Assembly (NCBI RefSeq): GCF_030291135.1
Contig: NZ_CP127409.1
Location: forward strand, 2,852,001-2,916,000
Direction of reading: 5' to 3'
Length of the DNA stretch: 64,000 nucleotides
Source: Rhodanobacter thiooxydans
GTDB lineage: Bacteria > Pseudomonadota > Gammaproteobacteria > Xanthomonadales > Rhodanobacteraceae
This document shows, piece after piece, positions 1 to 64,000 of this stretch. Numbering within the stretch: position 1 is the first letter of the stretch; every line of letters starts with the position of its first letter. The notes below the pieces were generated by a model, which did not search any database, was not told the origin of the DNA, and saw only the letters and a program-made list of their open reading frames with translations. Made by a program: the position numbers and the translations under genes.

Positions 1-2127
1 CGGCGCGGTGAGCAGCGCGGCCACGCGGCGGCCCAGGCGGTCGGACGGCGGCACCTCGCGCCGGCCCAGCGGGAACACCAGCGCGCGCAGCAGCCACGCC
101 ACCGGACGCACCGGGAAGTTGCGGATCGCGCCATCCAGCGCGTTCTGGATCAGCCACATGCACTCATGGAAACCCCAGGCCAGGAACGGGCGATCCGCCT
201 CCGGCCGGCCGTTGTCCTCGTACTGCTTGAGCATGCTGCCGGCGATGTACAGGTAGCTCAGCACGTCGCCCAGGCGTGCGGAAAGTTTTTCCTTGAACTT
301 CAGCTTGCCGCCGAGCACACCCATGAACACGTCGGCGCACAACGCCAGCGCCGCGGAGTAGCGGTTCAACTTGCGGTAGTAACGACGCGTATAGGCATCG
401 CCGGCAGTCTCGCCAATGCGCGACCCGGCCAGTCCCATCGCGAAGCTGCGCACCGCGTTGGAGATGCCGAAGCCGATGTGGCCGAACAGCAGCCGGTCGA
501 ACGTCTTCAGCTGCTCGCCGCGGTCGGCGATCGACAACGCCTGCATTTCCTTCAGCACGTAGGGATGGCAGCGGATCGCGCCCTGGCCGAAGATCATCAG
601 GCTGCGCGTCATGATGTTGGCGCCCTCCACCGTGATCGCGATCGGCACCGCCGACCAGCCACGCCCGGCGTAGTTCTTCGGACCCAGCTGCACCGCCTTG
701 CCGCCGTGTACGTCCATGGTGTCGCTGGCGATCTGCCGCGCCCACTCGGTGGCGTGGTACTTGGCGATCGCCGACGGCACCGCCGGCTTCTCGCCGCGAT
801 CGACCGCCGCCGCCGTGGCGCGCGACAGCGCGGCGGTGGCGTAGGTGAGGCCGCCGATGCGCGCCAGTGCTTCCTCGACGCCCTCGAAGCGGGCCACCGC
901 CAGGCCAAACTGCTTGCGCATGCGCGCGTACGCGCCGGTGGCCAGCGCCGAGGCGCGCATGCCACCGGTGGCGTTGGACGGCAGCGAGATCGCGCGGCCC
1001 ACCGACAGGCATTCGACCAGCATGCGCCAACCGTGGCCGGCCATGTGCGGCCCGCCGATCAGCACCGACAGCGGCGCGAACACGTCCTTGCCGCGCACCG
1101 GCCCGTTCTGGAACGGGATGTTCAGCGGGAAGTGGCGGCGGCCGATCTCCAGCCCCGGCGTCGAGCGCGGCAGTAGCGCCAGCGTGATGCCGAGGTCTTC
1201 CTTGTCGCCTAGCAGGTGCTCCGGGTCGAACATGCGGAAGGCCAGGCCGACCACGGTGGCGACCGGCGCCAGCGTGATATAGCGCTTGTCGAAGCTGAGC
1301 CTGATACCGAGCGTCTCGACACCGTCGACGATCTGCTTGCAAACGATGCCGACGTCGGGGATCGAGGTGGCGTCGGAACCGGCGTATGGGCCGGTCAGCG
1401 CGAAACAGGGAATCTCCTCGCCCACCGCCAGGCGCGGCAGGTAGTGGTTCTTCTGTTCTTCCGAGCCGTAGTGCAAGAGCAGTTCGGCTGGACCCAGCGA
1501 GTTTGGCACGGCCACGGTGGAGGACACCGTCGCCGACATGGTGGACAGTTTCTGCAGCACCGCCGAATGCGCCAGCGCGGAGAACTGCAGGCCGCCGTAC
1601 TGCTTCGGGATGATCATGCCGAAGAAGCGGTTCTTCTTGATGAACGCCCACACGTTCGGCGGCAGGTCAGCCAGCTCGTGGGTGATCTGCCAGTCGTCGA
1701 TCATCGCGCACAGCTGTTCCACCGGGCCGTCCATGAAGGCCTGCTCCTCCACCGAAAGTTCGGGCTTGGGCTGCTTCAGCAGCTCGTGCCAGTCCGGCTT
1801 GCCGGAGAACAGCTCGCCCTCGAAACCGACGGTGCCGGCCTCCAGCGCGGTCTGCTCGGTCTCGGACAGCTTCGGCGTGACCTTGGCGAACAGCTTCAAC
1901 AGCGGCAGGCTGATCTGCTTGCGGCGGAAGTCCACCAGCAGCAGCGGCAGCGCGATTACCAGTTCGACGATCAGCAAAATCACCATTGTCCACGGCGCGT
2001 GCACGATCAGGCCGACCACCAGTGTGGCGACGATGGTGACGATCGCCCAGGTGCGCAGGCTGCTGCGGTGGTAGGCGCAGGCACCGGAGGCAATCAGCGC
2101 CGCCAGCAGGGTCAGTATCACGGACAT
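1..2127 (-). CDS. fadE: Acyl-CoA dehydrogenase FadE (C-terminus beyond window edge)
   Basis: The frame is open from the ATG at 2127 to base 1, giving 709 residues; E. coli FadE has 814, so roughly 100 C-terminal residues lie outside the window. The N-terminus has two or three hydrophobic segments (residues 1-60), the usual membrane-anchoring region of the long FadE-type enzymes. Acyl-CoA dehydrogenase blocks follow, including FGMIIPKQYGGL near residue 165, CFALTGPYAGSDATS near 240 and SVGRAISLPSNATGG near 375. By family knowledge it performs the FAD-dependent first dehydrogenation of fatty-acid beta-oxidation and passes electrons through ETF; etfB, etfA and etf-QO are also in this window. The next gene upstream on the same strand is an alpha/beta hydrolase 9 bases away, so the two are probably co-transcribed. 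Identification is firm. Confidence 0.93.
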   Translation of the reverse strand, partial: MSVILTLLAALIASGACAYHRSSLRTWAIVTIVATLVVGLIVHAPWTMVILLIVELVIALPLLLVDFRRKQISLPLLKLFAKVTPKLSETEQTALEAGTVGFEGELFSGKPDWHELLKQPKPELSVEEQAFMDGPVEQLCAMIDDWQITHELADLPPNVWAFIKKNRFFGMIIPKQYGGLQFSALAHSAVLQKLSTMSATVSSTVAVPNSLGPAELLLHYGSEEQKNHYLPRLAVGEEIPCFALTGPYAGSDATSIPDVGIVCKQIVDGVETLGIRLSFDKRYITLAPVATVVGLAFRMFDPEHLLGDKEDLGITLALLPRSTPGLEIGRRHFPLNIPFQNGPVRGKDVFAPLSVLIGGPHMAGHGWRMLVECLSVGRAISLPSNATGGMRASALATGAYARMRKQFGLAVARFEGVEEALARIGGLTYATAALSRATAAAVDRGEKPAVPSAIAKYHATEWARQIASDTMDVHGGKAVQLGPKNYAGRGWSAVPIAITVEGANIMTRSLMIFGQGAIRCHPYVLKEMQALSIADRGEQLKTFDRLLFGHIGFGISNAVRSFAMGLAGSRIGETAGDAYTRRYYRKLNRYSAALALCADVFMGVLGGKLKFKEKLSARLGDVLSYLYIAGSMLKQYEDNGRPEADRPFLAWGFHECMWLIQNALDGAIRNFPVRPVAWLLRALVFPLGRREVPPSDRLGRRVAALLTAP

Positions 2128-2136
2128 CTCAACACC

Positions 2137-3057
2137 TCATGGCGATGGAGCGGCGCCGGCGACGCGCCGGCTGGCGGGTAATGGAGCAAGACTCTGCACG
2201 AAGCGCACGACTTCGCGCGTGAAGGCATCATTCGCATCGCCCGCCACCATGTGCGTGGCGTGCGGCAACTCGACATGCTGCGCGTGCGGCACCAGCTGCA
2301 GGAATTCGTCGACGGTGGAGCGCGACACCACGTCGCTGCGCGCGCCCGAGAGCAACAGCACGGGCACGTCGATCTTCGTCGCGGCCGCCTGCAGGCGCGG
2401 CTGGTAGCGCTCGCTTTCCTGCACCAGGTCGCCCGCCAGCAGGGCCGGGTCCCAGTGCCAGCGCAAGCGACCGTCGGCACCTTCGCGCAACAGCGGACGC
2501 AGCTGCTGCTCGCTCTTGCGTTCGCGCCGCTGCGGCAGGTAGGCGGCGATCTGCTCGGCCGCGTCGGCGTAGTTCGCGAAGCCGTCCGGGTGCGCCTGCA
2601 TGAAGGCGAGGATGCGTTCCACCCCGGCGGTTTCCCAGCGCGGCGTGATGTCGACCAGCACCAGCGCGCGGAACGGTGCCGGCCGCGTTTCACCGGCCAG
2701 CACGATGCCGAGCAGGCCACCCATCGAGGCGCCGACCAGGATCGGCGGCTGCGGCTGTGCCGCGGCCAGGCGCAGCAGGTCGTCGGCAAACTGGTCCATG
2801 TGGTAACCGCTTGCGGAATCCGCGCCAGCCGCCATCCAGTCGCTCTCGCCGTGGCCACGCGCGTCGAAGGTGACGCAGCGGCAACCTGCCTGCGCCAGCG
2901 CCGCAGCTGCACCGCCCCAAGCGCCGCGGGTCTGGCCGAAACCATGCGCGAACAGCAGCGCCGGGCTGCCGCCGGGGCAACGCGTCTGCACCGCCAGACT
3001 CAGGTCGGCGACGGGGAAGCGACTGCTCGAAGATGAAGCATGGGAATCACTTACCAT
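2137..3057 (-). CDS. Alpha/beta-fold hydrolase
   Basis: A 306-residue alpha/beta hydrolase. The nucleophile elbow is GASMGG (G-x-S-x-G), the oxyanion region FAHGFGQTRGAW lies near residue 38, and a late His in ATHMVAGD fits the catalytic triad. Substrate is unknown; esterase or lipase-like activity on an acyl substrate is plausible because fadE follows directly. I chose the ATG at 3057 over the in-frame ATG at 3081 because a good promoter (TTGACG at 3094-3089, 18-base spacer, CATACT at 3070-3065) places transcription start at about 3057, while the 3081 codon would lie inside the promoter spacer. The mRNA would then be leaderless. The divergent TetR gene at 3198 is the likely regulator. Confidence 0.82.
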   Translation of the reverse strand: MVSDSHASSSSSRFPVADLSLAVQTRCPGGSPALLFAHGFGQTRGAWGGAAAALAQAGCRCVTFDARGHGESDWMAAGADSASGYHMDQFADDLLRLAAAQPQPPILVGASMGGLLGIVLAGETRPAPFRALVLVDITPRWETAGVERILAFMQAHPDGFANYADAAEQIAAYLPQRRERKSEQQLRPLLREGADGRLRWHWDPALLAGDLVQESERYQPRLQAAATKIDVPVLLLSGARSDVVSRSTVDEFLQLVPHAQHVELPHATHMVAGDANDAFTREVVRFVQSLAPLPASRRVAGAAPSP

Positions 3058-3071
3058 ACGGATGAGTATGG
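3054..3071. promoter_or_regulatory. Perfect inverted repeat over the hydrolase promoter; candidate TetR operator
   Basis: CCATAC, six bases, GTATGG: a perfect 6+6 palindrome. It covers the -10 element (CATACT, 3070-3065, minus strand) and the ATG at 3057 of the hydrolase gene. The ten bases TTACCATACG at its left edge (3051-3060) recur at 3185-3194 just before the divergent TetR start. Repression by the neighbouring TetR protein is inferred. Confidence 0.5.
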
Positions 3072-3094
3072 ATTGCTCCATGGAGCGTCGTCAA
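3065..3094 (-). promoter_or_regulatory. Sigma-70-type promoter of hydrolase-fadE unit
   Basis: On the minus strand TTGACG (3094-3089, 5 of 6 consensus) is followed after 18 bases by CATACT (3070-3065, 4 of 6). The expected start site, seven bases downstream, coincides with the ATG at 3057. Confidence 0.5.
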
Positions 3095-3184
3095 CCGTCC
3101 CGCCCCCGATCGCTGCCGAATCCGGAAATACGCCGCTGTTTCAAGCAGATCGGGCGCACCACATTACAAATGCACGGGGGATCG

Positions 3185-3194
3185 TTACCATACG
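3185..3194. promoter_or_regulatory. Second copy of TTACCATACG in the divergent control region
   Basis: An exact repeat of the decamer at 3051-3060, placed four bases before the TetR start codon. It could be an autoregulatory half-site, or the -10 region (TACCAT) of a leaderless transcript. Confidence 0.35.
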
Positions 3195-3197
3195 TGC

Positions 3198-3776
3198 ATG
3201 AATGTCAGTAGCAAGCCAGAACGCACCCGGCTGTCAGCCGAGGATTGGGAACTTGCCGCCCTGCAGATGATTGCCGAACACGGCGTCGGCGCACTGGCCG
3301 TGGAGGCCCTGGCGCGCCAGCTGGGCGTGACCAAGGGCAGTTTCTACTGGCATTTCCGTACCCGTGAAGCCCTGCTGCATGCCGCGCTGGAGCGCTGGGA
3401 GCAGTACGGCGAGCGCGAGGTGCTGGGCCAGATCGAACAGATCAGCGACCCGCGCAAGCGCCTGCCCGAACTGTTCCGCCGCGTCGCGCACGAGCTGCAG
3501 CCGCACCGGGTTTACGCTGCACTGCTGAAGGCGCTGGATCACCCGCAGGTGGTGCCGGTGATGGCGCGCGTGTCGCAGCGGCGTATGGAATTCCTGACCA
3601 CGGCCTACCGCGAGTCCGGCCTGCCGCCGCCGCAGGCCTTGAACCGGGCCCGCCTGACCTATGCCGCCTACGTCGGTTTCCTGCAGCTCAACTTCACCCT
3701 CGGACTGCCGCGGCTGAATCTCGAAGAGTTCGACGCCTATGTCGAGCACATGATCGCGACCCTGATTCCGGCCTGA
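3198..3776 (+). CDS. TetR/AcrR-family transcriptional regulator
   Basis: A 192-residue regulator. Its N-terminal helix-turn-helix has the family pattern: AEHGVGALAVEALARQLGVT, then KGSFYWHFRTREALL (about residues 28-62). The rest is a helical ligand-binding domain with no assignable ligand. It is divergent from the hydrolase-fadE unit with about 140 bases between them, so it probably represses that unit and itself in response to a lipid-like effector; this is inferred from position. No Shine-Dalgarno sequence precedes the ATG. TACCAT at 3186-3191 could be a -10 element six bases before the ATG, so this mRNA may also be leaderless. A strong terminator follows at 3799-3823. Confidence 0.9.
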   Translation: MNVSSKPERTRLSAEDWELAALQMIAEHGVGALAVEALARQLGVTKGSFYWHFRTREALLHAALERWEQYGEREVLGQIEQISDPRKRLPELFRRVAHELQPHRVYAALLKALDHPQVVPVMARVSQRRMEFLTTAYRESGLPPPQALNRARLTYAAYVGFLQLNFTLGLPRLNLEEFDAYVEHMIATLIPA

Positions 3777-3798
3777 GAAAAACCGCGGCAAGTCCTCG

Positions 3799-3823
3799 AA
3801 CGGCGCCATCTGGCGCCGTTTTT
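3799..3823 (+). terminator. Rho-independent terminator after the TetR gene
   Basis: AACGGCGCC, a four-base loop ATCT, GGCGCCGTT, then a run of T. The stem is perfect and sits 23 bases after the TetR stop codon. Confidence 0.85.
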
Positions 3824-3902
3824 GCTGCATCGAACCTTGCAATACCAGTGCACGCAAACTACCGTTTCCGATCACTTTTTCTGAAAGCCTCAAGGGGACA
3901 CG

Positions 3903-5687
3903 ATGGCCAGCAAGCTGGAAGCGCTCGAACAGTGGGTCAACCAGGTGGCGGCGCTGACCCGCCCCGCGCAGATCCACTGGTGCGACGGCTCGGATGCCGA
4001 ATACCAGGCTTTGGTGCAGCAGATGCTGGCCGACGGCACCCTGCTCGAACTGAACCAGCAGACCCATCCGGGTTGCTACCTGCACCGCTCCCACCCCACC
4101 GACGTGGCCCGCGTCGAGCACCTCACCCTGGTCTGCCACCCGAACAAGGAAGACGCCGGCCCGAACAACCACTGGATGGACCCGGCCGAGGCGCACGCGA
4201 AGATCGACGCGCTGTTCGACGGTTGCATGGAAGGTCGCACCCTGTACGTGATCCCGTACTGCATGGGTCCGATCGACTCGCCGCTGGCGCGCTGCGGCGT
4301 GGAGATCACCGACAGCCCGTACGTGGTCGCCAACATGAAGATCATGACCCGCATGGGCGCCGCCGCGCAGGCGCGTATCGAACGTGAAGGCCACTTCGTC
4401 AAGGGTCTGCATTCCAGGGGCGAGCTCGACCCCGAGCGACGCTGGATCATGCACTTCCCGGCCGAGCTGTCGATCAAGTCCTACGGCTCCGGCTACGGCG
4501 GCAACGCGTTGCTCGGCAAGAAATGCCATGCCTTGCGCATCGCGTCGAACCAGGCACGCAGCGAAGGCTGGCTGGCCGAACACATGCTGATCGTCGGCAT
4601 CGAGAACCCGCGGGGCGAGACCCACTACGTCGCCGCCGCGTTCCCGTCCGCCTGCGGCAAGACCAACCTGTCGATGCTGATTCCGCCGGAAGGCTACCTG
4701 CGCGACGGCTGGAAGGTATGGACGGTCGGCGACGACATTTGCTGGATGCGCCCCGGCGCGGATGGACGGCTGTACGCGATCAACCCGGAAGCCGGCTTCT
4801 TCGGCGTGGCGCCGGGCACCAGCGACAGCACCAATCACAACGCGATGCAGAGCATCTCGCACGACACCATCTTCACCAACGTCGCCGTCACCGCCGACAA
4901 CCAGCCGTGGTGGGAAGGCCTGCCCGGCACGCCGGTCACCGACTGGCAGGGCCGTCCGTACGACCCGGCCAATGGCCCGGCCGCGCATCCCAATTCCCGC
5001 TTCACGGTCAGTGCGAAGCAATGCCCGACTTGGTCGGAGATGGCCGAAGCCGCGCAAGGTGTGCCGATCAGCGCGATCGTGTTCGGCGGTCGTCGGCCGT
5101 CGCTGCTGCCGCTGGTGATGGAGGCGCGCGACTGGAGCCACGGCGTGCTGATGGGCGCGGCGATGGGTTCGGAAACCACCGCCGCCGCCACCGGCGCGGT
5201 CGGCGTGCTGCGCCGCGACTCGATGGCGATGAAGCCGTTCTGCGGCTACCACTACGGCGACTACTTCGCGCACTGGCTGTCGTTCGACCGGCCCGGTGTC
5301 AAGTTGCCGAAGGTGTTCCACGTCAACTGGTTCCGCAAGGGCGCCGACGGCAAGTTCCTGTGGCCCGGCTTCGGTGACAACCTGCGCGTGCTGGAATGGA
5401 TGATCGACCGCGCCGAAGGCCGCGTCAGCGGCGTCGAGACGCCGATCGGCATCCTGCCCGGCGAGGGCGAGCTGAAGCTGGACGGACTCAGGCTCGACCG
5501 CGCCCGGCTCGACGAGCTGCTCGACGTGGACCTCGCCGGCTGGCAGGCCGAGCTGTCCGCCATCGGCGAATACCTGGACGGCTTCGCTCCACGCCTGCCC
5601 GAACGCCTGCGCCGGGAACAGCAGCGCGTGGCCGACGCGCTGGATGCCGCCAGCGACCAGCCGCGCCGCGAAGCCGCCGCCTCCTGA
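3903..5687 (+). CDS. pckG: Phosphoenolpyruvate carboxykinase (GTP)
   Basis: A 594-residue enzyme of the GTP-dependent PEPCK family, close to the usual length of about 600. It converts oxaloacetate and GTP to phosphoenolpyruvate in the cytosol, the entry step of gluconeogenesis. The kinase-1a loop FPSACGKTN (residues 247-255) has the reactive Cys251 and phosphate-binding Lys253. GDDICWM (276-282) is the metal/kinase-2 region, and the conserved segment [13 protein letters not shown] lies further on. The start is supported by AAGGGGA seven bases before the ATG. It stands alone between the TetR terminator and the sigma-factor operon. Gluconeogenesis from acetyl-CoA fits the nearby fadE, though co-regulation is not shown. 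Confidence 0.97.
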
Positions 5688-5804
5688 GGCGATCTTGATG
5701 CGGGCAGGCCGCCACGGCCTGCCCGCACGGCTTCAAACCCTTTCGCGCCACGCCGCATCCAAGCTGGCAAGATGAGCGCCGCCTGTCCTGCCCCTGGAAG
5801 CACC

Positions 5805-6350
5805 ATGTCGCCTGCCTCAGCGGGAGCCAACGACAGCGATGACGTGCGCGCCGCGGCTGCCGGCGACCGCCACGCGTTCCAGCGACTGTACCGGCTGCAC
5901 GTGGGCCGCGTGCACGGCGCGGTGTACCGACTCGCCGGCTACGACCTCGCCCGCGCCGAGGACCTCACCCAGGATGCGTTCGTCCGCGCTTGGCAGAAAC
6001 TGCCCGACTTCCGCCACGAAAGCGCGTTCGGCACCTGGCTGTACCGGCTGGCGGTGAACGTGGCACTGATGGATATCCGCGCCCGCGGCGCCAACCCGGT
6101 CAGCATGCTCGACGACGAACACCTGCCGGATTCCGCCGAAACACCGTTCTGCGCCGCCGAGCGGGAGGAACTGGAACGGGCCGTCGGCAAGCTGCCGCCA
6201 CGCGCGCGCGCCGTGCTGGTGCTGCACGACATCGAAGGCTGGAAGCACGAAGAGATCGCGGCCGAACTGGACATGGCCGTCGGCACCTCGAAAGCGCAAC
6301 TGCACCGCGCCCGCGGCCTGCTGCGCAAGGTATTGGGAGAAAGCGCATGA
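5805..6350 (+). CDS. RNA polymerase sigma factor, ECF subfamily
   Basis: A 181-residue ECF sigma factor. Region 2 spans about residues 10-75 and includes DLTQDAFVRAWQKLPDF, which binds core polymerase and the -10 element. Region 4 spans about 115-170 and includes LPPRARAVLVLHDIEGWKHE with the following helix-turn-helix. The ATG at 5805 has GGAAG four bases upstream; an in-frame ATG at 5772 would add 11 residues without a clear ribosome site. Its stop overlaps the next start as ATGA (6347-6350), so translation is coupled to a membrane protein that is probably its anti-sigma factor. The third gene (6808) is likely part of the regulated output. The inducing stress cannot be read from the sequence. 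Confidence 0.9.
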   Translation: MSPASAGANDSDDVRAAAAGDRHAFQRLYRLHVGRVHGAVYRLAGYDLARAEDLTQDAFVRAWQKLPDFRHESAFGTWLYRLAVNVALMDIRARGANPVSMLDDEHLPDSAETPFCAAEREELERAVGKLPPRARAVLVLHDIEGWKHEEIAAELDMAVGTSKAQLHRARGLLRKVLGESA

Positions 6351-6790
6351 ACGAATTCGAATGGCGCCGCCAGCTGCGCGACCTGCGCCAGCCACTCGCA
6401 CCGCAGCGCGATCTGTGGGCCTCGATCGACGCCGCACTGGACGCCGCCGAACGCACGCAGGCATCCGCGCACGCGCCACGACCGGTGCGCCACCGGCGCG
6501 GGCTGGTCGCCACCGGTCTCGCCGCCTCGCTGCTGCTCGCCGGCGGCATCGGCTGGCGCCTGCTGCACGCACCGACGGCCATACCGGTCGCCGACAACAC
6601 GGCCTCCTCCACCCGCTGGAAGCCGTCCGACCCGCGCCTTGCCGGCGCCGCGATCGAACTGGATGCCGCCCGGATGGAACTGCAGCTGGCACTCCAGCAG
6701 GCACCGGACTCCCCCGCGCTGCAACGCCTGCTCGACCGCACCGAACAGCAACAGGCGCAATTGCGCCAGCTGGCCACCCGGGCCGGCTGA
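6347..6790 (+). CDS. Single-pass membrane protein, candidate anti-sigma factor
   Basis: A 147-residue protein that starts inside the stop of the ECF sigma gene, a layout typical of sigma/anti-sigma pairs. The cytoplasmic N-terminus (about 50 residues) is charged, followed by one hydrophobic segment (GLVATGLAASLLLAGGIG, about residues 52-72) and a periplasmic part ending in a helical, Gln-rich stretch that could form a coiled coil. I see no HxxxCxxC zinc-binding anti-sigma motif, so if it restrains the sigma factor it is not a classical ZAS protein. The function is inferred from gene order and topology only. Confidence 0.7.
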   Translation: MNEFEWRRQLRDLRQPLAPQRDLWASIDAALDAAERTQASAHAPRPVRHRRGLVATGLAASLLLAGGIGWRLLHAPTAIPVADNTASSTRWKPSDPRLAGAAIELDAARMELQLALQQAPDSPALQRLLDRTEQQQAQLRQLATRAG

Positions 6791-6807
6791 TACCACCAGG
6801 AACGACC

Positions 6808-7710
6808 ATGAAAACCACCCGCTACCTTCCCCTGCTGCTGTGCTTGTGCATCGGCCAGGCCCTGGCCGACACGCCGATCCAGCTGCATCACGACGCCACC
6901 CCGACCGCCCGCATCAGCATCGGCAATGTCGCCGGCACGGTGACCGTGACCGCCTGGGATCGCAACGAGGTGCAGGTCAGCGGCCGGCTCGGCGACGGCG
7001 CTAGGCCGCTGGTGATCACTGGCAGCAACGGCGACCTGGCAATCAAGGTGGAACCGCAGGGCGGCTCCGGCTGGTTCAACTGGGGCGGCGACAGCAGGAT
7101 GGCGCCGACCACGCTGGAACTGCGCGTCCCCAAGGCCGCCTCGCTCGACGTCGACGTGGTCAGCGCACCGCTGGTCATCGACGGCATGGAGGGCGGCAGC
7201 ATCCAGGTCAATACGGTTAGTGGCAAGGCTCGTATCAACGCCCGCACGCCCTCGCTGAAGGTGGACAGCGTCAGCGGTGGCATCGAGCAGGCCGGGCACG
7301 CCGGGCAGGCCGAGCTGCAGACCGTCAGCGGCGACATCCTTGCTCCCGCACTGGGCCGCAGCGTCACGCTGCAGACCATCTCCGGCCGGATCCAGGCCCA
7401 CGGCGGGCCATGGCAGAAGCTCACGCTCAGCACGGTATCCGGCGACGTGCAGCTCGGCGGCGCGCTGGCAGCCGCCGGCAGCATCGGCATCGACAGCATG
7501 AGCGGCAATGTGCAGGTTCAGCTGCCCGCCAACACCTCCGCCAGCCTGCACGCCAGCAGCTTCAGCGGCGACCTGCGCAGCGATTTCGGCAACGCGAAGA
7601 AACCCGAGCACGGCCCCGGCAGCTCGCTGGACGTCCACCTCGGCGACGGTGCCGGCAAGATCAGCATCGAGACCTTCAGCGGCGACCTGCGCGTGCGCAA
7701 ACAGGATTGA
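6808..7710 (+). CDS. Exported DUF4097-type beta-repeat protein
   Basis: A 300-residue exported protein with a signal peptide (residues 1-20, cleavage likely after QALA). The mature part is a regular series of short beta units carrying repeated VSG motifs (VNTVSGKA, VDSVSGGI, LQTVSGDI, LSTVSGDV), the pattern of DUF4097 / putative adhesin beta-solenoid proteins. Ribosome and promoter signals fit transcription from the sigma-factor gene, with 17 bases separating it from the anti-sigma candidate. The role is unknown; in this family envelope-associated, stress-induced proteins are common. A bidirectional terminator at 7730-7758 ends the operon. Confidence 0.82.
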   Translation: MKTTRYLPLLLCLCIGQALADTPIQLHHDATPTARISIGNVAGTVTVTAWDRNEVQVSGRLGDGARPLVITGSNGDLAIKVEPQGGSGWFNWGGDSRMAPTTLELRVPKAASLDVDVVSAPLVIDGMEGGSIQVNTVSGKARINARTPSLKVDSVSGGIEQAGHAGQAELQTVSGDILAPALGRSVTLQTISGRIQAHGGPWQKLTLSTVSGDVQLGGALAAAGSIGIDSMSGNVQVQLPANTSASLHASSFSGDLRSDFGNAKKPEHGPGSSLDVHLGDGAGKISIETFSGDLRVRKQD

Positions 7711-7729
7711 ACGTTCTCCTGCGGAACGA

Positions 7730-7758
7730 AAAACGCCGTCGCTAGGCGACGGCGTTTT
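7730..7758. terminator. Bidirectional rho-independent terminator
   Basis: AAAACGCCGTCGC, loop TAG, GCGACGGCGTTTT: a perfect 13-base-pair stem flanked by A and T runs. It serves the converging genes that end at 7710 (+) and 7785 (-). Confidence 0.88.
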
Positions 7759-7784
7759 CATGCATCCGGCTTTTGGAAAACCGG

Positions 7785-8696
7785 TCAGAGATCCTGGTGA
7801 TACTGCACGTACGGCGTACGCGACTGATCCGGCTCCGGACCTGCCGGCGTATTCGCCGGGGTGCCGGACGACCACAGGTTCTGCGCACCGACGCTCAGCG
7901 AGCCGCGCCACGGCAGGCGCCAGGTCACGCCCAGGTCGATGCTGTTCCAGCGCCGGTCGGCGTTGAGACCGCCCGGTATGCCGGCCTGTGGCTGCATCGT
8001 GCGGCCGATCAGCACGCCACTCAGCGGGCCGTGGTCGACGCCGAAGCTCAGCGCCTTCTGGTCCAGCGTGTCCACGCCAAGCAGGTTGCCCGGCAGCAGG
8101 TGGATGCGGCCCACGCTGGCGCCCAGGTCGATGCCGCTCTTGCTGCCCAGGGCCAGCCGGCCATGCGCATTGAGCTGGGCGCTGCTGTCGAAGCTGGACA
8201 ATCCATCCACGCCCGGCGCGGCGCCCGGCAGCACGCGCGGCAGCACGTTGCGCCGATCCGGTGTGGTGTTGGTGCCGACGCTGACGCCGACGCTGTAGCG
8301 ACCGGCGTCGTAGGTGGCGCCCACTTCGCTGCCCTGCACGCGCAGGCCCGGATTCGTCCACGCACGCTCGCTGACTTCCGCATGCGCCTGCAGCCGCGGC
8401 CCCAACCCGTATTCCACGCCGGTCGTCATTACCGTGGAGGCATCCACAACGCGCAGTGCCAGCGGCGCATTCTTGCGCAGGGCCTCCGCACCGGTGCTGC
8501 GATCGGCCTTGAGCGCCAGCAGGCGGCCATCGGCACCGCGCCACAAAGGCACCACCACACCCGGCTCGACCTCGGCGGTCTGATCCGGCGGCTGCGCCAG
8601 CAGGCGCTCCGCCATGCCGTTGTCGCCATCCACAGACTGCCCGGCCGCGGCAAGCGGCAGCAGGAGGATCAGCAGCAGGGCAGGCAGGCGGCGCAT
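7785..8696 (-). CDS. Exported protein of unknown function, probably outer-membrane beta-rich
   Basis: A 303-residue protein with a clear signal peptide (LPALLILLLPLAAAGQS, cleavage about residue 19). After residue 85 it shows alternating polar/hydrophobic short strands (GVEYGLGPRLQAHAEVSER, YSVGVSVGTNTT, SIDLGVTWRLPWRGSLSVG), consistent with antiparallel strands of an outer-membrane barrel. It does not end in the usual C-terminal aromatic residue (it ends HQDL). I do not recognise a family. It is monocistronic, with its own promoter at about 8741-8746 and the shared terminator at 7730-7758. Confidence 0.7.
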   Translation of the reverse strand: MRRLPALLLILLLPLAAAGQSVDGDNGMAERLLAQPPDQTAEVEPGVVVPLWRGADGRLLALKADRSTGAEALRKNAPLALRVVDASTVMTTGVEYGLGPRLQAHAEVSERAWTNPGLRVQGSEVGATYDAGRYSVGVSVGTNTTPDRRNVLPRVLPGAAPGVDGLSSFDSSAQLNAHGRLALGSKSGIDLGASVGRIHLLPGNLLGVDTLDQKALSFGVDHGPLSGVLIGRTMQPQAGIPGGLNADRRWNSIDLGVTWRLPWRGSLSVGAQNLWSSGTPANTPAGPEPDQSRTPYVQYHQDL

Positions 8697-8740
8697 GGCG
8701 ATGGACCGATGACTCGCTCGATGGAGGATACTTGGCCTTC

Positions 8741-8764
8741 AGTATAAACCGTTTTACGTTTTAC
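8741..8764 (-). promoter_or_regulatory. Promoter region with tandem heptamer upstream of the exported protein
   Basis: On the minus strand TATACT (8746-8741) is a good -10 element 45 bases before the start codon. Immediately upstream are two abutting copies of GTAAAAC (8764-8751). The -35 position has no good TTGACA match, so an activator binding the repeats is possible. Confidence 0.4.
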
Positions 8765-8938
8765 TAACACCCCGAGAACCTGTTTCAACGCACAGAATGG
8801 CAGCATCCGATCCTGATTCGGACCACTCCATCCTGCGCGGGTTCCCACCCGGAAAACTGGCGAGGGAGCAGACTTCCACGATATAAAGACACGCCACGTC
8901 GATCCAGCCTGGTCGCCCCGGAAGCAGTCGCAGCCCCA

Positions 8939-11839
8939 ATGAGCGCCACACCGACGATCCGTTCATCCCAGCCACCGACGGTGGTTCGGGATCTTGCGGC
9001 CATGCACACGGCGGTCGAGCGGCTGTTCGAGGCCCCCGACGCCGCCGGCGTGATGGAAGTCTGCGAGCTCCTGTTGGGCAATTTCGGAGTCCACGGTCGC
9101 TTGCGCTGGCGGCGCATGGACGAGCTGCCCGCTCCGCTGGCCGGGCAGATGGATCTGGCCGAGGATCCGCAAGGCCCACGCACCCTGATCCTCGAATGGG
9201 CCGACCTGCCGCTGCCCGAGGTCGTGCGCGACCGGCTGGACTGGCTGGGCCGGCTGGCCGATATCCGCCTGCGCCAGCTGGCCGAGACCAGCCGCCTGTA
9301 CGAGGCGATCTCGCGGCTGGCACAGGCCGAGCGGCTGCAGCGCGCGCTCTACGCGATCGCCGAGCAGGCCGGCGCCGAGCACGACATGCCCGAGATGATG
9401 CGCTCGCTGCATGCCATCGTCAGCAGCCTGATGTACGCGGAAAATTTCTACATCGTGCTGTACGACGCAGCCACCGACACGGTTCGCTTTCCCTATTACG
9501 TCGACATCGCCGATACCGATCCGCCGCCGCCGGAGCAGAACCTGCCGTTGCACGACATGCTGCACAGCCTCACCTGGAACCTGCTGCAGGAAGGCCGGCC
9601 GCTGATGGGTTCATTCGAGGAGCTGAAGCAGCAGTTCGGCGACCACTTCGTCCCGATCGGCCCCACTTGCGAGTACTGGCTGGGCGCACCGCTGCTACGC
9701 GGCGGTCACGTCGTCGGCGGCATCGTGATGCAGAGCTATCGCGCCGACACCCATTACTCGCATCACGACCTGGAACTGCTGAACTACGTGGCCCAGCATG
9801 TGCAGACCGCGCTGGAGCGACGCGAGGCACACCTCGAGCTGGGCCGCCGGGTGACCGACCGCACCGCCGCGCTGCGCGAGGCAAATCGCGTGCTGCGCCA
9901 GCAGGTGCTGCAGCGCCAGCGCGGCGAACGCCTGCAGGCGGCGCTGTTCCGCATCGCCGAGCTGGCCAACACCTCGGACAGCCTGGAAAAATTCTACGCG
10001 GCGATGCACCAGGTGATCAGCGGCCTGCTGTACGCGCGCAACTTCTACATCGCGTTGGTCGACGACGAGAACGGCTACCTCACCTTCCCCTACTCGGTGG
10101 ACGACGTGGACAGCGTGCGCCTGCCGCGCGCGCACGGCCGCGGAGCCACCGAATACGTGCTGCGCCACGCCAAGCCGCTGCTGGCCACGCCGGAGGAGAT
10201 CGACCGACTCAGTGCAGAGGGCGAGATCAGCCGCTTCGGCGCACCCTCGGTGTGCTGGCTCGGCGTGCCGCTGATCTGGGGCGGCAAGGCGATGGGCGTG
10301 CTGGCGCTGCAAAGCTACTCGCCCGAGCACACCTACAACGAGCGCGACCAGGAACTGCTGACCTTCGTCAGCTACCACATCGCCAACGCGCTGCAGCGCA
10401 AGCAGGCGGCGACATCGCTGAAACACGCCTACGCCGGGCTGGAGCGCCGCGTCACCGAACGCACCCGCGCGCTGGCGCTGGCCAACCGCGACCTGCGCGA
10501 ACAGATCGCCGAGCGCGAGCGCGTCGAACGCCGGCTGAAGTACGAAACCCTGCACGACTCGCTGACCGGCCTGCCGAACCGCACTCTGCTGCTGCAGCGA
10601 CTGGAGCAGGCGATGCAGCGCTACAGCGCGAACCCGGTCGAGCAGTTCGCCGTGCTGTTCATCGACCTGGACCGTTTCAAGGTGATCAACGACTCGGTCG
10701 GCCATCTGGTCGGCGACGACCTGCTGTTCCAGGTCGGCGGCCGCATCCGTGCCTGCCTGAAGACGCGCGACGTGGTCGCGCGCCTGGGCGGCGACGAGTT
10801 CGCGGTGCTGCTGGAAGGCATCGTCGATACCCACAAGGCGACGCTGATCGCCGAGCGCATCATCAGCGAACTGCAGACGCCGTTCCGGCTCGGCACCAAG
10901 GAGATCTTCACTTCCGCCTCGATCGGCATCGCGCTGTCCGGCCCGCATTACCGCCAGCCCGAGGAACTGCTGCGCGATGCCGATGCCGCGATGTACAACG
11001 CGAAGGACGGCGGTCGCCACCGCGCGGCGATGTTCGACGACCGCCTGCGCCGCGAGGCGCTGTCGCTGCTGGACATGGAGAGCGACCTGCGCCACGCGCT
11101 CAGTCGCAACGAGTTCGAACCGTTCTACCAGCCGATCGTGGAGCTGGCCGACGGCCGCGTCGCCGGCTACGAGGCGCTGCTGCGCTGGCATCACCCCGAG
11201 CGCGGCCTGCTGCCGCCGCACGATTTCCTGCTGATCGCCGAGGAATGCGGCTGTGCCGAGGCGATCGACTGGCAGATCTTCGAGCAGGTCTGCACCCAGG
11301 CCGTGCGGCTGATCGGCACCGAGGGCTTCATCAGCATCAACGTCTCCGGCCGGCACTTCCGCTCCGCCGACCTGGACCAGCGGCTGCTGGCGTTGTTCGA
11401 CCAGTACGCCGTGCCGACACGCTGCATCCGCATCGAGGTCACCGAGCACGCGCTGCTGGAGAACCCGACCCAGGTCAAGCAGATGCTGCAGAACCTGCGC
11501 AGCCACGGCGTCGGCATCGCGCTGGACGACTTCGGCACCGGCTATTCCTCGCTCAGCTACCTGCACCAGTACCCGTTCGAGACGCTGAAGATCGACCGTT
11601 CCTTCATCACCGAGCTGCCGCCGGACGACGCCGAGACGCAAGGCCTGGCACTGGTGCGCGCGATCCAGGTGCTGGCCGATTCGCTGCGGATGAAGGTGAT
11701 CGCCGAAGGCATCGAGGAAGAATCGCAGCGGCAGGCGCTGCTGCGCGTCGGCTGCCGCTACGGCCAGGGCTTCCTGTTCGCCGAGGCGCAGCCGGCCAGC
11801 ACCTGGCTCGGCGCGGACAAGCCGCTGCTGTTGGCTTGA
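8939..11839 (+). CDS. GAF-GAF-GGDEF-EAL cyclic-di-GMP signalling protein
   Basis: A 966-residue cytosolic protein with no membrane segment. Two homologous GAF-type sensor modules cover about residues 135-300 and 330-500 (compare MYAENFYIVLYD and LYARNFYIALVD). Each is followed by a charged helix (RRVTDRTAALREANRVLRQQ and RRVTERTRALALANRDLREQ). GGDEF (617-621, context RLGGDEFAV) and EAL (745-747, context EALLRWHHPERG) follow. The EAL domain keeps the metal and catalytic motifs NVSGRHF, EVTEHALLE, DDFGTGYSSL and IAEGIEEE, so phosphodiesterase activity is expected. GGDEF is intact, so synthesis is possible. The inhibitory-site motif reads KTRD (608-611) instead of RxxD, suggesting weak product inhibition. 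Transcribed alone. Confidence 0.95.
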   Translation: MSATPTIRSSQPPTVVRDLAAMHTAVERLFEAPDAAGVMEVCELLLGNFGVHGRLRWRRMDELPAPLAGQMDLAEDPQGPRTLILEWADLPLPEVVRDRLDWLGRLADIRLRQLAETSRLYEAISRLAQAERLQRALYAIAEQAGAEHDMPEMMRSLHAIVSSLMYAENFYIVLYDAATDTVRFPYYVDIADTDPPPPEQNLPLHDMLHSLTWNLLQEGRPLMGSFEELKQQFGDHFVPIGPTCEYWLGAPLLRGGHVVGGIVMQSYRADTHYSHHDLELLNYVAQHVQTALERREAHLELGRRVTDRTAALREANRVLRQQVLQRQRGERLQAALFRIAELANTSDSLEKFYAAMHQVISGLLYARNFYIALVDDENGYLTFPYSVDDVDSVRLPRAHGRGATEYVLRHAKPLLATPEEIDRLSAEGEISRFGAPSVCWLGVPLIWGGKAMGVLALQSYSPEHTYNERDQELLTFVSYHIANALQRKQAATSLKHAYAGLERRVTERTRALALANRDLREQIAERERVERRLKYETLHDSLTGLPNRTLLLQRLEQAMQRYSANPVEQFAVLFIDLDRFKVINDSVGHLVGDDLLFQVGGRIRACLKTRDVVARLGGDEFAVLLEGIVDTHKATLIAERIISELQTPFRLGTKEIFTSASIGIALSGPHYRQPEELLRDADAAMYNAKDGGRHRAAMFDDRLRREALSLLDMESDLRHALSRNEFEPFYQPIVELADGRVAGYEALLRWHHPERGLLPPHDFLLIAEECGCAEAIDWQIFEQVCTQAVRLIGTEGFISINVSGRHFRSADLDQRLLALFDQYAVPTRCIRIEVTEHALLENPTQVKQMLQNLRSHGVGIALDDFGTGYSSLSYLHQYPFETLKIDRSFITELPPDDAETQGLALVRAIQVLADSLRMKVIAEGIEEESQRQALLRVGCRYGQGFLFAEAQPASTWLGADKPLLLA

Positions 11840-11854
11840 GCGAACCGCCTTGCG

Positions 11855-12754
11855 TCACTGCGCCGTATCCGGCGCGGCCGGCGCTGCACTTTCGCTGAGC
11901 AGGTGCTCGGCATCGATGCGGTCGAAGTGGTAGCGCTGCGCGCAGAACTCGCAGATCACCTCGATCTCGTCGTTGCGCGCAGCCAGCGCCGCCTCGACTT
12001 CGTCGCGACCGAGCGAACGCAGCATCGCGCTTACCCGCTCGCGGCTGCAGCTGCAGCCAAAGGCCAGCGGACGCGGCTCGAACAGGCGCACCGACTCCTC
12101 GTGGTAGAGCCGGTACAGCAGTTGCTCCGGCGCGCTGGCCAGCAGTTCCTGCGCGCCCAGGGTGGCGGTCAGGTGCACCACGCGATTCCACGCATCGTCG
12201 TCCTGCACGGCATCGCGGCCGCCCTCGCCCGGCATCTTCTGCAGCATCAGACCTACTGCATGCTCGCCGTCGGCGGCCAGCAGGATCCGCGCCGGCAACT
12301 GTTCGGACTGCACGAAATAGTCTTCCAGCGAACCGGCCAGGTCAGCGTGCTGCAGGTCGACCAGGCCCTGGTAACGCTGGCCGCGGTCCACGTTGCCGAT
12401 GGTGATGGCCATGATCGCGTCGGCCAGCACATCCAGCGCCAGCGGTTCGGGCAACGGCTCGTTCCAGCGCGCCAGTCCGCGCAGACGGCCCTGGTCGCTG
12501 CACTCGGCGAACAGCAAGCGCAGCGCACCGGCGCTTTTCAGCTCGATCGACAGCGCGCCGTCCAGCTTGATGTTGCCGGTCAGCAGCGCGCTGGCGGCCA
12601 GCGCCTCGCCCAGCAAGGCGTGCAGCGCCGACGGGTAGCTGGCGCGGTCGGCCACTTCGCGCCAGGCCGGCCCCAGTCGTACCAGGGTGCCGCGCACCCC
12701 GGCGCGCTCCAGCAGGAAGCGGTGCAGCACGTCTTTGACAGGCAGGTTTTCCAC
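11855..12754 (-). CDS. hslO: Hsp33 redox-regulated holdase chaperone
   Basis: A 299-residue Hsp33, near the family length of about 290. The substrate-binding N-terminal domain includes LHRFLLERAGVRG and the GEALAASALLTGNIKLDG block. The C-terminal zinc site has the CxC and CxxC pairs (CSCSRERV, then CEFCAQRYHF) that release zinc on oxidation and activate the chaperone. The frame stays open upstream to 13012, but that would overlap mtgA. I chose the GTG at 12754 because it places VENLPVKDVLHRF at the start, as in homologues, and clears the divergent promoter. It protects proteins from aggregation during oxidative heat stress. Confidence 0.93.
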   Translation of the reverse strand: MENLPVKDVLHRFLLERAGVRGTLVRLGPAWREVADRASYPSALHALLGEALAASALLTGNIKLDGALSIELKSAGALRLLFAECSDQGRLRGLARWNEPLPEPLALDVLADAIMAITIGNVDRGQRYQGLVDLQHADLAGSLEDYFVQSEQLPARILLAADGEHAVGLMLQKMPGEGGRDAVQDDDAWNRVVHLTATLGAQELLASAPEQLLYRLYHEESVRLFEPRPLAFGCSCSRERVSAMLRSLGRDEVEAALAARNDEIEVICEFCAQRYHFDRIDAEHLLSESAAPAAPDTAQ

Positions 12755-12820
12755 GGCGGATGTTCTCGTTGAAGTCAGGCGCAACAGATGGGGACGCCGC
12801 AGCGCCGGAACAACGCCCCT

Positions 12821-12826
12821 TATACT
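12821..12826 (+). promoter_or_regulatory. Probable -10 element for mtgA
   Basis: TATACT lies 27 bases before the mtgA ATG in the hslO/mtgA divergent gap. The matching -35 region is weak, so confidence is limited. Confidence 0.35.
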
Positions 12827-12852
12827 GCCCGCATCTCCCTGCGCGTACCGCC

Positions 12853-13593
12853 ATGCCCGTTCTGTCCCGCCGCCCCATGCTGGCCCGTTTGCTGCGCTCG
12901 CTGGCGATCCTGCTGCTCGCATGGCTGGCGCTGAGCTGGCTGGTGGTGCTGGTGCTGCGCTTCGTGCCGCCGTGGACGTCGGCGGTGATGATGGAGCGCC
13001 AGCTCGGCGCATGGATCCATGGCGAGAAGGATTTCCACCTGCGCCAGCACTGGGTGCCGTGGACGCAGGTGTCGAGCTGGGTGCCGCTGGCGATGGTGGC
13101 CGGCGAGGACCAGAAGTTCCCCTACCACCACGGCTTCGACCTCGACTCCATCCAGGACGCGCTCGACGCGGCCGACGACGGCAAGCGCCTGCGCGGCGCC
13201 AGCACGATCAGCCAGCAGACCGCCAAGAACCTGTTCCTGTGGAACGGCCGCAGCTTCGTGCGCAAGGGGCTGGAGGCGTACTTCACCGTGCTGATCGAGC
13301 TGACCTGGCCGAAGCGGCGCATCCTCGAGGTGTACATGAACATCGCCGAGCTGGGCAACGGCGTCTATGGCGTGGGCGCGGCCAGCGAGGCGTACTTCCA
13401 CACCGTGCCGGCGCAGCTCGGTCCGGCCCAGGCCGCCCGCCTGGCCGCGGTGCTGCCCAGCCCGCGGCGCCTGCATGCGGACCGGCCCAGCGCCTACGTG
13501 CAACGTCGCACCGAGTGGATCCAGCGGCAGATGTCCCGACTCGGCGGACCCGCCTACATCGAAGGCCACGCGCCACCGCACACGACTCGCTGA
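12853..13593 (+). CDS. mtgA: Monofunctional peptidoglycan glycosyltransferase
   Basis: A 246-residue GT51 enzyme, close to E. coli MtgA (242). One N-terminal membrane segment (about residues 12-38, SLAILLLAWLALSWLVVLVL) anchors it in the inner membrane, with the catalytic domain in the periplasm. Motif 1 is AGEDQKFPYHHGFD, containing the catalytic Glu, and motif 2 is RGASTISQQTAKNLFLW. KRRILEVYMNIAELGNGVYG matches the later conserved block. It polymerises lipid II into glycan strands without a transpeptidase domain. An upstream in-frame ATG at 12760 exists, but the start at 12853 gives the normal length and follows the -10 element. Confidence 0.95.
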   Translation: MPVLSRRPMLARLLRSLAILLLAWLALSWLVVLVLRFVPPWTSAVMMERQLGAWIHGEKDFHLRQHWVPWTQVSSWVPLAMVAGEDQKFPYHHGFDLDSIQDALDAADDGKRLRGASTISQQTAKNLFLWNGRSFVRKGLEAYFTVLIELTWPKRRILEVYMNIAELGNGVYGVGAASEAYFHTVPAQLGPAQAARLAAVLPSPRRLHADRPSAYVQRRTEWIQRQMSRLGGPAYIEGHAPPHTTR

Positions 13594-13691
13594 CCGCCGC
13601 GCGGCGGGTTCACAACTTCACTACACGTCGTCGCAATGGCGGCGTTAGACTCGTCCCGGACGGCCCGCCCGGGCCGCTGGGAGACCCAAGC

Positions 13692-14120
13692 ATGAGCCAG
13701 GTCAAACATCTGCTGCAGGGCAAGGGCAACGCGATCTACAGCATTGCACCGGATGCGCCGGTACTCGAGGCGATCAAGCACATGGCCGAACACCGGATCG
13801 GCGCACTGCTGGTGATGCGCGGTGAGCAACTGGTCGGCGTCATGTCCGAACGCGACTACGCGCGCAAGGTGATCCTGCAGGGCCGCTCCTCGTCGCAGAC
13901 CGCCGTGTCCGACATCATGAGCAGCACCCCGCTGACCGTCGGCCCGGACACCGACGTGTTCGACTGCATGCGCCTGTGCACCGACAGCCGCATCCGCCAC
14001 CTGCCGGTGGTAGAGGACGGCAAGGTGGTGGGGGTGATCTCGATCGGCGATCTGGTCAAGGCGGTGATCGACGCGCAGGCCGAGCAGATCGAGCACCTGC
14101 AGCGTTACATCACGAGTTGA
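13692..14120 (+). CDS. Tandem CBS-domain protein
   Basis: A 142-residue protein made of two CBS modules (about residues 12-65 and 75-130). Typical CBS features are APVLEAIKHMAEHRIGALLV in the first and SRIRHLPVVEDGKVVGVISI in the second. Such stand-alone proteins bind adenosine nucleotides as energy or redox sensors; the partner is unknown. GGGAGA is positioned seven to twelve bases before the ATG. It lies 98 bases after mtgA on the same strand and converges on the MFS gene, separated by a small hairpin and a heptamer repeat. Confidence 0.88.
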   Translation: MSQVKHLLQGKGNAIYSIAPDAPVLEAIKHMAEHRIGALLVMRGEQLVGVMSERDYARKVILQGRSSSQTAVSDIMSSTPLTVGPDTDVFDCMRLCTDSRIRHLPVVEDGKVVGVISIGDLVKAVIDAQAEQIEHLQRYITS

Positions 14121-14121
14121 G

Positions 14122-14142
14122 ATTCGGGATTCGGGATTCGGA
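14122..14142. repeat. Three tandem copies of ATTCGGG
   Basis: Two exact copies and one last-base variant of a 7-base unit lie directly after the CBS-protein stop codon. This is a short tandem array in the gap between convergent genes; no function is evident. Confidence 0.7.
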
Positions 14143-14168
14143 AAAGCATCGACTCAAGCCGATGCTTT
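14142..14168. terminator. Hairpin between convergent genes
   Basis: AAAGCATCG, eight-base loop, CGATGCTTT: a 7-to-9 base stem flanked by A and T triplets. It could end both the CBS-protein gene and the MFS gene, although it overlaps the last codons of the latter. Confidence 0.45.
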
Positions 14169-15497
14169 CGCCGTCTTGTCCTCGGGCGCCTGCTCGTCCG
14201 GCGCCAGATCCGGCGACCAGCCGGCACGCCGGGACACCATGACGGCCAGCGCGGCAACGCCGGCACCGGCCAAGGCCAGGCCGGCCACGCCCCAGCCCAG
14301 CAGGCGCAGGCCGCTCACTGCGCTGGTCACCACCACGTCGCCGAACCGCCACACTGCGGTTTCCACGAAGTTCTTGCCCTTGTAGCGCGTCTCGCGCGGC
14401 ACCCTCGTATACAGCGCATCCACCGCCGGCTTGGTCATGCCGTAGGCGAAGCCGCGCGTGATCACCTGCATCACCGCCAGCAGCGGCACGCTGTAGCTGA
14501 AGAACGCAAAACTCCCGCCACCGATCAGCGCCACCCCGGCCAGCAAGGCCAGATTCACCAGCGACGGGACCACCAATCCCCAGCCCGCGCCGCGACGCAC
14601 CAGCAGCCATGGCGTCACGCTCAACTGCAGCACCGCACCGAGCAGATTGGTGGCCAGGTCGAGATTGCTGTAGAACAGCGTGCGCGCGACCGTGCTGGTG
14701 AAATGCGCCTTGGCATAGTCCGCCACCAGCGCATAGGCCAGCGTACCGATGCCATCGCCGAACAGCATCAGCAAAGCCATGTAACGCAGGAAGGGGCGCG
14801 ACCAGAGCTGCCTGATGCCAGCCCACAGCGAACCACCGATCGCAGCCTCGCCAGCGCTGCCCGACTGCCGATCGTGTTGCGCGGAAAGCCGCAGCAAAAG
14901 CGCCAGCGAGAGCGTCAGCGCGCATGCAGAAACCACCAGCAACGGCGCCACCCCGATCAGCTGCACCAGCAGCCTGGTCACCAGCGGACCAAAGACCGCG
15001 CCAGCCATGCCGCCCAATGCGATCAGCGAAAACACCCGCCGTGCCTGACCGCTGGAGAAGATGTCCGCCATGAAGCTCCAGAACAGCGACACCACGAACA
15101 GGTTGAACACGCTGGCCCAGACGAAGAACAGCACGCCCAGCTCGCGCGCGCCGATGCGATCCTGCGCCATGAACGCAGGCACGAACGCGAGCAGGCACAA
15201 AATGAAGAAGCTGTAGCTCCAGCCAAGCAATTGCCTGCGCGGGAAGCGCGCCACCAGCATGCCGAACACCGGCGCCAGCAGCAGCATCACCACGAACACC
15301 GCGCCGTAGAACAGCGGCAGCGACTGCGAACCGACCGCACCGCTCAGCTGGCCCATGACTGGCCGGATGATGTAGTACGAGGTCATCACGAAAAAGAACG
15401 CCAGCGCGGACAGCATCGGCGCGGCGGCTTGTTCCACAACGGTCTGACGGGGCAAACTCACGGGGGCATCCAGCGTGGGGCGCGGCAAGCCTAGCAT
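14154..15497 (-). CDS. Major facilitator superfamily transporter
   Basis: A 447-residue polytopic protein with about 12 hydrophobic segments, for example PMLSALAFFFVMTSYYIIRP, FYGAVFVVMLLLAPVFGMLV and VFSLIALGGMAGAVFGPLV. The basic loop MLVARFPRRQLLG between early segments resembles the MFS loop 2-3 motif. The YIIRPV start and long soluble tail are reminiscent of NTP/NDP-exchanger-like MFS members of environmental bacteria, but the substrate cannot be assigned. It is divergent from the GMC oxidoreductase with only 35 bases between start codons, so they share a promoter region. Confidence 0.85.
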   Translation of the reverse strand: MLGLPRPTLDAPVSLPRQTVVEQAAAPMLSALAFFFVMTSYYIIRPVMGQLSGAVGSQSLPLFYGAVFVVMLLLAPVFGMLVARFPRRQLLGWSYSFFILCLLAFVPAFMAQDRIGARELGVLFFVWASVFNLFVVSLFWSFMADIFSSGQARRVFSLIALGGMAGAVFGPLVTRLLVQLIGVAPLLVVSACALTLSLALLLRLSAQHDRQSGSAGEAAIGGSLWAGIRQLWSRPFLRYMALLMLFGDGIGTLAYALVADYAKAHFTSTVARTLFYSNLDLATNLLGAVLQLSVTPWLLVRRGAGWGLVVPSLVNLALLAGVALIGGGSFAFFSYSVPLLAVMQVITRGFAYGMTKPAVDALYTRVPRETRYKGKNFVETAVWRFGDVVVTSAVSGLRLLGWGVAGLALAGAGVAALAVMVSRRAGWSPDLAPDEQAPEDKTAKASA

Positions 15498-15532
15498 GCG
15501 GCCATATCCATCCAGCGAAGCGTGGGGAAGCC

Positions 15533-17128
15533 TTGAACCACTACGACTACGTCATCGTCGGCGCCGGCTCGGCCGGCTGCGTGCTGGCCAACCGACTCAG
15601 CGCCGATCCGGGCAGGCGCGTGCTGCTGCTGGAAGCCGGCCCCACGGACTGGAACCCGCTGATCCACATGCCCGCCGGCATCGCGCGGCTGGCCAACAAC
15701 CGCGCGCTCAACTGGAACTATCGCACCGAGCCGGAGCCCGCGCTCGGCCAGCGCCGCCTGTGGTGGCCGCGCGGCAAGACGCTCGGCGGTTCCAGTTCGA
15801 TCAATGCGATGTGCTACATCCGCGGCGTGGCAGCCGACTACGACCGCTGGGCCGAAGCCAGCGGCGACCCGCGCTGGTCATGGCACGAGGTACTGCCGTG
15901 GTTCCTGCGCAGCGAGGACAACAGCCGCGGCACCAGCACGCTGCACGGCACGGGCGGTCCGCTCGGCGTCGCCGACCTGCGTCACCACAACGTGCTGTCC
16001 GCCGCGCTGATCGACGCGGCCGTGAGCGCCGGCTTCGCGCGCAACGACGACTTCAACGGCGAACTACAGGCCGGCTTCGGCCTGTACCAGGTGACCCAGC
16101 GCAACGGCGCGCGATGCTCCACCGCGACCGCATTCCTGAAACCTGTGCGCCGACGCGAGAATCTGCACGTGCGCACGCATGCACTGGTCGAGCGCGTACT
16201 GATCGAGCAGCACCGCGCCATCGGCGTGCAGCTGCGCCGCGGCCGGCATGGCGTCGAGCGGATCGAGGCGGGCGAGGTGATCCTCGCCGGGGGCGCGATC
16301 AACACGCCGCAACTGCTGATGTTGTCCGGACTCGGCCCGGCCGACCACCTGCGCGGGCACGGCATCGCGGTGCTCGCCGACCTGCCCGAGGTCGGCGCCA
16401 ACCTGCAGGACCACCTGGACATCTGCACGCTCGACGGCAACCCGGGCAAGCTCAGCTACGATCACCTCAACGAACTGTCCGCCGGCTGGCGCTGGCTGCG
16501 TCATCGCGACGGGCCGGGCAGCTCCAACGTGGCCGAGGCCGGCGGCTTCGTGCGCAGCCGCTTCGCCGGCGACGAACGCTGCGACCTGCAGTTCCACTTC
16601 GTGCCGGCGCTGCTCGACGACCACGGTCGCCATCGCCTGCCCGGCTACGGTTACACGCTGCATGCCTGCTACCTGCATCCGCGCAGCCGCGGCCGCTTGC
16701 GCCTGCACTCGGCCGACCCGGCGCAGCCGATCGCGATCCATGCCAATTACCTCGGCGACCCGGAAGGCCACGACCTGAAGATGATGATCGAGGCGGCGCG
16801 GCTGTCGCGCGAGATCCTCGACCAGTCGGCGTTCACACCGCACCGCGGTGCGCCGGTGTTCCCCGAGCGGCGCATCGGCACCGACGCGGAATACGCCGAC
16901 TTTATCCGGCGCAAGGCGGAAACCATCTACCACCCAGTCGGCACCTGCCGCATGGGCAAGGACGATCGCGCAGTGGTTGACAGCGAGCTGCGCGTGCGCG
17001 GCGTGGACAGGCTGCGCGTGGTGGACGCTTCGGTGATGCCCAGCCTGCCCACAGGCAACACCAACGCGCCCACGATCATGATCGCCGAACGGGCGAGCGC
17101 GTTGATTCTCGGCGAAGGAACCCTGTAG
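15533..17128 (+). CDS. GMC-family FAD oxidoreductase (choline dehydrogenase-like)
   Basis: A 531-residue flavoenzyme starting with TTG, preceded by the ribosome site GGGGAAG. The N-terminal Rossmann motif YVIVGAGSAGCVLANRL binds FAD. The GMC signature region GGSSSINAMCYIRG lies near residue 85, and the C-terminal catalytic His is in YHPVGTCRMG with a later Asn in TGNTNAPT. The family oxidises alcohols such as choline or aliphatic and aromatic alcohols; the substrate here is unknown. No betaine-aldehyde dehydrogenase lies beside it, which argues against a bet operon. Its TAG stop lies inside the palindromic repeat at 17125-17219. Confidence 0.92.
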   Translation: MNHYDYVIVGAGSAGCVLANRLSADPGRRVLLLEAGPTDWNPLIHMPAGIARLANNRALNWNYRTEPEPALGQRRLWWPRGKTLGGSSSINAMCYIRGVAADYDRWAEASGDPRWSWHEVLPWFLRSEDNSRGTSTLHGTGGPLGVADLRHHNVLSAALIDAAVSAGFARNDDFNGELQAGFGLYQVTQRNGARCSTATAFLKPVRRRENLHVRTHALVERVLIEQHRAIGVQLRRGRHGVERIEAGEVILAGGAINTPQLLMLSGLGPADHLRGHGIAVLADLPEVGANLQDHLDICTLDGNPGKLSYDHLNELSAGWRWLRHRDGPGSSNVAEAGGFVRSRFAGDERCDLQFHFVPALLDDHGRHRLPGYGYTLHACYLHPRSRGRLRLHSADPAQPIAIHANYLGDPEGHDLKMMIEAARLSREILDQSAFTPHRGAPVFPERRIGTDAEYADFIRRKAETIYHPVGTCRMGKDDRAVVDSELRVRGVDRLRVVDASVMPSLPTGNTNAPTIMIAERASALILGEGTL

Positions 17129-17219
17129 GAGCGCACTTGTGCGCGATGCTTTCCGTCACGTGACGAGGAGCATCTCGCACGACCGAAGGAAGTCCCTTGT
17201 GGACAGAGTGCGCTCCTAC
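17125..17219. repeat. REP-type palindromic element (BIME-like), copy 1
   Basis: Outer arms GTAGGAGCGC (17125-17134) and GCGCTCCTAC (17210-17219) are perfect inverted copies. Inside each arm is a further small hairpin (left: GCGCACTTGTGCGC). Related copies occur at 35753-35827 and 58967-59031. The TAG in each outer arm is the stop codon of the gene converging on it. Confidence 0.85.
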
Positions 17220-19102
17220 AAAGGCACCGGGCAATGCAGGCTGGCGCAGATCACCCGCAACAACTCGGCCTCTTCCACGCTGACCTGGCCGTCGGCGTGG
17301 ACCGCGCGCAGCAAGGCCTGGATCACCAGCTCCTTGGCCATCGGGCTCAGCCCGTCCAGATCGTCCAGCGCGTGCTCGAACGGCGCCTGCCAGGCCGCCG
17401 CCGGCGGCGTCCACTCGATGGCCTCGCCGGGGAACGCCTGCTGCATCGCCAACAGCCAGGCGCGCCTCGCAGCGGCCTCGTCCGAGCAGCCAGCCGCGGC
17501 GACGATGGTGCAGACCAGGATCACGCTGTCGCGCGCCGCCGGGAGTTTCTTCACGCCATCGACCGGTGCGCGGCGCGGCGAGCGCGCCTCGCTCAGGTGA
17601 ATGCGCAGCAGCCGCGCCAGGCAGTACTCGTTGATGTCGACCCGGCCATCCACCTTGACCAGGTCGTCGAGCGCGCGCAACAAAGTCTGCTGGCGTCCGT
17701 CAGGCAGTTGCCTGAGCGCGGGAAACGCCAGCGAGACCAGCGGCAGGCGCGCGATCGGCGCCAAGGCGGCCAGAACGGAAACCTGCGCCTGCACGGCGCG
17801 CTGCACGTCGTCGCCAAACGCATCGGCGACGATCCGGCGCTGCGCCGGCTGCAGCTCCGCCTCCAATGACAGCGCCAGCGCCAGCATCACCGTCAGCGCG
17901 GACTCGGGCTGCTGCACGGCTTCGCCCAGGCTCGTCGGTATCGCCTGCTGCACGGCCGCGGCATGCTGGAACGCCGGAGCGACTGAGGCAACGCCGCCGG
18001 CCAGCACGCCCGTCAGTATCGGTGGCAACGACATGCCCGGCACGCTCGAGGCGGCGGCCAGGGGGCCGTTCGCTGGCGCAGGTGGTGGCGACGCCGCTTC
18101 GCGCTGCATCCCCGCCGCCATGCGCGCCAGGTCAGCCTCCTTGAAGCCAGGCTCCAGCATCCGGATACGCTCGAGCAAGGGCGGGTGGGTGGCGAACAGC
18201 GCGTTGAACGTACCGGCCTCGCCGAACAGCATGTGCGCCACTTCCTGCTTGTTCGCCACCTGCAGGGTGGAGCCTTCGGCGAGGATCGCGATCTTCTTCA
18301 ACGCGCCGGCGATGCCGTCGGTCTGGCGGGTGAACTGCACCGCCGAGGCATCTGCCAGCGATTCGCGCGAGCGCGCCACCGCGGCCTGGATCAGTCGCCC
18401 GAAGAAATAACCGATGTAGCCGACCGCCATCAGCGCCAGCCCGATCAGCCACACCTGGCCGCCACCCCGACGGTTGCCGCTGCCGCCGAACCAGATCACC
18501 CGGCGCCCCACGATCGCCAGCACCAGGATGCCGAACAGCAGGCCCATCAGGCGGATGTTGAGCCGCATGTCGCCGTTCAACACGTGGCTGAACTCGTGCG
18601 CGATCACGCCCTGCAGCTCGTCGCGGCTGAGCTGGTCGAGGCAGCCCCGGGTCACGCACACCGCCGCGTCGGAGGCCGAGTAGCCGGCAGCGAAGGCGTT
18701 GATGCCCGCTTCGTCGGCCATCAGATAGATGTCCGGCACCGGCACGCCCGCAGCGATGGCGACTTCCTCGATCACGTTGCGCAGCCGTCGCAGCTGCGGG
18801 TCGCGGGTATCCGGCGGTACCGGCACCGCGCCCATGCTTTCGGCCACCGCCTTGCCACCACTGGACAGGCTCATGATGCGGAACAGCGAACTGAGCCCGA
18901 TCCCGGCGATGACCGCGCCGCTGCTGGCGAACAACAGCGGCAGGTTCGATGCAGCCGGTTCGCCGGCGGCCGCGTGATGGCCCATGGTCAGCCATACCAC
19001 CGCGTCGATCGTCGCCACGATCGCCACCACCGCCAGCACGAACAGCAGCACCAGACGCCGGCTGCTGCCGCGCACGCGCGCCTGTTGCGCAAAGAAATCC
19101 AT
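17216..19102 (-). CDS. M48-family (HtpX-like) membrane metalloprotease with long C-terminal extension
   Basis: A 628-residue inner-membrane zinc protease. Two N-terminal membrane segments (about 18-40 and 57-75) precede the catalytic domain with HEFSH at 169-173; the third zinc ligand is probably the Glu in SRESLADASAV. Two further hydrophobic segments lie at about 190-250. After residue 310 a helical extension of some 300 residues follows, absent from classical HtpX (about 290). Two stretches, VDGRVDINEYCLARLL and ADGQVSVEEAELLRVI, look like TerB-type helical repeats. GGGAGC precedes the ATG. It follows lemA by 47 bases, a pairing seen widely. Role: probable membrane-protein quality control. 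Confidence 0.9.
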   Translation of the reverse strand: MDFFAQQARVRGSSRRLVLLFVLAVVAIVATIDAVVWLTMGHHAAAGEPAASNLPLLFASSGAVIAGIGLSSLFRIMSLSSGGKAVAESMGAVPVPPDTRDPQLRRLRNVIEEVAIAAGVPVPDIYLMADEAGINAFAAGYSASDAAVCVTRGCLDQLSRDELQGVIAHEFSHVLNGDMRLNIRLMGLLFGILVLAIVGRRVIWFGGSGNRRGGGQVWLIGLALMAVGYIGYFFGRLIQAAVARSRESLADASAVQFTRQTDGIAGALKKIAILAEGSTLQVANKQEVAHMLFGEAGTFNALFATHPPLLERIRMLEPGFKEADLARMAAGMQREAASPPPAPANGPLAAASSVPGMSLPPILTGVLAGGVASVAPAFQHAAAVQQAIPTSLGEAVQQPESALTVMLALALSLEAELQPAQRRIVADAFGDDVQRAVQAQVSVLAALAPIARLPLVSLAFPALRQLPDGRQQTLLRALDDLVKVDGRVDINEYCLARLLRIHLSEARSPRRAPVDGVKKLPAARDSVILVCTIVAAAGCSDEAAARRAWLLAMQQAFPGEAIEWTPPAAAWQAPFEHALDDLDGLSPMAKELVIQALLRAVHADGQVSVEEAELLRVICASLHCPVPL

Positions 19103-19149
19103 GGAAGCTCCCGGGTGGCGCCGCGGCATGCGCCGCGACGCGACGGCGA

Positions 19150-19737
19150 TCAGCTGAAGGAAACCTTCGGCACGTCGCGTACGGCCGGGTCCTCGATCTT
19201 CAGCGGTTCGGCCGCGGCGAAGCCGAAGCTGTTCGCCACGAACGAGGCGGGAAAGACCTCGCGCTTGTTGTTGTAGGTCAGCACCGAGTCGTTGTACGCC
19301 TGGCGCGCGAATGCCACGCGGTTCTCCGTGGATGTCAGCTCTTCGGAGAGCTGCATCATGGTCTGGTTCGCCTTCAGGTCGGGATAGGCCTCCTGCAGCG
19401 CGAACAAATGGCCCAACGTCTGGGTCAAGGCATTCTCGCTGCTGGCCAGCTGCTGCATCGCGGCCGGATCGCCCGGGTTGGCCTTCGCACCGGCCAGCCC
19501 GCTGACCGCCGCGTTGCGCGCCTGCACCACCGCCTCGAGCGTGCCGCGTTCGTGCGCGAGATAGCCCTTGGCGGTCTCGACCAGGTTCGGAATCAGGTCG
19601 TGGCGCCGGGTGAGCTGCACGTCGATCTGCGCAAACGCGTTCTTGTAGCCGTTGCGCGAGGTGACCAGTCCGTTGTAGATCGCCACGAAGTACAAGACAA
19701 TCAGGACAACAACAATCAGAAAAACGATCAGACCCAT
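19150..19737 (-). CDS. lemA: LemA family protein
   Basis: A 195-residue protein with an N-terminal hydrophobic anchor (GLIVFLIVVVLIVLYFVAIY) and a long helical periplasmic part. Family motifs are RRHDLIPNLVETAKGY, LEAVVQARNAA and AFARQAYNDSV. I chose the ATG at 19737, with GGAGAG nine bases upstream, over 19770. It is the first gene of a two-gene operon with the M48 protease. The molecular function of LemA proteins is not settled; they are often co-encoded with membrane proteases. Confidence 0.93.
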   Translation of the reverse strand: MGLIVFLIVVVLIVLYFVAIYNGLVTSRNGYKNAFAQIDVQLTRRHDLIPNLVETAKGYLAHERGTLEAVVQARNAAVSGLAGAKANPGDPAAMQQLASSENALTQTLGHLFALQEAYPDLKANQTMMQLSEELTSTENRVAFARQAYNDSVLTYNNKREVFPASFVANSFGFAAAEPLKIEDPAVRDVPKVSFS

Positions 19738-19792
19738 CGTCGAGCTCTCCACCCTGAGGCGCATCCCCACGCCGGAACCACGTCAGAATACC

Positions 19793-21100
19793 ATGCAGTT
19801 TCATAAGATCTTCCTGCTGATCGCGGGCGCACTGGGGCTGGCCTGCACGCCGCTCCGCGCCGCCGCGTCACCCGCTTCCCCGGCGCCCGCCACGCTGTCG
19901 GTCAGTGTCGGCAACACGCCGCAGAAACTCCCGCCACTGCGCGTCAAGCAGACGCTCGCGGACTACCAGCGTTGGCTGAACCTCCTCGCCCAGCGCGATG
20001 CGGTGGCCGGCCTGGCCACCGCCGTGGTGGTCGACGGCAAGGTGGTCTACGAGGGCACCGTCGGCTATGCCGACGCTGCCACCAGGCAGCCGATCACGCC
20101 GAACACCGTGTTCCGTCTCGCCTCGCTGTCGAAGGCGTTCGCCACCGCCATCGCCGGCCTGCTGGTCGACGACGGCAAGCTGGGCTGGGACACCAAGCTG
20201 ATCGACGTGCTGCCGTACTTCAAGCTGAAGGACATGCAGGCCGCCTCGCAGGCCACCGTCGGCGACATCCTGGGCCAACGGCTGGGCCTGCCACGCAACA
20301 CCTACGACAACATGCTCGAGGGCGACACCTCGTACGAAGAGCTGGTGCGCAAGCTGGACGAGGTCGACATGATCTGCGGCGTGGGCCAGTGCTACGGCTA
20401 CCAGAACGTCGCCTTCAGCATGATCGGCGACGTGGTGCTCGCGCGCACCGGCGACTTCTTCTATCACCAGGTCGACAAGCGCATCTTCTATCCGCTGGGC
20501 ATGACTACCGCCAGCTACGGCCGCGCCGCACTGGAATCCAGCAAGAGCTGGGCGCGCCCGCATCGCGCCACCAGCCGGGGCTGGGTGCCATTCGAGCCGA
20601 GCGAAACCTATTACCGGGTCGCGCCGGCGGCCGGCGTCAACGCCAGCCTGCGCGACATGGAAAAATGGCTGATCGCGCAGATGGGCGGCCGCCAGGACGT
20701 GTTGCCCACCTCGCTGCTGGACATGCTGCACGCTCCCGGCGTCGCCACACCCAGCGAACTGCACGCCACTCCGTGGCGCCGCGCGCGACTGACCGACGCG
20801 TACTACGCACTCGGCTGGCGGGTCTACAAATACGGCGGCGAGACCCTGATCTATCACGCCGGCGCCGTGGCGGGCTATCGCACCATGATCGGCTTTTTCC
20901 CGAAGTACCGTGCCGGCGTGGTGACCCTGTGGAACTCCACCGGCCCCACGCCGAGCGGGCTGATGCCGATGGTGTTCGACGACCTGCTGGGCCTGCCGCA
21001 CGTCGACTGGGCCAACCTCGACAGTGCCGCCAGACCCGCGGCGAAGCCGAAGGCAAAATCGAAAGCGCGCACGCATCGTCGCGCACCGCGTCACCGCTGA
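19793..21100 (+). CDS. Serine beta-lactamase-like hydrolase (class C/EstB fold), exported
   Basis: A 435-residue protein with a signal peptide (residues 1 to about 24, ending LRAAAS). The active-site SxxK is S111-L-S-K114 in RLASLSKAFAT. The second motif is probably Y-x-N in YGYQN, and the third is HAG in IYHAGAVAGYRTM, in the position of the KTG box. With HAG instead of KTG it is more likely a peptidase, esterase or D-aminopeptidase-like family member than a drug-inactivating lactamase. The C-terminal 25 residues are Lys/Arg/Ala-rich. The start is 55 bases from the divergent lemA start. A strong terminator follows. Confidence 0.88.
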   Translation: MQFHKIFLLIAGALGLACTPLRAAASPASPAPATLSVSVGNTPQKLPPLRVKQTLADYQRWLNLLAQRDAVAGLATAVVVDGKVVYEGTVGYADAATRQPITPNTVFRLASLSKAFATAIAGLLVDDGKLGWDTKLIDVLPYFKLKDMQAASQATVGDILGQRLGLPRNTYDNMLEGDTSYEELVRKLDEVDMICGVGQCYGYQNVAFSMIGDVVLARTGDFFYHQVDKRIFYPLGMTTASYGRAALESSKSWARPHRATSRGWVPFEPSETYYRVAPAAGVNASLRDMEKWLIAQMGGRQDVLPTSLLDMLHAPGVATPSELHATPWRRARLTDAYYALGWRVYKYGGETLIYHAGAVAGYRTMIGFFPKYRAGVVTLWNSTGPTPSGLMPMVFDDLLGLPHVDWANLDSAARPAAKPKAKSKARTHRRAPRHR

Positions 21101-21132
21101 GGGCCCGCACCGGCGCCGGGCTGCAACATCCC

Positions 21133-21173
21133 AAAAAAAGGGCGGCGCATGCGAAACATGCGCCGCCCTTTTT
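21133..21173. terminator. Bidirectional rho-independent terminator
   Basis: AAAAAGGGCGGCGCATG, loop CGAAA, CATGCGCCGCCCTTTTT: a long perfect stem flanked by A and T runs. It serves the lactamase-like gene (+) and the TonB-like gene (-). Confidence 0.93.
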
Positions 21174-21191
21174 GCTTTCCTCACGTCAGGG

Positions 21192-22217
21192 TCAGAGCTT
21201 GAACTCGATCCGCTGCTGCTTGACGCTGGAAACAGCCGTGCCGTCTTTCATCGCCGGATTGAAGCGGTAACGTTCCACCGCGTCGATGGCGGCGCGATCG
21301 AAGACGTGGCGCGGCTGCGAATCAACCACCTTCACGTTGCTGGTCGTGCCGTCGGGATCGACCGTGAACGACACCACCACCCAGCCCTCCTGGCGTGCCC
21401 GCATCGCGGCCGTGGGATAGCGTGCCGCCATACCCTTCACCAGCACTGCTGCCGTGTCCCCGCCAGCCGCAGTAGCACCGTCCGCACTTGCGGCGCCGCC
21501 ATCAGCCGCCGCACTCGCCGCGGCCTGCTGGCGCGGCTGTTGCGCGGTGCGCGCCTGCTCTGTCTTCTGCTGTTCGGCCAACTGGGCCTTTTGCTGCGCA
21601 GCCAGCTGATCTGCCGCCTGCTTTTCCGCCGCGGCCTTCTGGGCGGCCAGCTGCGCGGCCTTTTGCTGATCGACGGCCTGCTGCTTGTCCTGCGTCTTGC
21701 GCTGGGCATCCAGCTTGGAACGGAGAATGGTCAGGGTGAAGTTGGCCGGGTCGGCCTTCGCCAGCAGGTCGATCTGGCGCTGCGCTTCGCCGAGGTCACG
21801 CGAGTTGATCGCCTGCTCGGCCGAAGTGGCCGCGAACGGGAACGTCTCGCGCAACGCATCGGAAGCCACCTTGTTGCCGGGATCCTTTTCCAGCACGCGC
21901 AGGTAGAACTCGAAGGCGTTGTTGCCGGCCGGCGCCAGGTAGCGCTGCTCGTTCATGGCGCTGCGCGCCTCGGTCAGCAGCTGGTCGAGACCCATCGCCG
22001 CCACGTTGGCCGGCGGCGGCGCCGTCCGCGTCGCCGCGGAAACCGGCGTGGACGGATGACCGCCCGAGTCGGCCATGATCAGGTCCTGGTGCGGCTTGAT
22101 GATCAGGAACCACGCACCCACGGCGAGCAGGGCGAAGATGGCGATGATGGCAATGATCAGGGGCCGAACGGCCCCGCGCGCATGCCGGCGCGTATGAAGT
22201 ATGTATCGGGTATCCAT
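21192..22217 (-). CDS. TonB-family energy transducer
   Basis: A 341-residue protein. A short cytoplasmic start is followed by one membrane segment (PLIIAIIAIFALLAVGAWFLII, about residues 19-40). A helical Ala/Gln/Lys-rich periplasmic region (about 110-240) includes tandem AAQ/EQQK stretches and probably forms a coiled coil. The C-terminal TonB domain (about 250-341) shows YPTAAMRARQEGWVVVSFTV and AIDAVERYRFNPA. TonB proteins transmit proton-motive force to outer-membrane receptors. No exbB or exbD is adjacent, and the long coiled region in place of a Pro-rich spacer makes it an accessory TonB-like protein rather than an obvious core TonB. Confidence 0.88.
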   Translation of the reverse strand: MDTRYILHTRRHARGAVRPLIIAIIAIFALLAVGAWFLIIKPHQDLIMADSGGHPSTPVSAATRTAPPPANVAAMGLDQLLTEARSAMNEQRYLAPAGNNAFEFYLRVLEKDPGNKVASDALRETFPFAATSAEQAINSRDLGEAQRQIDLLAKADPANFTLTILRSKLDAQRKTQDKQQAVDQQKAAQLAAQKAAAEKQAADQLAAQQKAQLAEQQKTEQARTAQQPRQQAAASAAADGGAASADGATAAGGDTAAVLVKGMAARYPTAAMRARQEGWVVVSFTVDPDGTTSNVKVVDSQPRHVFDRAAIDAVERYRFNPAMKDGTAVSSVKQQRIEFKL

Positions 22218-22591
22218 GGTCTCTCACTGAGTGTCGACAGATACCCGCGCTTTTTCCCCCTGTCCATCCAGGAGCGGCGAATCCCCTGATTCGCCGCGGC
22301 GCGGATGTGCAGAAGGTAACTCCAATGGCGCAGCACGGCAAATGACCCGTAGACCCGTGGCGCCTGGCGGACATCCGTCGACGCAAGCCGTCGCTGCAAT
22401 CGCCGGAAAGCGGCGCGGTCGAGGCGGGCAGCGGAGTGGCATGCAGCCACCGTGGAAGGAATTTGCCAGCCCCGGAAACGAAGCGTCCCGGCCAGGCCGG
22501 GACGAAGGCTTCTCGAAGTGCTCTCCCCGCGCTGGGCACCGCGGGGAGAGAAGTCGATTGCTTGTCTTATTGTGGAGTGTTGCGTGTCGCC

Positions 22592-23125
22592 TTACTTTTT
22601 CGCTTTGGCCTTCGCGGTCTTGGTGGCCTTCACCACCTTGGCCGGTGCAGCTTTCTTGGCGGCAGCCTTCTTCGGCGCAGCCTTCTTCGCAACCTTCTTT
22701 ACAGCAGCTTTCTTGGCGGCTGCCGGCTTCTTGGCAGCTTTCTTGGCGGCCGGCTTCTTGGCGGCAGCCTTCTTGGCGGCCGGCTTCTTGGCAACCGGCT
22801 TCTTGGCGGCGGCCTTCTTCACGGCGGGTTTCTTGGCGGCGGCCTTCTTGGCGGCCGGTTTCTTTGCAGCGGATTTCTTGGCAGTGGCCATGGTTCGTCT
22901 CAGCTCCTCATCAGTTGGCAGTGGTTGCCCAGTAAAAGCGTGCAGGAACGCCTCGACCAACAAGTCGCTGTTGGTAGCGTGCCGAAGATTGTTCACTTGA
23001 CGGTGGGTGCGCAAATCAGAAAGCCGCCGCAGCACATGCAGCGGAATCGAGACAGTGATCTTGCGTACTGCATTGGCCTTTTCACCGTGCTCGACATACG
23101 GCTTGATGAATTTCGTTGTCGCCAT
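22592..23125 (-). CDS. metJ: MetJ-type methionine repressor fused to a histone-H1-like Lys/Ala-rich tail
   Basis: A 177-residue protein. Residues 4-76 are a MetJ ribbon-helix-helix domain. The DNA-contacting strand RKITVSIP includes K22 and T24, equivalent to K23 and T25 of E. coli MetJ, and [10 protein letters not shown] and [11 protein letters not shown] match MetJ closely. At about residue 77, where E. coli MetJ continues into its last helices (total about 104), the sequence turns into about 100 residues of KKPAAKKAA-type repeats like bacterial H1/AlgP tails. I chose the ATG at 23125 because GGGGAA lies at a good distance. An internal ATG at 22891 could yield the tail alone. Two met-box-like octamers lie in its promoter. 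Expected role: repression of methionine genes with S-adenosylmethionine as corepressor; the tail probably adds non-specific DNA binding. Confidence 0.88.
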
Positions 23126-23270
23126 AAAACGCATTCCCCGTGATCTGTTGCGAAAGCTATCCCCGAAGATTTCTGCTGTCAATTGATTTCAATCATCAAA
23201 TCAACCCGCCTCACCCCCTCCCAAACCGGCCCGCAGCCTGCCTCGACAAGGCTTTCGGGGCAATGATCCT

Positions 23271-23299
23271 ATTTATCAAATGGACGTCCAGACATCCAA
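23271..23299 (-). promoter_or_regulatory. Probable metJ promoter with two met-box-like octamers in its spacer
   Basis: On the minus strand TTGGAT (23299-23294) and GATAAA (23277-23272) are separated by 16 bases. Two abutting octamers (plus strand GGACGTCC at 23282-23289 and AGACATCC at 23290-23297) each match the met-box consensus AGACGTCT at 6 of 8 positions. They fill the region from the -35 into the spacer. An A/T-rich tract (23300-23333) lies upstream and could act as an UP element. The leader would be about 140 bases. Confidence 0.55.
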
Positions 23300-23768
23300 A
23301 GTTTTTTTACAAAAAAATGTAATAAACGCCCATAACCCTTGGTACACAACGGTTTCGAGGCATGAGCCAAACAAAGACGCGTAAAATGGTCAACGCATGG
23401 CATCACTCGCGCGCGACACATTCCTGGCCACCGGGCGACTCCCGGCAGATGAACAGAACACGACTGAAACCCGTCAAACCGGTATCCCGGCACAGGCAAA
23501 AAATATCCGGCACCCTGCCCTAGGCGCACCCCGGGAACGGCGCGAACGGGATGTGCGGCACTCCGGCGCTGCTCGCTGATGGCGACGCCGCGAGGTCGAT
23601 TCGCGCGCGATGGCATCGTCGATGACATGCATGCGCGGCGCGATCATCGGGATGATTTCATCGGAGGAGAGGAGCTCGCCTGCGGACCCACGGTTTCGCT
23701 CGATGGCACACACGGAGAATGAAGCGGCCGCATGCATGGCGCGATGACACGTCCACCCCGGAAACAGT
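23300..23768. other. Gene-free stretch between metJ promoter and gcvH
   Basis: About 470 bases without a supportable gene. Only short, compositionally unremarkable open frames are present (for example 23474-23803 minus and 23397-23579 plus), without family motifs or good ribosome sites. The left end (23300-23333) is A/T-rich. I see no riboswitch or tRNA-like fold. Confidence 0.5.
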
Positions 23769-23791
23769 GCCGGCCGCACTGGGCGGCCGGC
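23769..23791 (-). terminator. Hairpin downstream of gcvH
   Basis: GCCGGCCG, seven-base loop, CGGCCGGC lies 27 bases beyond the gcvH stop. On the minus strand it is followed by ACTGTTTCC, only a weak T tract, so termination is uncertain. Confidence 0.45.
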
Positions 23792-23817
23792 AAGGTCGAG
23801 CATGTTCGCGGGTGACT

Positions 23818-24213
23818 TCAGTGGTCTTCGTTCTCGACCAGTTCTTCGTAGTCGTTCGCGTCGAGTAGTTCGTCGAGCTCGGCGCGGTCGCTGGGGCGCA
23901 CCAAGAAGATCCAGCCTTCGCCGAAGGCATCCTCATTGATGGTCTCGGGCTTGTCGTTGAGCAGCTCGTTGACCGCGACGACCTCGCCGGACACCGGCGA
24001 ATAGATGTCCGAGGCGGCCTTCACCGACTCGACCACCGCGGCGCCGACGCCGGCCTTCACGGCGGAGCCGACTTCCGGCAGCTCGACGTAGACCAGATCG
24101 CCGAGCTGGCCCTGCGCGTGGTCGGAGATGCCCACCCGGACCAGGCCGTCGTCTTCGGCGCGGGCCCACTCGTGGGACTTGAGGAATTTCAGATCGCCGG
24201 GAATCTCGCTCAT
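23818..24213 (-). CDS. gcvH: Glycine cleavage system H protein
   Basis: A 131-residue lipoyl carrier, matching the family length. The lipoate attachment Lys is K65 in [22 protein letters not shown] and NEDAFGEGW complete the lipoyl domain. It shuttles the aminomethyl group between the P, T and L proteins in the cytosol. It lies 92 bases downstream of gcvT on the same strand. gcvP is not in the window, so the operon is split or gcvP lies elsewhere. Confidence 0.97.
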
Positions 24214-24305
24214 GATCGGGGTCCAGTCGTTGGGTTGGGTCGGGTTACAGGCGGTGATTCTAGCCACATCCGCCGGGGGAAGAATGTACCGCGGCGCGAT
24301 GCCGC

Positions 24306-25406
<1,101 letters not shown>

Positions 25407-25493
25407 CGCGGCGGCGCCTTGCGGGGAAAGTCCCACATTATCGCCGCCGGCAACGGGCAATCCAAGCGGTGCGCGGCCGTTGGCCGCGGTGCG

Positions 25494-27386
25494 TCAGTCG
25501 TCCGCGCCGCCATCCAGCGTGGCCAGCACCCGCGCCACGACCTGTTCGGCCAGCTGCTCGGCGCGCTGCCCGTCGCTCAGCAGATGGATGTCCGGCGCCT
25601 CGGGCCGCTCGTACGGCGCGTCGATGCCGGTAAAGTTGCGGATCGTGCCGGCGCGCGCCTTGCGGTACAGGCCCTTCGGATCGCGCCGCTCGCACTCCGC
25701 CAGCGGCGCGTCCACGAACACTTCCATGAATTCCGACGCGGCGAACAGTTCGCGCGCGGAGCGCCGCTCGCTGCGGTACGGCGAGATCGCGCTGACCAGC
25801 ACGATCAACCCGGCGTCCACCATCAGGTGCGCCACCTCGGCGATGCGGCGGATGTTCTCCACGCGATCCTGCGGGGTGAAGCCCAGATCCCGGTTGATGC
25901 CGTGGCGCACGTTGTCGCCGTCGAGCAGGTAGGTATGGCAACCCAGCGCATGCAGGCGGCGCTCGACCAGATTCGCAACGGTGGACTTGCCGGCGCCGGA
26001 CAGGCCGGTGAACCACAGGCACAGCGGCTGCTGGCCCTTGCTGGAGGCGCGCACGCCCTTGTCGATGTCGACATGCTGCCAGTGCACGTTGGCCGAGCGG
26101 CCGAGCGCGAAGTCCAGCATGCCGCAGGCCACCGTGGCGTTGCTCTGGCGGTCGATCAGGATGAAGCCGCCCAGCGTGCGGTTGTCCGCGTACGCCTCGA
26201 ACGCGACCTCGTCGTCCAGGCCCAGCGTGCAGTAGCCCACCTCGTTGAGCGCCAGCTGCCGCGCGGCGAGCTTGGCCTGGCTGTTGACGTCCACCTTGTG
26301 CTTGATCGACATCACCCGCGCGTTGACGGTACGCGTGCCGAGCTTCAGCCAGTAGGCGCGGTTCGGCAGCAGCGCATTGTCACCCAGCCACAGCAGGTGG
26401 CAGGCGAACTGGTCGGCCACCAGCGCCGGACGCTGCGCGTCAGCGATCACGTCACCGCGGCTCGCGTCGATCTCGCGGTCCAGGCACAGCGTCACCGCCT
26501 GGCCGTCGCCGGCGCTGGCCAGCTCGCCGTCGGCGGTGACGATGCGTTCGATGCGCGCGTGCTGCACGCCGGGCTGCACGATCACCTCGTCGCCCTTCGC
26601 CACGCGGCCGCCGCAGATCGTGCCGGCGTAGCCGCGGAACGACTGGTCGGGCCGGTTCACCCACTGCACCGGCATGCGGAAATCCGCCCCACGCGCAGGC
26701 ATCACGTCGGCCGACTCCAGCAGTTCCAGCAGGCTGGGTCCCTGGTACCAGGGCATGCGCGCGGAACGCGTGCCCACGTTGTCGCCGCCCGGCGCGATCA
26801 CCGGCAGGCATGCCACGCTGGCGATGCCCAGCGTTTGCGCCAGCGCCTGGTAAGCCTCGCTGATCTCGCGATAGACGGCCTCATCGCAACCGACCAGATC
26901 CATCTTGTTCACCGCCAGCAGCACCTGGCGGATGCCGAGCAGGCTGCATATATAAGTGTGCCGGCGGGTCTGCGGCAGCAGGCCCTTGCGCGCGTCCACC
27001 AGCACCACCGCCAGCTCGGCGTTGGAGGCGCCGGTGGCCATGTTGCGCGTGTACTGTTCGTGTCCGGGGCAGTCGGCCACGATGAAGCTGCGCCGCGCGG
27101 TGTGGAAGTAGCGGTAGGCGACGTCGATGGTGATGCCCTGCTCGCGCTCCGCGTCCAAGCCGTCGGTGAGCAGGGCGAAATCCAGCGTGTCACCCGCATC
27201 GGCATGCAGCCGGCGGCTGTCGCGCGCCAGCACGGCGAGCTGGTCGTCCGGCACCGTGCCGGCGTCGTACAGCAGGCGGCCGAGCAGGGTGCTCTTGCCG
27301 TCGTCCACGCTGCCGCAGGTGATGAAGCGCAGCAGACTCTTGTCGGCGTCGGCAGCCGTGATGGCGGAAGCAGTCGAGGCGGCCAT
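25494..27386 (-). CDS. cysNC: Bifunctional sulfate adenylyltransferase subunit 1 / adenylylsulfate kinase
   Basis: A 630-residue fusion. The N-terminal CysN GTPase has P-loop GSVDDGKST (25-33), [12 protein letters not shown] and NKMD motifs and drives ATP sulfurylase activity with CysD. The C-terminal APS kinase (about 450-625) has its own P-loop GLSGAGKST (461-469) and makes PAPS from APS. Fusion of the two is common in xanthomonads and rhizobia. Its ATG shares one base with the cysD stop, so translation is coupled. PAPS feeds cysteine synthesis and is also the donor for sulfotransferases such as the candidate at 48345-50438. Confidence 0.97.
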
Positions 27387-28303
27387 CAGAAGTAACCCTC
27401 CTGCTTCTTGCGTTCCATCGAGGCGTCCGGGTCGTGGTCGATCACCCGGCCCTGCCGCTCGGAGCTGCGCGAGTCGGCCATCTCCTGGATGATCTTGTCC
27501 AGCGTGTCGGCGGATGACTCCACCGCGCCGGTGAGCGGATAGCAGCCCAGCGTGCGGAAGCGCACTTCGCGCATTTCCACCGCCTCGCCCTCACGCAAAG
27601 TGAAGCGCTCATCGTCGACCATGATCAGCGCGCCGTCGCGCGCCACCACCGGGCGCGGTTTGGCGAAGTACAGCGGCACCACCGGGATGTTCTCGCGGCG
27701 GATGTACAGCCACACATCCATCTCGGTCCAGTTGGACAGCGGGAACACCCGCACGCTCTCGCCCTTGCGGATCTGCGTGTTGTAGGTATGCCAGAACTCC
27801 GGGCGCTGGCGCTTCGGGTCCCAGCGATGCTGCGCGTTGCGGAACGAGAACACGCGCTCCTTCGCGCGCGACTTCTCCTCGTCGCGGCGGGCGCCGCCGA
27901 TCGCCGCGTCGAAACCGTACTGGTCCAGCGCCTGCTTCAGCGCCTGGGTCTTCATCACGTCGGTGTGCACGGTGGCGCCGTGGGTCAGCGGCGAGATACC
28001 CTGGCGCACGCCGTCCTGGTTGATGTGCACCAGCACCTGCACGTCGCCGGCTGCGGCCACCTGATCGCGGAACGCGATCATCTCGCGGAACTTCCAGGTG
28101 GTGTCGACATGCAGCAGCGGCAGCGGCGGCTTCGCCGGATGGAACGCCTTGCGCAGCAGGTGCAGCAGCACCGAGGAATCCTTGCCGATCGAATACAGCA
28201 TCACCGGGTGGCGGAAGCTGGCCGCCACCTCGCGGAAGATGTGGATGCTTTCCGCCTCGAGGTCGTCGAGGTGCGAGCGCGTCGACGCGTTGTCTTTGCT
28301 CAT
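27386..28303 (-). CDS. cysD: Sulfate adenylyltransferase subunit 2
   Basis: A 305-residue CysD (E. coli 302). The PP-loop ATP pyrophosphatase motif is [14 protein letters not shown] near residue 40, and [10 protein letters not shown] and [15 protein letters not shown] are family blocks. It forms the ATP sulfurylase with CysN, activating sulfate to APS. The frame is open to 28717, but only the ATG at 28303 gives the conserved N-terminus ([16 protein letters not shown]). First gene of the cysD-cysNC unit; a palindromic, repeat-rich gap lies upstream. Confidence 0.97.
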
Positions 28304-28440
28304 GCGTGGAACCCAGGCCAGTCTTGCGCGGCGCGCCATCGCGCGCCGGTCATCCGGGCATGTTACGCGATCGCCGGCGGGGTTCCGAAATAACCTTGCC
28401 CGGCGCGCGCAGCCACGCGGGGCATATGCGCAGCGGATTT

Positions 28441-28466
28441 CCCCTCCCCCTGCATGCAGGGGGAGG
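28441..28466. repeat. G/C palindrome, copy 1
   Basis: CCCCTCCCCCTGCATGCAGG extended by GGGAGG: a near-perfect palindrome centred on TGCA. A related copy lies at 28521-28544. Both are in the cysD/amidase gap; the pair looks like a dispersed intergenic repeat family. Confidence 0.7.
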
Positions 28467-28520
28467 CCGGGAGGGGGGCTTCTCGGGATGAGCGCACGAG
28501 CAAAAAGCACCCCACCCCAA

Positions 28521-28544
28521 CCCTCCCCTGCGCGCAGGGGAGGG
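28521..28544. repeat. G/C palindrome, copy 2
   Basis: CCCTCCCCTG, CGCG, CAGGGGAGGG: a perfect inverted repeat 13 bases beyond the amidase stop codon. It resembles copy 1 and could form a strong hairpin at the end of the amidase transcript. Confidence 0.75.
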
Positions 28545-28557
28545 TGCGCGATGCACG

Positions 28558-29955
28558 TCAGGCGATCACCGGATACGTCGGCTCGACATCCAGCGTGGCC
28601 GCACACACCGAGGCCAGCTCCAGCAGGCGCAGGTCCGAGCCGCGCGCGCCGACCAGCTGCAGGCCCACCGGCATGCCATTCGGCAGCGTGCCCATCGGCA
28701 GGCTCACCGCGGGGCAACCGGCCAGGCTGGCGAAACTGGTGAGGTCACCCTGCGAATCGGGCACCGGACCGTCCAGCGGGAACGCGCCCTGCGGCGTGGT
28801 CGGCAGCACCAGCACGTCGACCTGGGCGAACAGCCGGCGCATCTTCAGCGTGGCCGCGTCGAGCACGCGGTCGGCCATCGCGTAGTCGGCCGCGCTCTTG
28901 CCGGCGGCGTAGCCGAGCAGGCGGCGGAAATGTTCCGATACCGGGTGTTCGGTGTTGGCCAGGTCCGCGGCGAAGGTGCCAAGCATCTCTGCCTCCATCA
29001 ACAGCAGGCCGGCGCGGCGGGTGCGCGCGAAATCCCAGTCGGCGAAGTCGACCGTGCGGCGATCGCCCAGCGCATGCGGCAATTTCGCCATGGCTGCCTC
29101 GAACACCTCGACGACTTCCGGCTGCACGCCAACCGCAGCCAGGTCCGGCAGCAGGCCCGCGCGCAGGTTGCCCGGTTCCCAGTCCGGCAGCGCGAACGCG
29201 ACGCGCCGGCGGCGCGAACGGGCATCGTCGGCGTCGTAGCCGGCCAGCACCTGCAGCAAGACGGTGAGGTCATCCGCGCTGCGCGCCAGCAGGCCGACCG
29301 CGTCGAGCCGGCGCGCCGCCGGCACCAGGCCGCGCGCGGAGATCTCGCCGTGCGTCGGCTTCAGCGCATACACGCCGCAATAGCTGGCCGGGATGCGGAT
29401 CGAACCCAGGCTGTCCGAACCCACCGCGGCCACCGCCAGGCCTGCCGCCACGGCCGCCGCCGCACCGCCGGAGGAACCACCGGCTGTATAGCCGTGCCGG
29501 TGCGGGTTGTGGGTGGCACCGAAGTGCGGGTTGTCGGTGACCGCACCCAGCGCGCCCTCGTCCATGTTGGTCTTGCCCAGCAGCACCGCGCCGGACGCAC
29601 GCAGCCGCGCCACCACGTGCGCATCCTCCTGCACCGGCTTGTCGCGACCGGGCAGGCCGACCCGCGTGGGCCAGCCGGCGATGTCGAAGTTGTCCTTCAG
29701 GGCCAGCGGAATACCGTCCAGCCGCCCGATCACGCCCTCGCGGCGGCGGCGGTCGGCCAGCTGCGACTGGTCCTGCACCAGGCCCGAACGCTGGTCGACA
29801 TAAGCATGGAGTTGCGGATCGATCCGCTCGATCGCCTGCTGGTAGACGTCGGCCAGCGCCTGCGGCTGCACGCGGCCCACCGCCAGCCAATGCAGCAACT
29901 GGCACAGCGAGGCGCGGCGCAGGTCGAGATCGGCGATCGGCGGCATCGAATTCAT
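28558..29955 (-). CDS. Amidase-signature family hydrolase
   Basis: A 465-residue amidase-signature enzyme. The Lys-Ser-Ser triad is visible: K87 in PLALKDNFD, the cis-Ser in AGGSSGGAA (about 161-162) and the nucleophile S185 in [20 protein letters not shown] and [12 protein letters not shown] between them are also typical. There is no adjacent gatC or gatB, so this is a stand-alone amidase and not the tRNA-dependent GatA; the substrate is unknown. GGGAGC precedes the ATG. It is divergent from etf-QO. Confidence 0.92.
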
Positions 29956-30124
29956 GAACGCTCCCTTGGTTTGGCCCGATTATCGCCGCGTCCGGTGAAG
30001 CTATTGCAAGCGGTGGCGCAGCACGCGTTGCCGCACGGCGCGCGAAAACGGACAATGGCGGCCTGCCCCATACCCGCGCGCACGGCAACCGCCGGCGCCA
30101 CCACCCAGCCTCAGGGAGTCCGCC

Positions 30125-31735
30125 ATGAGCGAACGCGAAACCATGGAATACGACGTCGTCGTGGTCGGTGCCGGTCCGGCCGGCCTGTCGTTCGCGATTC
30201 GCCTGAAGCAGCTGAAGCCGGACACGAGCGTGTGCGTGATCGAGAAGTCATCGACCATCGGCGCGCAGATCCTCTCCGGCGCGGTGATCGAGCCGCAGCC
30301 GCTGGACGCGCTGCTGCCCGGCTGGCGCAGCAACCCGCCGCCGATCTGCGTGCCGGCCGGCGAGGACGAGTTCTGGCTGCTGTCGAAAACCGGCGGGCAC
30401 AAGATGATGGTGCCGCCGGGCATGAAGAACCACGGCAACTTCATCGTCTCGCTGGGCGCGATGTGCGCGTGGCTGGCGCCGCAGGCCGAGGCACTGGGCG
30501 TGGACGTATTCCCCGGCTTCGCCGCCGCCGACAACATCTATGACGAGCATGGCGCGGTTGCCGGCGTGCGCATCGGCGACATGGGCGTGGCGAAGGACGG
30601 TTCGCACAAGGCCGGCTACACCCAGGGCATCGACATCAAGGCCAAGGTCACCGTGCTGGCCGAAGGCGCGCGCGGCAGCCTCACCAAGCAGCTGATCAAG
30701 CGCTACGCGCTGGACAAGGACAGCGACCCGCAGGGTTACTCGATCGGCATCAAGGAGCTGTGGCAACTGCCGCCGGGCCGCGTCACCCCGGGCAAGATCG
30801 TGCACAGCTTCGGCTGGCCCGCCGACACGCATACCTATGGCGGCAGCTTCGTGTACCACCTGGACCAGGACCGCATTGCGCTGGGCTACGTCAGCGGGCT
30901 CGACTACAGCGACCCCAAGTACCAGCCGTGGGAAGCGTTCCAGCAGTGGAAGAACCACCCGATGAACCTGCCGCTGCTGGAAGGCGGCAGCATCCTCTCC
31001 GCCGGCGCGCGCGCGATCGTCACCGGCGGCTGGCAGTCGCTGCCCAAATGCGAGATGCCCGGCGCGCTCTTGATCGGCGACACCGCCGGCCTGCTCAACG
31101 TGCCGAAGGTGAAAGGCACCCACCAGGCGATCCGCAGCGGCATGCTCGCCGCCGAGCACCTGGCCGCGAACGGCCTCAGGGCCGAAGGCTTCGACGCGAA
31201 GCTGCGCGGCTCCGAGGCGATGGCCGAGCTGAGGAAGGTGCGCAACATCAAGCCCGCATTCAAGAAGGGCCTGTGGTTCGGCATGCTCAACGCCGCCTGG
31301 GAAACCGCCACCGGCGGGCTGTCGCCGTGGACGCTGAAGAACAAGCCCGACTGGTCCAGCCTGCACAAGCTGGGCGAGTACGAAGAACCGAAGCGCGACT
31401 ACGTGCAGCGCACGCTGCCGCCGCGCGACCGCCTGGCCAGCGTCTACTTCGCCGCCACCGAGCACGACGAGGACCAGCCGGTGCACCTCAAGGTGGCCGA
31501 CACCGACATCTGCGCCACCAAGTGCGTCGAGGAGTACGACAACCCCTGCACGCGCTTCTGTCCCGCCAACGTCTACGAGATGGTGGCCGACGAAACCCAG
31601 CCGCACGGCAAGCGCCTGCAGATCAACTCCGCCAACTGCGTGCACTGCAAGACCTGCGACATCAAGGACCCGTACGAGATCATCACCTGGGTCACGCCGG
31701 AGGGCGGTTCGGGGCCGAATTACCAGAACCTGTAA
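30125..31735 (+). CDS. Electron transfer flavoprotein-ubiquinone oxidoreductase
   Basis: A 536-residue ETF-QO, matching the family length. The N-terminal FAD motif VVVGAGPAGLSFAIRL and the mid-protein segment LLIGDTAGLLNVPKVKGTHQ are characteristic. The C-terminal [4Fe-4S] domain has Cys in CVEEYDNPCTRFCP and NCVHCKTCDIKDP. It passes electrons from ETF (etfB and etfA at 34991-36794) to ubiquinone at the inner membrane and so completes the acyl-CoA dehydrogenase pathway. AGGGAG precedes the ATG. In this genome it is separated from etfBA by a three-gene glycan island. Confidence 0.96.
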   Translation: MSERETMEYDVVVVGAGPAGLSFAIRLKQLKPDTSVCVIEKSSTIGAQILSGAVIEPQPLDALLPGWRSNPPPICVPAGEDEFWLLSKTGGHKMMVPPGMKNHGNFIVSLGAMCAWLAPQAEALGVDVFPGFAAADNIYDEHGAVAGVRIGDMGVAKDGSHKAGYTQGIDIKAKVTVLAEGARGSLTKQLIKRYALDKDSDPQGYSIGIKELWQLPPGRVTPGKIVHSFGWPADTHTYGGSFVYHLDQDRIALGYVSGLDYSDPKYQPWEAFQQWKNHPMNLPLLEGGSILSAGARAIVTGGWQSLPKCEMPGALLIGDTAGLLNVPKVKGTHQAIRSGMLAAEHLAANGLRAEGFDAKLRGSEAMAELRKVRNIKPAFKKGLWFGMLNAAWETATGGLSPWTLKNKPDWSSLHKLGEYEEPKRDYVQRTLPPRDRLASVYFAATEHDEDQPVHLKVADTDICATKCVEEYDNPCTRFCPANVYEMVADETQPHGKRLQINSANCVHCKTCDIKDPYEIITWVTPEGGSGPNYQNL

Positions 31736-31751
31736 GCAGTCGCAGTCGCGC

Positions 31752-32690
31752 TCAGCCGTATCCGGAAAGCTCGTCCGGGCACGCCCCACGCCGGCCCCGC
31801 AGGCCGTCGTGCAGGCCGCGCAGCATGCAACGCAGGTTGCGCCAGCGCGGGCCGACCAGCACGCCGAAAAGGAACAACTTGGCCAACACCCTTGGCAGAT
31901 CCTGCGCAACCCATGTCCGCGGCGTGTGCGGCAGCCGGTACAGCAGCAGGCGATTGCGCATCATGTAGTACAACCGCAGCGAACCATGCACCACGATCTG
32001 CCTGCGGCCGAACGGCAGCGCGCGGCGGCCGTCGCCGAGACGGTGATACATGGTCGCCGCACATACGCCATGTAGCGCATAACCCTGCGCCCGCGCGCGA
32101 AAACCCCATTCCAGATCCACGTTGTCGATGAACAAGCCTGCGTCCATCGGGCCCACCCGATCCAACACGGCCAACGGAATCAGCATACCCGAGCTGATCA
32201 GGAAATCGCAGGCGATGGATGGCGTATCGGCAGCACACCACTGTTTGCGGTTCAGCGGGAAACCGATGCGCACGAAGGGCGCATCGCGGTGCTCGCGCAG
32301 GTCATGGAAACGCGGCCCCACCGCAGCCACCCTGCTGGTTGCGGACAGCACCTGCAGTGCCCGCCACAGGGCAGCCACCATGCCGGCGTCCGGTTGGCTG
32401 TCCTGGTCCAGCAGCAGCACATGGCAAAAACCACGCGCACGGGCCCAGTCGATGCCGACGTTCTGCGCGGCAGCCAGCCCGATATTGCGTGGCTGATCCA
32501 GCAACGCCCCGCCGTGAGCGGCCAACAGTTCACCGACCGCCATCTGCCAGCCTCCGGCGCTGGCGTTGTCGACCAGCGCCACGGCGCCGACCTGCGGCAT
32601 TACCGTCTCCAGCAGATCGGCAATAGCGGCCGGGTCGGGCTGGTAGCTCACGATCACCGCGCAGACGTCGCTGACAGGAGCCTCAGTCAT
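31752..32690 (-). CDS. Glycosyltransferase family 2 (rhamnosyltransferase-like)
   Basis: A 312-residue GT2 enzyme with the GT-A start VCAVIVSYQPDPAAIADLL, VDNASAGGWQ, the nucleotide/metal motif LLLDQDSQPDAG and a downstream DNVDLEWGFRARAQGY acceptor-side block. These features and the length fit rhamnosyltransferases of the RfbN/RgpB kind, consistent with dTDP-rhamnose supply at 54084-57521. It overlaps the preceding gene by eight bases and forms an operon galE - GT2 - GT2 on the minus strand. Cytosolic or membrane-peripheral. Confidence 0.9.
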   Translation of the reverse strand: MTEAPVSDVCAVIVSYQPDPAAIADLLETVMPQVGAVALVDNASAGGWQMAVGELLAAHGGALLDQPRNIGLAAAQNVGIDWARARGFCHVLLLDQDSQPDAGMVAALWRALQVLSATSRVAAVGPRFHDLREHRDAPFVRIGFPLNRKQWCAADTPSIACDFLISSGMLIPLAVLDRVGPMDAGLFIDNVDLEWGFRARAQGYALHGVCAATMYHRLGDGRRALPFGRRQIVVHGSLRLYYMMRNRLLLYRLPHTPRTWVAQDLPRVLAKLFLFGVLVGPRWRNLRCMLRGLHDGLRGRRGACPDELSGYG

Positions 32691-33669
32691 GTCGCAGCAA
32701 ATCCCGCAACATCGAGCGACCGCCGGTGCCGTAGCGGCGATAGCAGCCGCTGCGCGCCTCCCGGATGATCGCCGGCAGGCGCCGTAGCCGTGGTAGACGG
32801 CCGATCGCCACGCGCCGATCGAAATGATCGAACTTGTGACACACCTGGGCGGCGCGTTCGGCGCTGCCGGGGAATCCGCTCCGGGTCAGGAATGCTTCCA
32901 GTTGCTTCAAGCGCAGCGCCTCATCGGACAACAGGCGGCCGCGCGGCAGCAGCAGGTCCTGCCACTTCATCGCCAGCGTGCGCCTGCGCATGCCGATCTG
33001 GTTGGCGCCATGCTGGCGGTAATCGATCAGCGGTTCGTCGACAAAGTCGATCTTGCCAACCGCCGCCGCCACCGCAGTCAGCCATTCGTCGTGAACCCAG
33101 CCCGTTTCCACCGGCAGCGCCAGCTCCACCAGGCTGCGTCGCAATGCCGCAGTGGCGCCGGTCACGAAGCTGCGCCGCAGTACCACATCGAACGCATTGC
33201 CGGCATGGATCGCCTGCTTCTCCTGCGGCGTCATCTGCAGCGCGTCGAACAGCGAACATTGCAGCGAACGGCCCTGCGCATCCACCAGCCGCGCATCGCT
33301 GTGCAGCAAAAGCAGCGACGGATCGCGCTCGAGGCGTTCGACCATCCGCGCCAGCTTGTCGGCGCGCCATACGTCGTCCTGGTCGCACAGGAACAGCAGC
33401 CCACCCTCCGCCCTACGCAAGCCTGCGGAAAAATTGCCTACGTAACCGAGGTTTTCCGGGTTGCGCTGCAACTGCACCGCGATACCGGTCTCACGCGCCC
33501 GTTGCGCGAACGCCTGCAGCATATCCATGCTGGCGTCGGTCGAGCCGTCATCAGCGATCACGATCTCGTCCGGCAGGCGCGTCTGCGCCAGCAGGCTGTC
33601 CAGCTGCGGCTGCAGGTAGGCAGCGCCGTTATAGGTACAGAGCACGATGGACAGGTGCGGACGCGTCAT
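32683..33669 (-). CDS. Glycosyltransferase family 2
   Basis: A 328-residue GT2 enzyme. LSIVLCTYNGAAYLQPQLDS and IVIADDGSTDASMD open the GT-A fold; FLCDQDDVWRADK carries the metal-binding acidic motif. It resembles alpha-L-rhamnosyl or galactosyl transferases acting on surface polysaccharide. The start is the ATG at 33669; the longer frame to 33807 reads towards galE without a conserved N-terminus. It lies 43 bases downstream of galE and overlaps the next GT2 gene. Confidence 0.9.
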   Translation of the reverse strand: MTRPHLSIVLCTYNGAAYLQPQLDSLLAQTRLPDEIVIADDGSTDASMDMLQAFAQRARETGIAVQLQRNPENLGYVGNFSAGLRRAEGGLLFLCDQDDVWRADKLARMVERLERDPSLLLLHSDARLVDAQGRSLQCSLFDALQMTPQEKQAIHAGNAFDVVLRRSFVTGATAALRRSLVELALPVETGWVHDEWLTAVAAAVGKIDFVDEPLIDYRQHGANQIGMRRRTLAMKWQDLLLPRGRLLSDEALRLKQLEAFLTRSGFPGSAERAAQVCHKFDHFDRRVAIGRLPRLRRLPAIIREARSGCYRRYGTGGRSMLRDLLRHD

Positions 33670-33712
33670 GATCACTCGTTGGTACGGAGGGGGTGCCAAA
33701 CTACCGATTGCA

Positions 33713-34687
33713 TCAGTAGCGCGGCAGACAATGCCAACGGTATGCGGTCTCGATAATCCGCTCGATATCAGTAAAGGCGGGAGACCATCCCAGCTGTTCT
33801 CGTGCACGCTTGCTGGAAGCTACCAGCACAGGTGGGTCACCCGGGCGCCGTGGAGCACGCTCAAACGCAATTTGCGTGCCCACAGTCCTCTGCGCTGCGG
33901 CAATGACCTCAAGCACGGTAAAACCTTGTCCATTTCCAAGGTTGAACACGTGTGCTCCATCATGTGTCGACATGAACTCCACCGCTCTCAGATGTGCCGT
34001 TGCCAGATCGTTGACGTGAACATAGTCACGCACGCAGGTACCGTCACGAGTCGGGTAGTCATCACCAAAAACCCTTAGTTGACCACCCTTGCCAAGCGCC
34101 GCCCGCAAGACATTCGGAATCAGGTGCGTTTCCGGCTCGTGCGATTCGCCGATATCACCAAACGTATCGGCACCAGCGGCATTGAAATAGCGCAGTGCTA
34201 CGGAACGCAAACCATAGGCGAGCGCCGCATCAGCAAGAATCCGTTCGACCATCAGCTTGCTGGCACCATACGGATTGATCGGCCGAGTGGGATGATCCTC
34301 GTCGATCAGCTCATACTCCGGATTGCCAAACACGGCTGCCGTCGAGGAAAACACCAGCTTGTCGACGTTTGCCCTTCGCATGGCCTGCAACAGGTTCAAG
34401 GTACCTGCGACATTGTTCTGGTAGTAGAGATATGGCTCCTTCACCGAAACGCCCACCAGCGACAGGGCGCAGAAGTGCATTACCGCATCAACCCGGTGGA
34501 CAGCGAACAGGGCTTGCAGTGCCTTTGCATCCGACAGGTCGCCCTCGATGAGAGCGGCTTCGCCTATCGACTCCCGATGCCCTGTCGACAGGTTGTCGAA
34601 CACCACGACCTCGTGCTTCTGCGCAAGCAGATGACGCACCATGTGCGAACCGATGTAACCCGCGCCGCCACAAACCAACACTTTCAT
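33713..34687 (-). CDS. galE: UDP-glucose 4-epimerase
   Basis: A 324-residue short-chain dehydrogenase/epimerase. The NAD motif is VLVCGGAGYIGSHMV. The catalytic Ser/Thr lies in SSTAAVFG and the YxxxK in NPYGASKLMVE. LRYFNAAGAD and RDGTCVRDYVHVNDLA are typical GalE segments. It interconverts UDP-glucose and UDP-galactose, probably to supply galactose for the glycan made by the two GT2 genes downstream. First gene of that operon, divergent from etfB. Confidence 0.95.
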   Translation of the reverse strand: MKVLVCGGAGYIGSHMVRHLLAQKHEVVVFDNLSTGHRESIGEAALIEGDLSDAKALQALFAVHRVDAVMHFCALSLVGVSVKEPYLYYQNNVAGTLNLLQAMRRANVDKLVFSSTAAVFGNPEYELIDEDHPTRPINPYGASKLMVERILADAALAYGLRSVALRYFNAAGADTFGDIGESHEPETHLIPNVLRAALGKGGQLRVFGDDYPTRDGTCVRDYVHVNDLATAHLRAVEFMSTHDGAHVFNLGNGQGFTVLEVIAAAQRTVGTQIAFERAPRRPGDPPVLVASSKRAREQLGWSPAFTDIERIIETAYRWHCLPRY

Positions 34688-34990
34688 GCATTGCTCCTCG
34701 ATACCTGCCGCGGATCATATCCGCCCTTCTGCACTTCCGCGGTTGACTCCCGGCCCCATCCCACTGCCTGTCAACAGCGGCGGACGCGGCTCCAAGGAAT
34801 CATTCGATGCTTTCCTGACAGCGCTTAAGACCCAGCCTCTCGGCCGCGATTGCTCACGAATCGGGATATCTGAAGCCATTTCCGGATACCTCCATACCTA
34901 GCCGCATGGAAGGTTCGAACGAGTTAGAATACCGCGCTGAACCACCGCGCCCCGCCACCCCGGCGCCCTGCAATTCAAAAGGAACAGCTG
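34688..34990. other. Divergent galE/etfB control region
   Basis: About 300 bases without a gene. TTAGAAT at 34924-34930 is a candidate -10 element for etfB, but no convincing -35 partner was found. The galE side shows no clear promoter. No repeats or RNA fold stood out. Confidence 0.4.
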
Positions 34991-35737
34991 ATGAAAATTC
35001 TGGTTGGTTACAAGCGCGTCGTGGACTACAACGTGCGCATCCAGGTCAAGCCCGACGGCACCGGCGTGGTCACCGACGGGGTGAAGCTGTCCGCCAATCC
35101 GTTCGACGACATCGCGCTGGAAGAGGCTTTGCGCCTGCGCGAGAAGGGGATAGCCGAGGAAGTGATCGTGGTCGGCATCGGCCCGGCCGACCTCACCGCC
35201 CACCTGCGCAACGGCCTGGCGATGGGTGCGAACCGTGCCATCCATGTGGTCACCGGCGATGCCGTGCAGCCGCTGACCGCTGCCCGCGTGTTCCTCAGGC
35301 TGATCGAGAAGGAGCAGCCGGGGCTGGTGATCCTGGGCAAGCAGGCGATCGACGACGACGCCAACCAGACCGGCCAGATGCTCGCTGCGCTGTGGGACCG
35401 TCCGCAGGCCACCTTCGCCAGCAAGGTGGCGATCGCTGACGGCAAGGCCACGGTGACCCGCGAGGTCGACGCCGGCCTGGAAGTGATCGAGGCGGAACTG
35501 CCAGCCGTGATCACCACCGACCTGCGCCTCAACGAGCCGCGCTTCATCAAGCTGCCCGACATCATGAAGGCGAAGTCCAAGCCGATCGACACGATCGAGT
35601 TCGGTTCGCTCGGCGTCGAGGCGCACGACCACCTGAAGACCACGCACTACGCGGCACCAGCCAAGCGCAGCAAGGGCGTGATGGTGAAGGACGCGGCCGA
35701 ACTGGTGGCCGCGCTGAAGCAGAAAGGCCTGCTGTAA
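34991..35737 (+). CDS. etfB: Electron transfer flavoprotein beta subunit
   Basis: A 248-residue beta subunit of normal length. It begins MKILVGYKRVVDYNVRIQV and has the adenine-nucleotide-binding region with VILGKQAIDDDANQTGQML. With EtfA it accepts electrons from acyl-CoA dehydrogenases such as FadE and delivers them to ETF-QO. AGGAA lies before the ATG. The partner etfA follows after 112 bases that contain a palindromic repeat. Confidence 0.97.
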   Translation: MKILVGYKRVVDYNVRIQVKPDGTGVVTDGVKLSANPFDDIALEEALRLREKGIAEEVIVVGIGPADLTAHLRNGLAMGANRAIHVVTGDAVQPLTAARVFLRLIEKEQPGLVILGKQAIDDDANQTGQMLAALWDRPQATFASKVAIADGKATVTREVDAGLEVIEAELPAVITTDLRLNEPRFIKLPDIMKAKSKPIDTIEFGSLGVEAHDHLKTTHYAAPAKRSKGVMVKDAAELVAALKQKGLL

Positions 35738-35752
35738 ACCCCAATTCCGGAT

Positions 35753-35827
35753 GTAGGAGCCCGCTCGCGGGCGATGCTCTTCCTTCAAGGCCCAGAACCG
35801 AAGCATCGCCCGCAAGCGGGCTCCAAC
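35753..35827. repeat. REP-type palindromic element, copy 2
   Basis: GTAGGAGCCCGCTCGCGGGC on the left and GCCCGCAAGCGGGCTCCAAC on the right are inverted copies. It is related in head sequence (GTAGGAGC, GCGATGC) to the elements at 17125 and 58967, and sits between etfB and etfA within one operon, where it could modulate relative expression. Confidence 0.85.
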
Positions 35828-35849
35828 AACAAAAGCTGCGGAGACACAC

Positions 35850-36794
35850 ATGAGCAAGATCCTGGTCATCGCCGAACACCTCGGCGGCAAACTCAACTCC
35901 TCCACCGCGCGAGCGGTGAGCGCCGCCATCGCGGTGAAGGGCGAGGCGATCGACGTGCTGGTGCTGGCCGACAGCGCCGACGCCATCGCTGCCGAGGCGG
36001 CGAAGATCGAAGGCGTGAGCCGCGTGCTCACCGTGGCCCGCAGCGAGAACGCGCATGCGCTGGCCGCCGTGCTGGCGCCGCAGATCGCCAAGACCGCCGC
36101 AGGCTACAGCCACGTGTTCGTGCCCTCCACCACCTTCGGCAAGGACGTCGCCCCGCGCGTCGCCGCCCTGCTCGGCGTGGCGCAGGTCAGCGACGTGATG
36201 AGCGTGGAAGGCGCCCACACCTTCAAGCGCCCGATCTACGCCGGCAACGCGATCATCACGGTCGAGGCCGATGCCGCCCACACCGTGGTCGCCACGATCC
36301 GCTCGGCCTCCTGGCCGGCCGCCGCCAGCGGCGCCCACAGCGCACCGGTCGAGGCGCTGGCCGTCGACGCGCCCCTGCCCGCGCATACCCGCTTCGTCGA
36401 ACTGAAGCAGGGCGCCAGTGACCGCCCCGACCTGCAGAGCGCCAGCAAGGTCGTCTCCGGCGGCCGTGGCGTCGGCTCGAAGGAAAACTTCGACATCATC
36501 TTCAAGTTCGCCGACAAAATTGGCGCCGCCGTCGGCGCCTCGCGCGCCGCGGTGGACGCCGGCTACGTACCCAGCGACCTGCAGGTCGGCCAGACCGGCA
36601 AGATCATCGCGCCCGAGCTGTACATGGCCATCGGCATTTCCGGCGCCATCCAGCACCTCACCGGCATCAAGGACGCCGGCACCATCGTGGCGATCAACAA
36701 GGATGGCGAGGCGCCGATCTTCGAGGTGGCGGATTTCGGGCTAGTGGGCGATTTGTTCAAGCTCGTTCCGGAGCTTGAGCAAGCCATTGGCTGA
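35850..36794 (+). CDS. etfA: Electron transfer flavoprotein alpha subunit
   Basis: A 314-residue alpha subunit. The C-terminal FAD-binding domain is recognisable from [47 protein letters not shown] and [17 protein letters not shown]. It completes the ETF heterodimer with EtfB. GGAGA precedes the ATG. In Xanthomonas etfA marks one conserved border of the variable lipopolysaccharide locus, and here the polysaccharide genes begin 46 bases past its stop. Confidence 0.97.
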
Positions 36795-36840
36795 ACCCAT
36801 GCCTGCAATAGCAGGAACTTGTTCCTCGCAGACAACCCAC

Positions 36841-38790
36841 CTACGTTTCATCACTGTCACGCGTACTCGGCAGTACATTTTTCCAGCGACGGTAAAGCGG
36901 GCGAAGGATGTTGGCGACACGTGGAAAACGACGAACGAACGAGCGTCTTAGTGCTAGCACCAGTTCAATCAATGCATCTCTAATGGTCGGAGGCTGAACG
37001 GCCAAACGCATGTTGACCGCCATTCGCGATGGGCGATAACCCGCTTTTTTCCATTCGCTCAAGAACGCCACTTGGGCAGGGAAATCAGCGAAAGGCAACA
37101 GGCTGGCGAGCTTCTGGAGCTTGTATTCGAGCATCGCATAAGTCCACGCGGCCTGATGCGAACTGATGATCTGTTGCGTCGTGTAACCAGCGTCCTGCGC
37201 GGTATAACAAATGATTCGCTCTAGCGCGTGGCCCAGGCTGCCATCGTGGGGATAGGGCTCGCCATCGAAATCCGCCCATTTCCAGGGATGCAAGAACAGT
37301 TTGCGCAACGACTTTGGCCGAAACCAGAACATGCCACCGAATGCGCCGACGGGTGTATCCGGATCAAAAGGAACGTGGATATGGAGATCTCGTGCCAGGG
37401 TCTGCACACGCTCCCGATTTACAAACCAGACGTGCCCCATGGTTGGATAAGCGATGTGGACAAGTGGCGGCACGGCAACCCCGATGGTTGGCTTGTCCCT
37501 GAACATGTCCATTACGTTGGTGGTAAACCCCGGGCTGTTCAAGAGATTCTCGAACATATGCCGCTTGAACATGTTCGCCCTCCCTGCCCACACCTGCGGA
37601 GACTTCTTGGTGTGCAACCTGCAGACAAGGTCGTAGCGATCATCCAGAAATAAGTCGCGGCAGGTAATGAACAAGGCCGACATGTCCCGCCCGCGATTTT
37701 GCGCGACGACACGGACAATGACATTGGCGATGTTTCGACGTCCCGCGACCGCTCGTTCGATAACGGTTTTCTTTCCGTCATCATCGGTTGTCGCTATGAA
37801 ATCGTATGCACCAGGAATCGTGTCCGCGAGCGCAAGAATTTCGTCCAACATGTCCGTGTAATACATGTGCACACACACCGCAATGCGACCGTAGGCTTCC
37901 GTGCCACCATCCGGCTTAAGCCGCACGTCGGGCAGGACGCTGGTCAGTGCAGCATTGGTGTTGATCGTGCGCAATTGCGCATGACGAATCACGCTGCGCC
38001 AGATCAAAGACTGATCGTATGCAGAAGCCTGACCGAGAATACGCAGTGCCCTGGGCAGGTCGGCCGCATGGCGCTCCATGAGCAACGGTTCCGCAGCAAA
38101 GACACGTCGACTAATGAATGGATTACGATCTCGGATCGTTTCATCGACGTCGAATATGGCGGGGTGTGCCGTACCATACTCATCTGGATTCAAGTATGTT
38201 TCACACGTGAATCCCCGCTGTATAAAATAAGAAGCAAATAAGGCACCATCACTAAGCCCCCCCTTCCCTACCAGCTCGCGATGCGTCCAGTATTTCCTGA
38301 ATATCTCTGACTCCATCAGCGCGCGCCGAATGGCCAGAAAATTCATATCCAGGGAAAAGGGCTGTCCCGACACGCCTGAAAATGGATCCCGCGTTCTCTC
38401 GGGGCGCGCAGTAATTCCCCAGAAATCACAGGCTCGGCCGTCCATGGATACAAACAACTCGTCCAGAGGAAAAAGCGGGCCAAAACAAGTATCGTCGACG
38501 AGAAGAACCTCGTCATACCGCCTTTCCTGGTCGAACCCAATTAATTCAAGACCTTGACCGAACACTGCGAGACGATCGGCCGCTTCAGGCACCATGACGA
38601 CCTCATCGACCAAGGCCAACAATTTCTTTTCGGACCCCGCAGCTAGATCACCGTGAACACACGCGACGATTTTTTCTACAAACTGCCGCAGTTCACGCAG
38701 AAGGAACGTTACATAGTCGTCGACGACGCCCCGATCGTCATGGAACGAAAATATACAGAGGCGGCGCGGGTGGGAGTTCAAAGGCAGCAC
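36841..38790 (-). CDS. Rhamnan synthesis F (RgpF) family glycosyltransferase
   Basis: A 649-residue protein. The N-terminus ([19 protein letters not shown]) and [19 protein letters not shown] are typical of RgpF-type proteins. A second block, [19 protein letters not shown] to [16 protein letters not shown] and [10 protein letters not shown] (about 310-440), repeats the fold and matches the C-terminal domain of the GT4 fusion at 44808-47309. Family members make rhamnose-rich polysaccharides. Base composition is more A/T-rich than in etfA, as expected for an acquired O-antigen gene. It is the last gene of the minus-strand cluster and faces an A/T-rich gap. Confidence 0.9.
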
Positions 38791-39185
38791 CTTGATGCTT
38801 GGACAATATTTTTATTGGCACAGTAAATTCAGGTACAAGATAATTCCGATGCCGGCCGTGAGTCATCAAGCTTATTTTGCGTGACCCACATGCATGCGGA
38901 TTTGTCGAGCAAACATGCACTGATCCTCAACACGCCGAGACGGCAATAGCAGTCAACATTGACTTGCATGCGAGTTTACAGCAACATGCCACGCTTTAAC
39001 GTTCGTCTTGGGCCTCAGGGAAGGCCTGAACAACTGCCGTCATCCGCGCGAGAGCGGGATTCCGTGTCCAGACCCTTGAAAGGAGGGACAATGGATACCC
39101 CCTTCGCGGGAACGACGAGCAGAATCAGAGCATCCCGGGTTCGGGAGGCGCGAAGTAGCCCGGCGATCTGAGGAAATTGATTTCC
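38791..39185. other. Divergent gap at the RgpF / Gtr-module boundary
   Basis: Some 395 bases without a gene. The left 180 bases are A/T-rich and may hold promoters for the RgpF gene. The right part contains the decayed palindrome at 39037-39117 and the ribosome site GAGGA of the next gene. Confidence 0.5.
39037..39117. repeat. Decayed palindromic intergenic repeat
   Basis: Left arm GTCATCCGCGCGAGAGCGGG (from 39039) followed by ATTCC, and right arm GGATACCCCCTTCGCGGGAA followed by CGAC, form an imperfect inverted repeat. The type resembles the GTCATTCCCGCGAAAGCGGG family found between genes in many proteobacteria. Confidence 0.65.
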
Positions 39186-40391
39186 ATGAATGAGCGTTCA
39201 CCGCTAGAACTGACCATCCTGATGCCGTGCCTCAACGAGGCCGAGACCCTGGCCATCTGTATCGACAAGGCACAGGCCTATCTGCAGCAGAGCGGGGTTC
39301 GTGGTGAAGTGCTGATCGCGGACAATGGCAGCACCGACGGCTCGATCGAAATTGCACAGAAGCACGGCGCGCGTGTCGTGCATGTTCCTATCCGCGGATA
39401 CGGTGCTGCTTTGTCGCACGGCATCGCCAATGCGCGAGGGACGTACGTCATCATGGGCGACTCGGACGATAGTTACGACTTCAGCAAGCTGGATTCGTTC
39501 GTGGCCAGGCTGCGCGAAGGCAACGACCTGGTCATGGGTAACCGGTTCCGTGGTGGCATTGCCTCGGGCGCCATGCCTTTCCTGCACAGGTACCTCGGCA
39601 ATCCGGTGCTCAGCTTCATCGGCCGGTTGTTCTTTTCGATCCCGGTCCGGGATTTCCACTGCGGCCTGCGTGGTTTCAACCGCGATCGCATCCTGGCCCT
39701 GCACCTCAACACTACTGGTATGGAGTTCGCCAGCGAAATGGTGGTGCGCTCGGCGCTGGCCAAGTACGCCATCGTCGAAGTACCGACCACGCTGTCGAAG
39801 GATGGCCGGTCGCGCCCGCCCCATCTGCGGACCTGGCACGACGGCTGGCGTCACCTGCGCTTCCTGCTGCTGTACAGCCCGCGCTGGCTGTTCCTCTACC
39901 CGGGCCTGATCACCTTCGCCATCGGCGCGGTACTCACTTTCGCGCTCATGCCAGGCCCGATCACGATCGCCCGCGGCATCACGCTCGACGTGCACAGCAT
40001 CGTGGCGGGCTGCATCACCATGCTGATAGGTACGCAGTGCATTTCGTTCGCCCTCGTCGCCAGGCGCTATGCTGCGGCGCGCGGGTTGCTGCCTACCAAC
40101 TATGCGCTGAAGCGCTACGTGTCGCCACTGACTCTCGAACGCTCGCTGATCGTGGCTGGCGTACTTCTCGTCGCGGGCCTGGCGGGTATTATCCGATGCC
40201 TCGTGGTGTGGGGCGATACCGGCTTCGGGCCACTGCGCTATGGTGAATTGATTCGCCTGCTCGTCGTTTCCGGCACCGGCATTGCCTTGGCCATGCAGAT
40301 CGCCTTCACCAGCTTCCTCTCCGCCATGCTGGATATCGAAGTACGGCCACCGAGCGAACCGGCACAGATCGACGACAGCACCCGGCAATGA
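39186..40391 (+). CDS. Membrane-anchored GT2 glycosyltransferase, GtrB/DPM1-like
   Basis: A 401-residue protein. The GT-A domain (1 to about 235) has LTILMPCLNEAETLAICIDK, IADNGSTDGS, the metal motif MGDSDDSYDF and MGNRFRGG, close to polyprenyl-phosphate sugar transferases. About four hydrophobic segments follow (from LFLYPGLITFAIGAVLTFAL), more than the two of classical GtrB. It probably loads a sugar onto undecaprenyl phosphate at the inner leaflet. The ATG at 39186 has GAGGA at a suitable distance. It overlaps the GtrA-like gene by four bases (ATGA) and lies on the opposite strand to the rest of the O-antigen locus. Confidence 0.9.
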   Translation: MNERSPLELTILMPCLNEAETLAICIDKAQAYLQQSGVRGEVLIADNGSTDGSIEIAQKHGARVVHVPIRGYGAALSHGIANARGTYVIMGDSDDSYDFSKLDSFVARLREGNDLVMGNRFRGGIASGAMPFLHRYLGNPVLSFIGRLFFSIPVRDFHCGLRGFNRDRILALHLNTTGMEFASEMVVRSALAKYAIVEVPTTLSKDGRSRPPHLRTWHDGWRHLRFLLLYSPRWLFLYPGLITFAIGAVLTFALMPGPITIARGITLDVHSIVAGCITMLIGTQCISFALVARRYAAARGLLPTNYALKRYVSPLTLERSLIVAGVLLVAGLAGIIRCLVVWGDTGFGPLRYGELIRLLVVSGTGIALAMQIAFTSFLSAMLDIEVRPPSEPAQIDDSTRQ

Positions 40392-40771
40392 GCGGCAAGT
40401 TCGTCCGCTTCCTTATCGTGGGTGGCGGCTGCGCCCTGCTCTACTTCGTGCTGATGTGGTTCTGCCGGGCCAATCTGGGATTTGCCCCCTTCGTGGCTAC
40501 GATATGCGCCTATGGCGTGTCCTTCTGTGTTGCTTATGTGCTGCAGCACAGATGGACCTTTCGCTCTGAGGCAACCCACAAGGTGACGCTGCCACGCTAC
40601 ACCCTGGCACAGGTGACGTGCGCCCTTCTTACCGCAGGCATCACCCAGGCCATCTCGCATATCTATCCGCAATCACCAAACTGGATCCTGGCCGGAGTCA
40701 GCACCGTACTGGCTTCCGGCTTGAGTTTCGTATTGTCGTCTCTGTGGGTGTTCGCCGTGCCGCAAAGATGA
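40388..40771 (+). CDS. GtrA-family membrane protein
   Basis: A 127-residue protein with four hydrophobic segments, the GtrA layout (usual length 120-140). It starts KFVRFLIVGGGCALLYFVLM and contains SFCVAYVLQHRWTF, the conserved F..N/H..WTF-like block. GtrA proteins are thought to flip undecaprenyl-phosphate-sugars to the periplasm. Translational coupling to the GtrB-like gene supports joint function. A large membrane protein follows 114 bases downstream. Confidence 0.92.
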   Translation: MSGKFVRFLIVGGGCALLYFVLMWFCRANLGFAPFVATICAYGVSFCVAYVLQHRWTFRSEATHKVTLPRYTLAQVTCALLTAGITQAISHIYPQSPNWILAGVSTVLASGLSFVLSSLWVFAVPQR

Positions 40772-40885
40772 GCCTAGTGGCGCTTGCCCGGTCATTACGG
40801 ATGACGTCACACGAATAGTGCCGACTTACCGGGAGCCATCGTGCTCGCTCCAGGCAATGGCCTGCTGAAAGAAGAACTAGCCAAC

Positions 40886-42934
40886 ATGAATCTCAACAAA
40901 TCACCGGATCCGGGCATGACGCAGGACAATCGCCAGAGTCGCGCACGGGTCATAAAGCTGTTCTTGAGTATTGTGGCAAGCCTTCTCTACGTTTCTGTCC
41001 GCATGCATACCCCTATCGCTGTGCACGCCGAGGCGGTCCACGACGACCAGCTTTTCATATCGATGGGCGAACGTATCGCCGATGGACACTGGCTGGGCTC
41101 TTATGACCAACTTACCTTGATCAAAGGACCAGGTTACCCCCTCTTCTTAGCCATCAATGCTTGGCTCGGCATCCCGATCTCCCTATCAGAAGTCCTGTTT
41201 CATGGCTTCACCGTTGGCCTGTTCTTCTGGGTGTTTGCGCGTCTCACACGCATGCCGAATGTGGCGATGTTTGGTTACATCGCCACGCTTTGGATGCCCG
41301 CCTCCCCGTATCTCGAACGCATAGTTCGAGACAGCATCTATCCTGGGCAGATGTTGCTTGTACTTGCAGGGATGATGGCGACGCTTTATCTCGATATATC
41401 ACGAAAGCGCCAATATACGTGGGCGCTGCTGACAGGCCTTGCTCTTGGTTGGTTCTCTCTGACCAGAGAAGAAGGCATCTGGATTGGTCCCGGGCTTGCC
41501 GTCATTGTGCTGGCTTCGATCCTGTATCGCCACGACAAGCAACGCATCAAAACCTTGGTATTGGCCCCTGTCGCTGTGATTATCGCCGGCTACGGTGTAA
41601 CGCAGGTCGTCTTTTCCTGTATCAACAGGATCGCCTACGGATCCTTTGTTGGCGTCGAGGTCAGTTCGTCGCCCTTCAAGGAAGCCATGTCGGCACTGCA
41701 ATCCGTGCAGGCGGGTGAACAGATCCCCTATGTGCCGGTATCGAAGCAGGCACGAGAGGCTATCTATCAAGTAAGCCCCTCGTTCCTCAAACTGAAGGGT
41801 TATCTCGATCCACCCACCGGGTCATCGTGGCAGTTCGGCTGCCAGATCTATCCCAAGACCTGCGGTGACATCGCTGGCGGCTGGTTCATGTGGGCCCTTC
41901 GCGGTGCCGTTGCCATAAATGGCTACTATGGGTCACCCAAACGCGCCGCGAATTTCTATCGACAATTGACGAATGAAGTGGAAGACGCGTGCAAGGCGGG
42001 CAAACTGCGGTGCAAGCCATTGCCGGTGAGCATGCTTCCACGGATCGCCGCTTCACAGTGGGAAAAATTCCCTGCGACCCTCCTGCTTGGACTTCGCATG
42101 GTTACGTTTGACATCCCGCTTCCTGTCGTCAACCCTCCGTCCTCGGGGCCAGCCGCCAACCTCATGGCAGACGTGAGGTTTCTTGGATCCCCGCTACGCA
42201 CGGCTGGATCAAGCGACACCAGCACCTACAGCATTTCAGGCTGGTATTACGGACGAGACAAGAAGGGTTGGATCTCGGGCAAGATCTCCTCGGGTGGCCA
42301 GGTCAACATCTCGCTTCCTGCTCGCGACGACAGCCCTGATCTCGTCACCGGGCTTGGGGATCCGGCGGCACTGCATCAGCGATTCAACATTGCCGTCAAT
42401 TGCCAGGAGCCATGCATCTATCGCTTTGCTGACGAAGAGGGAAGTTTTGTCGACATCCCTCTGGCGGAGGAAGCCGTGCACCCGTCGAGTCATCCCCTCA
42501 ACGGGGCAACGCTCCACATTGATCAAATCGGCAAGAGTTCGATGCCTTCGGTCAATGACGATCGGCGATATCGCTTCAGGATCGGATGGCAAGGCATGAC
42601 GGAGTGGGCCTATGGTCACGTCCTGCCCTGGCTTCTGCCACTCTCCCTCCTCGCCATGCTTCTCACTCTCGCGATCAGCCTCATAAGGCGCTCACTGACA
42701 CCCACAGTAGCCCTTGCAACTGCACTGTGGAGCCTCTTGGCATCGCGACTTGTGCTGTTGACGCTGGTTGATATTTCAGCATTCCCCGGGATTCGACCGG
42801 ACTACCTGTCGACAGCTTACGTACTCGCCTGCATCGTGCCAATTCTTTCATTCGTCGCACTTTACGAGCTCGTATTCGCCTCCAGGTCGCAGTCATCCTC
42901 GATAGTACCGCGACCGGAGGTCGCCCACGTTTAA
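40886..42934 (+). CDS. Large polytopic membrane protein, candidate Gtr-type (GT-C) glycosyltransferase
   Basis: A 682-residue protein with roughly 8-9 membrane segments in the N-terminal half, a soluble domain (about residues 420-570) and three or four segments at the C-terminus. The first loop contains acidic residues (HAEAVHDDQLFI) in the position of the GT-C metal/catalytic motif, and LIKGPGYPLFL resembles dolichol-P-mannose transferase relatives. It follows GtrB- and GtrA-like genes, so it is best explained as the specific transferase that decorates the glycan in the periplasm. I prefer the ATG at 40886 with GAAGAA upstream over the GTG at 40841. The soluble domain resembles part of the lipoprotein at 47532-48158. 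The acceptor is unknown. Confidence 0.75.
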   Translation: MNLNKSPDPGMTQDNRQSRARVIKLFLSIVASLLYVSVRMHTPIAVHAEAVHDDQLFISMGERIADGHWLGSYDQLTLIKGPGYPLFLAINAWLGIPISLSEVLFHGFTVGLFFWVFARLTRMPNVAMFGYIATLWMPASPYLERIVRDSIYPGQMLLVLAGMMATLYLDISRKRQYTWALLTGLALGWFSLTREEGIWIGPGLAVIVLASILYRHDKQRIKTLVLAPVAVIIAGYGVTQVVFSCINRIAYGSFVGVEVSSSPFKEAMSALQSVQAGEQIPYVPVSKQAREAIYQVSPSFLKLKGYLDPPTGSSWQFGCQIYPKTCGDIAGGWFMWALRGAVAINGYYGSPKRAANFYRQLTNEVEDACKAGKLRCKPLPVSMLPRIAASQWEKFPATLLLGLRMVTFDIPLPVVNPPSSGPAANLMADVRFLGSPLRTAGSSDTSTYSISGWYYGRDKKGWISGKISSGGQVNISLPARDDSPDLVTGLGDPAALHQRFNIAVNCQEPCIYRFADEEGSFVDIPLAEEAVHPSSHPLNGATLHIDQIGKSSMPSVNDDRRYRFRIGWQGMTEWAYGHVLPWLLPLSLLAMLLTLAISLIRRSLTPTVALATALWSLLASRLVLLTLVDISAFPGIRPDYLSTAYVLACIVPILSFVALYELVFASRSQSSSIVPRPEVAHV

Positions 42935-43044
42935 CTGGGCCTTGGCCAGGCGACCACTGGCCAACAGACGCACAACCCAATGGCAGCCCGGCTGCCCAAG
43001 CGACGTTCCTGGCCGAATAGATCAGGAACGTCGTACGAAGTCGA

Positions 43045-43764
43045 TCACTTTCGAGCGATCGCCAAGACATTCTTGCCGAAGAAGGGCGAGGCAATCAGAT
43101 CGAGAGCCTGGCTCACCGGCCACAACAATCTATCAAAGATCCAGAGCGAAAGATCGCTTGGCTCGCCCGATTTACTTCCGACAATCTTGAAGACCAGGGC
43201 GAGCATAAAGCCGATAGAGTCCCGATATCCGATACTCTCTATCTCGAAGCCTGCCTTCTTCAATTGCTCTGAAAGAGTGAGCTTCGTATACCGGCGATGA
43301 TGTCCGACCTTATCGTCCAGGGTGGTCCAGATGGACTCGAAAGCAGGGACGAAGACGGCGATTCTTCCACCGCTGGAGAGCTTCGCATGCAATTGCTTTA
43401 GCACTCCGAGGTCGTCCTCTATGTGCTCGAGGACGTTCGATGTATAGATAAAGTCCACATCCCCAGACAACTCGTCGAGAGATTGAATCGGCGAAAAGCC
43501 ACGTGTCCGCAAAACATCTGCCTGGACCGGATCAATTTCCAGTGTGCTGGGCGGAAGGCCCGCATACTGTCTGAACAAGCTGGCTATCGAGCCAATACCT
43601 GCGCCGAAGTCAAGGACAGACCTGTACCTGTGACGTTGGAAAACCGCGACAAACTGCTGGCTGATCCATTTGTTGTAGTTCGCGAGATTTGCTTCGCCCG
43701 AATTCAGCAGATGCGTGCCGCTGTATCGAAACGCATCTCGACCCTGTACGTTCAGATCATTCAT
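43045..43764 (-). CDS. Class I SAM-dependent methyltransferase
   Basis: A 239-residue protein with the SAM-binding motif SVLDFGAGIGSIASLF, an acidic motif II (STLEIDP) and the post-motif YTSNVLEHIEDD typical of Methyltransf_11/23 proteins. It ends with a moderately hydrophobic segment, so membrane association is possible. The ATG at 43764 has the strong site GGGGAG; a TTG at 43860 is in frame but poorly placed. In an O-antigen locus it may methylate a sugar or a lipid-linked intermediate. Same strand as the upstream epimerase. Confidence 0.87.
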   Translation of the reverse strand: MNDLNVQGRDAFRYSGTHLLNSGEANLANYNKWISQQFVAVFQRHRYRSVLDFGAGIGSIASLFRQYAGLPPSTLEIDPVQADVLRTRGFSPIQSLDELSGDVDFIYTSNVLEHIEDDLGVLKQLHAKLSSGGRIAVFVPAFESIWTTLDDKVGHHRRYTKLTLSEQLKKAGFEIESIGYRDSIGFMLALVFKIVGSKSGEPSDLSLWIFDRLLWPVSQALDLIASPFFGKNVLAIARK

Positions 43765-43860
43765 TGCTTCTCCCCGGATTCCGGTAAATTTTTGAGCGTC
43801 TATTTTTGCGAAACGGGCGCCCTCTCGAAATCTTTCAGAACCATAAATCTTCCCTGCCAA

Positions 43861-44802
43861 TTAGCGCGGTGAATTTGCTGCTTGCTGTCTCAACCACTCG
43901 ACCGTTACGCCAACCCCCTCTTCGAGGTTGACGGCAGGCGACCATCCTAGTTCGCGCCTGGCGAGATCACTGGTAAGAATGCTGGCAGGGACATCGAAGG
44001 AACGACCCGGCAGATAGCGGCGTTCAACAGGATGGCCAAGCGTGCGTTCAAGCACGCCCAGCAACTCGTTCAAGCTCGTCCCCTGGCCGGAACTTACGTT
44101 GAAGACGCTGTGTGTGCCGTCATAGCCAACCGCCCGGGCGAATGCTTCGGCCACGTCGCCTATGTAGATGTAGTCCCGCGTTACGGTGCCGTCTCCCCAG
44201 ATGTCGATGACCTCGTTGCGTAGTGCTTTGTGCAAGAAAACCCCAACCGCACCCTGCGCCGTTTCCACGCGCTGCCGCTCTCCAAAAGGATTCGCCACGC
44301 GAAGAATGACGGCCTTCAGCCCATGCATGCGCTGATACATCAGCAGGTATTTCTCTATGGCCAACTTGGTGATGCCATAGGAAACATGCGGGTTTGTGGA
44401 ATGCTTTTCGTCGATGGGCAGGTATTCGGGACTGCCATAAACAGTACCGCCCGAAGATATGAAGACAATCTTCGGTATCTTCTTCTGCACCATGAGGTTG
44501 AGCATCTGCAACGTGGCAACCAGGTTGCTCTGCACGTCATAGATGGGGTCGTCATTCGAGCTCTTGGGGAGCGTCGTCGAGACCAGATGGACGACGACGT
44601 CGACCCCGTCAATCGCTTCACTGACATCATGCGTGCTAAGCAAATCCCCGGTCAACCACTCGACATGCTCCATTGCCGAGAAGGCACGATAAGGCGCCAC
44701 CCTCGGCCGCTCAAAGACGCGGATCGAGTGGCCGTCCTTGAGCAGCCTGTCAACGATGGCAGAACCGATGAAACCCCCACCACCGAAGACCACTACCTTC
44801 AT
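43861..44802 (-). CDS. NAD-dependent sugar epimerase/dehydratase
   Basis: A 313-residue extended short-chain dehydrogenase. The NAD motif is VVVFGGGGFIGSAIVDRLL; the active site has SSGGTVYGSPEYLPIDE and the YxxxK in SYGITKLAIE. LRVANPFGERQ and TRDYIYIGDVAEAF are typical of UDP-sugar 4-epimerases. It is distinct from galE at 33713. The sugar cannot be deduced. It lies five bases downstream of the GT4-RgpF fusion gene on the same strand. Confidence 0.9.
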   Translation of the reverse strand: MKVVVFGGGGFIGSAIVDRLLKDGHSIRVFERPRVAPYRAFSAMEHVEWLTGDLLSTHDVSEAIDGVDVVVHLVSTTLPKSSNDDPIYDVQSNLVATLQMLNLMVQKKIPKIVFISSGGTVYGSPEYLPIDEKHSTNPHVSYGITKLAIEKYLLMYQRMHGLKAVILRVANPFGERQRVETAQGAVGVFLHKALRNEVIDIWGDGTVTRDYIYIGDVAEAFARAVGYDGTHSVFNVSSGQGTSLNELLGVLERTLGHPVERRYLPGRSFDVPASILTSDLARRELGWSPAVNLEEGVGVTVEWLRQQAANSPR

Positions 44803-44807
44803 CGCCT

Positions 44808-47309
44808 TTACCTCGTGACGCCAGGAATACTGGACGTGGCCACCCTGAAAGCTCCGTGCGCAGCAACAATTCCGAACAGACGCTCGATGGCATGCAGCGT
44901 GGTTCCGTCATGGTGAATAGGCTCCTTGGGATAGTCCTCCCAGCCGAGCCTCAAATCGAACAGGGGACGCAGAGCATCCACCCTCGCCCAGAACATCGAT
45001 CCCATTGGAAACAGGAAATGATCCGGAAGCGCTCCGATACCCATGCGTTCCGCCAACGGTTTCGCATAACTCTTGTTCTGATCCCAACCACCCGCACCTG
45101 GGTCGTCCGGGACAACCATGCCAATGGACGGCTCTTCCGCAAGACGGCCAAGAATGATGTCGGCCATCCTGATCGTCCCGCCGAGCAGGTTCTCCATCAG
45201 GAAGTGGCGCCACCTTTCGATGTAGACCGGATCCGGACAGTGGAGTGATTTCTTGGTATGCATGTGCCCAACGAAATCGTAGTCGCGGGCGATCTTCGCA
45301 CCGAACGCCGTCAAGAAAGGACCAATGTCGCGCCCGCGATTGGGAACCTCCACAATCTCTACCAGCCGCCCCGAATAGCCGCGAAGCAGCGCTTCAGCTT
45401 CCTGCTTTACGTTTGCATTCGGGATACTGATGAACAGATCGGGGCGCACTTCATTGGGCCCAAGTTTTTCCAGGATGTCCTTGAGCAATTCTGGATAATA
45501 GACGTGCACATGCAGGGCCACTCGCGCGCTCTTGGGCAGGGAACGAGCCTTTGTAGCATTCGTTATCACTTCATTGCGCCACGGGCCCTGCGGCTGTCCG
45601 CGCCGCAGATAGTGCGCAAGTGGGTCACCGAATTCCGGCTCGCACTTGTTCAGTTCCCGATAGATGCCCGGATGGAATCCCGCAAACGGCTTCCTTTGTG
45701 AAATGTGACTTGCCCAGGCTCGCGCATAGCCTCTAACGGCGTCTTCAAACAGCATGCCGCGTTGATGGAAATCGAGCAGGAACTCCGGATCAGCTAGCTT
45801 CGAGTCCATAATGGTTTGGACATCTTCGCGCTCTTGTTCAATACGTTTTCTCGCCGACTCAGCCAGCTTCACGAGCTTGTCGACATAGCGCCCCATGTCG
45901 AGTTCGTCATGCACGATGGCCAACGACTTCGCTCCCACAGACGCCCTCAGCGGCGACGAGCGCATCAGCGCAAGGGTTTTGGTAGCCATATCTGCCGTGT
46001 CGAGGTAAGGCGCAACACACTCCTCACTTAGGCCGTGTCTCGCCAAAAGGTCCGCGACGCCCGTTGTCTCGGCAAAGCAGACAACAGGTTTACCGTGCGC
46101 CATCGCGTCCGTGGCGACATTCGGCAGCGGATCAAGCCGCGAGCTGATCATCATGATGTCTGCCGCGCGATAAGCAGACTCCAAGCTCGATGTCTCCTTC
46201 AAGAAAACAACGCAGTCCTCCAGCCCCGCCCGACGAACCTGGTCGGACAGAAACAGCGAATACGAATCCTGTTCGGGTTCATATCCACGGCCGATCCAGA
46301 CAAAACGGAAGTTTTGTTCGGGAGACATCCGGAGAATACGAGCTGCGCAATCCAGGAACAGGTCCACACCCTTTCTGAAATGTACGTTACCCACACCAAG
46401 AACGACGATCGCATCGTCGCCATCATTCGGGCGCATGGCCTTGACGATGGCAGCCGCCTCCTTCGAGGTGTCGGAACCTTCGACTTTGGGACTCGGCAGC
46501 TCGCATCGCCCCTGTGGAATGACATGGAATGTTGATGCTGCGATGCTCGGATATTCTTCAACAGCATCTTTCAATACTACGGGGGCCGAGAAAACAGCGT
46601 CCGAGGACCAGAATGCCATCTCCCAGAACGCCCCTCGTGGACGGGTGTAAGCAGTGAACTCATGGACCAGGCTGATGGATGGAATAAAATTCCGTACGAG
46701 ACCCCGCAGCGCCCAACGCGATTCGATGCTGTTGACGACCGCGAAACTGATCGCGAAGTCCCTTGCAAGCTGGTCGATGATGGACCCGACGACTACAAAA
46801 TTACGACCATTTTTTGCCGGCTTAACCAGTAAATCGGCATATTTTTTAAATGCATCGGTCAATAAGCCGTTATCAACGAACGTTCCGCTATCAAGCAGCA
46901 TCGCCACAACGTTGTAGCGTTTCTTCAGCTCCTTGATGATATTCAGGCTGAGAACGGGCACTCCGGAAAGAGTTGCCTCGTGCGTCACCACCAGCACAGT
47001 CTCCCGACTCCGGTCGAGTTTGGCGATATTTCCGATGTATTCGATCTTCTGCGGAGCCCCCAACCGCCCTTCCCGACGACCATGATCAATATAATGTTGA
47101 AAAGGATCTATACCGGATGCGGCAACGTCCGGGTTGGCTCGAAGGTAAAAATCACCGTCAAACGAATAATCCCCAGATTCCCCGAGCACACTGGAGACAT
47201 TCCCGTCACCTTGAGCCAATGCCGCCTGGCTATTGGATACCATCATTGGTCGATAAATAGCCTTGAGGAGCCCAATAATTCTTGAGCGCCTTGCCGAAAT
47301 CCTTCTCAT
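44808..47309 (-). CDS. GT4 glycosyltransferase fused to an RgpF domain
   Basis: An 833-residue fusion. Near the N-terminus is a short module, DFYLRANPDVAASGIDPFQH and YIDHGRREGR (about 50-85). A GT4-type domain (about 95-465) follows with VLGVGNVHFRKGVDLFLDCA, WIGRGYEPEQ and the acceptor/donor block SRLDPLPNVATDAMAHGKPV. A second NPDV-like module (FHPGIYRELNKCEPEFGDPL, HYLRRGQPQGPW) leads into a C-terminal RgpF domain (about 600-833) with VPNRGRDIGPFLTAFG and GHMHTKKSLH. I chose the ATG at 47309, preceded by GAGGTGGG, over 47354. It likely adds two different sugars in one polypeptide. Confidence 0.88.
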   Translation of the reverse strand: MRRISARRSRIIGLLKAIYRPMMVSNSQAALAQGDGNVSSVLGESGDYSFDGDFYLRANPDVAASGIDPFQHYIDHGRREGRLGAPQKIEYIGNIAKLDRSRETVLVVTHEATLSGVPVLSLNIIKELKKRYNVVAMLLDSGTFVDNGLLTDAFKKYADLLVKPAKNGRNFVVVGSIIDQLARDFAISFAVVNSIESRWALRGLVRNFIPSISLVHEFTAYTRPRGAFWEMAFWSSDAVFSAPVVLKDAVEEYPSIAASTFHVIPQGRCELPSPKVEGSDTSKEAAAIVKAMRPNDGDDAIVVLGVGNVHFRKGVDLFLDCAARILRMSPEQNFRFVWIGRGYEPEQDSYSLFLSDQVRRAGLEDCVVFLKETSSLESAYRAADIMMISSRLDPLPNVATDAMAHGKPVVCFAETTGVADLLARHGLSEECVAPYLDTADMATKTLALMRSSPLRASVGAKSLAIVHDELDMGRYVDKLVKLAESARKRIEQEREDVQTIMDSKLADPEFLLDFHQRGMLFEDAVRGYARAWASHISQRKPFAGFHPGIYRELNKCEPEFGDPLAHYLRRGQPQGPWRNEVITNATKARSLPKSARVALHVHVYYPELLKDILEKLGPNEVRPDLFISIPNANVKQEAEALLRGYSGRLVEIVEVPNRGRDIGPFLTAFGAKIARDYDFVGHMHTKKSLHCPDPVYIERWRHFLMENLLGGTIRMADIILGRLAEEPSIGMVVPDDPGAGGWDQNKSYAKPLAERMGIGALPDHFLFPMGSMFWARVDALRPLFDLRLGWEDYPKEPIHHDGTTLHAIERLFGIVAAHGAFRVATSSIPGVTR

Positions 47310-47531
47310 ACCCACCTCAAATTCAGAGAATCCACGAACCGACTGCAGTAGCACCGATGATTGGCTGTCGTTAATACCCGACTCGTTTTTACACGGCTGG
47401 GTATAGCGTCGTTAACCAGCCTATTCGTGCCACGGGAATCGAAGCCGAGCCAATCACCAGTACTACATGTCAGGGGCGGCAAATGTTATCGAGATTCGGC
47501 CGCCATCATTACCTACATACCCATACCTTGA

Positions 47532-48158
47532 CTACTGGACTTCCAAGGTACGCTGGAGATTGCACACGGTTGACGCGTCCGACGACACCCCTACCAAGAG
47601 GGAATAGGTTCCCGCCTTCACGTTATCAAGTGAAGCCTCCATATGAAAACCGGCATTCGCCATGCCTTCGGCACCAAAGGCCTTCACCAGATCAGGGCGA
47701 CTGTCACCCGTCGAGAATGGGACTGAATAAGACATATCGGCACCCTTCAGGATGAACAAGCCATTGCCCAGGGCGTTGAGCTTTCCATTTCCAGCCCAAC
47801 CGCCAAAATAAGCATGCGCACCCGATTTAACGATATTTATGCTTGCCGCAGGCTGATCATTAATGCGGTCAATCGCGCATTGAGTATTGGGCGCTTGCGA
47901 TGGAGCTGCTTCCACTACCGGAGCGAAGGCCACGACCGACGGAGCCGTGGCGGTGTCGCTTCGCGCGCCCCCAGCTGGAGCTGCTGGAGCTGCTGGAGCT
48001 GCTGGAGCCTCTGAAGTTGTCGACACCGCAGTGGATGCACTTGCAGGCTGTGAACCCGAGGACTCGGATCCTTGCGAGCAGCCAGACAGAACGATCGGTG
48101 CGATGATGAGCAACGCAGGCAGAAAGGCGCGTCGTGAAAGGGTATCCTTAAACTTCAT
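47532..48158 (-). CDS. Candidate Tat-exported lipoprotein of unknown function
   Basis: A 208-residue protein. The N-terminus has a Tat-like SRRAFL motif (8-13) and a lipobox LSGC with Cys27. A low-complexity linker follows (residues about 28-65, Ser/Thr/Ala/Pro with APAAPAAPA encoded by a 9-base repeat). The C-terminal domain (about 95-208) looks like a small beta-sandwich and contains VPFSTGDSRPDLVKAFG, similar to a segment of the membrane protein at 40886-42934. No family assigned. It sits between the GT4 fusion and the sulfotransferase gene, so a role in handling or sensing surface glycan is possible but unproven. Confidence 0.72.
   Translation of the reverse strand: MKFKDTLSRRAFLPALLIIAPIVLSGCSQGSESSGSQPASASTAVSTTSEAPAAPAAPAAPAGGARSDTATAPSVVAFAPVVEAAPSQAPNTQCAIDRINDQPAASINIVKSGAHAYFGGWAGNGKLNALGNGLFILKGADMSYSVPFSTGDSRPDLVKAFGAEGMANAGFHMEASLDNVKAGTYSLLVGVSSDASTVCNLQRTLEVQ
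47974..48006. repeat. In-frame 9-base tandem repeat in the lipoprotein linker
   Basis: GCTGCTGGA (plus strand) occurs in three full copies with a partial copy before them. It encodes repeated Ala-Pro-Ala units on the minus strand. Copy-number change would lengthen or shorten the linker without a frameshift. Confidence 0.8.
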
Positions 48159-48218
48159 GATTCGATCTCCAAGATGTTAATGAGAAAATGCGTCGGCGGA
48201 TGTCGCAGGTCGCACGAC

Positions 48219-48242
48219 GCCGGTCGGGTCCCGACCGACGGC
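48219..48242. other. Strong hairpin between sulfotransferase and lipoprotein genes
   Basis: GGTCGGG, T, CCCGACC within a longer imperfect GC stem. There is no T run on either side, so it is more likely a transcript-stabilising hairpin than a rho-independent terminator. Confidence 0.4.
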
Positions 48243-48344
48243 AGAATTTCAGAATAATAAGACATTTGATGGCGTTCATGTAACTACGCGGTTATGGGTG
48301 CATGGCCAGCTACTTTTCGGTGGGTCGAAAACGGATGCCCACTA

Positions 48345-50438
48345 TCAATGCCGCTGCAACACCCCACGCAGGCGTTGCAACAACGTCCTGCGGCGCTCTT
48401 TGTCCATTGCCTCGAGTATCCGGCGCAATTCGGCCAACTCGGCGGAATGACCATCATCGCGGTCATATAGACGCCCCACCCCCTGACTTAATGCGTCGAG
48501 CCGCTCCGAATGCAAGGCATCTGAGCCATGCAAAAGCTCTTCCAGCCGATTCAACAGCTGCAACTTTGATGCTCGCTCCTCCACGCGTAGCTGCTCGACT
48601 ATGGTCATAGTATATGCGTTAGCTTGCTGCTCAAGCCCCAGCATGTCCGCATCCAGGCGACTGTCGAGCCTTTCCATCTGTTGCCTCAGCGAAGCAGAAA
48701 GGTCGGACACATATTGCTCAAGGACATCGGACCGTTGAGCAAACTGCTCCAGATGTGCAGTGTGACCATCGTTAGAGCGTTGCAGCAACTCCTCTACCTG
48801 CTCTGTCAAACGCGATTCGATTGCACGCATTTCAGCATGCAGCGTGTTCAGTTCACCCGCAACGGATGCGTCCAAATGTCGTTCCATATCCACGCTCAAT
48901 TGCCTGCAGAACTGCTGTAAGCGCATCTCCAGGTTCTCGATGGACTGCAGCTGATTCCCCCCGTGTTCCACGAGAGCTGATGCGCAGGCGGCCATGGCCC
49001 CTCCCTGAACCCGCTGCCAAATTTCGTCGAAGCTGACTTTTGGCAATTCATGCCGCAGGACGTGAACTTCCACCGTCACTCCGCATCTCCAATCGACAGC
49101 CAGATCGGCGACATTCATATCGGCATGGGGATCATCATCCATTGCGAGGAAGGCTACGTGTCCCGCTCCTTGGCCTGCCAAACGCAGTTGGCTCACGCAT
49201 TCCACGCGCCCAGCGAAATCCTCGACGGGCGACCGATCAATGCGTAACCCGAGGAGATCAAACCGGCCAGGATGCACCGATGGGTCAATCCTCAGCTTGG
49301 ACACACGTGGCAATCCCGGCAGATGGAAGACCAACCGTGCGTCGCCGGGAGACCCGCCGCTGGTCAAGGTAACTTTGCGCGACTCATCGAATGCGTCTGG
49401 AGCCTCCCCGCACCAGTAAAGCGAGGCGCAATCATCGCGTGATCGCGTTTCTGCCGCATCGATCGGCATATCGACCCAAATGCCCATCTCGCGCAGCGTT
49501 GCAAGCATGGCATCGCTCCGTTGATTCGCATCGCTTTTCAGCGCAGCGACACGCTCTATGACCTCGGCACGGCTGCGCTGGATGTCCGCGTCGTATCCTC
49601 GGGCAAAGACCTCGGCGATCGGATGGTAGCGATCCATCACAGACGCCAAACCATCCCACGAACCGGTCCCTTGCGCGATGGCGCGCATGGAGTCATACAC
49701 CTCCTGGATCAGCGCAGGCAGCTCATTTCCCTGCGACGCATCAATCGCATGATGCCGTTGACCACGATTGAGGAAGGTCTCGACCTCTGCTACCGCGTGC
49801 GCAGGTTCCACTGGCCAGTGAATGGCCAACTCAACTCCGGCACGTTCCACAGCGAGTTGCCAGTCTGACAGCAGGTCGTCGTAGGAAATGATGCAGCGGC
49901 GCCACCCGCGGGAATCGCGCTCGACATCTGTAATATGTTCCAGCCAAAGAAGGCGCCCCAGCTCCAGCGGAAATCCGTCCCGATCACGCAAAGAGCGAGC
50001 AACTTCATCGGGATGGCGCAAAACCCTCACGACGCAAGGTTCGATCTCCAGTTCTGCCAATAGCTCGCGCCACAGTGGCAACAATCGGCACAAACGCGGA
50101 TCCTTCACTGCCCAGAGCGACGCTCCGGCCAAATCGGCTTCGATCAATGCCGCCAATCTGGCCTTAGCCATCTGAGCCGCATCACTGCACAACCAGCCAT
50201 CGGGCAACGGACGCAAGTCGTGCCAGCTGCGATCAAGCTCGCGTAACAGGGCATCATGCACTTCCACTACACCCGCGTGCTCCCAGAATCCAGTCTCGTT
50301 GTTATTGGCAGCTGCGGGCAGTAAATTACTACCTAATTCAACGCCCAGCAGATTCAGCACACGAGTAACAGCAGAGGTCCCGCTGCGATGCATGCCGAGA
50401 ACCAGGATCGCGCGCGACTGGGGCTCGGATTCAGTCAT
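48345..50438 (-). CDS. Sulfotransferase-family protein with C-terminal coiled coil
   Basis: A 697-residue protein in three parts. Residues 10-290 are a PAPS-type sulfotransferase fold: 5'-phosphosulfate loop LGMHRSGTSAV (14-24), VKDPRLCRLLPLW (111-123) and the 3'-phosphate region RHPDEVARSL (141-150). Residues about 325-465 are beta-rich, including LRIDPSVHPGRFDLLGLRID. Residues about 480-690 are strongly helical with heptad character (LEQYVSDLSASLRQQMERL and similar), a long predicted coiled coil. Its ATG overlaps the wzt stop (ATGA), so it is translated with the exporter. The layout suggests a glycan chain-terminating or length-setting enzyme. No membrane segment is seen. The function is inferred. 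Confidence 0.8.
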   Translation of the reverse strand: MTESEPQSRAILVLGMHRSGTSAVTRVLNLLGVELGSNLLPAAANNNETGFWEHAGVVEVHDALLRELDRSWHDLRPLPDGWLCSDAAQMAKARLAALIEADLAGASLWAVKDPRLCRLLPLWRELLAELEIEPCVVRVLRHPDEVARSLRDRDGFPLELGRLLWLEHITDVERDSRGWRRCIISYDDLLSDWQLAVERAGVELAIHWPVEPAHAVAEVETFLNRGQRHHAIDASQGNELPALIQEVYDSMRAIAQGTGSWDGLASVMDRYHPIAEVFARGYDADIQRSRAEVIERVAALKSDANQRSDAMLATLREMGIWVDMPIDAAETRSRDDCASLYWCGEAPDAFDESRKVTLTSGGSPGDARLVFHLPGLPRVSKLRIDPSVHPGRFDLLGLRIDRSPVEDFAGRVECVSQLRLAGQGAGHVAFLAMDDDPHADMNVADLAVDWRCGVTVEVHVLRHELPKVSFDEIWQRVQGGAMAACASALVEHGGNQLQSIENLEMRLQQFCRQLSVDMERHLDASVAGELNTLHAEMRAIESRLTEQVEELLQRSNDGHTAHLEQFAQRSDVLEQYVSDLSASLRQQMERLDSRLDADMLGLEQQANAYTMTIVEQLRVEERASKLQLLNRLEELLHGSDALHSERLDALSQGVGRLYDRDDGHSAELAELRRILEAMDKERRRTLLQRLRGVLQRH

Positions 50439-51790
50439 GCTGCCTCTCTAGCGAGTTCGCTGACATCGACATCCACAAGAAAATCGGCGGCACCTGTACT
50501 TAATCGATAGGGATCGGGCATGACTTTGAACATCGCAGCGTCCACAATGCGGTCGATGAAGGTTTCACCGTCTTCCTCAAGCGCAGTGACACCGGCGTTC
50601 ATGAAATAAGTACCCGGAGCAAGTTGGGCCTGGAAGCGAAAGCGAACAACAAATGACTGTCCAGGTGACACAATCAGTTCACTCTTGCCTTGTGGCGCTG
50701 AAGCCGCCCCACCTAATTCGAACCCAGTGAGCGTCTTGATCATCATCCCGAAACGCACGGCGGCAGCTACGCATTGCATGGTCACCCGGTAGGTGTAGAT
50801 ATACTCCTGTCCACGACGTAGGACATTAACCCGGCGCCCTTGTGGCGTCTCGATGTGCGGATCCTCGATCGCTGCACCGCGGGAGACATAGCGCACGGTG
50901 CTTTGCGGCAGCAGGCCTTCCTCGAAACATGCTCCATCCTCGGGCTCTACGGCCTCCGCGGATCCGATAACGCATTCGGTAGACACGACACCGTGTGCGA
51001 CAGCCGCACCGCTCCGTATCGACTCACGTACCGCTTCTCGCTTATCGGCGGGAGCGTAGATGAGCTTGTGATAATGGGATATCACATGTTTTGGCGTACC
51101 CTTCGCGATCAGTTCACCGCGATCAAGTAGCAGGGCGCGATCGCACAATTCGATCACTGCACCCGCAGAGTGCGATACGAAAAGCACGGTTGCCCCAGCA
51201 CTACGAATCGCATCTATCCGTGCGAAGCATTTGCGCTGGAACGCCTCGTCGCCGACCGACAGTGCCTCATCAATTACGAGGATATCAGGCGTCGCATTAA
51301 TGGCCACGGAAAATGCAAGACGAATATACATACCGCTGGAATAGCTCTTGACAGGCTGTTCGATAAACTCGCCGATGTCGGCAAAGGTCGCAATATCGTC
51401 AAAGCGCTCATCCAGTTCTTGGCGCGTCAGACCAAGCAGCGACCCGTTGAGATAAACGTTTTCGCGTCCGGTGAAATCTGGGTTAAATCCAGCGCCTAGC
51501 TCAAGAAGCGCAGCGATGCGCCCATGCGCCTGCACATTACCCGCCGACGGCGTCAAGGTACCGCAGATTAATTGGAGCAAGGTGGATTTTCCAGAACCGT
51601 TGCGGCCGACGATGCCCACGGTTTCCCCACGCCATATTTCGAAGCTTACGTCACTCAGAGCGGGGAACGTGCGATACCAACGGTCTTTTGGGCCCGGCGC
51701 AATCATTTGCATCAGACGATGATGTGGTTTGTCGTAAATCGGAAACGACTTTCCGAGCGCATCGACCCGTATCGAGACTTCAGAGGACAT
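50435..51790 (-). CDS. wzt: O-antigen ABC transporter ATP-binding protein with C-terminal extension
   Basis: A 451-residue Wzt. The ABC ATPase domain (1 to about 250) has Walker A GRNGSGKST, signature VKSYSSGMYIRL and Walker B DILVIDEALSVGD. A C-terminal extension (about 290-445) is beta-rich, as in Wzt proteins of E. coli O8/O9a that recognise the modified non-reducing end of the glycan before export. Short Wzt proteins that export untagged glycans lack this part. It overlaps wzm by 11 bases and the sulfotransferase gene by four. The symbol follows the functional class. Confidence 0.95.
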   Translation of the reverse strand: MSSEVSIRVDALGKSFPIYDKPHHRLMQMIAPGPKDRWYRTFPALSDVSFEIWRGETVGIVGRNGSGKSTLLQLICGTLTPSAGNVQAHGRIAALLELGAGFNPDFTGRENVYLNGSLLGLTRQELDERFDDIATFADIGEFIEQPVKSYSSGMYIRLAFSVAINATPDILVIDEALSVGDEAFQRKCFARIDAIRSAGATVLFVSHSAGAVIELCDRALLLDRGELIAKGTPKHVISHYHKLIYAPADKREAVRESIRSGAAVAHGVVSTECVIGSAEAVEPEDGACFEEGLLPQSTVRYVSRGAAIEDPHIETPQGRRVNVLRRGQEYIYTYRVTMQCVAAAVRFGMMIKTLTGFELGGAASAPQGKSELIVSPGQSFVVRFRFQAQLAPGTYFMNAGVTALEEDGETFIDRIVDAAMFKVMPDPYRLSTGAADFLVDVDVSELAREAA

Positions 51791-52631
51791 CGGCGAACCC
51801 TCGACGAGTTAACATGAACCAAGCATACCCGAAGTACATGAAGACAAAGGCCCCCAATGCATATAGCGCCAAACCCACGAAGTTCGGTGCATGTCCTGCC
51901 AATGCGACTTCGCGTGCTTGGTCGATGATGAAAGTAAGCGGATTGATTTCAAAGAAAACCCTATAGCCGGGCGGTAACGAATTGACCGGAATCATCACTG
52001 ACGATACAAACAGCATAGCGGTGGAGAGCACACCCGTGATCTGATTTATATCGCGCAGGTAAACGCCGAACGAAGCAAAGAACCAACATACGCCTAAGGT
52101 TAAGGGCAGCAGCGGCAGGAAAACTATCGGCAGCCACAGCATGCTCAGATACAAACCATGCTCCAAAGCCAGGAGCAACACTGTAAATACCATCAAGTTC
52201 ACGCCCACATGGAAAAGCGCCGACAGCATGATGGACCACGGCAAAATTTCTAGTGGAAAAACCACACGCTTGACCAGGTTGCTGTTGTTGGTGATAAGCG
52301 TTGGAGAGCGCGTTAGGCACTCCGAAAAAAAACCATGCACAATCAAACCCATATATAAAATGATCGCATAGGGGTGGTCGCCCCCCACTTCATGCGGCCA
52401 TTTGGACTTGAACACGAAACCAAATGCAAAAGTATAGATAAGCAGCGTCAGAAATGGGCTTAGCAGCGACCAGAACAAGCCGAAGCTTGCACCACGATAG
52501 CGCCCCAGAATGTCGCGCTTGGTCAACTCGAATGTCAGCGTCCACCGCGAAGTCAGCGCCCTATACGGTGCAAGCAGGCCGCGCAGAAAGGCCACGCTGC
52601 CTACTGCGTTAATCGTATTTTCCAAGCTCAT
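51780..52631 (-). CDS. wzm: O-antigen ABC transporter permease
   Basis: A 283-residue ABC-2-type permease with six hydrophobic segments, for example FLTLLIYTFAFGFVFKSKW and WLPIVFLPLLPLTLGVCWFF. The start (LTFELTKRDILGRYRGASFG) is the amphipathic/gate region common to polysaccharide exporters. With Wzt it moves undecaprenyl-linked polysaccharide across the inner membrane. It follows metB by 12 bases, so the exporter operon is probably transcribed with or through metB. Confidence 0.95.
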   Translation of the reverse strand: MSLENTINAVGSVAFLRGLLAPYRALTSRWTLTFELTKRDILGRYRGASFGLFWSLLSPFLTLLIYTFAFGFVFKSKWPHEVGGDHPYAIILYMGLIVHGFFSECLTRSPTLITNNSNLVKRVVFPLEILPWSIMLSALFHVGVNLMVFTVLLLALEHGLYLSMLWLPIVFLPLLPLTLGVCWFFASFGVYLRDINQITGVLSTAMLFVSSVMIPVNSLPPGYRVFFEINPLTFIIDQAREVALAGHAPNFVGLALYALGAFVFMYFGYAWFMLTRRGFADVL

Positions 52632-52643
52632 ACTCAGTCCCTA

Positions 52644-53810
52644 TCACGCCAGCGCCGATGCCAACTCCGCGCGCAGATCCTCAATATTCTCCACGCCCAC
52701 AGACAACCGGATCAGCCCATCACTGATACCAAGCCGCTTGCGGTTCGCCGCGGGCACCGAGGCATGGGTCATGATCGCGGGGTGCTCGATCAGGCTCTCG
52801 ACGCCACCGAGCGACTCGGCCAGCGCGAACAGCTCGCAGCGCTCCAGCATGCGCCGTGCCTTCTTCAGGCCGCCCTTTACCTCGATCGTGACGATCCCGC
52901 CAAAGCCATGCATCTGGCGCTTGGCCAGCGCGTGCTGCGGATGGCTTTTCAGGCCGGGGTAGATCACCCGCTCGATCGCCGGGTGCTTCTGCAGCCAGAT
53001 GGCCAGTTCCAGTGCGCTGGCGCAGTGCTGGCGCATGCGCAGGTGCAGCGTCTTCAGGCCGCGCATGGCGAGGAAGGCATCGAACGGGCCGGCCACTGCG
53101 CCGACCGAGTTCTGCAGGAAGGCCATCTGGGTGGCCAGTTCCTTGCTGCCGGCCACGACAATGCCGCCAACCATGTCGGAGTGGCCGTTGATGTACTTGG
53201 TGGCCGAATGCAGCACCAGGTCGGCGCCGTATTCCAGCGGCCGCTGCACCATCGGCGAGCAGAAGGTGTTGTCCACCACCAGGATCAGGCCGTGCTTCTT
53301 CGCGAACGCGGCGACCTTGGCCAGGTCGACCAGCTTGAGCATTGGATTGGTCGGGGTTTCGGCCCAGATCATCCGCGTATTCGGTTTCAATGCCGCTCTC
53401 AGCGCCGCCATGTCGTTCAGGTCGATGAAACTGAAGTCCAGCCCGGCCGAGCGCCGACGCACCCGCTCAAACAGGCGGTAGGTGCCTCCGTAAAGGTCGT
53501 CCATCGCGATCACGTGGCTGCCCGAGTCAAGCAGGTCCAGCACGGTCGCCGCCGCGGCCAGGCCGGAGGCGAACGCGAAGCCGGCCACGCCGCCTTCCAG
53601 GTCCGCCACGCAGCGTTCGTAAGCCATCCTCGTAGGATTCTGCGTGCGCGAGTACTCGTAGCCCTTGTGCTTGCCCGGGCTCTCCTGCACGTAGGTCGAG
53701 GTGGCGTAGATCGGCGTCATGATGGCGCCGGTGCTGGGGTCGGGATGCTGGCCGGCGTGGATCGCGCGGGTGCCCATTCCCTGTTCACTGCGTTGCTTGC
53801 CGCTTTTCAT
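52644..53810 (-). CDS. metB: Cystathionine gamma-synthase/lyase family PLP enzyme
   Basis: A 388-residue trans-sulfuration enzyme. The PLP Lys lies in LHSATKYINGHSDMVGG, with upstream YEYSRTQNPTRMAYE and downstream FGGIVTIEVKGG. It catalyses gamma-replacement (O-succinyl- or O-acetylhomoserine plus cysteine to cystathionine) or the reverse gamma-elimination; the sequence does not separate these. A cystathionine beta-synthase gene at 60997 suggests reverse trans-sulfuration may operate. GGGAGA precedes the ATG. In Xanthomonas metB borders the O-antigen locus, as it does here. Confidence 0.93.
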   Translation of the reverse strand: MKSGKQRSEQGMGTRAIHAGQHPDPSTGAIMTPIYATSTYVQESPGKHKGYEYSRTQNPTRMAYERCVADLEGGVAGFAFASGLAAAATVLDLLDSGSHVIAMDDLYGGTYRLFERVRRRSAGLDFSFIDLNDMAALRAALKPNTRMIWAETPTNPMLKLVDLAKVAAFAKKHGLILVVDNTFCSPMVQRPLEYGADLVLHSATKYINGHSDMVGGIVVAGSKELATQMAFLQNSVGAVAGPFDAFLAMRGLKTLHLRMRQHCASALELAIWLQKHPAIERVIYPGLKSHPQHALAKRQMHGFGGIVTIEVKGGLKKARRMLERCELFALAESLGGVESLIEHPAIMTHASVPAANRKRLGISDGLIRLSVGVENIEDLRAELASALA

Positions 53811-54083
53811 CGCTCTGTTTCTCCCGACCCGCCGGACGGATCGCCTGGATGATGATCAAGCCGATGATTCTAGCCGCTAAGGGGTAACTGTCGGACAGGC
53901 GGATGAAGATGACGTTCATCTCAAAGTGAGCAAACTGTCGGCTTTTCAGCACCTTCCCTGCACCAGAGCCCCCGCGGATATGACCAGTGCTTGGTCATCG
54001 CGCCCGGAACCGGCATCATTTGCTGCCTGCTGTGCGTTCGAACCGCCGTGCAGCCCCACTCAGTTGAACCCAGGACATAATTG

Positions 54084-55154
54084 ATGAACGAATCATCTAC
54101 AAGGAGCAAAACGGTGCTGGTCACCGGCGGCGCCGGCTTCATCGGCGCCAATTTCGTGCTGCAGGCAGTGGCCGACGGCTTGCGGGTGATCAATCTGGAC
54201 AAGCTCACCTACGCCGGCAACCTCGACACGCTGGCCTCGCTGCAAGGTGATGCGCGTCACGTTTTCGTGCACGGCGACATCGGCGACCGCGCCCTGGTGG
54301 CAAAACTGCTGGCCGAACACCAGCCCGACGCCATCGTGAACTTCGCCGCCGAGTCACACGTGGACCGCTCGATCGACGGCCCGGCCGAGTTCGTGCAGAC
54401 GAACGTGGTCGGCACGCTGGGCTTGCTGGAATGCTCCCGCGACTACTGGCGCAGCCTCGATGGCGCCACCCGTGAGGGCTTCCGCTTCCTGCACGTATCA
54501 ACCGACGAGGTATACGGCTCGCTCGGCGCCGAGGGCAAGTTCACCGAGACCACGCCGTACGCGCCAAACTCACCGTACTCCGCGTCGAAAGCCGCCTCCG
54601 ACCACCTGGTGCGCGCGTTCCACCACACCTACGGCCTGCCGGTGCTGACCACCAACTGCTCGAACAACTACGGGCCGTACCAGTTTCCGGAAAAGTTGAT
54701 CCCGCTGGTGATCGCCAAGGCGCTGGCCGGCGAGTCGCTGCCCGTTTATGGCGACGGCAGAAACATCCGCGACTGGCTGTTCGTGGGCGACCACTGCAGC
54801 GCGATCCGTCGCGTGCTGGATTCCGGCCGGGTGGGCGAAACCTACAACGTGGGCGGCAACGCCGAGCGCGAGAACATCAGGGTCGTGAAGACCATCTGCG
54901 CCCTGCTCGATGAGCGCAGGCCGCTGGCCGACGGCCACGCGCGCGAATCGTTGATCACCTACGTCAAGGATCGCCCCGGCCACGACCGCCGCTATGCAAT
55001 CGACTCCAGCAAACTGCAGCGCGAGCTGGGCTGGAAACCCTCGCAGACCTTCGAAAGCGGCATCGCCGCCACGGTGGACTGGTACCTCGACCACCAGCCG
55101 TGGGTGCAGCGTGTGCTGGACGGCAGCTACCGCATGGAGAGGCTGGGCGCATGA
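54084..55154 (+). CDS. rfbB: dTDP-glucose 4,6-dehydratase
   Basis: A 356-residue RmlB. The NAD motif is [40 protein letters not shown] and [10 protein letters not shown] carry the active site including Tyr and Lys. It makes dTDP-4-keto-6-deoxyglucose, second step of dTDP-L-rhamnose synthesis. I use the ATG at 54084, with AGGA nine bases upstream, rather than the adjacent TTG at 54081. First gene of a tightly overlapped rfbB-rfbA-rfbC-rfbD-manC operon. Confidence 0.97.
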
Positions 55155-56035
55155 GTACGAAGGGCATCATCCTCGCCGGCGGTTCCGGCACCCGGCTGCA
55201 CCCGATCACCCGAGCGATCAGCAAGCAGCTGCTACCGGTGTACGACAAGCCGATGATCTACTACCCGCTGGCCACGCTGATGCTGGCGGGTATCCGCGAA
55301 GTGCTGATCATCAATACACCGCACGAGCAGGACATGTTCCAGCGCCTGCTCGGCGATGGCTCGCAGTGGGGCATCGACATCCGGTATGCGGTACAGCCGT
55401 CGCCCGACGGCCTGGCGCAGGCATTCACTATCGGCCGCGACTTCGTCGACGGCAAGCCGAGTTGCCTGGTACTGGGCGACAACATCTTCTACGGCCACGG
55501 CTTTACCGAGCGGCTCAAGCGCGCCGCCGCGCGCGAACATGGCGCCACCGTATTCGGTTACTGGGTGAAGGATCCGGAGCGCTACGGCGTGGCAGAGTTC
55601 GATACCGCCGGCAAGGTCATCGGGCTGGAGGAAAAGCCCGCGCAACCGAAATCGCACTACGCGGTCACGGGTCTCTACTTCTACGACAGCCGCGTGTGCG
55701 ACTACGCCGCATCGCTGAAGCCCTCGCCGCGCGGCGAACTGGAAATCACCGACCTCAACCGTTGCTACCTCGACGGCGGCTCGCTGCACCTGGAGCAGCT
55801 AGGCCGCGGCTTCGCCTGGCTCGACACCGGCACGCACGAGTCGTTGATGGAAGCGGGCAACTACATCCAGACGATCGAGAACCGGCAGGGCCTGAAGGTG
55901 TGCTGCCCGGAAGAGATTGCTTATCTCAATGGTTGGATAAACGCCGAGCAGTTGCTGGCACTGGCCGCACCGCTGGCCAAGACCGGTTATGGGCAGTACC
56001 TGCAACAACTGACTCAACAAGGCCTGGCGCGATGA
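55151..56035 (+). CDS. rfbA: Glucose-1-phosphate thymidylyltransferase
   Basis: A 294-residue RmlA. The nucleotide-binding signature is [16 protein letters not shown] with [27 protein letters not shown] and [20 protein letters not shown] are further family blocks. It forms dTDP-glucose from dTTP and glucose-1-phosphate, the first, feedback-regulated step to dTDP-L-rhamnose. The ATG overlaps the rfbB stop by four bases. Confidence 0.97.
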
Positions 56036-56589
56036 AGATCATCGAAACGACGTTGCCCGGTGCCTTGATTCTCGAACCCCAGGTGTTCGGCGATGCCCGC
56101 GGCTTCTTTTATGAAAGCTACAACGAGGCGAAGTACCGCGAGGCCGGCGTCGACCATCGCTTCGTGCAGTCCAACGTCTCGCGCTCGGCTCGCGGCGTGC
56201 TGCGCGGCCTTCATTACCAGTGGCCGAACCCGCAGGGCAAGCTGGTCAGCGTGCTGGAGGGCGAGGTGTACGACGTGGCGGTGGACATCCGCCGCGGCTC
56301 GCCCACCTTCGGGCAGTCGGCCGGCGTGATGCTGACCGCCGACAATCATCGCCACTTCTGGATCCCGGAAGGCTTCGCGCACGGCTTCTGCGTGGTGTCC
56401 GAGTTTGCCACCTTCACCTATCAGTGCACCGCGCTGTACGACGCCAAGGCCGATGCCGGCATCCGCTGGAACGATGCCGCGCTCGGCATCGACTGGCCGA
56501 TCAGCGCACCGTTGCTGTCGGACAAGGACGGCAAGACGCCGCTGCTCGCGGACGTGCCGCCCGAGCGGCTGCCGGTCTACCGGCCGTGA
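56032..56589 (+). CDS. rfbC: dTDP-4-dehydrorhamnose 3,5-epimerase
   Basis: A 185-residue RmlC cupin. [35 protein letters not shown] (with the catalytic His) and [11 protein letters not shown] are diagnostic. It epimerises C3 and C5 of dTDP-4-keto-6-deoxyglucose. The start overlaps the rfbA stop by four bases, and rfbD starts inside its stop codon. Confidence 0.97.
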
Positions 56590-57521
56590 GGATCCTGCTG
56601 CTCGGCGCCAACGGCCAGCTCGGCCGCAGCTTCATCGAGGATGGCGGCCTGGCCGCCCGCGGCGAACTGGTGGTCGCCAGCCGTGACGGCGTGCTGGCTG
56701 CCGGTGGCCGCGGCGAGATCGCCGACCTGTCCGTCCCCGAATCGCTGCCCGCCCTGCTCGACCGCCTGCGGCCGCACGTAATCATCAATGCCGCCGCATA
56801 CACCGCGGTCGATCGTGCCGAGCAGGAAGAGGCGCTGGCCACCCGTGTCAACGGCGAGGCGGTCGGCGTGCTGGGCCAATGGGCCGCGGCGCAGGGCGCG
56901 CTGGTGATCCACTACTCGACCGACTACGTGTTCGACGGCAGGCAGGCGCAGCCGTATGTCGTCGACGCGCCCACCGGCCCACTCGGCGCCTACGGCCGCA
57001 GCAAGCTCGTCGGCGAGCAGGCGCTGCGCGGCAGCGGCGCCGATCACCTCACCTTCCGCACGGCGTGGGTCTACGCCGCGCACGGCAACAACTTCCTGCG
57101 CACCATGCTGCGTCTGGGCGTGGAACGCGACGAGCTTCGCGTGGTGGCCGACCAGCACGGCGCACCCACCGACACGATGCTGATCGTGCGCGGCACGCTC
57201 GCCGCGCTCGACCGCTGGGTGCAGTCGGATGGCGGGCAGCGTCGCGCACTGGTCGGAACCCACCACCTGGTCGCCAGCGGTGCGACGAGCTGGCACGGCT
57301 TCGCCAGTGCGATCTTCGACGAAGCCGTGGCACTGGACCTGCTGGCACGCTCGCCCCGCGTGGTCGCGATCACCAGCGCGGAGTTTCCCACGCCGGCCGT
57401 GCGCCCGGCCTGGTCGTTGCTGGACAATGCCGGCTTCCGGCAGCGCTTCGGCTTCGCCCCGGCCGACTGGCAACACGGCCTGCATGATGTCATGCGCAGG
57501 CTGGTCACAAGCAATTACTGA
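56586..57521 (+). CDS. rfbD: dTDP-4-dehydrorhamnose reductase
   Basis: A 311-residue RmlD starting with GTG that overlaps the rfbC stop. The NADPH motif is ILLLGANGQLGRSF; YSTDYVFDG and GAYGRSKLVGEQ hold the catalytic Thr and YxxxK. FRTAWVYAAHGNNFLRTML is typical of the family. It completes dTDP-L-rhamnose, the likely main donor for the RgpF-type enzymes in this window. The protein is slightly longer than E. coli RmlD (299). Confidence 0.96.
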   Translation: MRILLLGANGQLGRSFIEDGGLAARGELVVASRDGVLAAGGRGEIADLSVPESLPALLDRLRPHVIINAAAYTAVDRAEQEEALATRVNGEAVGVLGQWAAAQGALVIHYSTDYVFDGRQAQPYVVDAPTGPLGAYGRSKLVGEQALRGSGADHLTFRTAWVYAAHGNNFLRTMLRLGVERDELRVVADQHGAPTDTMLIVRGTLAALDRWVQSDGGQRRALVGTHHLVASGATSWHGFASAIFDEAVALDLLARSPRVVAITSAEFPTPAVRPAWSLLDNAGFRQRFGFAPADWQHGLHDVMRRLVTSNY

Positions 57522-57533
57522 AAAGGACCAGTC

Positions 57534-58946
57534 ATGTTGATCCCCCTCATCCTCAGTGGCGGCAGCGGTACCCGGCTGTGGCCGGTCTCGCGCAAGAACC
57601 TGCCCAAGCAATTCCTGGCACTGGCCGGCAAGGGCACGCTGTTCCAGCAGACCATCGCGCGCACCCGGCAACTGCCGCAGGTCGCCGCGCCGATCGTGGT
57701 CGCGAGTGAAGATCATCGTTTCCTTGCCGCCGACCAGTTGCTGGAAGCGGGCATCGAAGACGCCACCATCGTGCTGGAACCGCTGGCGCGCAATACCGCG
57801 CCGGCGATCGCGCTGGGCGCGCTGCAGGCGTTGCAGCGCGACGCCGACGCCACGCTGCTGGTGCTGCCGGCCGACCACCTGATCGGTGACACCGCCGCCT
57901 TCGTCGAGGGCGTAAGGCAGGCCATGCCGCTGGCCGCGCAGGGTTGGCTGGTGACCTTCGGCATCCGTCCGGATCGCCCGGAAACCGGCTTCGGCTACAT
58001 CCGCCGTGCCGAAGCGATCGACGGTCACGGTTTTCGCGTGGAGCAGTTCGTCGAGAAGCCCGACCTGACCACCGCCGAGTCGTACCTCACCGATGGCGGC
58101 TACGACTGGAACTCCGGCATGTTCCTGTTCAAGGCTTCGCGCTACCTGGAAGAACTGGCCGCACACGCACCGGCGATGCTGGCTGCGGTGCGCGAGGCGC
58201 ACGCGAAAGCCACCGCCGACCTCGACTTCGTGCGCATCGACCGCGACGCGTTCGCGCTGGTGCCGGACAAGTCGATCGACTACGCGGTGATGGAGAAGAC
58301 CCGGCGTGCCGCGGTGATCCCGGTCAGCTGCGCGTGGAGCGACATCGGCTCGTGGTCGGCGCTGTGGCTGACCGGTGACAAGGACGCCGACGGCAACCTG
58401 CGCGAAGGCGACACCATGGCGGTGGACACGCGCAACTCGCTGCTGCGCTCGCACGATCGCCACCTGCTCGCCACCGTCGGCGTCGACGACCTGATCGTGG
58501 TGACCACGCCGGACGCCACCCTGGTGGTGCACCGCGACGCTGCGCAGGACGTGAAAAAGATCGTCGAGCAACTGAAGGCCGCTGGCCGCAGCGAGCACTC
58601 GCTGCACCGCGTGGTGTACCGGCCGTGGGGCAGCTATGACTCGCTGGAGGAAGGCCAGCGGTTCCAGGTCAAGCGCATCGTGGTCAAACCTGGCGCCAGC
58701 CTGAGCCTGCAGAAACACCACCACCGCGCCGAGCACTGGATCGTGGTCTCCGGCACCGCCGAGGTCACCTGCGACGACAAGGTGTTCCTGCTCGGCGAGA
58801 ACCAGAGCACCTACATCCCGCTGGGCAGCAAGCACCGCCTGCGCAACCCCGGCAAGGTCGCGCTGGAACTGATCGAAGTGCAATCCGGCAGCTACCTCGG
58901 CGAAGACGACATCGTGCGCTACGACGACGTCTACGGCCGCGCCTGA
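57534..58946 (+). CDS. manC: Mannose-1-phosphate guanylyltransferase / mannose-6-phosphate isomerase
   Basis: A 470-residue bifunctional ManC (XanB in xanthomonads). The pyrophosphorylase signature is LSGGSGTRLWPVSRKNLPKQ, followed by VLPADHLIG and VEKPDLTTAE. The C-terminal cupin isomerase domain carries VVKPGASLSLQKHHHRAEHW with metal-binding His. It makes mannose-6-phosphate and GDP-mannose. A phosphomannomutase (xanA/manB) is not adjacent. It follows rfbD by 12 bases and ends just before REP copy 3. Confidence 0.96.
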   Translation: MLIPLILSGGSGTRLWPVSRKNLPKQFLALAGKGTLFQQTIARTRQLPQVAAPIVVASEDHRFLAADQLLEAGIEDATIVLEPLARNTAPAIALGALQALQRDADATLLVLPADHLIGDTAAFVEGVRQAMPLAAQGWLVTFGIRPDRPETGFGYIRRAEAIDGHGFRVEQFVEKPDLTTAESYLTDGGYDWNSGMFLFKASRYLEELAAHAPAMLAAVREAHAKATADLDFVRIDRDAFALVPDKSIDYAVMEKTRRAAVIPVSCAWSDIGSWSALWLTGDKDADGNLREGDTMAVDTRNSLLRSHDRHLLATVGVDDLIVVTTPDATLVVHRDAAQDVKKIVEQLKAAGRSEHSLHRVVYRPWGSYDSLEEGQRFQVKRIVVKPGASLSLQKHHHRAEHWIVVSGTAEVTCDDKVFLLGENQSTYIPLGSKHRLRNPGKVALELIEVQSGSYLGEDDIVRYDDVYGRA

Positions 58947-58966
58947 CCCGCTGCGCCTGAAATCGC

Positions 58967-59031
58967 AGGAGCCCCCCCTGTGTGCGGCTTCTCGTCACGG
59001 GACGAAGAGCATCGCGCACAGCGGGTGCTCC
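58967..59031. repeat. REP-type palindromic element, copy 3
   Basis: AGGAGCCCCCCCTGTGTGCG on the left and CGCGCACAGCGGGTGCTCC on the right are inverted copies around CTCGTCACGGGACGAAGAGC. It shares the central CGTCAC/GACGA(A/G)GAGCATC segment with copy 1. It lies between the convergent manC and glmS genes. Confidence 0.8.
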
Positions 59032-59037
59032 CGCACG

Positions 59038-60867
<1,830 letters not shown>

Positions 60868-60996
60868 CGGGGCAGCTTCCTTTGATGGGTGGCGGAGCCT
60901 CCGGGCTCTGCCATGGGCGGGTGATTCTGGCAGGACTTCATTAACGCAACCTTTCGCGTGACGGCTGTCACCTCAGCACGCATGGCAGCGGGGCGT

Positions 60997-62367
60997 TCAA
61001 TCCACCTTGCGGCGCAGCCAGTTCAGCAGGTCGATGCGGGTGATCAGGCCGAGGAAGTCGTCGCCGTCGACCACGATGGCCACGTGGCCGCGCTCGAATA
61101 CCGGCAGCAGCGATTCGACCGGCGAACGCACGTCGAGCATCTGCAGGTTGGTCATCATCGCGGTCGACACCGGATCGCGGAAGCGCGCGCCGTCGGCATG
61201 CACGTGGATCAGCACGTCGGACTCGTCGACGATGCCGACCAGCTTGCGCCCGTCCATCACCGGCAGCTGCGACACGTCGTACAGCTTCATGCGGTTGTAC
61301 GCGGTGATCAGCAGCTCGTTCGGGCCGACCACCACCGTGTCACGCTGGGCGAACGGGCGCAGCAGCAGGTCGCGCAGGTCGCCGTGCTGCTCGCGTTCGA
61401 TGAAACCGTTGTCGAGCATCCAGTAGTCGTTGTACAGCTTGGACAGGTACTTGTTGCCGGTGTCGCAGACCAGGGTCACCACCCGCTTCGGCGCGGCCTG
61501 CTCGTGGCAGTAGCGCAGCGCCGCGGCCACCAGCGTGCCGGTGGACGAGCCGCCCAGGATGCCCTCCTTCGCCAGCAATTCGCGCGCGGTGAGGAAGCTT
61601 TCCTTGTCGGGAATCGCGTAGGCCTTCTTGACCCGGGTGAAGTCGCTGATCGAGGGCAGGAAGTCCTCGCCGATGCCTTCCACCATCCAGCTGGCGGACT
61701 TGGTCGAGAGCGTGCCCTCGTTGATGTACTGCGCCAGGATCGAGCCGACCGGATCGGCCAGCACGAATTCCGTCTGCGGCGAGTGCGCGGCGAAGAACTT
61801 CGACAGCCCGCTCAGCGTGCCGGACGAGCCGCAGCCGACCACCACCGCGTCGACCTGGCCGTCCATCTGCTCGAGGATCTCCGGCCCGGTGGTGGCGATG
61901 TGCGCTGCCGGGTTGTCGGGGTTGCCGAACTGGTTGATGAAGTAGGCGCCGGGTGTTTCGCGGGCGATCCGCTCGGCCATGTCCTGGTAGTACTCCGGGT
62001 GGCCCTTGGCCACGTCGGAGCGGGTCAGCACCACCTCGGCGCCCATCGCCTTCAGGTTGAAGATCTTCTCGCGGCTCATCTTGTCCGGCACCACCAGGAT
62101 CAGCCGGTAACCTTTCTGCTGCGCGACCAGCGCCAGGCCCAGGCCGGTGTTGCCGGCAGTGCCCTCGACCAGGATGTCGCCCGGGCGGATGCGGCCGTCC
62201 TTCTCGGCGCCCTCGATCATCGACAGGCCGATGCGGTCCTTGATCGAGCCGCCGGGGTTGGTGCTCTCCAGCTTGAGGAACAGCGAGCACGGCCCGGTGT
62301 CCAGGCGCTGCGCGCGCACCATCGGGGTACGTCCGATCAGTTCGAGGACACTCTGGTGGACCGTCAT
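60997..62367 (-). CDS. Cystathionine beta-synthase with CBS domains
   Basis: A 456-residue PLP enzyme. The Lys that binds PLP is K43 in TNPGGSIKDRIG; EGTAGNTGLGLALV and GCGSSGTLSGLSKFF bind substrate and phosphate. Two C-terminal CBS modules (about 335-450) end with VAIVVDGDDFLGLITRIDLL. This architecture is that of cystathionine beta-synthase, joining serine and homocysteine; cysteine synthases lack CBS modules. The ATG at 62367 has GGAG upstream; the frame is open to 62472 without support. With metB it could run reverse trans-sulfuration. Confidence 0.93.
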   Translation of the reverse strand: MTVHQSVLELIGRTPMVRAQRLDTGPCSLFLKLESTNPGGSIKDRIGLSMIEGAEKDGRIRPGDILVEGTAGNTGLGLALVAQQKGYRLILVVPDKMSREKIFNLKAMGAEVVLTRSDVAKGHPEYYQDMAERIARETPGAYFINQFGNPDNPAAHIATTGPEILEQMDGQVDAVVVGCGSSGTLSGLSKFFAAHSPQTEFVLADPVGSILAQYINEGTLSTKSASWMVEGIGEDFLPSISDFTRVKKAYAIPDKESFLTARELLAKEGILGGSSTGTLVAAALRYCHEQAAPKRVVTLVCDTGNKYLSKLYNDYWMLDNGFIEREQHGDLRDLLLRPFAQRDTVVVGPNELLITAYNRMKLYDVSQLPVMDGRKLVGIVDESDVLIHVHADGARFRDPVSTAMMTNLQMLDVRSPVESLLPVFERGHVAIVVDGDDFLGLITRIDLLNWLRRKVD

Positions 62368-62459
62368 GGGGGCTCCGTCGCTGGGCGCAGCCGCGGGCGA
62401 TACCGCCGCTGCAGGATCGCCATGATAACCGCTCGACCCGGCCGCACGCCGCAAACGCG

Positions 62460-62507
62460 GCGGCCCCGGCACCCTTCCCGATAGGCAGGGAAGAGCCCGG
62501 GGCCGCG
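62460..62507 (-). terminator. Possible hairpin terminator after the DUF465 gene
   Basis: GCGGCCCCGG and CCCGGGGCCGC flank an inner CTTCCC/GGGAAG pair, forming a long stem 20 bases beyond the stop at 62527. No clear T run follows on the minus strand. Confidence 0.4.
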
Positions 62508-62526
62508 TTCGCGTGAAGCAGCAGGG

Positions 62527-62754
62527 TCAGTGGATGAGGTGCGCCCGATCCACCCACATGCGCTCGAGTCGCGCCTTGGCCAGCAGTTTCTCCTTCTTCA
62601 TGCTGGCGAGGGTGACATCGTCGATGGGCAGCACGCCGATATCGGCGTCGTGCACCTTGCTGTCGAGTTCCCGATGATGCTGGTAGAGCCGCCGGAATTC
62701 GGCGTCGGCCTTCATCAATGCCTCGACATCATCACGCTGCTGGTTTTCAAACAT
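62527..62754 (-). CDS. DUF465 (YdcH-like) small protein
   Basis: A 75-residue charged helical protein. DAEFRRLYQHHRELDSKVHD and MKKEKLLAKARLERM match the DUF465 pattern of two antiparallel helices. GGAGG lies seven bases before the ATG. Family members are small cytosolic proteins of unknown function. It is the only gene between cystathionine beta-synthase and a 352-base gap. Confidence 0.88.
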   Translation of the reverse strand: MFENQQRDDVEALMKADAEFRRLYQHHRELDSKVHDADIGVLPIDDVTLASMKKEKLLAKARLERMWVDRAHLIH

Positions 62755-63106
62755 GATCCGACCTCCTCGCGAGTTGACGTGCGGATGCGACAGGAGCATC
62801 CGCAGACGATGAACGCATGCGCGCACCCCGCCACCCACGCCGGATGACCGGGACGCAGGGGAAGCATGAAAACGTGGGATAAGCGCATGGTTCGAGTCAG
62901 TGACCCACAAGGCCTGGATGCCTCGTGGGACTTCGACCCTACTCCGCCGCCAGAGGGGCCGCAAGCCTTTCGGAAGACTCTTCACGAAACCCGGAAATTC
63001 ACGTGAAAAAGCTGTCAGAACAGTATTTTACAATTGACTGACCGAAGTCCCCGGCAATCCCGCCCGAGGCCGCGGCAGGGCGCAGTTGCGTCCTGCCGGG
63101 AGCGTC
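62755..63106. other. Gene-free stretch upstream of the DUF465 gene
   Basis: About 350 bases without a supportable gene. The segment at 63001-63045 is A/T-richer and may hold the DUF465 promoter on the minus strand, but I could not pair -35 and -10 elements convincingly. No repeat or RNA fold was recognised. Confidence 0.4.
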
Positions 63107-63745
63107 TCAGGGATGCTGTTTCGACGTGTCCGGGCCCGCCTCGGCGGCCTTGTCGGCTTCCATCTGCGAACGCATCGCCTTGGCCGCCTGGGCCGCCAGC
63201 TCGGCCTGGCGCTTGGCGGCCCTGGCCACCTTGCTCTGCGCCGCCGCCAGCTTTTTCGCCCGCTCGGCTTCGGCACGCGCCTGGTCGGCCGCCTGCGAGT
63301 ATTCCTGTCCCTGTGCCTGCAACCGGGCGGCCTCTTCCTGCGCCAGCTGGTACTGCAGGCGCTGGCGCTCCAGTTCGCGCCGCGCCAGTTCAGCATCGCG
63401 CCGGCTGTTGTCGAGCAGGATCTGGTCGTGCTCGCGGTCGAGCTGGGTCAGCTTGAGCTGGGCGTCCTGCAGTTGCGCGGCAGTTTTGGCCAGATCGACC
63501 CGGCGCTCGGCCAGGTACAACGCGTGCGGCCGCTCGCGCGAGCTGGCCTGGGCCAGCCGGTTGATCGCGTCGCGGGCGCGCGCCTGTTCGGCCTGCGCGT
63601 AGCTGCCCATGCCGGGATCGTTGGCAAGCTGGTCGAGGCTGCCGGTCAACCGGCTGATGTCGATGTCGTCCTGCCGGGCGTGCGCCGACCCCAGGGTGGC
63701 CAGCACCAGAGCGACCGCGGCAAGGATGGCAGTGGAGCGCTTCAT
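63107..63745 (-). CDS. Exported coiled-coil protein, DUF4398-like
   Basis: A 212-residue protein with a signal peptide (residues 1-23, cleavage after AHA). The N-terminal part (about 38-85, YAQAEQARARDAINRLAQAS and YLAERRVDLAKTAAQ) fits the DUF4398 helical domain. After it comes an uninterrupted charged helix with many Gln/Glu/Lys/Ala heptads (to about 200). Periplasmic or outer-membrane associated, function unknown. Related proteins carry an OmpA domain after such a helix, but this one ends without it. Its ATG overlaps the stop of the next gene upstream by four bases. Confidence 0.8.
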   Translation of the reverse strand: MKRSTAILAAVALVLATLGSAHARQDDIDISRLTGSLDQLANDPGMGSYAQAEQARARDAINRLAQASSRERPHALYLAERRVDLAKTAAQLQDAQLKLTQLDREHDQILLDNSRRDAELARRELERQRLQYQLAQEEAARLQAQGQEYSQAADQARAEAERAKKLAAAQSKVARAAKRQAELAAQAAKAMRSQMEADKAAEAGPDTSKQHP

Positions 63746-64000
63746 GGCTGGCCTCCATGGGAGTTCGCGGCGGGTTGCTGGACGGTGTCGGGTACGGTCT
63801 GGAAACCGTCAGCCGGCGGCGCGGACAGGACCGACGACGACGGCGCCGGCATGTCCGCGGGCGGCGCGACGCTGGACGGTGGCGGTGGTGACGGCGCCGC
63901 CTGGGCGGCGGCCGCGGCCTGTTCGCCCTGTTGCCGCAGGCGGGTGTTTTCCTGCACCTTGCTCTGGATCTGCGCCCGCGCCGCACCCAGCCGGGCCTTG
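63742..64000 (-). CDS. Coiled-coil / Pro-rich protein, N-terminus beyond window edge
   Basis: The frame is open to the right edge (about 85 residues visible, C-terminal part only). The visible start ARAQIQSKVQENTRLRQQGE is a helical, heptad-like segment; the rest is a low-complexity Ala/Pro/Ser tail (PSPPPPSSVAPP and similar) with no fold. It overlaps the DUF4398-like gene by four bases, so the two are translationally coupled. I cannot assign a family without the missing part; a related exported helical protein is likely. Confidence 0.65.
   Translation of the reverse strand, partial: KARLGAARAQIQSKVQENTRLRQQGEQAAAAAQAAPSPPPPSSVAPPADMPAPSSSVLSAPPADGFQTVPDTVQQPAANSHGGQP

Follow-up and report, generated by a model that had tools for sequence, protein, structure and literature searches.

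Two abutting octamers upstream of metJ very probably form a conserved operator for the MetJ repressor, the decisive evidence being that relatives conserve the pair at the same position. The octamers were found in the window, by which we mean the whole 64,000-nucleotide stretch of DNA that was analysed (Table 1). Rechecking the sequence bore out the original prediction that the two octamers abut on the plus strand, that each matches AGACGTCT at 6 of 8 positions, and that both sit between TTGGAT (23299-23294) and GATAAA (23277-23272) on the minus strand, two hexamers spaced 16 bases apart. Read on the metJ strand, the pair is GGATGTCT.GGACGTCC. The metJ site therefore carries two abutting 8-bp boxes resembling AGACGTCT, the arrangement by which we define operators of this class.

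Table 1 Features at and upstream of metJ in the window.
Feature	Position	Strand	Description
Tandem met-box operator	23282-23297		GGACGTCC (23282-23289) and AGACATCC (23290-23297); predicted from sequence and conservation; about -172 of metJ
metJ	22592-23125	minus	177 aa; MetJ ribbon-helix-helix domain (residues 5-89) and Lys/Ala-rich, H1/HC2-like C-terminal tail
Probable metJ core promoter	23154-23182	minus	TTGACA (23182-23177), 17 bp, TAGCTT (23159-23154); hexamers conserved
Inverted repeat TTGATTT-N8-AAATCAA	23183-23204		Abuts the metJ -35; left half degenerate in some genera
Inverted repeat CGAAACCGTTG...CAAGGGTTATG	23338-23365	minus	Upstream of the boxes; 11 same-genus loci aligned
20-nt element AGTCGTGTTCTGTTCATCTG	23446-23465	minus	-321 to -340 of metJ

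Taken alone, the loose pattern AGACGTCTNGACGTCY (up to 3 mismatches) is weak evidence, since it matches 4 times in the window against 2.6 expected. The metJ site lies one mismatch from RGACGTCYRGACGTCY, and the 3.52-Mb genome has 23 positions with at most one mismatch, so the chance of finding one in a given 300 bp is about 0.002. We compared 31 representative metJ loci, covering 26 genera of the family (with three loci of the window's own genus and two of genus g18), Dyella choica and one MAG. In 29 of them a pair scoring at least 12/16 lies 166-183 bp before the start codon, the D. choica pair scores 12/16, and the position of the boxes is conserved in 25 of the 26 genera. Within the genus, all 11 loci have a pair scoring 14-16/16 at -170 to -173, and in the genus alignment the DNA flanking the boxes on both sides is far less conserved than the boxes themselves. 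The boxes have decayed in both representatives of the Dyella-like g18 (11/16 and 9/16), which still keep metJ. As a positive control, boxes were found before metJ in all 12 named gammaproteobacterial loci, at 97-326 bp from the start, so being this far from the start codon is not in itself unusual. Among 12 outgroup loci whose MetJ lacks a tail, three (L151, L152 and L154, all of family f12) have a clear pair in the upstream 650 bp or so, and nine are without one.

One part of the original prediction is not supported, namely that the boxes lie inside the metJ promoter. TTGGAT matches TTGACA at 3 of 6 positions, a promoter scan gave no promoter-like pair there, and TTGGAT/GATAAA, which is not conserved among the representative loci, was rejected as the metJ promoter. 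All 31 representative loci carry a TTGACA-17-TAGCTT/TAATTT/TAGTTT element, and the block TTGATTT-N8-AAATCAA TTGACA-N17-TAGCTT is even better conserved than the boxes. We take TTGACA-17-TAGCTT as the probable metJ core promoter; the inverted repeat abutting it is possibly the operator of another regulator. The boxes and this promoter do not overlap. The promoter lies downstream, with 110-125 bp from box start to -35 start (mean 114.8 ± 3.3 bp, n = 29), and the metJ boxes would therefore constitute a distal operator, from which autorepression of metJ appears likely.

The same spacing bears on an alternative, that the boxes regulate a separate upstream start (P1) or a non-coding transcript, MetJ repressing P1 only while the proximal promoter stays constant. 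Such a start would fit the 110-125 bp between the boxes and the proximal promoter, the inverted repeat and conserved 20-nt element further upstream, and the AT-rich -10-like sequence (GATAAT, GAAAAT or GATAAA) that follows the boxes in several genera. However, several genera lack the -10-like sequence, the scan found no consensus -35/-10 pair at the boxes, and the leader in the window has no unusual RNA structure. We regard this arrangement as possible, if doubtful. A structured metJ leader RNA was rejected on the same folding result (z = 0.37), and an Rfam search of the window gave no match.

Two further elements lie upstream of the boxes. The inverted repeat at 23338-23365 shows paired changes across same-genus genomes and has no clear T run. 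The 20-nt element matches a degenerate pattern without mismatch in 9 of the 11 loci from the genus and in three of genus g22. When a regulon-wide use of the element was considered, only one near copy came up elsewhere in the genome (at 1479209).

The metJ gene is single copy in the complete 3.52-Mb genome, and its product lies above the curated cut-offs for the MetJ domain (Pfam MetJ, 2.8e-35 and 120.6 bits, cut-off 25) and for the NCBIfam MetJ equivalog (126.7 bits, cut-off 110). The closest named relative among those found is D. choica (70% identity), a member of the family Rhodanobacteraceae. From about residue 80 onward the protein consists of a Lys/Ala repeat, and over 54 family proteins the tail is about 37% Lys, 36% Ala and 0.1% acidic. 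The tail scores below the family cut-off of Pfam HC2 (9.7e-9, 36.0 bits against 40) and below that of the H1-like NCBIfam model NF038053 (29 against 80). The equivalents of K23 and T25, which we take to be DNA contacts in E. coli MetJ, are unchanged in all 54 proteins. Among the residues presumably related to SAM (E59, H63, A64, F65, L70, R42 and E39), the equivalents of the first five are invariant and those of R42 and E39 are not: E39 is replaced by L in 28 of the 54 proteins and R42 by H, E, Y or S in 29. Many members thus differ from E. coli MetJ at two positions that we assume lie near its SAM site, and their response to SAM could differ. Of 147 sampled genomes of the family, 146 have MetJ, as do 53 of 200 genomes of an order-level sample. 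In the other two MetJ-bearing families of the order, the ORF at most loci spans about 80-106 aa (143 at one) and has no long tail.

A genome scan for tandem boxes upstream of met genes, suggested in the original prediction, found them before metX-metB, a btuB-like gene, metE and the gene for a bifunctional aspartokinase (lysAC). In the window's genome, 21 sites differ from two AGACGTCT boxes at no more than 3 positions, compared to 4 for the reversed control. We compared the orthologous promoters in up to 30 relatives from 25 genera, taking p values from base shuffles and counting three loci with cut, mis-registered flanks (L078, L113 and L165) as misses. Boxes are present at 29 of 30 metX promoters (the one miss is L078, where a site exists 106 bp upstream), at 16 of 22 btuB promoters (the closest 22 of 30 loci returned), at 12 of 30 lysAC promoters and at 7 of 17 metE promoters, with p ≤ 0.02 in each case. 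At metX and btuB the boxes adjoin a TTGAC -35, and at metE they take up the space between the hexamers of TTGACT-17-TAATTT. By sequence, the boxes of these three genes thus overlap or abut a promoter; those of metJ would do so only if a further start site existed there, its conserved promoter being some 115 bp downstream. A SAM riboswitch is located between the boxes and metX (L002 1349-1464) and a cobalamin riboswitch between the boxes and metE (L012 1291-1501). At both genes, a riboswitch downstream of predicted MetJ boxes amounts to two predicted layers of control.

Box pairs also occur in other settings. In L028, L295 and L250 they lie between two genes that we read from the sequence as siroheme-synthase-like and as CysB-like (LysR), a hint that MetJ may control sulfate assimilation. 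In L007 (1501-1524), three abutting boxes are flanked by a terminator-like hairpin and by the 3' end of a lipoprotein gene, away from any promoter position.

Perfect RGACGTCYRGACGTCY pairs extend beyond promoters. We counted 167 in 35 genomes with tailed MetJ (at least one in 28 of the 35), compared to 0 for the control, and 0 in 18 MetJ-negative genomes; among genomes with tail-less MetJ, five of family f12 have 10 and eight have 0. Nine perfect pairs are present in the window's genome, six well inside genes, two over called starts and one intergenic. When codons in 373 kb of coding DNA were randomised among their synonyms, about 0.017 perfect pairs were expected per genome; Markov models of the background, with MetJ-negative sequence sampled from 0.37 Mb in 8 genomes, gave about 0.001 per Mb. 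Given these expectations and the absence of perfect pairs from the 18 MetJ-negative genomes, codon usage (LDV codons) was rejected as the cause of the in-gene boxes. Among 56 sites in relatives and the window's genome, which are the best or hand-picked matches and not all 167, 42 were called inside genes and 14 outside; the ORF caller is crude, and where an "inside" call begins at the box, as some do, the site may belong to a promoter. Perfect tandem boxes near 1501 of L006, L010, L013 and L016 lie inside nnr, edd, UbiH-like and short-chain dehydrogenase genes, respectively. The in-gene position recurs across genera in nnr (at GRLDV; L006, L241, L232, L227, L247, L297 and L299) and in edd (L010, L242, L246, L304 and L306), both gene names being read from the sequence. 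Since it was the boxes that led to these loci, the recurrence is partly ascertained. We read the in-gene boxes as being under selection, and their excess at the codon level offers a testable case for used sites within coding DNA.

These in-gene sites raise the question of what the tail does. MetJ with its histone-like tail might read boxes both at met promoters and within genes, where synonymous codons would be held, and thereby link the level of SAM both to methionine genes and to how the chromosome is organised; we consider this unlikely. We ascribe no role to the tail at the in-gene boxes because the tail-less f12 genomes share the excess. A further proposal, likewise unlikely, is that tailed MetJ is mainly a nucleoid protein, the boxes at metJ and in genes serving as nucleation sites and met repression being secondary. 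The Lys/Ala-rich, almost acid-free tail and the six in-gene pairs, set against the 0.017 expected, would suit such a protein, but the best-conserved sites are at met promoters, in classical positions, and perfect boxes also occur in the f12 genomes, whose MetJ has no tail.

The reading of the boxes as MetJ operators is further supported by their distribution. In a comparison of 43 genomes, the 25 with tailed MetJ had 106 sites versus 9 for the reversed control, and the 18 MetJ-negative relatives from the order had 1 versus 22. Boxes are conserved upstream of met genes where MetJ is present. Because the sites are in excess with tailed MetJ and not without MetJ, the tailed protein very probably still recognises met boxes of the classical type. 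This agrees with the original prediction that the fused protein does so, as MetJ is single copy and tailed and boxes precede metX, btuB, metE and lysAC here and in relatives. Another regulator could in principle read the metJ boxes, and the available text of Leyn et al. 2014 (PMC4239095) reports SamR as a methionine regulator of Xanthomonadales; however, the SamR motif described there is a 24-bp palindrome with ATC-N10-GAT and not tandem octamers, and the boxes follow the presence of MetJ, making this very improbable. Chance octamers in a genome of 67% GC are scarcely credible: the loose pattern in the window alone is not above expectation, but the position is conserved across genera and the genome-wide excess is found only where MetJ is present.

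In E. coli, SAM-loaded MetJ dimers sit side by side on 8-bp boxes. By analogy, the octamers are probably the operator of the adjacent tailed MetJ, whose SAM-loaded dimers would occupy the two boxes side by side. At high SAM, MetJ would lower metJ transcription, and the same protein would repress metX-metB, btuB, metE and lysAC from similar boxes. The sequence of the sites, their conservation, their co-occurrence with MetJ and the conserved MetJ domain are observed. Since the boxes lie about 115 bp upstream of the metJ promoter, repression at metJ itself would require an upstream start site, looping, or spreading aided by the basic tail. We infer MetJ binding, its dependence on SAM, the repression and any role of the tail.

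The metJ site is thus very probably a real operator of a known kind, for a variant MetJ. Our searches of open-licence papers found no description of tailed MetJ or its operators. The available text of Leyn et al. 2014 (PMC4239095) describes MetJ in six gammaproteobacterial groups and none, with SamR instead, in four Xanthomonadales genomes; that of a 2025 paper (PMC12146267) describes MetJ, a "putative repressor", rising in Rhodanobacter R12 as methionine enzymes fall with nitrate. Our data would extend the MetJ regulon to Rhodanobacteraceae (the family being assigned by the named relative), in an order for which the four-genome survey of 2014 listed none, and the present family lies outside the six groups as described there. 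Bearing a long basic tail, this repressor most likely still uses its classical operator, and its control would be stacked on riboswitches at the same genes.

Compared with E. coli MetJ (PDB 1cma, 1mj2), the protein is alignable over residues 5-89 (E = 1.2e-30) with invariant K23 and T25 equivalents. By contrast, the E39 and R42 positions are variable in the family, and the C-terminal part is replaced by the Lys/Ala tail, with a median of 100 residues following the residue-78 equivalent. The tail shares its Lys/Ala/Pro repeat composition with histone H1-like HC2 and Burkholderia H1-like proteins, but unlike them it falls below both curated cut-offs and is fused to a DNA-binding repressor. As in the operators of Enterobacterales, Vibrionales and other gammaproteobacteria in the available text of PMC4239095, the sites are tandem 8-bp boxes near AGACGTCT, and metJ, btuB, metE and transsulfuration genes are common targets. 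Unlike gammaproteobacterial met boxes, those described here drift to GGACGTCC. Unlike known MetJ systems, metJ is not beside metB in the window, and a SAM riboswitch is additionally present at metX-metB and a cobalamin riboswitch at metE.
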